DNA of 64,000 bases. It comes from Clytia hemisphaerica. Lineage: Eukaryota > Cnidaria > Hydrozoa > Leptothecata > Clytiidae. The stretch is taken from NCBI GenBank assembly GCA_902728285.1, contig CACVBU010000819.1:124001-188000 (forward strand), given 5' to 3'. Below the pieces are notes generated by a model that made no database searches, was not told the origin of the DNA, and saw only the letters and a program-made list of their open reading frames with translations. This document shows, piece by piece, positions 1 through 64,000 of this stretch (position 1 is its first letter; each line of letters starts with the position of its first letter). A program made the position numbers and the translations under genes.

Positions 1-3000
1 TTGTATTAAGGAAAGAATTCATTTCACTACCACCTTCTTCAGATTGGTAACTTTCTTCAGATTGTGCTGCTTGAGTTTGACCAGCGCTGTAATCACCAAG
101 AGATTGCAGTTGGTTCCGTCCGAGACCTGTTTCTTCCCGTTGATCTCTTAGAGAACTATAATATTCTTGTTGATTTCGTTTTTCTTGTTCTTGCTCTTGA
201 AGTTGCCGTTGATATTGTTCTTCTTGTAACTGCTGTATCGACGAACTACCATAAGATCTACGACCTGCATCTCCTCCCCCATAATTCCTGTACTTCTCAA
301 CCTGTGAAGCTACGGTTTCATCTCCGTAACTTTGTGTCCTTTGTCCAAGATCTTCCACATGTCCACCGTATCTCGATCCTCTATTATGTTTATGTCTTCG
401 CCCGATATATTCTTGTCCTCCATAGCTCAATCTATCTCTGTTACCAGCCATTTCTGTTTCACCATAATTGGTAGATTCTTGTCCCACCTTTTGTTGTTCC
501 ATAAGTTTATATAGAGAATCCTCAGAATTTCCCTTACGGTATTGTTCAACGAGGCCGTCCATTTGCTGCTGTTCCTCGTTGACTTGTCTTGGGTATCCAT
601 CATATAGTTGTCTTGATTCTGGTCTTTGCTCTTCATACCTTGATGCTAACTCCGGTACTTGGCCCCTTATTGAGACGCCGTTAACGTTGGCCGTTGTATC
701 TTGCGTGTCGCCGTTCATCATTACTTTAGTGCCTGCAGGCATCAATCTAGCTAGTTGCTGGAGGTCCTTGTCATTTTTCAATAGATTTGTGATTTCGGCG
801 TCATTAGGACTAGATGGGTTGGTTGAGTACATTCCAATGTTGGGCTTCTCACGAGTTGAAGATGAAAAATAACTTGAAGATGGCATTTCAGCCCGTTTCA
901 TCTGGTCCGCAAAATAGTTATCGTAAGATGAAGAGGCAGATGAAGATCTGGATCGTTCAGGATATCGGGATGATGATTCTAACTCATTGGGAAGTGACGA
1001 TCTTCCTGATAGGCGCTCTAATTGATTTATGTCAGGCTCGTATAAGGAGTTTCTACGAACATTATTGTTATTTGAATTGAAGTCGTACGTGAATCGTTTC
1101 GGACGTCTGGCACCTTTGGGTTTCCTCATTTCGTTGACAGGCGATTCTATGAAAGGGAAAAACAAGATCATTAATCAACATTTATTCTGAAATATTAAAG
1201 AATCAGTGCACTGACAGGTTATCATGATGTGAAAATTCCCTTGAAATATATGGCAATCATTACTCTAAGAATATGTCTTTAACGACCTTTATGCGACCGT
1301 AGTGCATTGGTAGAGCATCCAGCTACGCAGCTGGGTCATACCAAAGATCCCCAAAATGGTACTTGATGCCTCTCTGCTTGATGCTCAGTAATTAAGAGAA
1401 GAATCAAGGGTAAGTGGATCTAGGGAGAAAGGGTGGCGCCCTCCCCTACCTTCGGGTAGATAGATATCGAAAGAGGAGCCTTCGGGTCGTCTCCGACTGC
1501 GGTTGCAGACTTACTACTTACTACTTATGACATAAATTTCATGTTCAAATATCAACCAAAACAAATTTCAAAAGCACAATTTAACTTAGGAATGGGTCAC
1601 TCGACCAGATCCAACTAGTGGCCCTATATTAACATATCAACAAAAAGAAAAGACGTCAGAGATTCCTGAATGAATGTCAAAAAGAGGTATAGTGAAGTTA
1701 TATACACTGAAGAAAATACAAACTAGCGACTAACCATGACAAGTAATCAAAACCCAATATACATTTTGGAAGAAAGAAATAAAAAAAGTAAAACATAAAA
1801 TGAAACTACACAAGGAATGACACTACAAAGAGATCAATTGACCTTGACCTGAAAGTTACAGAAGAAAGAAATTAAGAAATTAAAGAAAATAGAGCACAGG
1901 AAGAGGTACAATGTAAAGTAAAAGTCATGTCAGCTTACAAGAAGAAATTTAAAAATTGTAAATTAATAAAAGTTTGTACTTGTTGGTTGGATATTTCCTT
2001 GGTGTAAATCCTTTGTTTCTTTTTCTTGCGGGCCATTCCCATGATGTTCTTCAGGAAGAGGTCCGTCAATTGGACCAATCACAATACCTTCTTCTTTAGC
2101 ATATTCTTTTTTCTTCTTTTTCTTCTTCTTTGCGGTGCCTTCTAAAAGAAATCAGGATGGAGCTCACTAAGATTTGGATAATATAAGTCAGTTATGAGTT
2201 CAAAATTCATTTTGGTTGACTTTATGGTAGAAGAATAAAAACGAACCAAATTTTTGAGTAAAGAGAGTTTTCATGCCTCGATTTGCTAAGGAAATTTATT
2301 TGCTTTAACTAACTTAAAACGAATAGCATTTTGAATCCCTTCATATTCAAATGTCCTTAATCGACTGTTCCCACCCTTCAATTATGGAAGGCGTGTGGAA
2401 AGGGGTAATTTATGTCACTCGACCTCTGACATCCAAAGCTTCGTCCTTAAACAACAAACCAGCTACCTGGGACACTTAGCTCGCCGACAAAATAATTCGC
2501 TAACAAAGAGACTTTTGTTTTAATGACAACAAAAGAAAAAAACAAGGTCATCCAATGGAGTCACTCGAGGACAAAGTTATAGAGAAGCTTAATGTCACTA
2601 AAGATCGATTTTATAAAGATGCTTTGAAGAAGAAAGGAGGACATGATCATACAAACGAACCTGTACCTTCGTCATTCGACTTGAGATAAATGAAAACATT
2701 ATGATGGTCTGCGTTCACAGGCAACGTTCGAGTATCGCCATAAATTCCAGAACGCTCCTCCTTTGCTGCAACGTTCAATGTGGCATTGTTAGTATTCTTA
2801 ACTTTGTTTTCTATTTCCGTTCCGTTAATTACACTAATAACCGATTGACCAATAGGATCAGTTTGGGGAGTAGCGTTCTGCGTTTTAATCGTTGCACTTA
2901 GCATACTGCTATTAATGAAAGGCACTGATTGGTTCATTTGGTTTAAGAATGGTTTATAAGGTCCATTGTTTAAAGTACCATTATATAAATTTTGATCTAT

Positions 3001-3161
3001 TGTTTCATTGTTCATTGATTGAAATTTATTCCATTCTGCAGCCTGATTGGCTGAAATGATAGCTGATTCGTTGATGTTTTTGTTTTTAAAAGCGAGTGAA
3101 CCACCTTGGATAACTGCTAATGGGATAGCTTGCCTGGCATTTGAGTGATGTGATGATTTCC
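1..3161 (-). CDS. Unrecognised protein, 3' part cut by window edge; three exons seen
   Basis: Exons read on the minus strand are 3161..2667, 2141..1980 and 1146..1 (open at the edge, no stop). Each internal exon has length 2+3n+1, so every intron is phase 1, and all have AG/GT borders. The first exon is rich in N-glycosylation sequons (NES, NGT, NQS, NAT, NNT). The second has a run of seven lysines. The third is Ser/Asn/Gln/Glu-rich with a glutamine- and glutamate-rich stretch near the edge. Symmetric 1-1 exons with many sequons often belong to extracellular or membrane proteins; here that is an inference. The polylysine could be a cytoplasmic stop-transfer flank, but I found no clear membrane helix. 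I do not recognise the family. The coding frame of the last exon stays open for 1146 bases, which is the best evidence that it is real. Confidence 0.7.
1294..1528 (+). repeat. tRNA-headed SINE, family A, copy 1 (in an intron)
   Basis: Starts with an A-box-like tRNA head (gaccgtagtgcattggtagag), has a GC-rich body and ends in a TTAC-type tail. The same sequence lies on the other strand at 55256..55517, and a tail fragment lies at 26469..26578. In this copy the B-box region is decayed. It sits in the intron between 1146 and 1980. Confidence 0.8.
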
Positions 3162-3501
3162 CTGAAAGAAAGTTTGATTTTTAAAAACTTAAATCTCGAG
3201 CTCTTTTTGCTATTAGAACAATCTTATTCTAAAAGAGAAAAGCTCTAAACCAAAATAAGAACAACTTTGGAACAATTCGGGAGTATGAAATGGTTGAATC
3301 CTTTATACCAAATGACCATCAAAATCTTGACCTGAAAAATGTTCTTCTTTTTTCTTCTGGTTAGTTAGTGTTCATGGGCGAGGAATTTTGGAAAGTAGGC
3401 GATGAATTAAAATTCAAGAAAGCTCGAAAATGATAAAAACAGAACTTGTAGTAACTTTTCTAATTTTGTAATTTTTTTCATGTTTTTAACTCTTTCAGGA
3501 C

Positions 3502-3633
3502 CCCAGCTAATTTCGTACCATTTGGAACGATACTTTTCGGCTGCCGTGACTTTTTGTGAGGACGCTAAAAAGATAGAGCATAAAAAGAGCTTTCCAACGA
3601 ACCCAAACATGACCTATTTAGATTGCTCTAAAG
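3502..3633 (-). CDS. Possible signal-peptide exon of the gene ending at the left edge
   Basis: A minus-strand ATG at 3610 opens a frame beginning MFGFVGKLFLCSIFLASSQ, which looks like a secretory signal peptide. A good acceptor (ttatttcag) lies 23 bases upstream at 3634. A phase-1 donor that would join the next exon (3161) exists at 3501, but its sequence (G then GTCCTG) is weak. A strong GTAAGT donor at 5486, whose exon has in-frame stops, could supply a 5' UTR exon. The arrangement is what a secreted protein with phase-1 exons would show, but the weak donor keeps this tentative. Confidence 0.3.
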
Positions 3634-3802
3634 CTGAAATAATTGCATCTGAAGTTTGAGCTTCTAAAAAAGGGAAAAAAAATGATTTTTTTGATTTTCG
3701 TTGCATTGAAAGAGTTAAAAAGAAAAATTCGGTGTAATCATGGTGTAAAGAATGCACCAAAGAATGAATTAAAAATTATGTTTTTAATTTTATCACAAAA
3801 AT

Positions 3803-4072
3803 GGGCCATTCCATTTTATATCAATACAGGGGGATGGACGAACATTTCCAGGGGGTAATCGGAGAAGAATTTCCAGGGGTATAATGGAGTATTTTTTTCA
3901 TTTTTCCAGGAGGTAGATGTTTATTCTAAAATTTCTAGAGGGTATAATAATTTTTCCAAGGGTTCTTTTGCAAATTTTGCCATTTTCCAGGGGGTATCCA
4001 CACTTTTCACAGAATCTTTATTTGCCTTAAAAAGGTTCGTCAACCCCCCCTGTATGGAAATTTAATGGAACA
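3803..4072. repeat. MITE with GGGCCATTCC-type inverted ends, copy 1
   Basis: The left end reads gggccattccattttatatc then atacaggggg. The right end is an imperfect inverse (ccccctgtatggaaatttaatgg). Related copies are at 34270..34461 and 17514..17784. The inside is full of 'tttccagggggt' motifs. There is no coding capacity. Confidence 0.7.
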
Positions 4073-4871
4073 ACCTAATGAAAATTTTCTTACCAAAAAT
4101 ATGTTTGTGTCTAGCATCCACCACACGATAACAGAACAAAGCCAAATGGAGCCAAAATATCATCATCATCATTCTTTGACAACAATTCATGTTTGATTCA
4201 TGTTAGCACTTCTATGTATATAAAAACAGAAGTCATTCCTAACATTAGGCTTTCGCTTTTAGAAAAGATTGTATAAAAATACAGAACATCTAGATGCCCA
4301 TAATGCCACACACCCGTTGGAACTCTCTATCTACTGGAAAATTTGGCAAAAATATCGTGCCCAGTTGGAAAATTACCCTACAATTTCAGCCTCACTAGAA
4401 AATTGACTTTGTTTTCATCCCCATTTGAAATTTAGTGGAAAAAGATTGCACTCCAAATTTTTTGACCTAGAAACAATAGAATTTTTATCCCATTCAATGA
4501 AGCCGTACGATACCTATATTTAAGGACGTCCCTATATATAAGGATAAGGACCGTCATTATATTTTTCCGTCGCAAACTACAGATATCTATATTTCTCCTC
4601 ACTAGATCGGTTTTTTCTGATCTAGTAGATAAAAATGAAGATCATTGAGGAAAAAAGGTATCATGCCATACTACCATTGGACTTGCATTAGAAATGTTCA
4701 TTCCTACTGTGGCAATAAGTTCCACCGGGGCTGTGAGAAAGGGGTGTATCTAGGGACTGAATAAATTGGAAAGAGCAGGTCAAAATTTAATGGTGGCCTG
4801 TCGAATTACACAAATCTAAAAATTGCCAATGAGCTGATATCCTCGACACTTTTTTCTGAAAAGCCTACTTC

Positions 4872-4967
4872 CCCAGCTGGCACACAACGTTGTTCTAACG
4901 TTCATATAACGTTACATGGACGTTATGAATGCCACATGGACGTTGAAAATGTTGTGTGCCAGCTGGG
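4872..4967. repeat. Short palindromic MITE (AGCTGGCACA ends), copy 1
   Basis: Begins cccagctggcacacaacg and ends with its inverse, so the 96-bp unit can fold on itself. It contains several AACGTT / GGACGTT words. A second copy is at 7682..7779. Confidence 0.75.
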
Positions 4968-7681
4968 TCTCTAAATCAAAGTAACATTGCAGAAGAACCA
5001 TCATTGACAAACGTCACAAAAGTTGAAAATACAATTTACATTGATTTGCTTCACATGCGACAATGCAAAAATTTCATATTCAAAATTTATACCGAAAATG
5101 CGTGCAAAAGAAAAACAAAAAAAATCAAATTTAAATCTGAAATGTCTGTAAAGTTTATTCTCTCTTGTGAATCCTGAAGATGAAAGATAACCCAAAAAAA
5201 TTATAAACTCACTTTCAATTAGCTTGTAACTCCATAGAACAAATCTACCATATTTCCTACAATGATTTAAAAGCAAAACAAAAACAGTGGTTTTTCTTTC
5301 AGTCGCATTACTTTTCCTCTCATTCGAAACAACTTTTTGTTTATTATTCGAAAATGAAGAACAGTCACGTGATCAAACAGTTCCACTTGAATGAATCGCT
5401 AATTTGTTTCTCTTTTTTTTTTTTTAAACAATGAAATTAGAAAAAGATAAATAGAAAAGAGATAAATAAATCAAATATTGACTTACCAGAAAAAGGTGGG
5501 ACAAGTCACGGCCACCTTAAGGAAATTTCTCTCACACTTTTGTAACACCAGTTTCCATCAAAATCCAAAAATATTTGAAAACGTTTAATTCAGAAAAGCG
5601 CAAAATCCATTTAACACGCAGCCATGATGATATGATGAAGAGTCAACCCCGTCGGCGGAACGTGTCCTAGTCCTTACAAAGTATAGGAATTCCTTCTTTT
5701 ACATCAAGTAGAAACAATTAGCGCTGTCCAGACACCGCTAGGTCTGTACACGCGACACACGTTGGTACCACTTCATAGTGATAACTCTCAAACTACGCGG
5801 GAGAGTATAGTAGACGTGGCAGGCGTACACATCACAATATATCCCGGTAAATCATTCACTTTCTTGTATCAGAATTATAATACCCAATTTCCCTAATATA
5901 GTAGGGGTTGACCCGCAGACACATGAAAACTTAATCGCAGTGGCAAGAATGGATCCTTACGCACTGAAGGCAAGGACGTTTTCCACTATATCAACCTTCG
6001 GTCATATAATCATTTAACTAACTTATATCCCCTTTTTATATCAGCCTTTATCAGCCTTAAGGCCGACCCATTTAACACCGACTCAATTCTTTTTTCCATT
6101 TTTAGCCCGGTTCCAATTCAATTCCAACGAAAAAAATAACGGCAATAAGGACCGGTGTTAAAAGGGTAGAAATGATATGTAGGTTAAAATGTATACCTAG
6201 CTAGGCCTTAATTTAATTCCAATCCCTTACGCTGGCACTTATTACGCCATCGACGAATAAATAACACAAATAAGGTATTAGTAGTAGTAAAGTATATTCA
6301 TCTGGTGGCTGTCGGCGGAGCCGGGAGTGAGGGAGTCTATCCCCTTTTCTATTTGCGCTAGACCTGGGAGATCGAATGCTGAGGTGGAGCGCCACACCTA
6401 ACTCTCAGCTCCCAGTAACTTACCGCCTAGATCAGATTACCCAATCTAAGCTACTCATCCGCTGAGTTGGCGGTGACCGAGGATCAAACCCACAACCCTG
6501 AGATTGTAAGGCGAATGCTCTACCGACTGAGCTACCCGGCCACTAAAATAAGGGCCAGAGTAAAAAGGGCCGATAAGGTGCTTCGATATGCGCTAAAGTA
6601 TGCATTTTACCACAAGAACTAACGCTCATTGGTCATTTATGATTCCTTTAACCAAGAACCTGATGTGTTCAAGAAGGGAATTATATACAACTAGCCGTAT
6701 GCACAGCGTCTCACGCCCGTCGCACACTGCGTGTCCAAAACCAGTGAATCACTATACATATTTTCACTATACATTTCTTTCGGGAAGATGACTGGTGACT
6801 CACGGGTGGCAGGGGATGCTTACTCTAGGTACCGCACTTCGGTCTTCATCTTTTTATACTTTTTCCATTTTCTTTCGGCTTAGATCTCTTTTAATTTTAA
6901 ATATTGGGTTCCTATTCGCTAAATTTGCTTTAATTATTCTAGTAATGTGTCTCTAGTGAAATTTGGTTTGTTTTGTCTTTTGTCTTTTAGGATTTTAGGT
7001 TGTTAAAATTCATTGGTCATTTGATTGTTGTCATATGATGTGGGAAAAGTTTTAGTGTTTTCTGAAATTTGATTAGCTTCTTCAGATATAAAAAGCTCTA
7101 ACGGAAGATAGATGGCTGCCGAAGGATTATACGATTCTCATTTTTTGGTAGAATGCCTGAAAATAAGTTATTCTTAGCTCTTTCTTGAAAACATTTTGGC
7201 ATGTCATATTTTTCTTGAGAAACCTTGCATTGCAATTGTCAACCACAATTATAAATATATGGCTAAAAAGAATCATACTTTAGATCTTTTTGCCACCGTT
7301 GCTGGCCATTTTAAAAGACTTTGAAAGACCTTGAATAGTTTTGAAAGTGTTTGGGAGCCGCCAAAGTAACAAATACCTTTTAAAGAGCATCTGAATAGAA
7401 TTCAAAAAGAAAACTAAAAGTTAAAATTTATAGGAAGAAGTTTGATTTTCACACGTCCAGATCTGTACTTCCTGTATACAAAATCGCGTTTCGGCATCCC
7501 AAAGCCTAGTATGTAGTAAAAAATCTGGGGTTATGGTTCTTCAATGCGATGAAGAGGAGAGTTTGTAGAGTTTTGTTAGATTTTCGAAAACTTTTTACAA
7601 AATGTGGTACAGAGCACATACGCTTTAGCGTATTAATATATAGAATAAATATGATTTGAACTGTGAACACCAAAAACATTA
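4968..7681. other. Mostly gene-free stretch
   Basis: Contains a strong minus-strand GTAAGT donor at 5486 (possible 5' UTR exon of the left-edge gene) and one tRNA-headed SINE. Otherwise I see AT-rich sequence without supported genes. Confidence 0.5.
6275..6543 (-). repeat. tRNA-headed SINE, family B
   Basis: On the minus strand the element starts gtggccgggtagctcagtcg followed by gtagagc (A box) and later gtgggtttgatcc (B box). The 7-base ends gtggccg and cggtcac can pair, and a TAC sits in the anticodon-loop position. The body extends to a (TAC)n tail at 6275..6290. The tRNA is not a good functional gene because the T-stem is mispaired and the sequence continues into a SINE body. Confidence 0.75.
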
Positions 7682-7779
7682 CCCAGTTGGCACAGAACGT
7701 TGTTTCAACGTTCATCTAACGTTATATGGACGTTGTGAACATTAAATGAACGTTGAAAGACCGTTCTGCGCCAGCTAAG
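7682..7779. repeat. Short palindromic MITE (AGCTGGCACA ends), copy 2
   Basis: Same structure as 4872..4967, with ends cccagttggcacagaacg and its inverse cgttctgcgccagct. It lies about 190 bp upstream of the CRE elements of the next gene. Confidence 0.7.
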
Positions 7780-7970
7780 TACCTTATTACTCCATTTTAA
7801 AAGCTAGACCAAAGGTCCGATTTAATTACTGGCCATCTATAGCTGACGGTTGTGATATTATGACAAAAAGTGCCTAATGCTACTAACCAATCCACAAGTC
7901 CGTGGTGTTGAATCAACTCGAATGAATTTTACCGAACACAGTCATAAAGAGCCGAACCAAATATCATTAT

Positions 7971-8022
7971 TGACGTCAGAGCAAAAAGAAAAAGAAATTT
8001 AGATATAAAATATTTGACGTCA
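7971..8022 (+). promoter_or_regulatory. Core promoter: CRE - TATA box - CRE
   Basis: Two perfect TGACGTCA palindromes lie at 7971-7978 and 8015-8022, with TATAAAA at 8004-8010 between them. TGACGTCA is the consensus site of CREB/ATF bZIP factors. A TATA box here predicts transcription starting near 8035, about 100 bases before the ATG at 8134. An in-frame ATG at 8014 lies inside the second CRE and upstream of the predicted start, so it should not be used. Confidence 0.65.
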
Positions 8023-8133
8023 CTTTATGTCAAATCAGAGTTTAGAATTTCTACAAGAAGGAAGTTCTGTTCGATAAAAAGTTTTAATTTTATTGTAAAA
8101 GTGAAGAAAATTGTTAAAACATTATCGTTAAAA

Positions 8134-9182
8134 ATGAGTAACATTACTTTAGAAGCTTCAGTAAATGGTGCTAGAGATGTTACTCCAGTTATTTGTGACG
8201 AATTACCGCGTAGAAAACGCGCATGTATGGATTTATCGGTTGAGGAAGAACCGCATCGATCCTTGCCAATGAATCTCCGTGGTAGAAGTATTGATGAATC
8301 TGATGCTGCTGATTCTATTGGAGGAGCTCCAAGCTCAAAGAAAAAACACCGCTCAACCCCAGGATCTTATGATCAAGGATCACCAGTCAGGCAACAAACA
8401 GGTAAATACCACTGACCTTTATACCTTTTTATGGACCAAGTTTCTCAATCCGGCCAGCCAAAATCTTTGAAAACTTTAAATTTGTAATAGTTAAGGATAT
8501 ATATTAAGCAACCAAAACTTCAAAGATATGGTACAACTTGACAGAATAAAGTTTTCTCTAAAAATAGAGATTTAGTACATAGAGAACTCAAATGGTTTAT
8601 AAAACGTCTTCAAAATTCTTATTACAGGTTTCACTTTGGAGGATCCTTTATGAAGCGGTGATATCAAGTAATAACAAAACCATTTAAAGTTTCAGCTTCA
8701 AAGAATTTTATAGTCTCAAATTCTAAATTTGTTCTCTATTTTCAGGTAAAACCGGTTTTGCATCTGGATCTGATGATGTCATTGAGAATTACAACTTAAT
8801 CATCAAACAGATTTACAAGAAAGTGACACCAGTCAAACGACGTCGTGTACGACGCTCACGAAACCAATATCGACAAAAAGTTGCCAAAGAACCGAAACGA
8901 AAGAGTGTTTTCAATGATATTTTAATGTTCGAATGTCTAGATTACGATGATGGATTTGGTTACAATGAACCGTCAAAAGACGCTGATCAACTGGCTGATA
9001 TGTTTGCAAAATTAACTATCCACGATTTGAAACAACCATGCACAACTTATATAAATATCAATACTCTTGATGGACGTACACGAAAAGTACACCAAGACTT
9101 GGCAATGCTTGTTGATGGTGATGAAGATGATGTTTTTGGTGGAGAATGTGAACACGTGACCAAACGCCGCTGCATGATGTAA
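8134..9182 (+). CDS. Unrecognised basic, probably nuclear protein (234 aa), CRE/TATA promoter
   Basis: Exons are 8134..8401 and 8746..9182. The intron is GT-AG and phase 1, and the joined frame is 235 codons including the stop. I chose ATG 8134 because it follows the TATA box. Visible features are a basic motif PRRKRACMD (residues 25-33), a serine- and lysine-rich linker, a strongly basic block KRRRVRRSRNQYRQK (about 120-134) that fits a nuclear localisation signal, and an acidic C-terminal half (CLDYDDGFGYN; DGDEDDVFGG). The chain ends TKRRCMM, which echoes the N-terminal RKRACM. There is no recognised domain. The short gene, one small intron and CRE-TATA-CRE promoter resemble an inducible, immediate-early or stress-response gene, but that is inference from the promoter alone. 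Confidence 0.75.
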
Positions 9183-9203
9183 AGTAAAATTCGCATCAGC
9201 AGT

Positions 9204-9760
9204 GTCCTCTCGCACCCTCTCGTGAACATCTTGATGGCGCACCACCAAATTCACGCCCTCCCTGCCCTCTCGTGAACATCTCGATGGCGCACCACCAAAT
9301 TTACTTCCTCCAACCTTCTCGTGAACATCTCAATGGCGCAGCACCGAAATTCACACTCTCCTGCCCTCTCGTGAACATCTCGATGACGCACCACCAAATT
9401 CACACACCTCCGCCCTCTCGTGAACATCTCGATGGCGCACCACCAAATTCACACCCTCCCGCCCTTTCGTGAACATCTCGATGGCACAGCACCAAATTTA
9501 CACTCTCTTGCCCTCTTGTGAACATCTCGATGGCGCACGCACCAAATCAAAACTAAATTTTCACCAATTTTCGCAGTATCTACTCACACCTCTCGTGAAC
9601 ATCTCGAGGAAGCTCCATCGTGAACCTAATTCAAACAGCCCGTCTTATATCACTCATATCGTAGTGTTTTCTCGCACCCTAAACATTTCGATGGCGCACG
9701 TATCAAATTCACACCTTCTAAATACCACCCTCCCGCCCTATCGTGAACATCTTGAAGGTG
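9204..9760 (+). repeat. 49-50 bp minisatellite inside a 3' UTR
   Basis: The unit centres on cgtgaacatctcgatggcgc followed by accaccaaattcaca and a C/T-rich spacer. The cgtgaacatc core recurs at about 9221, 9271, 9320, 9370, 9419, 9468 and 9517, with diverged units near 9594, 9670 and 9743. The array begins within 25 bases of the stop codon and ends before the AATAAA at 9801. Open frames through it are by-products of the repeat. Confidence 0.9.
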
Positions 9761-9800
9761 TAAATTTTTGTAAACTAAATATTTGAAAATATATCTATCA

Positions 9801-9806
9801 AATAAA
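9801..9806 (+). terminator. Polyadenylation signal AATAAA
   Basis: First AATAAA after the stop at 9182 and beyond the minisatellite, so the whole array would be in the mRNA. Confidence 0.5.
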
Positions 9807-9925
9807 AAATTTCCACTGTCTTGTATTTCTGAAAAAATGAATCTATTTTAATTCAAAAGGCCTAATATTTTTATATAATTTTGCGAAGATTAAATTTCAA
9901 ATGATAAATTCTCCAATTTTCAATA

Positions 9926-10535
9926 GTCGGGATCAGAGGAATGTTAAGAAATGGAAAAACGGCTCACCATATACCAGGTCTCTTGCCCTTAAGGGAGTTT
10001 GTTTTGCGTTAATAGATTTTGTTGTTGTCGCTCTCAAAAACCTGCATAGTTAGCGTGTTGTGACAAAAATCTTTTGTTTCAGGCCTGATTATGCGCAATC
10101 TTTTAGGGCTTATATTTTGGGTACACCTCACCTATACGAAAAGGTAACTATATATCATCTTGCTCAGAATTACCGAGCAATTCTACTGACATCATTATAT
10201 GGAAAGCTAGAGATCGAGAAAATTATAACTTGATCTTGATTTACTCGATTTCTGACAGTTTTACAAGAATTTCTTTTGCTTATACATTGGTAAAAAATTG
10301 CTCCTTATTCTTAAAAAATGAACAAGTAATCGGCGAAAAAGGAAAAACAAATTTTCATTTTTATCGTCAAATCATGTAGAAACCGTCCGATTTATATAGC
10401 GAGCCGTCTTTTCTGGACTTTCATTTAATGACCTAACCAACGTTTTGACAATAGAATTTTCAATAAGAGTAATCGTTGAACTTTGAGTAACCAGAAAACT
10501 GTTTTTCCATCTCTTAACATTCCTCTGCCGGTACC
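9926..10535. repeat. Element with about 30-bp inverted ends
   Basis: The left arm (9926-9960) carries cagaggaatgttaagaaatg then gaaaaac. The right arm (10501-10535) is its inverse with one change. The inside has no coding capacity. Confidence 0.55.
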
Positions 10536-10856
10536 GATTAGACGTAATACCGCAAGTTTGTGTACAAATCAATTGCTATCAAGCCATTCGAATACCGAAG
10601 CTCTGAATTGTTAATATTTACAAATGAACTGTCGTTCGTAGAAAGACTACGGTAGTCTTGACTATAATTTGTATTGTATTGTACATCGTTTTTAGCAGAA
10701 TATGTAATACATGGTCACATTGAAATATACCGGGTGCGCCACAAAAAAGTTTCTCTCTTTGAAACTAAATCTCTCGAAATCTAAAAATTTTAAAAGAACC
10801 ATTCCTATTTGATTGGAAAGAAGAAAGATAGACTTAAATTTTGATGGGACATTTAT

Positions 10857-11225
10857 TACACGTTTTTTTTTTTATTAGAACACCTAAAATTTGGCTGAGC
10901 CTGGATGTGCTTATTTTTTTAGCAATTTTCAGCCGAAAATGTTCTTAAATGCGTTCTTAATTTTTCAGACTCCTCTAAATCGACAAGATCATGCAAAACA
11001 AAGAGCACTTAAAATTGGTAAAATTTGGACAATATTTGACTCTCGATTTTAGAAAATCCATCCCTAAGTTCAGTTAAAACTGCTCGAAAAGAGGAAAAAA
11101 TTGTAGTTTCTTGTCATTTTTTTCCAAACTGAGGCTGGGCATGTTCTTATGATGTTCTTAATTTTTCGACGAATTTCAGCCTCAATGTTCTTATAAACTA
11201 GGTTCTAATAAAAAAAAACGTGTAA
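10857..11225. repeat. MITE with TTACACG-poly(T)-ATTAGAAC ends
   Basis: The left end ttacacg, a T run and attagaac are mirrored at the right end by gttctaat, an A run and cgtgtaa. The interior holds inverted 'atgttctta' and 'gctgaaa' words. About 370 bp, no ORF. Confidence 0.7.
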
Positions 11226-11407
11226 ATTCGATTCATTAGATCAAAAGTTATGCTCAATTGAATAGAAAAGTTACTTTCAGAAAGTGCCCGAAAACGTTAA
11301 AAGTCGACCTATCAAATCAAACAGAAGCAAGATTACATGATAGATCAGTATTTTCGTTTCAGTCATTAAAAATGATAATTAGCTGTCGAAATGACCTTTT
11401 GTTGTAT

Positions 11408-14400
11408 CAGAGATTTGGGAAAAGAGGATAAGAATTGCGCTATTCAGCTATTGAAATATAGGCTAGGGAACCTTTTGTTCTATTGAAATATCTGCGCCCG
11501 ATCGATTGTTTTAGTTCTGAGCCAATCGGAGCGCTTGATTATTCTATGTGCACAAGACTAGAAATACAAACAAAAAATGGCAGCCGCGGTTGATATCGAA
11601 AGTGAAATAGAAATATTTCTACTATCGGGGATTTTGGTATTTTTTATAAGCACTTTTCATTTTGGACATGGCGGATACAGTGTAGGTCGAATCAAAAAGT
11701 TTCAGTTTTAGCCAAAATACTTTCCTCAAGGAATGCTCGAATCAATGTCACAGATTATATTGTAGAAATAGAAATAATTACTAGTGAAAAAGAATTTAAA
11801 ATTCATTGCATTCAAACACAAAACGAAGCTGGTAAAACTAATATAGTTTTTCATTACTTCTCGGGCTAAAGTGTTTCATCATATAAAAAGAGCTAGCTAG
11901 GTTGAATATTAGAACAATGAAGGGGAAGGGAAGGAAAGGAAAAAAAACAGGACTAAAACAATGGCAATTCATGATATCAATGACTAAAAAATCAAAAATA
12001 TCATGAATTTTTTTGTAAGAACTTTTTGAAGTTTACACAACAAAGCAAAAAATAATAGCAATAATATAATACAAAAAAGTAGCACACATTAAAAACAAAA
12101 ATTATATACAAAAATCTGGTCGCGTTGTAATAACAAAAAATAATAATAAACTGGTTAAATTTCTGGACTAATTTGATTCTTGTTATGTCAATTTTATTTG
12201 TCTTATTGCTTCCAAAAAGTTACTTAAATAATTTCAAGAAAATTAATTACAATAAAAAAACTTTGACTTAATTTTTCCTCACTAAAAGCACTTTGGAAAA
12301 TAAACATATTTATTGTGAAACACTCTTGGATTTAGGGGGGCTCACTAATTCCAATAGAGGTGTGACTCAAAGATAAAAAGCAATTTACCCTTTCAAATGA
12401 AATTTTAGAGAAAAAGAGCATAAATATAACCAGACTGAAGATGAATAATTATATAATGTGATGCATGAAAATAGTTCAGTGTCCAAACTGGAATTTCCAT
12501 TAAAGCATTTTGATATCTCTATGGTTGGTTCATATCTTGTATTTGTAGTCTACCCGCATTCTGGTGTCTTGTTTGGGACTATTTGCGTAATCAAGCAGGA
12601 AATCCTGGTAAAACAGGGATAAAAAGCCCTCAATCCAACTGCAAAGAAACCATGACATCAGCAATGTCATCAGAAAAAAAACTGATTTGTACATAATGCA
12701 GCATGTTTTGGTATCGAAATTCAGTTGCCATTAAAAAATAAATTTCATATATACTACATACATTATATACACATAAGAACTCATTTTTATTGGCAATTAC
12801 AGCCATTACATATCAAAATCAAATCAAGATGTACTTTCCAGAGAGGATTTATATGATACAAATTGATTCACAGGGAAAAATTTGAATCCAAAAACATCCA
12901 AGATAGAAACAAATTGTTAGGTACACATAATGCACATAATCAATTTGATAGAATTATTCCATTGTTGTTTCCATTGAGTTAAATATGGTTTCCACTCATC
13001 CATCTTATAAGCAGAATTTGTTGGTGTTTACAAAGATATTGAGCCTTGTACGTGACAAATTCAGACAAATTTTAAGCCAATTCTCATTGTATACCAACCA
13101 CGTGAAGGTACAAAATAATTCATGGATCTAGGTTATTGGGCAGTATGATGGTAACTAACCTGAAAGTATATAATAATGAAAATGGGAATTAGGATCTTTG
13201 CAGCAAGCTATCATGAACAAATAGACCTTTTTCAAAGATGAAAGAGACCACCTTGTTGAATAATTGTCCAGCAGAATAACAATGATAAAACCATGCATAA
13301 TTATTACAATATGCATGATACAGTATGGCTCTATCATTGTTTTTATAGCTGGACCACATAATTATTCAACAGGACGTCCTCTTTGAAAAAAGGTCTATAC
13401 ACAACACAAACAACAAATCTTAATTCTACCAACCACCGACAACAACCGGTGAAATAAATCTTATATATAACTGGATAACGGTCAATACTTCATGAGCCAA
13501 TCCAATCTATTAACCGGTCAGAGCCAATCTACCAACCGGTCAGAGCCAATCTACTAACCGGTCAGAGCCAATCTACTAACCGGTCAGAGCCAATCTACTA
13601 ACCGGTCAGAGCCAATCTACAAACCGGTCAGAGCCAATCTACTAACCGGTCAGAGCCAATCTACTAACCGGTCAGAGTCATAGTTTTTTAAATTACATTA
13701 AGTAAAAATATATTAGAGCCTGATTGCAATTTTCTGTTACAAAAACTTGAAATTTCAATCCCAAAAAATGTTTTTCCTCAGTAGAAGGTAAAAAGGCATC
13801 AAGGATAATTTAGCGTGTACTTACCAAATCTAAAATCCATTGCCATCAAGCAAGTTTTGCTAGGAAAACATTATTTTTTCATCTAAAACTAGGAAAAAAA
13901 TACAACATTTTAGTCGATTTGTCCATCTTCAATCAAAATACTAAGAAAGTTTGAGGATGTGTCATGTAAAACTAAGCTATAGGTTGTCACTTAATCAACC
14001 TTACTGCTACCCATAAAAATTATGTTTGCAACACAAAAAAAAAATAATTTTATTCAACTTAAACATACAAAAAATACACTTTTTTATATAATTTCAGCTA
14101 TCTTTGAAGGATGTGCCAAAAAGATCTAGAAGGTGCCAATAAAAACCAAAGCTAGGCTAGTCACCTACAACCATTTGCCAACCCAAACCACTTTATTTTG
14201 ACTCTGAAAGACTTTCCAGTAAGGGCAAAACTAGCTAAAAATAAAAAGGTCCCATTTCACATCCAATTTTAGCATGCCTGCTTCCGCCATCTTTTTCTCA
14301 AAAAATAAAGCATGCAACAGCAGATTTTTTTGTCAGTGGAAACCCCAAAAGATCGTTATTTTCTTTTCAGTTGTTTATATAAGTAGAAAACCCCTCCAAA

Positions 14401-14587
14401 GGAGTAAATTCAGACAGTTTTTCTTGAACTGTTATAATACTGCACATAACGCCATTTTTTTCGCAGTACCTTCTTGGCCAAGTTGTCCCCTAGCCTAGCG
14501 ACTTCAGACGACGCCGAATTCAATGATCAACAATGAGAAAACAGCGAGCGGCAGCGGCGATTCTTATCCTCTTTTCCCAAATCTCTG
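11408..14587. mobile_element. hAT-like non-autonomous element, 3.18 kb
   Basis: The ends are CAGAGATTTGGGAAAAGAGG (continuing ATAAGAAT) at 11408 and its exact inverse ending at 14587, giving a 28-bp terminal inverted repeat. A direct repeat GTTGTAT flanks it at 11401-11407 and 14588-14594, a probable target-site duplication (hAT elements usually make 8 bp). CAGAG fits the hAT terminal consensus CAGNG. No transposase frame is present inside. It carries the 22-bp tandem array at 13493..13679, acquired or amplified within the element. Confidence 0.75.
13493..13679. repeat. 22-bp tandem array, about 8 copies
   Basis: The unit is aaccggtcagagccaatcta with ct spacing, repeated head to tail with only a few substitutions. 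It lies inside the hAT-like element 11408..14587. Confidence 0.95.
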
Positions 14588-14904
14588 GTTGTATAAAGGA
14601 AGGTTGAATTTCAATGAAATGAAGAAAATTCGTCAAAAAGGCCAAAAAATCGGGTAAAATTCATAAAAATACATCAAATACGGGTTTCGAGGTAGATCCA
14701 GCCTAACATAGACTTTATTCAGTCTAGAGCCAAAAATCTGACGAAAATTTCGGTAAAAGTAAATTAAAGTGATTTTGATGAAGATTCTAAACCCTTTCGA
14801 CCCTTCAGTTTCAAAATCTATGTGTTTTGTTATTCTTTTACTGGTCACACTTTCTTAGAGAAAGCTCAAGTTCCAAAATTTGGTTTTTATTTTAGTAAGT
14901 GAGG

Positions 14905-15420
14905 ACAGCGCTGAAATTCGAATTTCCCACTGTAAATCTTTTGAGGCATAAATCTGCCTCACAGGTCATACCCGTCCGGTATACATCAGATTCGAGTATA
15001 TCCACCAAATTTGAATTGAAATCCCTGTTAAATTGCAATATTTCAAGCAAAAATCCCACTTTGGACTGGAAAAATCTATAAATAAAATGGACATGACCCA
15101 AATTTTTTTGCAGTGATAGTCTTCTGGAAACACTCCAGGGAAATAAAAATCATTTGGGTCTGGGATTTGGGTATATCCGCTATTATGGAAATAAAATCCC
15201 TGCTAAAACTGGCTAAAACGCGCGATACTTCGAGCAAAAATCCCATTTTTGACTAAAAAATTCTCTAAAATGGCAATAGCCATGAACCCAAATTTTATTG
15301 AAGTCATAGTTTTCTGGAAATGTTCCAAGGGAAATCAAAATAATTTGGGTCTAGTTTTTTGGTATATCTGCCATTATGGAATTGAAATCCTTGCTAAAAC
15401 TGGCTAAAACACAATATTGA
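14905..15420. repeat. About 192-bp tandem repeat, 2.5 diverged units
   Basis: The segment 'atagtcttctggaaacactcc ... aaaactggctaaaac' (15114 onward) recurs from about 15306 with roughly 85% identity. A more diverged relative precedes it (ttgaaatccctgttaaattg, about 15015). Confidence 0.7.
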
Positions 15421-15925
15421 CTGAACAAGTCTTAAAAATAGATTTCAATTCTACTATGGTGTTATTTGACATGATGTGATTTTGTGCACGTATTAACAAA
15501 AATTTGTATTGCTGACCTTCGAAATTATATTACGAGACATAACAACGTACCTTAACAACGTTTACACCTTGTCTGTGAACTGTGAGTGTAATGCAACTGA
15601 AATTTCCGAATCAACTTCCGCATGTATATTGACAGTGAACTTTCCTGAAGAAATATATAATTTTGACAACTCAAACCTTAACGGGTGACAAAACAAGTTC
15701 AAACGATCGAAAAATTTGAAAGGAAAACCTTCTAAGAATCTGCAGCACTAAGTTTTGTGAAAATATTTTTAAGGGTCACTTCTTTAGCAATTTTGTCTCT
15801 CTTAGAGTTACCTTCTAAGCAAAAATCAGTCTCACTAAGGATCGGTTTTCGGAGGTTCTGTCAGCATATACTCCTCATCTGCCAACCCTAGCACCCCTTC
15901 CCCAACCCGGGCCAGATATCTAGTC

Positions 15926-16215
15926 CATTGAGTTTCAAGCCCGAAGGGCTAGAGGTCAATCTCTAACCTTTCTCAGGCAAGAAAAATTGAAGCCTTAAAA
16001 TATGCGCCGTATTTTTGATGACGGATTGAATCTAGCAATTCCTTTGTTTTTGAGTGATATATTTTTCGAAATTAAGCGGTAAATTTTAGTTTCAATCTGT
16101 CATTTGTGTAAAAACCAGGCGGGTCGCTCAAGGCCGCGCAACTTTGGTAGGATTTGTTGGCTTCAAATCCTACCAAAGAGATTGACCTCTAGCCCTTCGG
16201 GCTTGAAACTCAATG
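15926..16215. mobile_element. hAT-like MITE with 8-bp target duplication
   Basis: Inverted ends of about 40 bp begin cattgagtttcaagcccgaa and are near perfect. The element is bounded by the 8-bp direct repeat ATCTAGTC at 15918-15925 and 16216-16223. An 8-bp duplication is diagnostic of hAT-type transposition. 290 bp, no ORF. Confidence 0.85.
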
Positions 16216-16597
16216 ATCTAGTCCTTCAGGTCATACTATCAACCTATGGTATGGAATATATTATAGGAAAAATTGATACGTGACAGCGAGAACTCTCCTA
16301 AACAATTTTATCATGAAAAGATACTCAACCGCAGAGAGTTTTCTTAACGGTGCATTTCTATGGCACGAAAATTTGATAAACATGAGAAAGCGCACGGTTA
16401 TTGGTTTTGCGTGAATACGTGCACGAATTAAATTCTTTTCTCACTCATTTTTTCTATAGTTTCTACATATTTTGGTGCTTCTTTTTAAGTTTATTGTCGA
16501 AAATATCCTCAGTGTGATTTACGTAACTGTAGGTTTGGGACCAGGGAATAGAAAACTTTTAACCTTCTGGTTGAGTCTACAGATAGTAAAATTTTAA

Positions 16598-17431
16598 ATG
16601 GAAGGCTTCAGCTCGTCACTAAGGCGTATTAAAACAGTAAACGAAACACAACCATCAAAAGATTCATCTTCAACTGGCCCTACCAATGATCATGTTTGGG
16701 AGAGGGCTAATACCCCAACCGATTCTACAATATCTGGATTTGACCTGAACTCAATCGATGAGGAATTAAGAACAATAAACATAGTGGAAGCGTTAAACGA
16801 TACAGGTATATGTATATTGGATAATTTTTTCAGCAAAGAACAGTCAATGAAGATTGCTAAAGTAACCAAATTTTTATACCAAAATATACCAGGACTTTTT
16901 ACTGAACCGTTAAATATGACCCCACCTTCGAAGAAATTTCGTTTTGATAAAACATGTTGGGTAAAAGGGACGGAGAATTTCGTTGAATGTTATTCTGAAG
17001 TAAATCGTGCTTTCGCAAAACTGATCAAAGACATTTTGGACGATTACAACAGTACTGGTATAGATGCCAAACCTGATGAAAACAGATCAAGAAGTTCTAC
17101 AAAGAAACGCGTGAAGATTACGCATCGTTCTAAAATACAAATCTCCTGTTTCCCCAAAAATACTGGTGGCTATTTACCTCATATTGATAATCCCAGGGAT
17201 AATGGACGCATCTTAACTCTGGTGTATTACCCAAATGAGAAATATGATCTGGAAGAATGTGGTGGTCTGTCTAGATTCTATGTTAATGATAAAACGAAAA
17301 TGATGAACGTAGAACCAATACAAAATCGCTTGGTGATCTATTGGTCTGACAAGAGGGTGATCACAGAAACTTTACCAACGTTTAGAGATGTTTTTTCCTT
17401 GAGCTGTTGGTTTTTTGGAGCAATGAAGTGA
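16598..17431 (+). CDS. EGLN/PHD-like 2-oxoglutarate dioxygenase-fold protein, probably catalytically impaired
   Basis: A single 277-aa exon. An in-frame TAA directly precedes the ATG. Residues about 60-277 align over their length with the PHD (EGLN) prolyl hydroxylases, which hydroxylate HIF-alpha using Fe(II), 2-oxoglutarate and O2. Clear anchors are GICILDNFF (70-78), CWVKG (120-124), GGYLPHIDNP (190-199), VYYPN (209-213), CGGLSRFY (221-228), IYWSDKR (247-253) and CWFF (270-273). The first His and Asp of the iron triad are present (H195, D197). In the PHD family the distal ligand lies in 'RxPHEVxP'; here the segment is RVITETLP, so Thr256 replaces the His. The arginine that anchors 2-oxoglutarate nine residues later is Val265. 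There is no MYND finger. Absence of introns suggests a retrocopy, though the frame is intact. It could be a regulatory pseudoenzyme or an aberrant sensor. Confidence 0.85.
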   Translation: MEGFSSSLRRIKTVNETQPSKDSSSTGPTNDHVWERANTPTDSTISGFDLNSIDEELRTINIVEALNDTGICILDNFFSKEQSMKIAKVTKFLYQNIPGLFTEPLNMTPPSKKFRFDKTCWVKGTENFVECYSEVNRAFAKLIKDILDDYNSTGIDAKPDENRSRSSTKKRVKITHRSKIQISCFPKNTGGYLPHIDNPRDNGRILTLVYYPNEKYDLEECGGLSRFYVNDKTKMMNVEPIQNRLVIYWSDKRVITETLPTFRDVFSLSCWFFGAMK

Positions 17432-17475
17432 TGTTAATTGAATTTTCAGCTGAATTTATAAAATTAAACATCAAA

Positions 17476-17481
17476 AATAAA
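17476..17481 (+). terminator. Polyadenylation signal AATAAA
   Basis: 45 bases after the stop of the EGLN-like gene. Confidence 0.5.
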
Positions 17482-17513
17482 AAATAGTGAATAGGCTATC
17501 CATTTCTAAACAA

Positions 17514-17784
17514 TACAGGGGTATTGACGAATTTTTCCAGGGGTGATGATCTATAATCTATCAATTCCAAGGAGATTTTGTTCTTTTAGATTTACAAGAG
17601 GACATTTAAGATTTCCAAGGTTCCCAAGGGGTTCTTTCTTCATATGCTGAAATCAATAGCTGTTTCCAGCCCCTTTCAAAAAAAATCAACTTCTAGGGGG
17701 TTCATCTTAACATTTGAAGGGAATGATTTGTTATTATTCAAAACATTCAGGGGGTTTGTGAAAAAATACGTCAATACCACTGTA
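17514..17784. repeat. MITE related to the GGGCCATTCC family
   Basis: Ends are tacaggggtattgacg and the inverse cgtcaataccactgta, with the same internal 'tttccaggggg' words as 3803..4072 but without the outer ggccattcc. Confidence 0.6.
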
Positions 17785-18146
17785 TAAAATTTTTCTGGAA
17801 AATCAAGGTGATCACTAAGGAAATTACAGGGATATTTTTTCACTAATTGTAGGTTTTTAGGAGACAAAAAACAGTCATTTTTTCGACATTTTGTCTTCTT
17901 TCAAAAGAGAATGAAAAGGGTATACTATTTTATACTTTATTTTTTATTTTTGGAGATTACATTTCACTAGGACATAGGAAAATTTTCAAAATATTTTTGA
18001 TACCCCAGGAAATACCATCTCAAAATTACCGTGTGTACATTATTTTTCTTCTTTTCTAAATTGTAGATCATTATAGAACGTTTTACTTTGAGTATGAATT
18101 TAACTTAAATCGTTTTCTTCTGGAAGGTTTAGATTACGGAATTTTG

Positions 18147-18378
18147 CAAGACCGCGTCAAGGATTAAACAGCGCGGGAGGTCTCGTAACCCAGCCCTAGT
18201 TTTCGGGGATTGGTCCAACCGAAATAGTTTTAGCTTTACGCGTAAGGGTAGTTGAACCCGACTGAGGTGCAGCACATCAAAGGCCGACTATCATTCCTCT
18301 CTGATGGGAGATTGGCCCGCTCCTTTGAAGCTTTAGCGCGGGCGGCCACCAATCCGCCATCGGAATATCAGATGACGA
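18147..18378. repeat. GC-rich insert, possible SINE
   Basis: About 230 bp markedly richer in GC than its surroundings, with gcgcggg words near both ends (agcgcgggaggtc and tttagcgcgggcgg). I see no clear A/B boxes. It is probably a repeat, since nothing in it looks like a gene. Confidence 0.35.
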
Positions 18379-18856
18379 GCTAAGCAACTTTTAGAAAAAT
18401 AAATATATATTATATAAATGATATTATGATTTCAATTTTTGAGCTCTATCAATTTTTAGAAACTTTATAATTATGTTGTACTCAAGCATTCTTGATCTTG
18501 GAGTAGAGAAATCATATTGGTTTTACTGTAAAAATCATCATTATATTTCAATTTAATTTCAATCGAAAATAGGCTTGAAGAAATAAATAAAGAGTACATG
18601 AAGGATAAACCCCTATGGGCACGCAACGTCTTTTGGACATTCAATGGACGGCTTTAAGACCTTTGGACGTCCTAGAAACGTACATTAGACGACCAAAAGA
18701 CATTTTTACCCATTGGGACACATCATTAGGTTGGAAAATTTAGTCATTTTATGAAATCAATCATCTGCCTAATGGTTTACTAGTTCCAAACAAAAGAACC
18801 AGTGAATTAAGGCTAGCCTCAGCTGTTCTTATTTTCAAGCTTAAATGATACCTTAA

Positions 18857-19039
18857 GGGAACTTATTTTGGCGGGAACTAATTTTGGCGAGCGGCGAAAT
18901 TCTTAAAAAATTTTAATTTTGGTGGGAACTAATTTTGGCGAGTCAACGAAATATTTAATTTTGGCGGGAACTAATTTTGGCGAATTTCGTCTAAATTCGC
19001 CATATCCGCCAAAATTAGTTCCCGCCAAAATAAGTTCCC
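18857..19039. mobile_element. TTAA-flanked MITE (piggyBac-like target)
   Basis: Long inverted arms begin gggaacttattttggcggga and are nearly perfect. TTAA flanks both sides (18853-18856, 19040-19043), the target duplication typical of piggyBac-type elements. Internal repeats of 'aattttggcg' add secondary structure. A diverged relative with the same ggcg words occupies about 21620..21840. Confidence 0.7.
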
Positions 19040-19045
19040 TTAAGG

Positions 19046-21075
19046 TAATATAAAGCTGACTTTATTCACTTATTGACCTGAGAGGGGCCAAATCAAAGTT
19101 TTCTTGCCATTTCTGAAGTCTAAGGCTGGCTGGGATTGTTCTTAGGTTAGTGGCAAATTTGAGCCACATTTTCTTAAATTATTCTTAACTTAACTTATAA
19201 AAATGCTCGGAGGACCTTTGAAGCAAAAGCAAGGTCTTTATTGAGGAAGAATAAAGATTTAAATCGAAGATCCGCAAAACTGATTTATCGTGACATTTTT
19301 CAAAATTTATGTTTTTGACCCAATGAAGGAAAATCTCTAAACCATTCCGAAACATTTCTGAAAAGATCTCTTCTCTGCTGCCTACAATATCAAATCAAAG
19401 AGGGAAACTTATTTCTGGCACACCATCTCCTAGCAAGTCTTTGGATTTTTGTATGATGAAAAAACATGTTGTTAACAGAGTCCAACATGCAAAAAAGATA
19501 AGGTTCAGAAAACAAGCTCTAAAGCCTTTGGAACTAGCCAATGAACCTCATGTGTGGTAAAAACATACATTTCATTTAAAATTTCGGTTTTGAGAAGCTA
19601 TGTGGTAGATCAAGTAAGCGTGTCTGTGTGCACGTTCTTAATCAAAAACAGAGCTTTTATAAATGCAAACAATTAAAATTAAAGCTATTTAATTGACGGG
19701 AAAAAGGATAAAGGATAATCCAGTCGTAAAGTATCTTACGTACTCTTAGGTGCCAAATAAACGCCCCCCCCCCGCTTGTTAATTTTTCGAAAATTTTCCA
19801 CCCCCCCCCCGGACCTTATTAGGACCCCTCCATTTATTAATTTTTAAGAATATTTTCAGTTGGCAAAACAAAGTCCCCTTATTTTGCTCCAAAAAGCCTG
19901 TATTTACTTTATTTTTGGGTTTTCAGAAGTACAATTTCCGACCTCCCCCCCGACAATTAGTCCCCCCGCCGTTTATTAAAATTTCGAAAATTTTCCAACC
20001 CCCCGTTTATATCCTACACAGTGGGGGCTAATGGTTAAAAAAAAAACCGTGAAACACCGGCGTTACTCTGTACCAGAGTGTATCTCACGTTTATCGCTTC
20101 GTAGCACACTCTGTACGCATTGTCTGTTTAATAAATAAAAATTCCCGTACGGAGACTCTACGATGAAGTTTGATTTATATATAGAAAAACACTTCTGTCA
20201 TTGTCTCCCCTCTCTCACCAACACTCCATCGAAGCGGTCGGTTTAAAAAATTCGACTTTTCAATACCGAAAAACAGGTCATTTTCCCGTCAAATACCGGA
20301 ATACTGGATTCTCGGAAGCACTCCACTACACAGCATTTTTAACAAACTTTCGACGCTACTAACTACTTTGTCAGCATAAAATATAAAATGGTGAAATCTT
20401 ACCTGTGGTTCATTTGAAAGCTTTTGCTACCGGAATGGACCAGATGTGATAAATTCTTTAGATGTTTCTAAGTAAAAGGAAAGAACTAAATCACTTTCTT
20501 CATGGATTTTTTACAACATGGCAATTCTTTAAAGACTAAGAGGGGGTTTATCTAACAAATCCTGTATTACTAAAAATAGACAAAAAGAACGACAAATTTT
20601 GCCGTCCACAACGCCGACTGTACGTGTAAGTGACAGTACCACCCCTACGGATTCATCCCTCTTTGTTTATCACGGGAATTAACTACATGTGGTTTAAAAG
20701 ACTAACTGCTAATAACAAAATCTAGAGAAAAACCAAAAAGAACTGGCTTTCCTGTATTATATCACTTTAGCGATTTAAAGTCAATGAATTTTTTTCTTTA
20801 AAAAATATGGCTCTGTCTGCACCAATCCAACTTTTCCATTTTCATGTTAATAAAATTAGAAAAACAACTACACGATAATGACCCGATCCTGATAAAATCT
20901 GATGATGCAGTGTAGGAACTACAAAATCCTAGCGAATTTTGTAAGATCAATCTCGTCAAAATGTTTGTATAATTTAAATCATTAAGTGGATTGGATTGAT
21001 TAAATCGTCCAAGCAGGTTTAAAACTTCAGGTTCTCTTATAAATTAAAATCAAGCAAGTTTTATTATTTTCTTAC
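19046..21075. other. Gene-free stretch with poly-C tracts and dispersed repeats
   Basis: Contains poly-C-rich tracts at about 19764-20005 and a dispersed repeat at about 20545-20695 whose relative lies at 40950-41100. No supported gene. Confidence 0.5.
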
Positions 21076-21152
21076 CAGCACTAACACGAAAACAACATTC
21101 GAACATCCCAGCTTTATTAACGACGGAATGCGACAAGCATCTTTGATTATCT
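21076..21152 (-). CDS. Orphan candidate exon
   Basis: Bordered by a strong acceptor (ttttttctttag) and a GTAAGA donor. One open frame (phase 2 in, phase 1 out) reads DNQRCLSHSVVNKAGMFECC and continues FRVSAG. No partner exon could be matched by phase, so it may belong to an unseen gene or be chance. Confidence 0.25.
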
Positions 21153-21255
21153 CTAAAGAAAAAAATATGAATCATCTTTCTTACATTTTTCGTAACTATT
21201 ATTCTCCAAGCCCAGATCCTGGCACGGTCAGGAGAAAATCGGTTGTCCAAAGCTA

Positions 21256-21413
21256 CAGTTAAATCTCGCTAATTCGAGCTCGAGCGGGGATACAATTTGT
21301 TCGAATTAGAGAGAGATTTGAATAATAGAAAGTATTTTACAAGAGTGCTCTCTTGACGGGAATACAGGAAAATTTGGCGGATAATAGAAGTTCGAATTAG
21401 CGAGAATCTACTG
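21256..21413. mobile_element. pogo-like MITE with TA flanks, copy 1
   Basis: The left end is CAGTTAAATCTCGCTAATTC. The right end is the inverse of CAGTAGATTCTCGCTAATTC. The dinucleotide TA lies at both borders (21254-21255, 21414-21415). CAGT ends with TA duplication are typical of pogo/Tc1-mariner MITEs. 158 bp. Confidence 0.8.
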
Positions 21414-24134
21414 TAGAATATTTTTGGTAACTTCATGGCTTTAGTGTCTCCAAGAAAATTTTAAATTAACTGTCAGATAATTTGCATGGCTACAAAGAGC
21501 GAACATCTCATGGTAATGTTTTGACGTTTGTCGTCCAGAATTCCGATTCGTGAAGTGTCGAGGCTTGAAACGATAAACGAAACATTTTAACTACCTTAAG
21601 AGTAGAAATTTTAACGAATAAACGCTCATTTGCCAATTTCGGTGCAATTGGGCGGAATTTATTTAGACGTTTTAATTTAATTTTGGCGAATGACCGACCG
21701 GTTACATGTTTATTATTTTTTGCAGAAAAGAAAGAACAAGTGTGCTTTTAGGATAATGTGAAGAAAAAAAATCAAATTTGGCGCGAATTGATTTTAGCGA
21801 ACGCCCTAAAAATTAATTTTGGCGGGAATACGTTTACGCCTTATGTCAACAAAGGCATGTAATTATCCGTGATGAAATTTAAGCATACCTTATAAACATG
21901 ACTTTCAATCCATGCAATTAGAGCACGTAATATAACCCTATGTGATGTCCGAAAGCAACATTCTCGTTGTTGTACGTCTTTTAGAGATTTTCCAACAATT
22001 TTAGTAAGAAGCTTGTCATACAGTCTTGCTCCTGAAGTTTCTTGGTGAAATGGACGTGTTAATTAGTAGTGGAGGAACCAAAGTTAATTTTCATATCAAT
22101 AATTTGTTAATCTTGTTTTAGTGCTATAAATAAAAGAAATGTACAATTAGAGAAACTTGATTCTAGATTTCGTAAGGCAAACATCGAAATTACGCAGGTC
22201 CAAAAGACAAACAAAATTCTCAGTGGTCTCTATTCCATAAAGAGTGCCTGTGCAAATTTTAGACGTTCCATTTGAAATTGAAGTACCGTTGCACTACATC
22301 ATAGTTTCTCCCCATGCTTAGGGGGGGGGTCCTTCAAATTCTCATCAGACAAGGGTTCGAAAAAGTCTCAATTATTAGCGGGGGTTCAAACTTTTTTACA
22401 AAATAAATTTATCATTCTTATGTTTTTTTTTGTTTGCTTCTTTTGCTTCTAGCGATAGTTTTCAGTGCGAATAGCATGCTATATTTTGACACCATCCCTG
22501 TCAAAAATTGATCCTAGTGGTCAGAAATTTATAGGGGGAGGGGGTTGGCCTTTAGGGGGGAGGTTCGATTATACAGGGGGGTTTAAACCGCCCCGGTGAC
22601 ACTATGTACATGTTTTTTTTTATAAGAATAACGTTTATAAGAATATGCAGGTTCAGTTTTTGGTACCTAAACAATGGCTCTAAAAATTCTAAGCATAATG
22701 TGAGCCTAATACAATGAAAGACACTTGCTTATAAAAAAAATCAACCAGTACTCGCCATTTCATAAGAATACACAAGTCTAATGCGTAAGGAGGTTAGGAC
22801 AATGGAAACTATACAGATCTATCTCCATGAATCATAACGATTCTGTTGGATCCACATCGATAGAAAAATAGGATAAATCCCCGGAGAAAAGGTTATCTGA
22901 AATTTCATCCCATTACACCTTTTTGACCGTAGCCGCCAATTGCCGCGCAGGCATTTTTTTTGTCCGTTTTACCACCCTAAAACCGTCCCAATTTTTTTCG
23001 AACATATAGGCAATAGAAAAATATGTAATAAAAGGATTTGATCGAGTTTAGGGGGTAATTGAATAATAAAGTGGCACGCACCTGACCGTGCGACTACGGT
23101 CGAAAGGGTGTATTGAAAAAGTACATTGAGACGAGGCTGGGTAAGAAAAGATACATTGAACAAATAAAGTAACGTGCATAGCGAATTGGAGATACAGGTT
23201 TGTAACTATGAATTTTAAGTCAACAACCACAAGAAAAGATAATTCAGAGAACTATAATAATTTTTGAGCAAAATAACCGCAACCATCTTTGAAAGCGAAG
23301 AAGAAGAAGAAGAAAAAATGACATTATTCTTTTGATACTGGTAGCTTAATTTTTGGTTTAGGGGCACCTTGAAGTCTCCCAATTTCAGCTATATAATTAT
23401 TTTTCACATAAAATTATTGCAACAAAACCTCAAGTCAAAGGTTCTCAAACCCACTTTTTGACTGTTTTTTTTTTTTCATTATGCTGTATTGGATCAATTT
23501 TTCTCAAAAATTAAAGTGCTCTAAATTAATTTTTTCAAGTGGCTGTTGGTTATTCCTCGATTCCAAAACTTATTTCTTAATGCAATTGTATAAAACGCCA
23601 GCAAACTTAGCAAAGTTTCTCCTTTTTCTCTTCGTCTGTTTAAATATTACCTAAAGGTTAAAAATCTTTTTTTCAAAAGTTTGATAAAAAATATATGCTG
23701 TACTACTAATAATCTCCATCCAAAAATATACAAAGCAGAAAAAAATATTTACATGGAAAAAAATATTAACAAAAAATCTGCAAAAAAATCTTTTTTATAT
23801 TCGAAAAAAATTCTAGCTACAGGCAAAACAACAGAGAAATAAGGCAAGGAATAACCTTAAATTTTCTTGAGGTGTTTTTATCGGACTGCTAGAAAAATAA
23901 TGCTTTTCTTCGTAAAAAATCATTTCAAAAAAAGAACTTTAAGGCCCGCACTGCAATGGCAAAAATCGTTAAAATTCTGAAAAGCGAAAGTATATATCCA
24001 ACAAAATATCAATCATTCATTCATTCATTCGATGAAGATTTTAAATTTGAAACTGCTAAACACGCGAAAACTAAAACATTCCCTAAAATACTAAAATATT
24101 TCACTTTACATATAACCAAAGTCAAAATCCAATA
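21414..24134. other. Gene-free stretch 3' of the RS/zinc-finger gene
   Basis: Holds poly-G tracts (22320-22590), an element end 'acatg-T(8)-ataag' near 22610 and AT-rich sequence. The 3' UTR of the gene at 24135 must lie in its right part, but I found no unambiguous AATAAA on the minus strand. Confidence 0.45.
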
Positions 24135-27100
24135 TCATTTCTTTACACCATGTGAGATCCTCATGTGCGATTTCAAGTACGCTCGTTTCAAAAAATTCAA
24201 TCTACAAATCGAACATTTATCGCCGCTCACTTTACTTCTACCATGTTTAAAGGTAACATGACGTAATAATTGTTTCTTTGTTGACAAAACAACCTGACAT
24301 AACTTGCATATATACTTTCCGGTGGTCACACCATTCGTCTTAGCACCGTGCGTAGATTTCATATGAAAATGATACGATTCTCGTGACTTAAAGTATAAAG
24401 TACAATCCCGACATTTAAAGAAAGTCGGCGATTTTTCATTATCGGATTGATGAACCGGGTCCACTTTAGTCGGTGTTTTGAGAAGCGATTCTTTGATAAT
24501 TTCTTTCGAAATTTTCGAGAGCTCTTCGTGAGAAACAGGTAGATTAGAATCAACTAGCTCTGATTTCGACTCTCTTTCTTCTTGGATATCTCTCATTTCG
24601 TCACTACGTACAAATTCCTCATGAACATTACGATGGCAAGAATACATTTTCAAAGGTTTATCAACATCCCCAAAACCAGCCCTCAAATCTAACGTTTTCA
24701 AATTAGTAATTTTATTGTTCAACGATCGGACGTCAGTCGTAAATGATTCCGTAACTTCTTTTTCATCGTCGGTATCGTAAACTTGGACGTCAACTTCCGT
24801 AAATTCGTCTATAGGTTCTTCTTTAATACATAAAGTTGAAATATATAAGGCATTCTTCATGATGGAAACTCGGTTACGTCTCTCCATTCTCGATTCACGT
24901 TCCAAGTCTTGTTCGTCAATACCTTTAGTCCTTTGATCGTCATTCCTTCCTGGCTGTTGATCTAATAATTTTTTTATTTCATTCGATATTTCAATTATTG
25001 ATGACGAATCCAGAGTGACCTTAGCAGATGATAAGTCAATCGAAGCAGATTCTTCATCTTGACGCTGTATTTTAAGGCCTGGTTCACATGTTGTCTCTTC
25101 ATCTACCATTTCTAAAGCTCTCTTTCCATGACGATTTTCAGTGTCAGATTCCTTGACTGCAATGTTGGTATGCTTTGACGGCGACGGTTTTTGTGTGATG
25201 ACAAGCTCCAATTGCTCGTCCAACCCAACTAAGATTTCTGGTGGTTTTTGACATGCCTCTTTCAGCTTATTTACAGGGATAGCAAGTTCAGCTTTCGTTA
25301 TCAGAGTCTTAGGAAACACCAGCTCTTTTTCTCCAGTATTTTCTGCATTTGGATGAACGCAAATCTTATTGGTGTGATCTTGCTCACTTTTTGAGAGCCA
25401 TTTTTGGTTGTTCAGTTTCATTTCGATAGTAAGCAGTATCGAGGATAATGTCTCTTCAACATCTTTCGCTAAAGTGTGGAGAACAAAAGATAAAACAGTA
25501 AAAGAGCATACCAACCTAGAATAACATCCAAAACTAGGCTGAGAACAAAATATTAGTTGGCCGTTAGCCGACCCTAGCTTTTGGAGGAGAGTCGGTCGAG
25601 TAATTTTGAGGATTTATAAAAACCCTGTTTACAATTTATTTACGGAAAAGCTAGAAGGGAATTCATGATTCTTAAACTTAAGATGGAATAAGACTGACAT
25701 AACAGAGGTTTAAAAAAATCCTGCTTCAAAATAAATGGCTATAACATTTTCTGGGTCGGTCTGATGACGGCAAACCAATATTTTAATGGTGTTCAGCCTT
25801 GTGTTTAAAAGAATCGTAAGATGTATAATAAGCAGAATAAATTTCGTCTTCAGAAAGTATATAAAATAACCAGTAGAAATAAGTTGCTAACAGGAAAATT
25901 GAAATTCAAGATTTACCAATAATGTTATCTTTATGGTCAAACGAAACAGCGTTAGAAATTGATTCTTCTGAGCTTTGAGCTTCTTCGAGCGTCATGTATA
26001 AGTCTTGAGTCTGGTTGAGTTTCTCTGTTGCCAGGGGCGTTAAATTGTCATTCCGACCTTAGGAACAAAATGGGAAAAATATGAGTACGATAATGCTGTA
26101 GATGATTGCCAAAGGAGGATCACTTTAGAACTAAGGTGTGTGAGATCAGAGTTTCGCGTTGAACCTAGATAGAAGGAAAAGGGAGTGAATTTAAGTGATA
26201 AAGACAAATAGTAAAACAAATTGGAATTACAAATGAAGATTCCCTTACTGAGTCGCAAGTTGGATTGCGTCGGTTTTGCGTCACTCTCTTTCTGTTGTGT
26301 GGCCGCTTCATTTTGCTGATTTGTCAAAGCTGAAAAAAAGTCAAAAAGCTAAGATTCCAATGATTTTTAAAACTAGTAAAGTTTCAAGAAATAATGAAAT
26401 ACAGTATACCCTTTGTACTTCGAAAACAAGGGCATAAAATATATATATTTCAAAAGAAATTTCGGTTCCGCATGCAGTAAGTACGTAAAAAAGTAAGTTT
26501 GCGACCACAGTCGAGGGCGACCCGAAGTCTCTTTTTTGGTATAGCTGTCTACCCGAAGGTAGGGGTATCAGCATGCAGTAGCTCCTTACCTGGATGAAGT
26601 TTAGATGATAGGTCAATTTCCCATTCTTCTTTGATGTATGGTCGTTTGATGGCAACACAACCTTTTGAAACATCTTCAACTAATTTGTACAAAACATCAC
26701 GAACTATTTCTTCATCGGTGATTGGACACACTTCATTGAGAATCTCATTAATAGTGTCTTTAACATCAACTTGTATACGTCGTTCTTTCTCATCCTCGAT
26801 CTGTCGAAGAGCCTCTTTTGTCAAGCAATCATCAGCCAAGGATAACAGGCTAGAAAAGATATCGTCTGCTGTAAGGTAAGCTTGTTGGTCAATTTTCGAT
26901 TGGTAGTCAAAACTTGAATCGAATTCGACATCTTTCGACAGCATTGTGAAACCAACGTCTGATTCTGAGTGTTGTTGTGGTGAATCTTTCCCAACGTTGT
27001 ATTGGTCGAGGTCGCCAAGTAACGTCGAATCTTCGTAAATTGGTTTCATCTGTTGCGCGTATAATTCATCTTCGTACACGTAATATTTACTACGTTTACG

Positions 27101-30100
27101 GCGCGACGTTTGACTATTACTTGCTTGCTGCGGAGAATTCGTTCTTGCTTCTTTTGCAGCGTTTGAAGCGTTACGTGCTGATCGTTTACGCGAACCATAT
27201 CCGCCTTTACGCCGTTTATTGTTACGTTTACGTTTCCCTTTCGTTTGATCTTCTTGTGTTTCGACGTCGTCATTCCTTTCTACGTCAACGACATTAACGA
27301 CATCGACGTCTATCTCTCCATTGCGTTGCGGTTGTCGTTGCGGTTGTTGTTGCTGTTCATTCTCCGATGACGGTGCCATGACGGCCGTTGTTTCTGAATG
27401 GAAGTCTGCCATCTTAATGTGAAGTTTAACTTTTAACGGCTCGACTCTTTCAACTTGAACTGTCGGATTGTCAGTAGAATTTCTTCGGGAGCGACTATTT
27501 GTTGATTTTATCGTCTTGTCGTCTTTTTGATCGTCTTTACGTTGGTTTCTCATCAGGACGCGGACGGCTCGCTCCGCTTTTCCGATTTTCTTCTTAAGTG
27601 CTCTTACTGTCGGATCTTCATCGTCGGAAATCGAAGGTTTCCTTGACGACGGCGTTGTTTTGGCAGATGGTGGTTCAGTAGTGACGTTGTCATGCGCTGA
27701 TTCTTTTTTCTTTTTCAATGACTGCACCCGATCGAAAATCCTCATCAAGGCTTCTTCAGAGAGTGTCGTGTTCTCAAAAGAAACTCCTTCAATCTCGTTA
27801 GAGGTTTTTGCGCCATCCTTGTTCTTCTCACCAGTGGCAGATTCAGTGGGTGGTGAGGGCGTTGGCGTCGCTTGTTTCTTGTTACCAGAAGCTTTGAAGA
27901 CAGATTCTACTTGTTGGTGAAGGTTGATACGTTTCTCTTTTGGTTGGACAGTAACTTCAGATGGCGTGACAATTTCTTGTGTGGTTGGCACGTCAGTTTT
28001 CGATTGGTTTTTCAGTTGTTCAAGTTTGAGTTCACGTTTCATTTTCTTGCTTTTCATAACGACTTCTTTAGCTTTGATCATCCCTGATGATTTGGTTGAT
28101 TTCACCTTCGGAACGACAGATGTCTGTATTATCGATACCGACGGTGACGGATTGTCGGAGTTATCTTCCTTGACGAAATCTTGCATTTGTTTACGCCTCG
28201 ATTGCCGTGCTTTCAGTGCGTCCATGAAAGCCTTCTTACGCTGTGTTTGCTTGGATTGTCGTTTCCCAATAACAATACCAGATTCATTTTGCGCGTCCGT
28301 CTCTTGGGAGCTCGCCTCATGAGGGGATTGAGAACTGATTTCAGTTTCTATTTTCGATTCAGTCGTTTGATCTTCTCGTGTATCATCAGCCGATTTTTGT
28401 TCCTCGTCAGTTTGTTGAGGGCGAGCTTTCATTTTTGCTTCCATTTGTTCTTTCAATTTTAACGCTCGCTCTTTCTCCTTCCTACGTTTCTTTTTAAGCC
28501 GTTTCTGTTCGATACGTCGTTCACGATCCTTAATTTCTTCCTTGGAAAGCATTTTCAGTCTTTTATTATCAGTAGAGTCTTTTTCACTTGTGCTGTCTTT
28601 CCTTTGTCTCTCTTTCTTGGTTTCAGAAGTGTGTTTCGTTTGTTTTTCGCGTAATTCTCGTATCTTTGCCAGTTCTTGTTTAATGTCAGTATCAGATAAC
28701 TTTTTAGTCGGTTTATTTGATTTCTTGGAGGAATCATTACCTTTGGTTATATTTTTTACCGAGGGTTTGGTGGTTTTCTTTGACGTATGTACACGAACGT
28801 TATCTGGATTTTCCGTTGGTTTGATTTTGGTAAAAGTCACACCAACAGCTGGGAGGGGTTTCTTGACTTGGTGTGGCTTATGTGCTTTAATCGAATTGCG
28901 CGGATTCAACTCTTTATTGATGGTCTCTACATTTTTGTGTTTTGAGCTAACGTGAATTTCGAGGTCGACAAAGCCAGCAAAAGAGCGCCCACATTCGCCA
29001 CAAAGGAAACCTTTGCGTTCAGCGTTATCTACTGGTGATTTCGGTGCAGATAGATTTTTCTTTGAATCTCGTAAAGGTGGTCCAAGTAAGGCCAAAATAC
29101 TTTTTGCGGTTTTGGAGGGGCTTTCGGGAGGAGGCGGCTTTTTCGTAGGTGAAATGGAGGGAGAAGGTTTTGTCGTAGGTGGGAATTCGATTTTCTTGTT
29201 GTCGAAATTCTTTATAGATTCGTGTGTAACTAATATTGATTTTGGTTTAATAGTTGGTGTATAAGAAAGTGGTGCTGGCAATTGCTTGGTCGATTGAGGA
29301 GTCGAAGGTTTCTTTGGTAGTATGTTTGACTGGTTAGGGGTTTGTTGCAGAGACAAAGCAGTTGGCGTTAAAGGCGATTTCTTTATAGGAACTGTAGTAG
29401 TCGTTGGCTTGGGAGCTTGTGATGCTGATGGCTTTGGTGGTTGATTTAATGGGAGATTCGTCACTTTCGGAGATGGTAGCGGGGGAGGCTTCTTAGAAAT
29501 TGTTGGTGAGGATTTTGATGCAGACCAGTGAGCGATACCATCGGTCGTAGGCGGGGGTTTGGGTGCGAGTTTCTGATTGGTTGATTGAGGTGTTGTTGGT
29601 GAAGTCATGACTTCTTGCTCTGGCTCGTCTCCAATACTTTGCAAGAATGCTAGGTACTCGTTCTCCATAGAGTCACTACCTTTCGGTTTTCGTTTGTGAT
29701 AATCTGATAACGATAGTTTGCGACCATCGACTTTCAGTTCTTTGATGGAAGGTGAGACCAAAGGTGATGGTGGTAACCTCTTGGTGGGTTCTGATGGTTT
29801 AGGTAGGGGTGGTGGTGGAGGCGGAGGCGGTGAATCCGAAGCCGATGGAGACAGAATATGTGGTTTGTAAATATCTGCTAATTTGGAAGACGAGAATGTA
29901 GTCTTTGGTGAAGTTAGTCTAGGATCTGAGCCAGTAGGTGACAGAACTGCTGGCGGTGATAATATTGACGAGGATGGAGATTCTATTTTCTTGTGCGCAT
30001 CGTTCGAATGTTTCAATTTTAACGGAGTTGGTAGATCTATTAGTTTATCTTTCTTAGAAGATTCACTATCAGTTCGTTTACGTTTATTCTCAATTTGTTT

Positions 30101-33100
30101 ACGTTTTGTTTCTTTTTCTTCTCTACGGTTTATAAGTTTTTGTAGCCTCTCGATTTCCTCGGGTACTAATTTCTTATTGTATTTTTTCAGTTTTGCTTTT
30201 AGTTCTGTAGAGTTCATAGTGGACCTCTCAAGTTTTCGGAGAAACCCATGATACTTAGTCCTAACAGGTTTGTCATTAGCACTTGGAAGTTGCTCATTGG
30301 TTGGTTGCTCTAAATTATTGTCTGTAGATTTCTCAATATCGTTATTTGGTGGCTTCTCTTGGGGTTTTGACGATGCTGCTTCATGATTGATCGTTGTCTC
30401 TTCTTCCTTTCCTTCTTCTTTGTCGATAACCGTTTTAATTTCTGCCTCTTGTTTAACACTTGTAGTTGATGGGAAATCGAAAGACTCTGGTATGACTATA
30501 GGGCTTGATACTAGAGGTGTGCTTGGTGTACTACTGATGCTCTTGTTCAATAAACTACCAGACGGACTGATTAAACTAGTGGCAACAGGTTGTTGTAGCA
30601 ATTGATGTTGATTTAAAAAGCTTAAAGTGTTTATATTTTGAGCCAGCATTGTATTCGATTGCTGATATTGGAGAAGTTGAAGTTGTAAAAGTTTTTGTGC
30701 ATTCAATTCTATTTCAGCTTTCTTTTGGTCGTATGTGTTAAATGGAGTTGGTAAAGATGGAGTCGTAAGTTCAGTCTTTGGTGTGGTACCATCATGGACA
30801 TGGCTGCCAGCGCTACTGGTTGATATTGATCGCTTCCTCGTGGTTTCGTCACAGGAATCCCTTATTGAATCTTTGGATGTACTGTTCTGTCTTGAAAGGT
30901 TCGGAGCTGATTGTCCCTTGATGGTTAATGCTTGATCCGTTAATTTGTCGAGGAAATTAATCATGCTTTTCTTTTCATCCTCGTCTCGTTCAGAAGAAAC
31001 GCTTTTCAGTCCACGATCGATTGTCTTTTTGACTGTTAAGTCACGCAAATCTTCGATGAAATACGGTTGAGCAGGTAGACTTTCTGAGAGTTCAGTCTTA
31101 CTTGGAAGGAGTTTACCAATGTCGAATTTCTGCTCGTTTTCTGAATAAAGAAAAATAATCAAAAAATTAAGAGAAACACTCCACAGTCTAATTTTTAACA
31201 AACTCAGATTAAAAGTCTATTATTCTAAATTCCCCCTCCGACATTCTTCTGGCAAACCTTCAGAGACTGCCTGAGTGTAACAACCAAAGAAATTACTGAC
31301 AGTCTCTTCTCAATTTTGTCCCTTGTAAGACTAAAAATTCAAAGGTATTCTTTTACGTTATAGAAGGAGACGCTCCTATGTGTTTACAAAGCAGAATCTT
31401 CTCAAAGAGCCGAAACTAAGAAAAGTTGTTTTTTTCTTTTCTTTAAAAATGCTGTTTAAATAAATGGTAGGTGATACATTAAATGATGTCCTACCCTATT
31501 AGCCCGAGGGGGGTAGAATCTATCACGTTGGAGTTCTTTTGTGTATATCTCAGAGAAAAAAATTTTAAACGACTTGAAACTTTCTGACTTTTAACAAAAT
31601 CTTATTAAGAGTACTTGTGCAAAATTTTAGGGTCATAGGTTGTCCAGATCAGGTTTTATGACTTTATTGTGAAACATGACATAAAAGCCAGCTAAAAACG
31701 CTTAAAACTCAAAATTTAAAAGTGCTGATAACCTCTGAACTATTTATCTATTTATTTAATCATTTTCAAATTTTGACACGTGATAAACATAGTCGAACGT
31801 GCGCAACGCACTGGGCTCAACTTCAGTGGCTTCAAATCATTCCTAGGCCCAATTGTATACCCCCAGATATTCACCCAATGAACAAGTGTGCCAAATTTCA
31901 ACCAAACCCGATCATTTTGGAGGCCTGTAGACTGTTCCAAAGCTTTAGCCTCGTTTTGGCAAAAAACTCGTTCCCAGGCCCCAAAAATCAAAATTTTTGA
32001 AAAATGCGAAGAGCACCCCCAGATATTCACCCAAGCAACAAGTGTGCAAAATTTCAGCCAAATCAAACAATTTTTGAAGTCTCCAGGCTGCCCCAAAGTT
32101 TTAGCCTCGTTTTGGCGAAAACCTCGTGCCTAAGCCCCAAAAATCAAAATTTTCAAAAAAAGAAGAAAACTCCCCCAGATATTCAACCAAGGAACAAGTG
32201 TGCAAAATTTCAGCCAAATCCAAGCATTTTTGAAGTCTCCAGGCTGCCCTAAAGTTTTAGCCTCGTTTTGGCGAAAAACTCGTGCCTAGGCCCCAAAAAT
32301 CAAAATTTTCAAAAAAAGAAAAAAACACCCCCAGATATTCACCAAAGGAACAAGTGTGCAAAATTTAAGCCAAATCCAAGCATTTTTGAAGTCTCCAGGC
32401 TGCCCTAAAGTTTTAGCCTCGTTTTGGCGAAAAACTCGTCCCCAGACCCCAAAAATCAAAATTTTCAAAAAAAGAAAAAAACACCCCCAGATATTCACCC
32501 AAGGAACAAGTGTGCAAAATTTCAGCCAAATCCAAGCATTTTTGAAGTCTACAGGCTGCCCTAAAGTTTTTGTGACAGACAGACACACACACACACAGAC
32601 AGACAGACATTGTCAGATTGTAGCTCAACTGAAGTTGAGAATTGACAATATAAATTTGAAAAACTAAAAAAAAAAATTTGAAAATGATGACGTCATCATT
32701 TATCATTTCATCTTCAGCATAGATTTTAAGAAAAAATCTTTATGGAAATTGCAAAACCGGCAATTATGTTAAAGAACAGCCTTTTATCTTTCAGAATCTT
32801 CAAACAGAATCTAAATATCTTTATTGGTTCGACATTTTTGTAAACCATATATTTGGGCTTTTTTCCAACAGGTGGAAATTTTGTGATGACGTCATCGGTT
32901 TTTGAATGACGTCAATTTTTTTCTTCTTCTTGGAAATTTGTGTTATGATGGAGAACATCTGTACCAAATTTCATGGCCATAGCTCTTCTAGATCGAAAAT
33001 AATCGAGGGTGGTAGATTCTACCCCCCTGGGGATACCAAAGTTAAAAAAGCTTTGGGCTAATAGGGTTAAGATTGAAGAAAGAAGCTCTTACTGTTTTCC

Positions 33101-33801
33101 GATTTATTTGGAGATAGTAACGGTTGAGAAATTGATGGTGTTTCCTCTCTGGACGATTTACGTTTGCTTTCCTTGGATCGATCTCTTTTAGAAGATGGTG
33201 ATGATTTTCGTCGCCCTCTGTCCTTATCTCTTTCTCTACTTCTTCGTCTTTCCCGACTACGATCTCTTCCACGACTGCGACTGCGACTCCGACTGTAACT
33301 ACGGCGTCTTCCTCGGCTTCTGCTACGACTACGATATCTTCCCCTACTTCTACTTCTACTACGACTGTGGTATCTTCCCCTGCTGCGACTGCGACTACGA
33401 TACCTTCCTCTGCTACGGCTTCGGGTGCGACTGCGACTATGACTATATCGTCTTCTTCTGCTTCGACTGCGACGTCTATTTTTACGATTTCTATCGCGAC
33501 TTGTACTTCTACGACCGCGATCACGACTTCTGCTTCTGCGAGTTCGATCATAGCTTATGCTTCTACGACCTCTATCACGACTTGTACTTCGACGGTTCTT
33601 ATCCCGACTACGTTCTGGGCTCATCCTTTGTATCCTTTTCGTATGAATCATCCCCCGACTACGAGCACTTTGCCCATCACCATCATCCTCAACTTCACCC
33701 TCTTCCATCTCATCGTTGGGATCATTAGGGTCGTCTACATTATTAGCAGCAGGAGGAAGTTTGGCTGGACTCATCAATGGCAAATGCAATGTACTGGACA
33801 T
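24135..33801 (-). CDS. Large RS-domain / proline-rich C2H2 zinc-finger nuclear protein (about 2271 aa)
   Basis: Five coding exons: 33801..33093, 31140..26590, 26329..26249, 26057..25917 and 25468..24135. All introns are GT-AG and phase 1, and all exon lengths agree (6816 nt in total). ATG 33801 follows an acceptor near 33824, so an upstream 5' UTR exon is likely. Residues about 50-230 form an RS domain of alternating Arg-Ser, typical of splicing factors in nuclear speckles. The second exon is Pro/Ser/Lys-rich with a run of eight or nine prolines (about 676), one C2H2 finger (FLCGECGRSF..., about 946) and a long Lys/Arg/Glu segment likely to be helical. The last exon ends with three C2H2 fingers of C-x2-C-x12-H-x4-H form (about 2180-2268). 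Candidate sumoylation motifs are VKQE, IKEE and IKEEP. I cannot assign a family. A role in chromatin or splicing is inferred from composition. Confidence 0.85.
26469..26578 (-). repeat. SINE family A fragment in a short intron
   Basis: Matches the tail half of the family A SINE (gcgaccacagtcgagggcga then cccgaag; tacccgaaggtaggg). It fills nearly half of the 260-bp intron 26330-26589 and ends about 10 bases from the donor. Confidence 0.75.
31493..33067. mobile_element. 1.57-kb TIR element filling an intron of the RS/C2H2 gene
   Basis: The left end is accctattagcccgaggggg then gtagaatcta. The right end is an imperfect inverse (tagattctacccccctgggg ... gggctaatagggt). It contains the 156-bp satellite 31861..32575 and a CA/GACA microsatellite at about 32575-32612. 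No coding capacity. It occupies 1575 of the 1952 bases of the intron 31141-33092, and its right end is about 24 bases from the GT donor. Confidence 0.75.
31861..32575. repeat. 156-bp tandem satellite, about 4.6 copies
   Basis: ccccagatattcac recurs at 31861, 32017, 32173, 32329 and 32485, an exact 156-bp period. 156 is divisible by three, so long open frames appear on both strands; these are artefacts of the repeat. Confidence 0.95.
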
Positions 33802-34269
33802 TTTGGTTGGATTTCTCTTTTCTCTGAAAATGTAGAAAAATAGAATCATATCACATCCCCTTCTCACAGACTCACTGGGACCCCTTCCCACTGAAAAAAA
33901 TTGGCCAAAATATCGTCTCCGACGGAAGATTATCTTCCATTTTTCGTCCCAACTGAAAATAATCAAATAAACCGATCCTCACTGAAAAATCCTATGGCTA
34001 TGTTATTTTTCCCATCCCCACTGAATTTTATGACTTGAAAACAAAAGAATTGAGATCCCCAGCCATAAAAATATGGGAATATCAATCCCCATCAATTCTG
34101 TTGGTGAATGGACCTTTCAGATAAAAGAATCTTAAAAGATCTTGTTTGCAGGATTTTTAATAACGAGGTCTGTAAGCACAAAAATACTACAGATGGTGAT
34201 AAAAGCATGAACTTTGGCACATATGATCTTCAGAGGGTCCAAAAAGAAGACTAAAATGTCCAAAGAAAT

Positions 34270-34461
34270 GGGCCATTCCACTAAATTTCCATACAGGGGG
34301 TGGAGGAACTATTTGAAGTCAAAAAATATTCCTTAGAAATGTATGGATACTTCCTGGAAAATGGAAAAATTTGCAAAAGATCCCTTGGAAAAACACTCTT
34401 TTAGACCCCATGGAAATTTCGCTCAAATCACCCCCTGTATGGATATAAAATGGAATGGCCC
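34270..34461. repeat. MITE with GGGCCATTCC-type inverted ends, copy 2
   Basis: Starts gggccattccactaaatttc then catacaggggg and ends with the inverse ccccctgtatggatataaaa then tggaatggccc. Clearest copy of this family; 192 bp. Confidence 0.8.
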
Positions 34462-35290
34462 AATTTAAAATCATTGATGCCTCGTTTTTATAAAGATGAT
34501 GTATTAGGGAATCATACTCAAAACATTCCAAAAATATCGATCAATCAGAAACTATCAAAAGGTATATATAAATAGTGAAGAAAATCCAGGAAAGATCAGA
34601 TCTCAATCGGAGGAGCAACAAGGATGACGCACAACTAGAAGTCAAAATTGGAAGTGGAATGTAATTGTATGTAACCGAAGAAGACTGTTAATAAGGAAAA
34701 GAATAACTGAAAATAGGATAAAGCAAACCCCAAAATTATTACATCTCAAATTATTGTTTGGAGCCCTGAAACATTTGGAAATTTGGATATTTAGTGACAA
34801 GATAGAAAGGGTACTTATACCACTTTTATAACATTTTAGATGGAATTTCTGCAAATTTATTAAAAAGATTGGATTCAGCAAAGTTGGCAGGTTTCCAATA
34901 TCCTTTCAAAATATGTCAAAAAGAAGCTGAACTTGTTAAACTAATTCATATTTGAGAATGACAGTTCACTAAAACTAAAACTGCTTTGCTTGAAATAAGG
35001 CAGAATAAGGTATAATATGCTCACACCTGTCAAGTCAGATAATCATGGGTTGGCACAGGACGAGGGTACATTCAACTGCCAAGTGAATCAAAGCACTAAG
35101 CAGGAATTGAAGCCTGACCTCATGGACGGCATCAGCAGTCAAGATTGATAACCACTACACTGCTAAGCCCCTTGGGAATTTTTCAAATACTCTGGGGATT
35201 TTTTTGTTTAGCAGAAATGTTAATTCCTTGATTTGGATTTAGATTTTGAATTTAATTTTGAATTTTTTATCTTGTCCATTGATTCGGCAA
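34462..35290. other. Gene-free stretch with one SINE
   Basis: AT-rich sequence without supported genes, apart from the tRNA-headed SINE at 35026..35176. Confidence 0.4.
35026..35176 (-). repeat. tRNA-headed SINE, family C
   Basis: Minus-strand head ggggcttagcagtgtagtgg then ttatc (A box) followed by aggcttcaattcctg (B box), then a short unique body. The tRNA folding is degenerate. Confidence 0.6.
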
Positions 35291-36846
35291 AGACAAAAGT
35301 TGGACCCCTCAAATGGACCCACAAATGGAACACAAAATGGACCCCCAAATAGAACCCCTTGAGATTAAAAATTGCGACTGGTTCAGGTTTACAGATAAAT
35401 ATTATAAATTAATGAAAGTTATGGGTGTGTGGGTGCGTGGTTTAAATGGGTGCGTGGGTGATTGGGCCAATTTTTTTGCATGGGTACCTAGGTAAAAATA
35501 TTTTTTGTGTTGGGCAAAATAATTTTTGCCTGGGTTGAATCCTTTTGTGGGACATTCAGGTCGTGGGACGCTTAAGTGGGGTATTCAGGTAGGACTCTAA
35601 GTGTTTTATAATCAAGTGAAAGGAAGAACAAGTCAAGTTCTTATAAACAGCTTAATAAAAACTTGCATCACCTGTTTTACATTTTTTGAGCTGGGACACG
35701 AAAACCTACAGTAAACTTCCGGTTATTTAAACCTGCACTCATTTGAATAATTTGGTTATTCAAAGTGTGATTTCTTCAAAAGTGAGATTTTCTCCTTCGG
35801 TCTAGAGAATTGAAGCAAACAATGGGATCCCCATCCTGCCATTAAGGTTAAGTTGAAAATCTTGCGAGAAAACAAATTTTTCAATTATTCCAACTCCTGT
35901 TTATTCTTACCCCCTTGGAACTTCAAATAACTGAGAGTCTACTGTATTTTGAAGAGTTTCTATTTATTTATATGAAACAGTAAACATTCCAATCAGAGGG
36001 GTTTCCCCAGAGACAAGATGTTTACTTTTTGAATCCGAATGAAAGGGGAAACATTCGAATCATAACAACAAAGGGTTTTCCCTCAGTATAAATAATAAGA
36101 AGATGCAAAAGATCAGAAAGTATTCCCCTCTTCTTCTTCTCTCCCAAAAAGTGGTTAATTCATGAACAATTGAAATGCAAAAAAAAGAAGATTTAAAGTC
36201 TATTTTCTTTTTGTCTAACTTTTGCACGAAGTTCTTTCATTTTTATTGGCAATGAAATGAATTGATTCTAAAAATATTATAATTTAGATTATAAAAACAA
36301 AATATTCTTTTCCTTTAACGTCCCATCTACTACTGTCCCACCCGAGCATCCCACTAGCACCCCACTTAGCACCCCCCACCTGAACGTCTCACTTGCATGT
36401 CCCACTTACTAGCGTCTCCCACCTAAACGTCCCACCTAAACATCCCACTATCACCCCACTAGCGTCCCACTTAGAGTCCCACCTAAGTGTCCCACTTAAA
36501 CGTGTCAACATCCCACATCCCACTTCTATGTATTTCAAGGCTAGTCACATAATACACTGATGCAAAAAAAAATCTACCAGCACAAAAATCCTACCCAAGC
36601 AAAGGTTTTGACCTACACAAAAAATTTGACTCACAAAAGGATTCTACCAACAGAAAAAATATTTCGACTGAGGCAAAAATCATTTTTACCCACATACCCA
36701 CACAAATAAATCTAACCCACGCACAATGTATAATCTTTATCTGAAAGCCTGAACCAGTCTTAAATTCTAATTTCAAGGGATTCCATTTGGGGGTCCATTT
36801 TGTGTTCCATTTTGGGGGTCCATTTTCAGGGGTCTAACTTTTGTCA
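35291..36846. mobile_element. 1.56-kb foldback element with about 130-bp inverted arms
   Basis: The left arm runs from agacaaaagttggacccctc through 'atggaacacaaaatggaccc' and 'gactggttcaggtttacaga'. The right arm is its inverse. Inside each arm is a small tandem of 'aaatgga(a/c)cc' words. Towards the middle are inverted clusters of 'cgtcccacttag' (36320-36510) and 'gtgggac' (35550-35580). A pogo-like MITE (35709..35944) is nested within. No coding capacity. Confidence 0.8.
35709..35944. mobile_element. pogo-like MITE with TA flanks, copy 2 (nested)
   Basis: The left end CAGTAAACTTCCGGTTATTT and the right inverse of CAGTAGACTCTCAGTTATTT match the ends of 21256..21413. TA lies on both sides (35707-35708, 35945-35946). 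Confidence 0.75.
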
Positions 36847-37364
36847 TCGCCCTCATTGATCTTACATCACCAAAACTTTTCTGTATAAAGTTGCAGGTTT
36901 AGCAACATTTAAATTGAATCTGAATGGCTGTGAAAAAAAGTGTAGCAAGTTGGCAAAAGTACTTCAGTTTTTAAAATGAATAATCAGAACAAAATACATA
37001 GCTGTTGGCATTGATTGCTCTATAGCAGCAATAGAATATCTTCTTTTGAAAAATTCAGAAATGCTTTGAGGTTTTTATGAATTTTTATGAAACCATTGTT
37101 TTTTAAAGATCAGTAAAAACACTTTCACCACATGTGCATACAGATTATGGCTTAAAAAATTTTCAATCTCACTTGTCTAGCTTTCATTTCCAGATTTTCT
37201 CATGAGCAAAAATTTACCCCTATCCCCCTTGTATGCTCACCATTACATTTACTATTCCGATCACCCCACCCCCTCTAGGGGGGTCCAAGTCCAGTCTTGA
37301 TTTCAATGACATAATTCTTTGACGCAATATCAAAGTTAAAGAAAGTTAAAATTGTATATAATAG

Positions 37365-38041
37365 CATGAACATATAAACGACTGGACATCCATCTCCTTT
37401 GTCTTTTTGTAGAAAGGGCTGCTAGCTTCGTTGCCGCCTCGTTAAAAGCAAAAATGAAACAATAGATTTTGATGATATACCACTTGGGAGTACCTTGCTA
37501 ACAACGTCAAAACTTTGACAAAAGTCTCTGTTGTTCTACTCTTCTCAAGTCTTTTATCTATATTATAACAAAGATAACAGAGGCAAAATCATCGTCAGCT
37601 TGTCAAAACTCCGACTAATATTTCTAAATTTTGACTTAAAAGTGTCTAATAATTTTAGAGAGTGTCGCATTCTAATTTCGATATTCTTATGACACAGGCT
37701 CTAAAGTTTGGCAAGCTATTTTTTTCAAGTCATAAAAAAAATTATTGGAGTGACAAAAGGGATTCAAAAGTATACACGCAGTTGAAATTCTGCATTTTAG
37801 AGTTGAAAATGTTGATAAAATATATTATATACAAACTTGTGAAAAAATTCAAAAATAATTTTTTTGTACATTAGGAGTAATGTTCAAGCTCGATTAAATC
37901 CTTTTACCTAAATAATTCAAAGAAATAAAATTATGACGGAATATTGTCAGATTTTTCATACCAATTTTGAAATACAGGCCGCAACGAAGCTCGCTTCAAA
38001 GAGACTATAAAAGTATATGTCCAGTCGTTTATATGTTCATG
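37365..38041. mobile_element. 677-bp element with perfect 25-bp inverted ends
   Basis: Begins catgaacatataaacgactg followed by gacat and ends with the exact inverse. A second inner pair, cttcgttgccgcctcg against gccgcaacgaagc, is imperfect. No coding capacity. Confidence 0.85.
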
Positions 38042-38526
38042 ATAATAGGTTGATTATGGATAACACAAGTAAGATTGGGTTAATGTTGATAAGGTTTTGA
38101 TTTTTCAAATAGCAGGTTAGAAAAAACTTGAAATTATAAACATTTTGAAACAATTTGCAAAGTGTATGTACATTTTCTTGATTGACCTCCCCCAGTATGC
38201 TTTTGTATGCTTTTCGAAGGGCTAGGGCCCTTCCCCTCAGAATGTAGGTACTTTTTATGGTATATAGATTCTTTACGATAGTAAATTTATGCAACAAAAA
38301 AGAAATAAATAAGCAATGAAACTGCGAATAGTTACGATGGTAAAATTACAAAAAGAAATTATAACATTGATAACAGCCATTCTAATTTGCGTTGACATTC
38401 GACTATTGCCAACGCAAATGCGACGTAAATTTGGCTATTGCCAACGTAAAAGTGCTTACTGTACATAGAACCCAGAATTTTTGGCCGATGCAAATAAATC
38501 TGAATTAGAAAGGCTGGATAATCGTT

Positions 38527-38676
38527 GCGTTTCAAGAAGCTACCTTGTGTATAGTGTGAACATAGTTTTAAAAGCTCTCCTGTATATTTTGGTGAGGCAA
38601 AGTTGACAGATGCACTTTTCCCTCCATTATTTTCATTAATCTCTATTTTTTCTTCGGTCTCGTTTCGGTTTCTCAT
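38527..38676 (-). CDS. Low-confidence candidate start exon
   Basis: An ATG at 38676, preceded in frame by TGA, opens MRNRNETEEKIEINENNGGK and continues for about 45 residues to a CAAG-GTAGCT donor (phase 1). Composition is protein-like, but no partner exon was found. Confidence 0.22.
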
Positions 38677-39141
38677 CCAATATCCAAATGTTCAGCCTTG
38701 TTTGCTATTATGGATTCTTTAATAAGGTTTTTTGTCGGGGAAAATTTTACGTTGAGGTAAAATATTATTGTCACTTTTCCCAAGTAAGTTTTCCTTGTAT
38801 TCCACTAGATGATGAGGCAAATAAACCCCTTGAAATGCTTAGGTATTTTTAGGGTTTTTCAGGACCTCCACCACCCTGGGGAACATTTGGTCAACGAGGC
38901 CTTGTGATTTCTTTTGGCGTTTGGTGTAGCCAAAACAGCATCAGAATTATGCACAAAATCAAAAGAATTATAAATTAAATGTCAACTGCCAATCAGTTTT
39001 TATTGACTTCTGCGCACTTTTTTGAATAAAATAGCAATATAAAAACCTGATGATTTCCTAAAAATTAACCACTTCATCATAATATGGAGTCATTAGGCTT
39101 TTGGACAGTTATATAACTGCTATATAATTCTCTTGGGCACA

Positions 39142-39364
39142 GTAAGTTGGTCTAATGCCGAAATCCCTCCTCTAATCTTGACACCCTTATTAGAGATGGG
39201 AATAATAGAATAGTAAGGTCAGAATCACTGATAGAAAAAGATTTTTCTTCTCTGATCGCTAAGCAAAGAAAAAAGTTTCCATCAGGAATTCTGACCTTCA
39301 TATTATTCCTAACTCTAAAGAAGGGTGTCAGAACTAGAAGGATGTCGATATTAGACCAACTTAC
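39142..39364. mobile_element. Hairpin MITE, arms about 90 bp
   Basis: The left half from gtaagttggtctaatgccga is repeated inverted across the right half (…attagaccaacttac), including inner words gacaccc, ggaataat and ggtcagaat. Nearly the whole 223-bp unit can fold into one stem. Confidence 0.85.
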
Positions 39365-41258
39365 GGTAGTCGACAAACACTTTGCTAGTTGGGGACAATT
39401 TTAGAGAGAAGAAAATCATATTTTAGGCTCAGTGGTAAAATATTCAGCCAATAGGATAGGACTTTTTTAGCTATTCATTCAAAACTAATCTTTCCTTTCA
39501 CGCACAAAGCGTACCTTTATCAGAATCGGACTTCAGGTACGGGTCATTTATTTGTTCATTTTTTCATCTAAAAAGGCGTTTTATGCAATGTCTTCAGACG
39601 TCAGTGCATAATAATTTGGTTTCAAACATATAAAAGAAACCGTGTATGTCATAATTTTTTTCTGGCACAAAAGTTGTCTGCCAGGTAGCCCCCCCCAACC
39701 AAACCCCCCCCCCAAATAACTGCTATGAAAAAAAATTACATGTTTACAAACATTCCCTCTCCAAGTTGAACATAAACTATTGCAAGAACTCTTCAAAACA
39801 AAATAACAAAAAGATAACTATAATGCCAAGATGTCAATTAATGCGATTGAAAAAGTGTGAGTTGTAAAAACAATTACCTCTATTCAGTCTGATCCGTTGC
39901 TTGTGTTTAAAACGTTAACAATTTTGTAATAAGAAATTATGTTTTGTATAAGAAGCAATTATTGAAATATTTGGTTCAATTGGTTCAGTGTAACAAATAT
40001 CTCAGTTTAGTTGACATTGAATTGAATTGAATTGAATTGAATATATTTTCGCTGCAACACAGCAGGATAACCCCTTACAAAAAAATAAAATAGATTTCTC
40101 TAATACAATGGGGAACCTAGAAGAAACTGAAAAATTATTACAGAACTAAAGAAAAATGAATAAACGATTATCATAATATTAATAGTGACAACAAAATAAT
40201 GAATATAAGAAATATTTTTTGCTAATATTTTGGTATCTTCATTGCGTCACAGCGAAAGGTTTGTTTTTATTTTAGTTTGTATCTTTGAAAGACCCCATCG
40301 GATTTAGGCAGGGCTGTCGGATTTAGGACCACTCACGGTACAACTTTTCAATAAATTTCTGTTTTTACATTTTTTTTAGAAATCTCTTTTGACATAAAAT
40401 TGACGTTTTCTCAACCACCCCTATGAAAATGTGTATTTTTCAATATTTTTACAGATGACAGAATAACAAGGGTGTAAAAAAAAGAGCGAAAGTATTATTC
40501 ATGGAAATTTGTATTTTTATTGTTCTCTTGGTTCAAAGTTGCTTGTCCCCCAACTAGCCCAGTCAACTCATCCCCCTACTTTATCTTAAAACTATATACA
40601 TTTAAAATGCTGGTTCAAGTCATGGTAGACAGGAGACCCGTCGTGTGTTTTTTATAATTTGATGTACACAAGACGGGTTCGAGCTGTGAGTCCAATATTG
40701 GACTCACATTTTTTACAGTTGAAAAAGCGCAGGACTCACTCACTAAATAAAAATGAGTAAACAATAAAAAATCGCGCTTTTTTCTATAGCAGTTTGAACA
40801 TAGAAACTAAAACAAACTTTCATTGGCTAATTCATCAACTGTCATTTTCAGGAGCGAAATTCAAATTGGCAGCCCAAACCGCTATTCATATTTCGCCATC
40901 AGTTTATCAAAGAAGAAATTTCATAGCATGGATTCCCAGGCTAAAGTCATGGGGGTTATCTAATAAGAATCCTGCATTAACTAAAAATTGACAAAAAGAA
41001 CGACAAATGTCGCCATCCACGCAGCCCCAACCGAAAGTCACTGTACCACCCATACGTATTCATTCCTCTTTAACTATCACGGGAATTAACTACAAAGAAG
41101 AACAACAAATTTCGCATGTATGTTAAATGCAGAGTCGATTCTTTAAGGAACAGACTGTGTCTGTATAATATAATGAACTTTAAGGCTTATTAGTTTACCT
41201 CTTGGGAGTTTAGTGTGGGAAACCTTTGAGCTCAATAAATACACTACTTGACTCTTAC
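39365..41258. other. Gene-free stretch
   Basis: Contains C-rich tracts (39690-39717), a (TTGAA)n microsatellite (about 40013-40040), a short hairpin around 40636-40678 and a dispersed repeat at about 40950-41100. No supported gene. Confidence 0.45.
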
Positions 41259-41895
41259 AATTTTGCTCTTTAGTAGCAGGTTTGATTTTGATTTGTGCCA
41301 CCACTCTTTTCTTTTGTTGTTCAGTCTGTTTAGTCTGATTGGTATCTGTAAAAAAAAACAGCATTTTATCAGTCAAACTTATTGAAAAAAGTGGTTTGAA
41401 GTAGTAGAGTATTAAGTAATTGTAGAAAAGGTTATATTGCATGATTTCGTTGTGTTGGGTTTTCTTTCAGTGAAGGGAACATGAAATTCATTGAACTTCT
41501 ACTCACCCAGAAAATGTGTCTTGGGTTTGTAGCATTGCGATCTCAAATTTCCCAGGGCTTCTGTAGACTATGGTAGAAAACACTGTTGATTTTATTTTAG
41601 CCACGGGTTTTCGCGGAAATGATATTTCGCATAATTAAACAGATTTGTTAATTTATTACTTCAATGTTAAGATAAGACGGGGGTTATATGCTTGCTTTTT
41701 CACTAAGATAGTTCTTCCAAACTGATTAACAATTGCCCCCGGTTCGATACTTTCACATGGCATACAAGATGGTAGCCCAAAACGAAAGTAGAAAATCAAA
41801 ACAAAAAGTGCCTTGTTCATGAACAGACCAACACCTGAACACAGTAACAGAATAGACTGGAGGACTAATTTGGAAGGAAAGAAGTCATTGCACAA
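41259..41895 (-). CDS. Possible secreted protein, 5' part only; divergent from UMPS
   Basis: Three exons agree in phase 1: 41895..41751, 41560..41507 and 41345..41259. The first encodes a hydrophobic N-terminus; the likely signal peptide starts at the second Met (MNKALFVLIFYFRFGLPSC). It is followed by CMPCE, then ALGNLRSQCYKPKTHFL, then a Gln/Lys-rich exon TNQTKQTEQQKKRVVAQIK. Acceptors and the last two donors (GTGAGT, GTAAGA) are good; the first donor (GTATCG) is mediocre. The 3' exons were not found. No family recognised. The upstream ATG is only 16 bases from the UMPS ATG on the opposite strand, and about 91 bases separate the genes if the inner Met is used. Confidence 0.4.
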
Positions 41896-41911
41896 CTGAA
41901 ATCAATTTATT
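41820..41911. promoter_or_regulatory. Shared promoter region between divergent genes
   Basis: The start codons of UMPS (plus) and the candidate secreted gene (minus) are at most 91 bases apart, so transcription starts must overlap or be shared. No TATA box is evident. Confidence 0.35.
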
Positions 41912-44900
41912 ATGGATACCGAATCAATTATCATCAAATTGTTTGAAATTGAAGCCATCAAATTTGGAGAGTTCAAGTTGAAAACTGGCATTCTCTCCCC
42001 AATTTACATCAATTTGAGGGTTATAATTGGCTACCCAAAACTTCTCCGGCAACTCAGTGAGCTTCTCTATAAATCTGCATCTGATGGTAAGAGCTTTTAA
42101 AATTTTTGAACTTACCTCAAAGGTGCTTTAGATTAAACTGTGTCCTTCTGTCTGTCTGTCTGATGCAAGCTTTTCTCAAGATTGGCTTGTTTGATTCTTC
42201 TATTTTTTTGCACAATGAAATGATGCAAAATGCTAATGCCCAAATCATGGCCCAGTCCCAGTCCGATTTTCAAGAAAACTTTTTCCTCCAAAAATGTCAA
42301 AAATATACTGTAAATTAAATTGCTGTAGATTTTCATTGATTTCTTTTTTTTTCACACAAAAACATTATTGATACAATGATTGATGCCCACACCACTTATC
42401 AACTCACCAAGCATGATTCAATACACCTTTCCCGTAATTCAAATTTCTCAGAAATGGCCCGGGAAAATGTGCGCTCCACCGTTGTGTATAAAATTGTTTG
42501 GGAGGTAAAAAACGCGTTTTTGCCTGCGAGGGGTTAGGGAAAGTGGGATTTGAGCCTCTAACTTTTGACAGCGATCTTCTTTTGGCAAAATATTTTCAGG
42601 GTGGTATGATATCATGAATAGATTGAACATACTAAAATTTGAGGGGATTTTGTTCTACAGAACTTAAGAAAAGCTCAAAAAACCAACTTTCCCTAAGGGA
42701 ACGCAGGCAAAAACGGGTTTGTTTACCTCCAGAGACCAAACGGTGGAGAGCATCAAAATAATGCGCGCGCATTAGTTTTACGAATTACGGGAAAGGTGTA
42801 TTGTCAATAAAATTGATTTTTGAAGCCAGAACTTTTTAAAAATTGCGGGAACAGCTGAGCCGAATCATCAGAAAAACAGTTTCTCTTGAAACTCTCGAGC
42901 TGTACTTTATTTTTTTTCATGAAATTTTACACACTCATGCAAAAATAATAGCAATACCAAATGTGGCGGAGCCTGATCTATAAAAAATAATTTCCAGTAA
43001 CCGGAAAAACCGACATTTTCTCAAGATTTCATTATTAGTTTTTTCTGAATTTATGCCAGAACACCTGATGATGCAATGGGGTGCGCATTTACAAGAGAGT
43101 TGCCATACCAAGTAATGCAATAAGACATCACTGGCCAGCGATTTTTCTAAGCACTTTGAGCTGGGACCGTTTTTGTAAGTTTCAAAAACTCAATCTTAGA
43201 TTGAGTATTTTGGTCGGTATACGGACATAAAAAAGTGCTTAAAAAATCCCTGCTGTTAATTTGACCTTTAAAATCAAAAACAACAAAATGGGAATTAGAT
43301 GGAAAGGGGGTTTCAAGCAGAAAACAGCCAATTTTTATGCATGATTGATCATATTTTCTCAACATGCGCACCAATGAAATTTATTCTTTTCATACATGTT
43401 TTTTTTATAAGCATATTATATGTTTTTTGGGAAACAAGCTCAATTATGCTTAGATATGTTTTAGACTCAGGCTTGAAGTATGTTTATCATATGCTTATGA
43501 GCATGAGTCTGGTAATGTCACCCAAATAGGTGAAAAAATTTGGAAAAAATAAAGTTTTGAATTTCACTTTTATTCCTGGATAATTCTTTTATTAATGACT
43601 TCAATTTTCAGAAAACATAAGTATCAGGGCTTAATCAAACTGGCTTGGTCCATAAATTTAACCTAGAGTAGTTATAATCAGACAAATTTGGCAAAAAACT
43701 CTTTGTAGTTTACACTTTATTTGAGATAAAATATGCATTATCTAATACTTGTCTTAGATTTCAGTTCATGGCTAATATATAAGCTGCATCTGAAAAGCAA
43801 TTTTTACCCTCCAGTATGGCATATTTTTCAAATTCTGACACTTTTTTCAAAATAAAATCTAAAATACTAAAAAATATTCCCATAAAGTTTGACTTCATGA
43901 AAAGAAAACTGGCTATGGTCAGGTAATTTCATTCTAGATTTGAAGGACTCATCACAAGGCTTCCAAAAAACCAAAAGTTTGCTATATTTCAGTTAGCCAA
44001 TAAAAATTAGAAAATGAAACCTTGTTGGTTGCGGACATAACTTTTTGTTAAATTTGATTTAAAATCAGCAATAAACATTAAATTGAGTTATTATTTGGCT
44101 TTTAATACTTTGCTGTACTTGAACCAAAACTTAATCATTGAAATTTGTTGTCTTGAAAGGTCTTTGTAACTATGATTTCCTGAAAATTGAAGATTTATTT
44201 GTAAAAGAGAATCCAATCATACATAATTTTTTGTTAAAATCTAATCTTAAAAGTCTTGACATCAGCTGTTGTACATTTTCATAATCATTAAATATGATTT
44301 TTCCTTGAGAGTCACTAAACTTTTTCAAAAGAAAGGGTTAAATGTATAATAATGCTGTGTTGCGGACATAACTTTTTCTTCTTAGGGTAGAACCATAGAA
44401 CATTATACATCATCAATTAAAGATTTTGGAGTGTCTTTTTCTATTGCCAAAATTTAAGGAATATTATAGAGACTAAATCAATATAAAACCAAAAGATTTG
44501 GTTTGGTTTGATTTCAGTTTTATTACATGTTTTTCTTTGAAAAGAATAAAAGAAGACTTATCAATGATATTAGAACTTTCTCATATTTCTAATAGAAGAA
44601 CGACCCTCTAGAGGACACAAAAAATAAAAAAAACAAAGAAATGCATGGTTTTTACAAATGTAACTCTTTAGTATTGTCAAAGTGTTAGCATAACTGCTTA
44701 AGGGGGTCAAAAATCTGATAAAATACTTCAATAGTTATGTCTGCAACATACAATTTGCTACAGAATATGACTCTGTTTTGAACTATTGGAGCAATTCTAA
44801 CCAGTCTGTAAGTGAATGTGTAGTAGATTATGTTGTGTGAACACTACACAATGAATTTAATATGCAAATTAAGGCATGATTTATCCTTTATTCAAGCTCG

Positions 44901-47900
44901 CAGGCTCAGAACCATCATTTTCAAAGAAACAAAAAGGTTATTTTTCTGTTAAAATTTTAATTTTGGACCTCAACTTGGCATCAGAGTATTTGTTTTCTAT
45001 TTCTAATAGCCTAAGCATTACTTCCATATAATAAATCATCATGCCAGCTTGCAAATACACTTCATCAGCAACATTTTAGATGAAATAGTTATGTCCGCAA
45101 CATGAAATACATATGATATGAGGTGAAAAAACTGAAATCTTGCCAATGGAAAATTATCAGACTTTTTTCTGGTTTTAACCAACTTATAATGACCTCAAAT
45201 GCAATAATTTGTCAAAGAAACCTAAAAATGGTGTTTGGGGGCTGAGAAAACTTCATGATTTGTTGCGGACATAACTTTTTGTTGCGGACATAACTAATTT
45301 TTGGAGAAACTATTTTGTTTCACCGTCTCCCAACAAATAGCCTTTGGGACTTCAAATTTGTATAAAATGACCCCAAATATGACCCTTGATATAGAAAAAT
45401 GATTCAGTTGAGTGAGAATAACTCGTTTGAAAATTTAAAGGATAAAATAATGTGCGGACATAACTCAAAATTGTGAACGGAAATCGTACCCTGTTCACTT
45501 CAAAATGGAATCTTTTTCAAATGAAGGACAACTGGTATTTTAGTGTTACTGGTTTTGGTTTTGTTCTCTAATGGATGGAAGGGTTAAGGTTAAAAATATA
45601 AATATATTAACAACTAACTATAGATATTAACACTTTCACTTCTCTAGCAAATCAATTGTGTGCGGACATAACTTTGTGAACGGAAAAAGTTATGTCCGCA
45701 ACTTTTTGCATTTATTCTGGGAAAAACTTCATTTTGAAAAATCTTTTTGTAGATTTTGTTTTTCACATCCCTTGGCTGTAATAAAAAGAAAAATTAAGTA
45801 TGATCAGACATGATTGGCCTAGATTATTAAATAATGAACTTAGACAATTTGCTAAAAACCTCATTTTCCGTTCACATTCTGATGTAAAAAGCTGTCTTGA
45901 AAAAATTGTGTACTTTGTAAAGTGAAAAAAGTGACTGTTTAAGCTTGCCAGTATCAAGACTGATAAAAAACATCAGCTGGTATCATTATTGCATACACCT
46001 AGATTTTTCACTGGAGCCTTAAAGTTGAAAAGTTAACAAAACCGAAAATGGGTGACATTAGCAGACTCATGCTCTTATTTTTCTGAAAAATGCGAGTCTC
46101 CAATTTTTCCAAAATCTGTCGTTACTATACATGAGGATAGGGAAACAGGTAAAATGACACAAAGATTTTTCAGGAAAGTTGTGAACGATTGCAGCGTTTA
46201 AAATTTTCACTTACACACCTCAAAAGCAAGCTCAGTAATATGCTTGTAATATGCTTATTTTTTAGACACATTCAGGGATCGGTATGCTTATAAATGTTAT
46301 GCTTATAAAAAAAAACGTGTATATACATCAAATTCTTTTATAGACAGCTTTTTACAAAATTTAGTTTTGCACCACCAATTTCCTCAAGTTCCACAAATAT
46401 AATAATCAAATAGTTATTTAGGCAATCATGACAGGAGCTAAAACTTGTGACCACAACCTTAAAAATGAAATTTTTGAAAAAAATGAAAAAAGGAAGCTTT
46501 ATGGGGCGCCGTTGCGGAAAAAAATTAAAAAAAAAAATTATGTAAAAAAAAAAAATTTATCCAAAAAAAAAAAATTTATGTAAAAAAAAAAAAATTATCC
46601 AAAAAAAAAAAAAAAGATGTAAAAAAAAAAAAAGGATGTAAAAAAAAAAAGATGTAAAAAAAAAATTATTTGGAAAATAAAATGTTGCAAAAAAAATCTA
46701 CTTTGTTTTCGGAGAGCGAATATATCGACTATGAATATCACCTAAATATTTTACAGAACATAAACATAAAAGCTCGCCTAAAGGAATGACATCCCTGAGA
46801 AGCTATAGCAGAGCACGGCTTGAAGTTGGCCCAGTGGTATAGGGCGTTCGGTTCACGCACTAGCGATCCCCCGTTCGAATCGGGTTAGGGACACTATTGA
46901 AATCTTTATCCAGGTTTTGATATTTCATGTTTTTTTAGGTGTAGATTCAGAAAAAATAGGTCCGAAGTCCTGAAAAGTTGACGGAAGGGCGCTACGGGGA
47001 CCGTAAAGGACCAAAGGCCTCGTACGGGACACCGTAAATGACCCCCTCTAATAGCACCGGACTGGGTGGGTCTCACGACTTGAAACTTTCTGGAGACGTC
47101 AAGCATATCGAAGGAGGAAAGCATCCCAAATTTCATCACTCCACCGGTCACCGGTCACCGGGCCGCGAAAGGTACGCTGCAGGCAGGACGTCCCCGTAAG
47201 GACGATTGCCGGGCCGTACGGCGTTTTTAGCAATAAATGTGGTTTTCTCAATAAATTTCAATTATGGAGCAAGTGGGGCTATCTAACGATGCCCCATCTC
47301 ACTTTCTGTATCGAAACGCTTCAAAAAAACCTAAAAACATTCACGTTAAGGGTTGGAACCTCATACGAGGATTCCGGAGTGCCTTAGGTACCCTGAGTAT
47401 GTTGTAGTTTTTTTATTTTAATAGAGAATGTCACATTTGCCTAAAAGGCTTTCAAAGATTTAAAATCCTGTTTGCTGAACCAACAATTATACTTATCCTG
47501 CTAGTGATAGATCATTGATAAAATATAATCTAAATGCTTACCCTGTTTTATCAATCAATAAGCCATGCCAACATATTTTAATCTTGAAAACACTAATAAA
47601 ATACTAAGCTTACCCTGTACGTAGGTTGAACATTATAGGCTGTTTCAAATAGTTATTCCAGAGAGATATTCTTCCAGATTCTTCTTCAGCAAGGTTTTTA
47701 TACCTTAGACTGTTTTCTGCCATTCCTAATATTCTGTAAAACTTCTGTTATGCGCAGATATGTTATTATTTTGTGCAGATATGTAATTTCTGCGCAAATA
47801 TGTAATTATTTTGTGCAATTATGTAATTTCGAGCTGCGCAAATATACGTAATTAAATTTCTGCGCAGATATGTAAAACCCAATCTTTAGGATTTATGGTT

Positions 47901-50900
47901 TTTCTGGGATTTTTTTAATTTGTTCGATTTTGATATTAAGTATTCAATCGTTTTGTTCTTTGACTATGCTTGGTGATTTTTGTTTTTCTATAAGAAACAG
48001 TTTTGGCGAATTTGGAATTTGCTGAACAAAGTAAACAAGGAACGGTGCACAATATGAGCATATTCATTTTTATTATAATCATCTAATTTATAAGAATTAA
48101 ATCATTAACTTTTGATAGAGGGTAATATACTCTTCGGTCATTAGTTTTTACAAACTAAACAAGGGCTGGCACACAATATGAGCATATTCATTCTTATTAT
48201 AAGCATCTGCTTTATAAGAATCAAAACAATAACTCTTGATAGACAGTGGTATACCTTTTGGTATTTAGTTCTCACAAAGTAAACAAGGGATAGTGCAAAA
48301 ATATAAGCATATTCGTTTTCTTATAAGCAACTACTTTATAATAATCAAATTAAAAACTCTCGTCTCGATAGAACGGTTTATACTTTTCGGTAATTGGTTC
48401 TTACAAAGTGATCAAGGAATTGTAGTAAACAATATAAACATTTTTATTTTTCTTAGAAGCAACTATTTTTGTAAGAATCAAATCAAAAACTCCATATGAG
48501 TGTATCTGTTTTTCCTTTGAAGCATCTATTTTTGAATTTTAATATCTTAAATCGATACCAATCTTGCAAAGTAAACACTTCTTATTGGTACAGTCTGAGA
48601 AAAATATGTTATATATAGTGAGATCTTGGATAGAATCTCAACTCCAGATAGTCGCACCTATTTAAACTTTATTGATTTTGTAGATATGAATTGCATTTTT
48701 TACAGCGGAATAAAAATAAAAAACTATTGGCTGTCTTTACCTTTACATGGACAAAATACATGAACAAGTTTATGAGAAAACTATCAATCTTCTTCTTTTC
48801 ATGGCTTGATCTACAAGTCAAAATATTTTATTGAAGCATTCAATGAAATAGAGTAGAAGTACTAATATTGTGATTAAATTTAAATATCTTTTGACACTGA
48901 TTGTAAAGTTTACCTTAGCTTCCATTTCTTTTCTTATTTCTTCCTTACAATGTTAAACTAAAAGGTGAAACATTCGACTGTAAGCCATCTAATCTAAAGG
49001 CAGATAATGAGATAAAATTTATTCTTATCGGAATTAGCTTTCTGAAACAGTTCTATCGAAAGAAATAGGGGTTTTCCTAAATTTTATTTTTCTTACAAAC
49101 ATTATCTTTATAAGAATTTCATAAGAATAAGGATTTATAACTTTTTTTTCTGAGTAGAATTGGCTTTCAGAGAAAGACAACAAATATTGGTTGACGACTA
49201 ATGAATAGGCTAGTGTTCTTATAAAGTTGATGCTTATAAGAAGAATAAATGTTTCTATCTTAAGCACAATCCCATGTTTGCTTTGATGGAACTGATCACC
49301 GAAAGCTAATAATGATTGGTTAAAGAGTTATGAATTATGTTCTTATAAAGTTGATGCTTATAAGAAAAATAAATCTTTCGAATTTAAGCACAATCCCATG
49401 TTTGCTCTGAAAGAACTGATCACTGAAAGCTAATGATGATTGGGTAAAGAGTTATAAACTGTGCATGGCTTGGCAGCAGGTTTTAGGTGCCCCCCCCCCC
49501 TAAGAATTCAGGTGACCCCTAAGATTTAGGTAACCCCTGGTTGCCAAATATTTTAGGTGACCCCTAAACCAATGACACGTCAAATTGTTTCGAAAATCCT
49601 TTTCAAACAATCAAACAAATACAACAGTTAGTTTAGCTTATTGCTAAATAGAATAAATGCCCTGTTTACATCTAAAGTGAAGACGTGCTATTGCACAAAT
49701 TTTTAGGAATAGCTCAGCGCACACACAGTTTTCTCAGAAACACACTTTTTTAGACAGAAGACATTCCATAGTGAAGTTTATGATGAAAGAAAAACAAGAA
49801 AAAAATCACCAAACATAAAATCTAGCCCCCAGGTACATCTGAAAAATTTAGGTGACCCCAAACATAGTTAGTTCCCCCTAGCCACAGGCTAAAATCAGGT
49901 ACCAAAAGTGCTGCTCGACCTTTTAGCCCCCCCCCTCAGGCCAGGGGGGGGGGGTTCCAGCCATGACTGTGTTTTTATAAAGTCGATGCAATTATAAGAA
50001 AAATAAATCTTTCCAATTTAAGCACAATCCCATGTTTGCTCTGAAGGAACTGATCACCGAAAGCTAATAATGATTGGGTAAAGAGTTATGAACTATGTTC
50101 TTATAAAATCGATGCTTATAAGAAAAATAAATCTTTCCAATTTAAGCACAATCCCATGTTTGCTCTGAAGGAACTGATCACCGAAAGCTAATAATGATTG
50201 GCTGAAGAGTTATGAATAGTGTTCTTATAAAGTCGATGCTCATAAGAAAAATAAATCTTTCCAATTTAAGCACAATCCCATGTTTGCTTTGAAAGAACTG
50301 ATCACCGAAAGCTAACAATGATTGGGTAAAGAGTTATGAACTGTGTTCTTATAAAGTCGATGCTTATAAGAAAAATAAATCTTTCCAATTTAAGCACAAT
50401 CCCATGTTTACTCTGAAAGAACTGATCACTGAAAGCTAATAATGATTGGGTAAAGAGTTATAAACTGTTTTTATAAAGTCGATGCTTATAAGAAAAATAA
50501 ATCTTTCCAATTTAAGCACAATCCCATGTTTGCTCTGAAAGAACTGATCACTGAAAGCTAATAATGATTGGGTAAAGAGTTATAAACTGTTTTTATAAAG
50601 TCGATGCTCATAAGAAAAATAAATCTTTCCAATTTAAACACAATCCCATGTTTGCTTTGTTGATGGAACTGATCACCGAAAGCTAATAATGATTGGCTGA
50701 AGAGTTATGAATAGTGTTCTTATAAAGTCGATGCTTATAAGATATAAAAATTTTATGAAAACTTCTTAAAATAGATTGATAACTTCTTGTTTATGTTTTT
50801 GATTATATATTTATTTATATTTTTGCTTGGTATTTGATAAAATATAGAGTCCAAAGAAGGTAAAAGTCAAGGTAAAATTATCAAGGGGTAGTACCCTTGA

Positions 50901-52725
50901 TGTGAAAGATCGGCTTTTACATATCTGCGCAAGAATTTAATTACATATTTGGGCAGCTCGAAATTACATATCTGCACAAAATAATTACATATCTGCACAA
51001 AAATTACATATCTGCGCATAACAACTTCAATTTTTTGTTGATAAACAACATGAAGTCCAAATGAAGTTTAAGCTTAAATATTTTGACTATTGTCTAGGGA
51101 TTCGAATATTTTTTCCTGTATTTTATACCGTAGGTACTAATTTATGGGAAATGCTCATGGTTTTTCTTATTTTTTACAGGTTTTGATTATTATTTTAGGG
51201 TCATCTTTTTATTTGACATGTGGTGTCCCATATACAGCACTTCCATTGGCAACATGCATGACTCTAGATCATGACATCCCAATGGTTATTCGTCGACGAG
51301 AAGCAAAAGATTATGGCACCAGACAGATGATTGAAGGTGTTTACAAATCTGGCGATGTTTGTTTGATTGTGGAAGACGTAGTCACTAGTGGTGGAAGTGT
51401 ATTAGAGACTGCCAAAGAGCTGAATAATGTCGATCTTGTAGTCAAAGGTATTTTGTTTTATTCTAATTTATGTTTACTCGCAAGTGCCTAAGACACATTA
51501 GAGGGGGCAAATGGTTTTGTTGGTGTGTGAGTACTAGCCCTTCTTTTTTTCGGTGTTTTGTGTTTGAGGAAAAAATTACAGTATTTTGGTGTCAAAAGTG
51601 CTGAAAGAATGTGATGTGATGAAAAAAAGTTTATCTTTCATATTCTTTCTAATGCAAAAAGATTCATTTTGTTACGACTTAGTTGAATTCAACGTGTTAT
51701 ACCTTTTTGTGTTGCACCTGGATGATGTTTTATTTGTTTATTTTTTAGATGCTGTTGTTTTACTCGACCGATGCCAGGGTGGTAAAGAACGGCTTCAAGA
51801 AAATGGTATCAAACTTCATAGTGTGATGAAATTAGATCAAGTTCTTGAAACATTGAGAAAACATAACAAAATAGATCAAACACTTTACAACACAGTAAAG
51901 CAATTTTTAACAACAAACCAATTTCAACCAGCTAAAAAGGACACTCCTGAAACCTTATCCTATTCTGCTAGAAAGGATCTCGTTAAAAACACAGTTGCCA
52001 AGCGTATCTTAGACATCATGGAGACAAAAAAGACAAATCTTGCTTTTTCAGCTGATATTACAAACTGCTCAGAACTTTTGAAAATGGTTGATTTGGTTGG
52101 TCCTCATTGTTGTATGGTGAAAACACACGTGGATATTTTAGATGATTTCAATGAAGAGTTTATTGCCAAACTAAAAGAACTTTCTCAGAAACATAACTTT
52201 ATCATTTTCGAAGATCGTAAGTTTGCTGATATAGGTAATACAGTGAAAAATCAATTCTCAAAAGGTGTTTATAAGATCAATGATTGGGCTGACTTAACTA
52301 ATGCACATGCTGTCCCTGGTCAAGGAGTCATTGATGGTCTTGAAAGCTGTACTGAAAATATGTCAAGGGCGTGCCTCCTTATAGCTCAGATGAGTTCTGC
52401 TGGTGCTTTGACCGATTCCAAATACATTAAATCAACTGTTGAAATGGCTAAAAAAAAGAATGATTATGTGATTGGCTTTATATCTACTTCTCAAGTTTGT
52501 ACTGATGATCCTCGGTACTTGCATTTCACACCTGGAGTCAGCTTGCAGTCTAGTGGTGATAGCCTCGGTCAGCAATACACGAGTCCTGAAGAAGTGATCA
52601 GAAACCGTAATTGTGACGTCATCATTGTTGGGCGTGGTATTTACAAAGCTGAAGATCCGGTTGAGGCAGCCAAAGCTTACCAGACAGCTGGATACCAAGC
52701 TTATTTGGATAAATTAGATAGATAG
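41912..52725 (+). CDS. UMPS: Bifunctional UMP synthase (orotate phosphoribosyltransferase / OMP decarboxylase), 466 aa
   Basis: Exons are 41912..42086, 51199..51447 and 51749..52725 (1401 nt, phase-1 introns). It catalyses the last two steps of de novo UMP synthesis in the cytosol: orotate plus PRPP to OMP, then decarboxylation to UMP. The OPRT half contains [39 protein letters not shown] and the PRPP loop [11 protein letters not shown] (115-125). The decarboxylase half begins near residue 220 and has the catalytic D-x-K-x-x-D array in [13 protein letters not shown] (D297, K299, D302), [15 protein letters not shown] and IIVGRGIY. Length and domain order match animal UMPS (about 480 aa). Acceptor 51198 gives the family-length join [15 protein letters not shown]; the alternative acceptor 18 bases upstream would add residues and break frame. 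Intron 1 is 9.1 kb of nested repeats. Confidence 0.95.
42419..42803. mobile_element. MITE with CAATACACCTTTCCCGTAAT ends
   Basis: The 22-bp ends caatacacctttcccgtaat plus tc are exact inverses. Inner pairs (ccaccgtt / aacggtgg; gggaggtaaa / tttacctcc; cgtttttgcctgcg / cgcaggcaaaaacg) extend the homology over about 100 bp. Confidence 0.85.
43391..46325. mobile_element. 2.9-kb element with inverted ends and iterated GCGGACATAACT motif
   Basis: The left end is atacatg-T(8)-ataagcata. The right end is the inverse of atacacg-T(9)-ataagcata. The ends share further inverted homology (gagcatgagtctggtaatgt then caccca near 43500, against 46045-46085). The interior carries the word tgcggacataacttttt at least eight times in both orientations. 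No ORF of note. Confidence 0.65.
46515..46680. repeat. A-rich low-complexity array
   Basis: Runs of 8-14 A separated by ttatgt, ttatcc or gatgt, like a decayed tandem repeat or concatenated SINE tails. Confidence 0.8.
46824..47405 (+). repeat. tRNA-headed GC-rich repeat, family D
   Basis: The head gttggcccagtggtatagggc with ttcacgc in the anticodon-loop position (CAC, valine-like) and cccgttcgaatcggg as T-arm. The acceptor stem does not pair, so it is not a functional tRNA. A GC-rich body follows with ggtcaccggtcaccgg. The right border is estimated. Confidence 0.5.
49209..50745. repeat. 122-124 bp tandem satellite, 8 copies, interrupted once
   Basis: cccatgtttgct recurs at 49271, 49395, 50029, 50153, 50277, 50401, 50523 and 50645. 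Each unit includes 'gatgcttataagaaaaataa' and 'actgatcaccgaaagctaat'. The jump from 49395 to 50029 is 124 + 510, which exposes an inserted segment. Confidence 0.95.
49463..49970. mobile_element. About 510-bp insertion inside the satellite
   Basis: Begins catggcttggcagcagg and ends ggttccagccatg, so its termini are short inverted matches (catggctgg). It has C-rich (49491-49501) and G-rich (49945-49955) tracts and repeated 'ttaggtgacccc'. Its size equals the gap in satellite spacing. Confidence 0.75.
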
Positions 52726-52914
52726 AAACTTTACCTGTATTCTACAGCACAATAAGCTATCATATAGAGTACTTGTATAACTGATTATAGGATTATAGAG
52801 GACTTGTGTTTAAACACTATCTGCGATGAATGAATGAAGAATGATGTTAAACATGGTGTCAGAACTAGATAATTTCGCGTATTATTTAGGACTGCGATAA
52901 TATAAATAAAAGAA

Positions 52915-52920
52915 CACAAT
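52915..52920 (+). terminator. Polyadenylation signal AATAAA of UMPS
   Basis: First good AATAAA, 190 bases after the UMPS stop. Confidence 0.5.
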
Positions 52921-53809
52921 TATTGTGCTGTGCTAAACCGTATGGTTATGTGCGCATGTCAGTAATTCAAAAAGTGCCTGGTAATTTTCAGGCTTTTCCT
53001 TATGGAATCTTTTATTGAAAACGGAAATTTTTATCAGAAAAAGTGAAAATAGGATAAATAGGGTAATGAAAAATGTTTTATATTTTTTTTAATATTGGGT
53101 GTAAGTATTTTTTATGACTAATTTGAGTGAAAAACTTTGAAGCATCTGTTTAACACTCTTCCGTTTTACATTTTAAACTGCATTTTTTAAATTACGGGAT
53201 AACACAAAACCTGTAAATTCAGCCTGATAAAATGAATTCAAGTTTTTTATAAAATTAAGAGGGTCAAAAGATTTTGCATTTTTCGAATGTTCTCCTTAAT
53301 TTTTCAATGACAAAAAAGTTCTTAACACAATTCTTAGTTCAGCATCTTGCATGTTCTAGAGCTTTAAATCTTTCCGGCCAATATTCGGCCTCGAATCCTG
53401 ACGATGGTTTGCACAAACCAAATATAGAGCGCTGATAGAGTGTAAAAGTCATTTATTTATTTCATTATAGATATTGCAAAAAAAAAAAGATCAACGAACA
53501 AAATTTCTTGTGCACAAGTTCAAAATCAAGATCCAAATTGAAAAAGCCAAGAGCAGTGAAATCAACTTGACAAAAGTAAGGTTTGTATTTTGGAAAGACT
53601 TGTATTTTCATTTGCAGTTCATCTTTAGGGTGTTTGTTTCTTGGCGAATATTTTAGTCTCTCAGTTGTTTTTGTTTGACACACACCTTAATTAATCCTCA
53701 AACTGTTTGCCTTATGCATTAAGGTAAGCCTAAGCCTTCGAGTTTAGATAAGTTTATTTGTTTAATTTATCTTCTAAAAAAATTTTTTTTACAGAATATC
53801 TTGTATCAA

Positions 53810-55721
53810 TGAAAATTGGCCAAGTCAATGATGGTTCCTGGAAGTTCACTGTTCAAGGTTACAATGGCGGTGAGCTATAAAAATTGATTACAGACGGTTT
53901 TGCTTTCTAATATATTCCTTCATCTTTTTTTATTGAAAAAAGCTTTCAAGTTTCTTAACCTTTCTTTTTAAGAGTAAAAAGAATTCCATAGTTGGCCTGC
54001 ATAAGCCACCTCATTAAAACTACATAACAATATATCAGGTTGCTTGCGGTTTTTATTAATCTTCAATTTGCTTGTAATATGTTCTTAACGAATAATTTTT
54101 TTCAAATAGTAAATTCTCAGGTTTATTTGCTGAAGTCATCAATGAGTAATTTTGTTTGAGTTTTTTCGAATTTCGATCGCTAAATATTGCCTAAAGAACT
54201 GTTTTTTATGTAAATGATAAGCTACTTCAGTCTCTCTCCAGACATCAATAGTGTTCGGATTTTAAGATTTCTGGGGATGATGAAGAAGAAAAATGTTTGT
54301 TAAATCACATTCTTGCAAAGGAAATTTTGAAATACTACTGTAATTGATAAGCACATGTTGGATTTTCAGCGCCGCCCGGCTGTTTGCGTGAATGTGTGAA
54401 AAATTTTAAAAAGTTGCGTGAATGCGTGAATTTGGAAAAAATAGATTGCGTGATTGCGTGAATTGAAGGTCCGCTGCGGGGCCACTTTTAGTAGCTGATA
54501 ATTATTTAATGTTTTTTACATATTGTTTTGAATTCAACATTAATGTTATATTCAAGAACTGGATATGATCGTAATGGTTCATGGGGAATTGCCGTAAAAT
54601 TGTATTTTGTCCAAAAGGGGTAAAATAGAATCACCATTATTAAGAGCTTTTGATTTCTTTGATTTCTTGATATAAGTTTTCTTCGTTTTATTATCTTGTT
54701 GTGTGGCCCAAGGAAACGCTGTAGGAAAGGTTTACAGCTGAAGTGATTTTAAACAAAATAATAAAGCTTGTCAATATTGAAAGTTTGTAAATATTTAAAA
54801 ATACTTAATGCTTCCGAAAATAGACTTTGATATTTGTGCAGTCGCGTTATATTTAAATGTGAAAGAAATTTGTTGTTTCGTTTTGCTGTATTTTAGGTTA
54901 TAAAGTCTGAAAGAAACAAAAACCATGGTCGCAGGATAACGCTAAGGTTCCCGTTTAGCTCAGAAAAGAAATGAAACCATTTTATTAGTTAAGAGTGACG
55001 TAACAATCAAATTAACAAATAGAATGGCTTCATTACGTTTCGGAGCGAAACGAGAACCATGGCGTGTAAACGTAGGCTAGCAAGCTAGACGACTAATTCA
55101 GACATTGTAGAAATAAAGCAAAAAGTAATGGAAGGAACAATTTTGGTCTATACAAGCTTTTAGTTTATACAAACTAATCCCCCGTAACAATAATTGTATT
55201 ATTATATAACGCCTATACTACTGTATTACACGCATTATAGACGACTCCAGTCTAAAGTAAGTAAGTAAGTCTGCGACCGCAGTCGGAGGCGACCCGAAGG
55301 CTCCTCTTTCGATAGCTATCTACCCGAAGGTAGGGGAGGGCGCCACTCTTTCTCCCTGGATTTCTCCACTTACCCTTGATCCTTCTCTTAATTGCCGAGC
55401 ATCAAGCAGAGAGGCATCAAGTACCATTTTTGGAATCTTTGGTATGAACCGGCTGGGGGTTGAACCCACAACCTTGCGAACCGTAGCCGGATGCTCTACC
55501 ACTGCACTACGGTCACTCACTCCAGTCTATGTGAACGTAGTCAAAGTTTCAAAGTGAGAAATAGTACACACAAATAAAAGTATTTCTCACTTGATTGATA
55601 AATTTCAATAAGAGAGTTTCGGTACCGAGCAAGTGCTAATTTCATCTTTCTTTATTTTTCAGAATATGAGAATTTCGATGTGGCTTTGTATGCGTTGAAC
55701 CCTAGAAGGGGACTGGAATAG
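53810..55721 (+). CDS. Small two-exon ORF (39 aa), possible leader of the GPCR transcript
   Basis: Exons 53795..53869 and 55663..55746 have good signals (ttttttttacag / GTGAGC; tttatttttcag / GTAAGT), and both start in phase 1. From ATG 53810 the frame reads MKIGQVNDGSWKFTVQGYNG then EYENFDVALYALNPRRGLE and stops at 55719-55721. The frame is also open upstream of the ATG (EYLVS), so it could instead be the 3' end of a gene whose earlier exons I did not find. A GTAAGT donor 25 bases after the stop fits the acceptor at 57690, just before the GPCR ATG, so these exons may be the GPCR's 5' leader. Confidence 0.4.
53870..55662 (+). other. Intron-like stretch with one SINE
   Basis: AT-rich sequence between the two small exons, with tandem 'gcgtgaatgcgtgaa' words at about 54385-54465 and a full-length SINE A at 55256..55517. 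No gene seen. Confidence 0.4.
55256..55517 (-). repeat. tRNA-headed SINE, family A, copy 2
   Basis: Minus-strand head gaccgtagtgcagtggtaga then gcatccggctacggttcgc and gtgggttcaacccc (intact B box), with a (TTAC)n tail at the left. Best-preserved copy of the family in the window. Confidence 0.85.
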
Positions 55722-55881
55722 TGAATTTAACACTATCAATGGTTTAGTAAGTTTCCTTATCTTCTGCTACTCATAAACTCTACTTTTGATTGTCTTACTT
55801 TTGGTCGTTCTTTGAACGTCGCCCTTTGTTTTTTTCCGAGATCAAGAATTCGTGAAAATCTATATTAAAGGTTTTATTTTT

Positions 55882-57030
55882 ACATAAGTGTTCCCGTTTC
55901 ATATCAGACACATATTTCATATCAGGACAGTGTCTGTCTATTGTTATGTTATGTCTCTTTCTGACCAAACTTGCTCCACATCCGTTTTTAAATAAAAGTG
56001 ATATCGTTTGCTTACTCATCAATATTAATTCACAAGCTTTTTCAAATTGGATTGACACGGGTGTGGAGCAAGATTGGCCCGAAAGAGGAAAAGAAAATCA
56101 TCTTTTGCTTACATCAGCATAATATAACAATATAGTCAGGCAGCTGAGGTCACATAAAAAAGTGCAGTAGCTACAAAGTTTGCGAACAAACTTTAAACAG
56201 TTGTTTTCAATAGATACGACCTTTCTGAACACAAAATCATCAACCGGACAGTTTGAAAATAATTACCGGACGCGTCCGAAAATATTTTCGTATTTGATGA
56301 CGTCACAAGCAAAATGAAAATTTTTATGAACAAAAGCATAGATATATTATATACCAATCGACGCGTTTTTTGACGTAGATTAAGAAAAGGGTCAGTAACT
56401 ATGTCTGAAAATTTGATAATAAAAAGTTACAAGCTTCCGAAGTTTTGATGACGTCATATTTACACTTTCTTTAGGATAGATTTTCTCGAGTTAGGTTGAG
56501 AAATCATATATATCCACTTAAAAGTCTTCTATATCGATTTTTGAGAGCTTTCGAATGGCGGTCTTAGATTTCAATTTTGATAAGTTTGAATTTTTGATTT
56601 TTTTTTCGTCTCGGACAGGTAAAATTGACATTACGGACATAAAGGAAAAGCGTTCTAACTTTTTATAACAAAATTTTCAGATATGGTTACTGACCATTTT
56701 CTTAATCTAAGTTAAAAAACGCTTCGATCGGTATATAATATGTCTATTTTGGTTCTCAAAATTTTTTTCAGTTAGCCTATGGGCACGCATGACGTCATCA
56801 GGTACTAAAATATTACCGGACACGTCCGGTAAGTAATTTCAACAACTCCGGTTGATCGTTTCTAGATATTTAGGTTGTATATTTTCAATTAAAAGTGGTT
56901 TGGGATTGTTCGCAGCCCGTCCAATTTTTTTGTGACCTCAGCTGCCTGTCTAATAGGTTGACACTGTCTTGATATGAAATCCCTTATGAAATATGTGTCT
57001 GATATGAAACGGGAACATTTATGTAAAATC
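55882..57030. mobile_element. Foldback element with a second TIR element inside
   Basis: The outer arms share 'gttcccgtttcatatcagac' then acatatttcat and gacagtgtc in inverse orientation (55888-55938 and 56955-57027). The inner element 56137..56948 has its own ends caggcagctgaggtcaca. Accgga/tccggt words and tgacgtcat recur inside. No coding capacity. It lies in the presumed leader intron upstream of the GPCR. Confidence 0.75.
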
Positions 57031-57749
57031 GTTCCCACAAAAAAGAGCAAACGAGTATAATGAAAATTCGAACTTCCTGTAGAAAATTCTCCGGGGATTT
57101 TGATCTAAATGTAAAGTGAGCAGAAGGAACAAAAAGAAGCACGTGGGAACGGTTAACTTGCTAATTTTTTACAAGAAAGAAATAAATATGATTAAGAAAT
57201 TTATTCTTTGAAATCTAAGAGTTAAAGCTATCTGGACCGACACGCCTGTAAATTGGTTTAGCAACTTTTAACACAAGTGTTACCTTACATCGCGTAATTT
57301 GATGTAATCTTTTTGCAAAGCGTAGTATCACCTGAATACGATATTCTGTAAAGAGATTCAAAGTCTATCCATCATACATATGCAAGGTTGAAATTTAATT
57401 CAAACATCTCTTTTAGCATATTAATTTTTTCTTCGTTATTTTTTAAACTTGAATCTTGCGATTAAAAACAAGCTTAAGCGAATTTTGCAAGCCCTTTGCA
57501 CTCCAGGCAAGCTCGTCGCTCGCTAATGCTTCTCACTTGGCTATACTTCAGCGTAACCAGAGTTTAATTACTTTGAATCTCTTGGCAAGATTTCTCTAGC
57601 TTTGCTTTTGCTTCGCTTTTATTCAAATAAATCTGAATCCCCTCTTAATCGTTATTCTATAAACCTGTTTATATCTTCTGTGTTTTCTAGATAATTTGTG
57701 ACTTGATTATTCAAAGAGAGAGCGTGAAAAATACTATTGGAATAAAAAG

Positions 57750-58862
57750 ATGGTTTTTGGTAATGGTACAGCAATAAGAGACTTAAAGTGTCCAGCGACG
57801 TTGGTATATGTGGATTCTCAAGCCTTTACAATCAACTCCATCGTTGTTGCCATCTTTAATCTGGTCGTTGCCGTGCCAACCATAATGCTAAACATCTTGG
57901 TAATTGTTGCTATGTCGAGAAAAGCTTCACTGCGTAAATTAAGCAATAAGATTTTAACGAATCTAGCAATTTCAGATCTATTAAGTGGACTTATGGTGCA
58001 GCCCAGTATTAGCGCAATCCTTATTATTGCTAATTCTCAGACACCTTTAGATGTTCCTTGTCAGTTAGTGATTTTCACCAGTGTTGCTGGATACACGTTG
58101 GCTTGTGTTTCGCTACTGACGGTATCTTTTGTCTCATTTGAACGCTACGTGGCTATATTTTATCCGTTTTTCTACAACCGACGTATTTCATCGAGACTCT
58201 TATTAATTGTGTGTGCTTCCATATGGATTGTATCATTTGTGGCAATATTTAGCATGTATTTTACAAACCAGCATGCGTTATTCTTTTGGACCAATCTCGT
58301 TGTAATAACTTTCACTTATCTATGGAACATATATGTTTATATACAAATCATGCGACAGGTCAATAAGATACACCGTGATATGCAGCAAAGGCTCAAAGTT
58401 CTCGGTACCGAAAAAAATGTCAAAAATAATTCGAAAAGTATGCGGTTGGCTGCTGTTGTCATTTTAAACCTTTTGTCATGTTACTTACCTCAAATTATAT
58501 TATCAATATGGCGCAGCATACCCTCGTACCCCCTTTTCGTTGACGGTTATTTGGAATACTGGTCGATGACTATTGGACCTTTTGCATCGTGTCTTAACCC
58601 CCTTGTTTATTGTTACTACGATCCTGAGATCAAACGAGAAGTTTGCAGTATCGTGACAAGGTCAAGGCGGAAACAAGATGATTTTTCAAGGAGTTATTAT
58701 GGTGGTAGCTTTGAAAGTTCACCGTTACCTTCAAGTAGAAATTTTACTATCAAAGAACGAATGCAAGTTAAGAATTCGTCACAAAATGGTGGATTTTGTG
58801 ATGATCAGGACGATCCAGTGAGGAAATCTTCGAAAAATGATATCGAAGAGGACAACCTATAA
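57750..58862 (+). CDS. Rhodopsin-class (class A) G-protein-coupled receptor, 370 aa
   Basis: A single coding exon with an acceptor (tgttttctag) at 57690. Seven hydrophobic segments are visible. Class A landmarks are an N-glycosylation site at N5, N48 in TM1, D76 in TM2 (NLAISD), C104 at the start of TM3, E131-R132-Y133 in place of DRY, P247 in TM6 (SCYLPQ; the usual Trp is absent) and N283-P284-L-V-Y287 in TM7, then a basic helix 8 and a Ser-rich tail. The second extracellular loop is very short and has no cysteine, so the usual TM3-ECL2 disulphide cannot form; this recalls the melanocortin/adenosine/lipid receptor groups. The ligand cannot be predicted. AATAAA at 58930 follows the stop by 68 bases. 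Confidence 0.9.
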   Translation: MVFGNGTAIRDLKCPATLVYVDSQAFTINSIVVAIFNLVVAVPTIMLNILVIVAMSRKASLRKLSNKILTNLAISDLLSGLMVQPSISAILIIANSQTPLDVPCQLVIFTSVAGYTLACVSLLTVSFVSFERYVAIFYPFFYNRRISSRLLLIVCASIWIVSFVAIFSMYFTNQHALFFWTNLVVITFTYLWNIYVYIQIMRQVNKIHRDMQQRLKVLGTEKNVKNNSKSMRLAAVVILNLLSCYLPQIILSIWRSIPSYPLFVDGYLEYWSMTIGPFASCLNPLVYCYYDPEIKREVCSIVTRSRRKQDDFSRSYYGGSFESSPLPSSRNFTIKERMQVKNSSQNGGFCDDQDDPVRKSSKNDIEEDNL

Positions 58863-58929
58863 TGAAAACAGTCTGTTACCTAATTAATCAACTCAAGGTA
58901 GTTTTGTATCTCATTAAATTGTATTTTCG

Positions 58930-58935
58930 AATAAA
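58930..58935 (+). terminator. Polyadenylation signal AATAAA of the GPCR
   Basis: Located 68 bases after the GPCR stop. Confidence 0.5.
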
Positions 58936-60450
58936 TAATGAAAATTCAGGAATTTAAAAAGCTTTAAAAATGGTTAATTTACAATAAATAAAAAATCTTC
59001 AATTACTTTTCAAATACATTTTTAAGAAAACAGAATTTTTGAATTTGTACAGTTAGTATTTAATCATACAATTTTCAAAAAAAATTCAAAGAAACTTTCG
59101 CAGAATCAAACTTTCGCAATGTTTTGCGAATCTCGTGAAAAGTTAATTCCGCGAAATATTCTGAAAACCTAACTTGCGAAAGTTTATTCTCGCGAGAAAT
59201 GTACTTTTCCTAAAAACGTTTTCTTAAAGCAAATTAATGTGACACCTTTTTGTTTTGGCTTGCAAAATATTTTGAAAAGTTGACTTCGCGAAAGTTAATT
59301 TTAAAGTAGTTAAAATTATCAAGTATCCAAAATCAGACCTCGTAAAGAATATGAAATTATCACACTAAATAGGGTGTTTAAAATCCACCACATCATTCAG
59401 GGTAGGCTTCGTACTTAGAACTTAGTAAAACGACATATTTGCAAATAAAAAATTGGGATTGAAATTATAATTTGAAATATACGATTACTGATTGAAAAGC
59501 CAGATCGAGCAGTCAGGAAATATTGCATAAGAGCTGCTTTTGTTCTATTCTCTGTTAGTTTCTAACTAAGACCTCCGTAATTTAATTGAGTTATTTGAAA
59601 TTTGTCATTAATTTGAAAGAAGGTAAAACTCTTGCAAGACAGCTGCTTTAATTTTTCTTTCACAAAATGGAAGCCTTTGCGGTTAAAAGGTCGAACAAAT
59701 TGGGGGTTGAATAGAAAGAGGTCTTTTATAAGGGCACCACCCACACCCCATTGTAAAGGCAACTTATTTTCATAAGAAGTTACGTTACTTTTCTCCGACT
59801 AAGGTATTGAAATAAAATATGGCGAGGGTAATGTCCGTAGTAAAAATATCTACAAATTTGCCTTGTCCGGAGTAAATTTGCTCTGTTTGGGGGTAATTTT
59901 GATTGTCCATAGGGTTAACTAATGCTTTTCCGGGGGGGGGGGGGGGGGGTTAGACCTGCTGTCCGGGGTAAACTTGCTCTGTTTGGGGGTAATTTTGATT
60001 GTCCATAGGGTTAAATGATGAATTTCCAAAAAATGTTATATCCTCCACCCCCCCCCATATTCAATTTATTTCTGGAAAAGCCCAATCTAAATACATATAA
60101 TTAAACATGGTGGTGTTTGAGGTATTCAAATATTCTTTTTATACAGTGTATCCCAAAAATATGTGGAAATTTTTTATTTAAAGTAAAAACGTCATGATTT
60201 ATGCGAATTTTTGTGACTCGTAAACTTAATATTTCAATCTCAAAAGCCTATTTTAATCATCTTTGGAATTCAATATCTATTCATTGAACAGAGAATTTTC
60301 ATTTCATTTCAATCATTCAATGCCAAGTTAAGATGACGAGTTTTGAAGATTTGACTTTATATAAAAACTTGTCCCTTTTTTTGGAGACACATTGTAAAGT
60401 AAAGTACCTAATTATTATCATGCACCAGCAGCTCTGTCAAAAAAGGTCTA
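58936..60450. other. Gene-free stretch with a local duplication
   Basis: Contains 'tcgcgaaagtt' words (59090-59300) and a direct duplication of 'gctctgtttgggggtaattt' then tgattgtccatagggttaa at about 59880 and 59968, separated by a poly-G run. No gene seen. Confidence 0.45.
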
Positions 60451-60452
60451 CA

Positions 60453-60466
60453 TTTATTGTTTTATT
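60453..60466 (-). terminator. Two overlapping polyadenylation signals at the stop codon
   Basis: On the minus strand the end reads GAATAAAACAATAAATG. The first AATAAA overlaps the TAA stop and a second begins three bases after it, which predicts an extremely short 3' UTR. Confidence 0.5.
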
Positions 60467-62951
60467 CAGAAGTAAATTTCATGTTGATAAACTCGACTTG
60501 TTCTTTTTCTTCAGGCGTCAAAATATCTTTCGAACCTTCCTGAAATTCGAATCGATTATAAATCAAAGCTCGCCATTTTGATAAAGGGACACTGGGAATC
60601 AATCGATCCCAGTCTACATGACCTTCCAATAACTCAAAATGGTTAATTTCTTCTTGATTGACAATCCGGTGTTGTTCGATGGGTTGAAAAAATTCAAACA
60701 TTTGATTTCGTTTTGTGATAGTTAAGTTGTCTTGGACGTGTATGTTTCTATCAGGATCTTGTAGTAATTGCTTGATGGTGGACTGTAAAAATAACAAATA
60801 ACGACTAATAACAGATATGTGAGTAATAGATGTCTAGGTGATTTTTCTCTATACCATCTGTATACCAGTGTCCGAAAAAACCTAAAACATCTACATCCAT
60901 TTTGATTCCTCTAAAGTTTGTACTTTCCATAAATTTCCAACAGGAATTCTATTCGCAATATATTGGAGTTAAAGAAATTGACTGGAAATGGCTATTTTAC
61001 ATTAAAATTCATATGGGAATAAAATTTAGCAAAATAGTGTAATTTAATGATCTTAATATTAGTGACAAATTTCAACTTTGCACCATTAATAGTTTTCATT
61101 ATTAGAAAAACTGGTTATTATAACTTTATAGTTATTAATATGAAAATGATCTCTATTACAATAAAAATCTAGAGTGAATTTGTAGGGAAGGAATCATACT
61201 TGGTTGATCTGCATAATCTTTGACAGAAACCGCAAGGACTCCATTTCTATAAAAAAGATATTCGGATATTAGATCAAAATACAATTAAGTGGTTAGAAGA
61301 GTTTTTCTGATAATCCTTATATTATACTGCTCAAGTCTAGGCATATATTTTACCCAAGCAAAGCTAGAAATTTGGGTTTGTTTCAACAAAATAGTAATGG
61401 GCTCGAACAAAGAAAAATGTTCATAGGGGTGGAATTACAAAAGTATTTTACCTGCTTTGGAAATTTCTATTCCATCTTGTAAATTTGGTTTTGAAAAATC
61501 GACCAGATAAGGCGTATCAGCATCACTGAAAAATCAGAAATTAATGAGATTTGAAGGCATCTAAGACAACTCTACACGCAACCCCTAGGGTCCGTGAAAT
61601 ATTTCACGATTGTCAACCTAATGGATTCGATTTGATGGTTAGGTTGATCAAATTAAAAAATCTAACGCAAAGAAAAGAGTATGATTTGATTATGATTTTC
61701 TGATGTTTCGGCATCTATTTTATCTTTATTTGACATTATTTCTAACTTCAAATGACTAAATTTTTACCTTTTCAAATTTTTGTCTACATTGTCGATACCG
61801 AATTTCAAACCATTTTCAAATTTCGATTTTTTTTTCGCGTTCACCAGTTTTATCAGTCATTCTTTTTCAATATGAATGGCAACATTCCAGTGTATAGTGT
61901 TTTTTATGTTTATAAGGTTAACTTACTACTCGAGAAGTTCTTTATCGAAATATTCATGGAGTTTACCAAGCTGTTTTTGAATGATATTTCCTGTCGATTG
62001 TAAATTGCGTTGAATTTCCATCGAAATATTCGGATTTTCAGTCACATCTGAAAAATATTTTTAAAACTTACATTCAAAGATTTTTTTATGGTGAGAATGA
62101 CAGCTTGTATGTGTTTATAATTTTTGCTTATTGACACATAAAATCATTATAAAATTCTACTTCAGTAAAAAGCCAATTTGTACTAGAGAAAATATAGCTG
62201 AGACATTTGGCATAATTTGTTGTTGTTGAATAAAAAAACCCAAAGAAGTACCAAAGGTAAGATTGTAGATAATATGCCACAACAGCTCAGCAAAAGAATG
62301 GATTTTATCACAAGTATCTTGCCAAAGAAGTCCAGTCTGTTCCATGTTTTCTCTTCGCAGTAACCAATTGTATAAAATACTCGCCAAAATCTAAAAAGAA
62401 AACGAACGATGGATAAAATAAAGGGGTTAATATTTGGTAAGGTAGAAAGAAGAGAGTTATTGATCAATTAATGATATGTGCACCACTGCAATGTCTTCTG
62501 ACATTACATCACGGACCCAATAGATGATTGGTTGCAAGTGACGTAAAATCAGTCAAAACCTCACTTGCAAACAATCAGCTGTTGGGTCCGTGGAAGACAT
62601 TGCAATGGTGCATATTATGAATAAGCATCAATGGTTGATTAATAAATATTAGGAAAATTTTCCATCTGAAACAACTGATATTAACCTTTTTGTTATTCCT
62701 ATTTTCAAAATTGTTACTCGACAAACAAGTTAACTGGCCCCTCTAGTAAACAAACCTTTAGCCAGTTTATATAACTCGAAGTTTCCATAACTCCAACAAA
62801 AATAATTTGAGCTTCCCTGGTTTACTCGAGTGACGAAGTCTTATACTGTAACATCTTATACACAAACAAAACAAACAAACAAACAACTATAAACAAACCT
62901 TTGTTCCGAGATTGGGAAGTTTGATCCATGACTGAGAAAATTTTGGGTTAT
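60462..62951 (-). CDS. Unrecognised multi-exon protein; 5' end not found
   Basis: Minus-strand exons in order: 62951..62899, 62390..62252, 62047..61927 (or 61929), a 61.8-kb exon ending at 61768, 61525..61452, 61246..61200 and 60782..60462. The last four are joined by consistent phases and good GT-AG signals. Their protein includes FGIDNVDKNLKSDADTPYLV, DFSKPNLQDGIEISKAEMES, LRFLSKIMQINQSTIKQLL and a C-terminal region with HVDWDRLIPSVPLSKWRALI, ending FINMKFTSE. It looks soluble and helical. I do not recognise the family. One junction is uncertain: the exon near 61.8 kb is preceded by MTDKTGEREK in another frame across a run of nine A, so either one base is wrong there, the frame is broken, or this is a separate gene start and the upstream exons end at the TAG at 61926-61928. 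Confidence 0.6.
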
Positions 62952-63029
62952 CTGAAAAAAAAATTAAGACATTTTTATAAGAGCATCAAGAGTTTCCTCT
63001 TAACTCAATTATAGGCGCGGCCCAAAGTT

Positions 63030-63235
63030 AGGCCTTTGAAATCGGACCCTTACGGTGCAGAGAAAATTTGGCAAAATCGGACCCTTACAGTGCATTTTCT
63101 TGGAAATTTTTGACCATTTTCAGGCAAAATAATGTCAGATTTTACACCCTTAGAGTGCAATTTTTCTCTTTGCTGATTTCGACCCTTACAGTGAACTTTG
63201 GGAAGCTTGGAAAATATACCCTTAAGGGCCACACG
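63030..63235. repeat. Tandem repeat around 'gacccttacagtgca'
   Basis: The word (g/c)acccttacagtgca with small changes occurs at about 63046, 63081, 63144 and 63179, then ccttaaggg at 63220. The block is slightly GC-richer than its surroundings. No coding evidence. Confidence 0.6.
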
Positions 63236-63444
63236 TATGGTAGGTCATTTGCCTTGAGTGCCCCCGCCCGGGTATAATCGATCCGAGAGAATGGTAAAAT
63301 CGACAAGTGATACTTTTATGGACCTACCCGGTTGTGCATTTAACATATTTATAATTGATATCTATGTGACGTGACCATGAAACAATCATTCAGAACACAA
63401 ATATTGACGATCTATTAAAATTAGTCATTTGTTTCTTATTAAAA

Positions 63445-64000
63445 AAAATTTAGAAACCAAAATTTCATGCTCTTGAAATATTCTTTTATATTCAAGACTT
63501 CGTGAGCAAAAAAAACATCCATCTCGTCAAAAAATTGAGTAATTTGGCTAAGAACATTAATGTATGCTTATTAATAGTGATTCTTATAGATAAAGATGCG
63601 TTTTTTGAGCTGAAAAATTCTTTTTTTACAAAAATCTGCTTGAGCCATCTTTTACTTACTTTCATGCAAAAAATCACGATCCAATATTTCGCAAAAAACT
63701 CTTTTTTTGATCGTTTTTTAGCTGAAATTTACCCCCCAAATTTTTTTTTCAAAAATCGAGCTCCGTCACATTCGAGGGTTTATAGTTATGCATCTTTGTG
63801 CAAAAAATCATAAAGAATGAAAGAGCCAATCTCGAGAAAAGCTAATACCTAAGTAATTCATAATGTGCTTATAAAAAGATATTGAATTTGGCCAGTTTTT
63901 TTTTATAAAAACACGCCAAGCAACCAAAATTTCATGTCTAAACACACATATTCTTCAAAAATAAGCCCTCATGAGCAAAAAAACATCTATCTCATAAAAA
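63445..64000. repeat. Direct duplication cut by the window edge
   Basis: 'accaaaatttcatg ... tattctt ... gtgagcaaaaaaaacatcca then tctc' at 63457-63530 recurs at 63921-63997 with about 80% identity, a spacing of about 465 bp. It suggests a longer tandem array continuing to the right. No gene seen. Confidence 0.6.

Follow-up and report, generated by a model that had tools for sequence, protein, structure and literature searches.

An intronless family of EGLN-derived genes without EGLN cofactor residues in the hydrozoan Clytia hemisphaerica

Animals sense oxygen with EGLN enzymes, and anaemia is treated with inhibitors of these enzymes. Pseudoenzymes, such as the pseudokinases, keep the fold and the reading frame of an enzyme and lose its catalytic residues. 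An intronless gene in the genome of the hydrozoan Clytia hemisphaerica raises the question of whether an EGLN could have taken the same course: it encodes an EGLN-like protein in which positions that bind iron and 2-oxoglutarate (2OG) in human PHD2 are occupied by other residues. We asked where this gene comes from, in what order the residues were lost, and whether the protein is likely to be an enzyme, a binder or the product of a decaying copy. The window analysed here is the whole stretch of 64,000 nucleotides around the gene (contig CACVBU010000819.1, positions 124,001 to 188,000 of the forward strand). It lies on the contig called C562 below, and the genome searched comprises 417 Mb in 951 contigs.

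The gene, its predicted fold and its cofactor positions

The frame occupies positions 16598..17431 of the window (plus strand, stop codon included) and comprises 277 codons and a stop, with an in-frame TAA immediately 5' of the ATG. It is intact over all 277 codons, as an earlier note on this DNA, made from the sequence alone, had claimed, and no stop-free run of at least 277 codons arose in 200 mononucleotide shuffles of the window. An AATAAA at 17476..17481 (+), 45 nt 3' of the stop, is a possible polyadenylation signal, a chance match being conceivable in AT-rich DNA. Upstream of the gene, at 15920-16221, the window contains a MITE-like inverted repeat with 45-nt arms that are 96% complementary and 212 nt apart.

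The best solved relative of the encoded protein is human PHD2 (EGLN1), with a phmmer value of 7e-30. At a threshold of 0.001, Pfam yields a single match, to the 2OG-Fe(II) oxygenase domain PF13640 (2.2e-10). The N-terminal region, residues 1-55 (16598..16762, +), adds no further family at that threshold, and the same scan finds no MYND finger in the protein. On the strength of the ORF listing, the PHD2 match and PF13640, we describe the gene as a candidate EGLN-like pseudo-hydroxylase.

An AlphaFold2 model of residues 56-277 (16763..17428, +), built on an input alignment of 15 rows, three of which are single exons of the EGLN gene on contig C930, reaches a pLDDT of 87.5 and a pTM of 0.87. The 50 matches listed by Foldseek against the PDB are PHD2 and Trichoplax PHD entries; the model superposes on 6yw4 with a TM score of 0.79 and an rmsd of 1.7 Å over 212 columns, and the rmsd reaches up to 5.1 Å among the matches listed. 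The earlier note had proposed such a comparison of a predicted model with PHD2 as a check on the replaced residues. PHD2 structures indeed match best, and the His and Arg replacements themselves are read from a gapless sequence alignment. Judged by model and alignment, the window protein keeps a double-stranded beta-helix domain of the PHD2 type.

PHD2 residues 295-391 align to the window protein without a gap, at an offset of 118. The iron ligands of PHD2 are His313, Asp315 and His374, and its Arg383 contacts the C5 carboxylate of 2OG, as described in PMC11525979. The aligned residues of the window protein are His195, Asp197, Thr256 and Val265. The first two iron ligands are kept, in H195-I-D197 (17180..17188, +), and the triad of active EGLNs is incomplete, with the codon of Thr256 (17363..17365, +) at the position of the third; the Arg that anchors the C5 carboxylate is missing, and the codon of Val265 (17390..17392, +) stands at its place. 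The loss of the distal iron His and of the 2OG Arg, which the earlier note had read from the sequence, is borne out by this alignment, in which RVITETLP lies opposite 'RNPHEVQP' of PHD2. The fold landmarks that it had named, H195-x-D197, CGGLSRFY and IYWSDKR, are all present. Phe185 occupies the position of PHD2 Tyr303. The protein stops at the position that corresponds to PHD2 residue 395 and is without Arg396, Lys400 and Lys402, which are HIF contacts in the C-terminal part of PHD2 (PMC10003257).

Another arginine, Arg263, is found two residues before Val265. This position is Arg in two of the five aligned members of the gene family described below (the window and C649) and Glu, Thr or Asn in the other three. 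The secondary structure of the model puts it in a loop that precedes the last strand, and Val265 opens that strand. Given this placement and the Arg in 2/5 rows, Arg263 is not an obvious replacement for Arg383. By alignment, the window protein falls outside the active EGLN/PHD enzymes on the two features tested, the iron triad and Arg383.

The window protein resembles the EGLN/PHD hydroxylases (human EGLN1/PHD2, the Trichoplax PHD of 6ey1/6f0w and the MYND-EGLN on C930) in its predicted fold and in the H-x-D, GR, WSD and final Trp. It differs from them in lacking the distal His, the 2OG-binding Arg, Tyr303 and the MYND finger, and its gene differs in having neither sequence past PHD2 395 nor the domain introns. 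In retaining its frame and predicted fold and losing catalytic residues, the gene is like pseudoenzymes in general. RIOX1 of mammals and Drosophila is also an intronless gene of the 2OG oxygenase type, for which retroduplication is discussed by the authors, and the active-site residues are reported as conserved in RIOX (PMC6006756); unlike in RIOX, they are lost in the window gene. We found no description of an EGLN-derived pseudoenzyme, or of an inactive EGLN from Hydra or other cnidarians, in the open-access literature. The accessible text of PMC4057343 reports HIF-alpha from Hydra and Aurelia and some PHDs from Aurelia, with inactive copies unmentioned there.

Intronless relatives, their origin and the order of residue losses

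A search of the genome with the window protein recovered at least six places, including the window itself and none on C930. The EGLN domain gave at least ten matches, consisting of four C930 exons and the same six intronless places: C562 (the window), C717, C649, C793, C248 and C38. The frames of C562, C717 and C649 are intact. Of the three broken ones, C793 and C38 each contain two or more frame changes, and C248 lacks a single base in an A-run, which may be a sequencing error. An alignment of 897 bases, which covers the gene and some flanking sequence, shows 6 mismatches and 1 gap between C248 and C649, and eight collinear pieces with 92-98% identity, separated by insertions, account for about 13 of 30 kb between C649:45-75 kb and C248:512-542 kb. 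Because of this near-identity and collinearity, C248 may be the other, uncollapsed allele of C649; alternatively, it may be a segmental duplication. The C649 copy (L011) has a polypyrimidine tract and AG (CTTTTCTTTTAG) 15 nt 5' of its ATG, resembling a splice acceptor, to which a 5' exon or a spliced leader might be joined.

An intron-bearing EGLN paralogue, which the earlier note had suggested looking for, is present in the same genome. This gene, the one ordinary EGLN found, lies on C930 and encodes a MYND finger and a 2OG domain; four of its introns have GT/AG borders, and its four catalytic residues are all present. Three introns of its catalytic domain are missing from the window, C717 and C649 frames, and with respect to these three introns the label 'intronless' holds. 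One of the introns of the C930 gene interrupts the codon for the Arg that anchors 2OG, after its second base (AG|G; L022, 6109-6110 and 6503).

We left C248 out of the trees as a near copy of C649. The remaining five family rows form one group with respect to the C930 EGLN, human EGLN1 and a bacterial outgroup, with a support of 100/100, and the grouping is recovered, again at 100/100, without the outgroup and with the trait positions masked. The window groups with C717 at 97/95 and 92/95 in the two trees, and its end branch is the shortest of the five (0.35 and 0.31, compared with 0.68-1.05 in the others).

The broken C793 copy (C793:301003-304314; L012, about 975-1128) matches zf-MYND at 6.1e-9 in its readable part, and its MYND finger is uninterrupted at the site of the C930 MYND intron. 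The uninterrupted finger, the absence of the domain introns and the grouping together argue for reverse transcription of a MYND-EGLN message. The comparison thus points to the intronless family being old retrogenes, descended from a MYND-EGLN mRNA that would have been reverse-transcribed in a hydrozoan or an ancestor. The window gene is not flanked by any exact repeat of 12-24 bases, and the 240 bases 3' of its stop contain no run of 8 or more A; a missing oligo-A tail and target-site duplication are expected from erosion in an old copy.

Two other routes were considered. A recent viral origin is unsupported, as neither tblastn against phages nor the viral_contigs scan gave a match to the window protein. 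As for capture by a mobile element, 10-kb stretches containing the six copies were compared at the nucleotide level, and no common border was seen around the genes except in the C649/C248 pair. A repeat of about 70-280 bases is shared by the window, C717, C649 and C38 stretches, four of the six; it occurs at varying distances from the gene and is taken as a putative common dispersed repeat. In the window, the segment 19741-20010 is 73-94% similar, in pieces, to the stretches near the C717, C649 and C38 copies.

The residues at the cofactor positions differ in how they are distributed across the family. The Arg383 position is hydrophobic in all five rows (V, I, M, L, L) and is Arg in the C930 EGLN, in human EGLN1 and in 7/7 bacterial or phage relatives (our own reading of alignment A6). 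Tyr303 is likewise replaced throughout (F, F, F, S, F). The distal His position reads T, K, K, H and, beside a two-residue gap, L. H-x-D is intact in three rows (window, C717 and C38) and altered in C649, where D is replaced by E, and in C793, the sole row with the distal His, where the proximal His is replaced by Arg.

The hydrophobic residue at Arg383 in 5/5 rows suggests that 2OG binding was probably lost before the family copies split. A single loss of the Arg on the family stem would be the shortest account, and would have left proteins unable to use 2OG as EGLN does. Five separate losses may also have occurred, and are conceivable because the replacing residue differs between rows. The iron ligands, to judge from the varied states of the distal His and from the C793 row, which retains it next to a proximal Arg, were probably lost later and separately, in members already without the 2OG anchor; in the window gene it would have been the third ligand that went, from His to Thr. 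On these alignments and trees, an EGLN-derived gene family without EGLN cofactor residues is real and well supported.

Selection and candidate roles

We compared dN and dS between paralogues of the same genome. The window and C717 differ by a dN of 0.62, with dS saturated (differences at the three codon positions 0.49/0.37/0.65), and the window and C649 by a dN of 0.70 and a dS of 2.45 (0.53/0.39/0.62); due to the saturation of dS, the dN/dS ratio is only a bound. In a neutral simulation of 2000 copies, 2.9% were still free of stops after 0.1 substitutions per site and 0.25% after 0.2, and by 0.3 every copy had acquired a stop. With both stops and frameshifts counted, and 10% indels assumed, 0.25% of the copies were open at 0.05 and 0/2000 at 0.1. 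Codon divergence, as seen between paralogues, and frame survival are compatible with purifying selection after the loss of the Arg. If that loss preceded the splits, much of the constraint would have been on proteins that could no longer use 2OG in the manner of EGLN. The C649/C248 pair gave no selection signal, neighbouring non-coding bins often being as similar as the gene. We consider it rather probable that several copies of the family, including that of the window, have nonetheless been retained by selection as non-catalytic proteins with an EGLN fold.

With its cofactor residues lost and its shape apparently kept, the window protein would probably be a binder and not an enzyme. We explored the conservation of positions that touch the HIF degron in PHD2, namely Trp258, Arg295, Thr296, Tyr310, Arg322, Trp389 and Phe391 (PMC10003257) and Arg252 (PMC13151054). 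To these we added Asp254, where the substrate loop ends, making nine positions. Lys297, which is not invariant in both EGLNs, was left out, as were loop residues 239-241 and Lys262, which fall outside the block that was compared, and everything from residue 396 on, which the window protein lacks. Among positions invariant in both EGLNs, the contacts are kept at 8/9 in the window compared with 18/47 of the other positions (uncorrected p 0.0085), at 8/9 compared with 15/47 in C717 (uncorrected p 0.0022) and at 7/9 compared with 18/47 in C649 (p 0.063). C793 and C38, with six positions compared, keep 4/6 each and display no enrichment (p 0.667 and 0.409). In a narrower set without Arg252, Asp254 and Trp258, the window keeps 5/6 (p 0.082), C717 5/6 (p 0.032) and C649 4/6 (p 0.385), leaving C649, C793 and C38 without significance in either set and the window without it in the narrower one. 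As these are ten uncorrected tests on a hand-picked set, we treat the result as an exploratory lead, suggestive of a retained degron groove.

The HIF2-alpha degron is still bound in crystals of PHD2 that contain neither metal nor 2OG (PMC11525979), so that degron binding may do without the cofactors. As the most likely single working mode, and a tentative one that we would sooner expect to fail than to hold, the kept groove would bind a proline-containing degron, for example that of HIF-alpha, without hydroxylating it; the bound degron would be shielded from the active EGLN, or the EGLN would be competed with, regardless of oxygen. More broadly, and as speculatively, hydrozoans might possess oxygen-blind EGLN decoys, which would have lost 2OG and iron binding, kept the groove and set the stability of HIF or of another degron against the active EGLN. 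VHL-domain matches occur at 3 places in the genome. The HIF-alpha model PF11413 matched nowhere in the genome, and, the model being short, this absence is uninformative. The earlier note had read the protein as a pseudo-hydroxylase that binds substrate or competes with an active EGLN. The first half of that reading is supported, in that the residues are replaced within an intact frame, a paralogue is present and the codon pattern among paralogues fits purifying selection; the binding or competing half is the tentative one.

A different use of the fold would overlap with the reading that selection has kept non-catalytic proteins, which leaves the ligand open. The EGLN fold may have been repurposed for another ligand (a metabolite, a metal or a protein) held in a new pocket created by the loss of the Arg and His, with no link to HIF. 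We regard this as doubtful and still worth serious consideration. Sites invariant in both EGLNs carry family-specific residues that would suit such a change, Ser 301, Tyr 334, Tyr 346 and Asn 361 in 5/5 rows each and Lys 305 and Pro 312 in 4/5 each; the HIF-contact positions are better preserved than other positions in the window and C717 rows, an exploratory result that argues the other way.

It is unlikely, in our estimate, that the window holds an old retrogene whose function was lost recently, with a frame that is open by chance and a locus now as neutral as the broken C793 and C38. Three of the six family places are broken, indicating that the family also decays, and simulated neutral copies do stay open for a while: with stops and frameshifts counted and 10% indels assumed, 35.7% were open at 0.01 substitutions per site and 12.9% at 0.02, and a loss within about 0.02-0.05 substitutions per site is compatible with the simulation. 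However, none of the other four rows has an end branch as short as that of the window, and two other family members are intact. Very improbable is a surviving oxygenase or metal enzyme, in which H195 and D197 would act with water or Thr256 and 2OG would be held by Arg263 or be unneeded: H-x-D is retained in the window, C717 and C38 rows and Arg263, two residues ahead of the lost Arg, is also Arg in C649, but this Arg is found in 2/5 rows and in a loop before the strand in the model, H-x-D is altered in C649 and C793, and Tyr303 is replaced in 5/5.

Should the reading of selected, non-catalytic EGLN-fold proteins be true, the family would provide a natural, catalytically dead EGLN in which degron binding is separated from hydroxylation, and non-catalytic roles of the fold would become testable. 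In an early-branching animal lineage, the HIF pathway would then have gained a branch that works independently of oxygen, or the fold would have been put to some other use.

Other features of the genome and the window

Matches to PF13640 also occur in two further regions of the genome, C553:2001-11716 and C564:75324-87909, with three matches each in long open frames of 675-888 aa. Given their similar sizes and scores, the two regions probably represent a single tandem 2OG-oxygenase array present in two copies.

The mitochondrial contig C900 carries, with genes named from their translations, cox2-atp8-atp6-cox3-nad2-nad5-nad6-nad3-nad4L-nad1-nad4-cob and a partial cox1 that runs to the contig end. 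TGA is read as Trp, and AGA occurs at Arg sites, which we take to be conserved sites. The contig gives the genome a hydrozoan look, and the gene order is presumably that of Hydroidolina. Medusozoan mtDNA is described as linear, with nad6-nad3-nad4L-nad1-nad4 as a block and an additional cox1 that is in some cases partial (PMC4655093). The order on C900 agrees in part with that given for Hydroidolina in the same source (PMC4655093); the direction of the partial cox1 differs, and the contig may be incomplete.

Within the window, the translation of 9188-9469 (+) contains recurring 'LVNISMAHHQI'-like units that, by eye, are probably a short tandem repeat. An open frame of 1555 codons at 26552-31216 (-) is of low-complexity appearance and has no Pfam match at 0.001. 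A UMP synthase-like gene lies at 51141-52722 (+), with an OMP decarboxylase domain (PF00215, 3.7e-55) and a weak phosphoribosyltransferase match (2.7e-5) under the Pfam cut-off, and the open frame at 57702-58859 (+) encodes a rhodopsin-type GPCR domain (PF00001, 2.8e-26).
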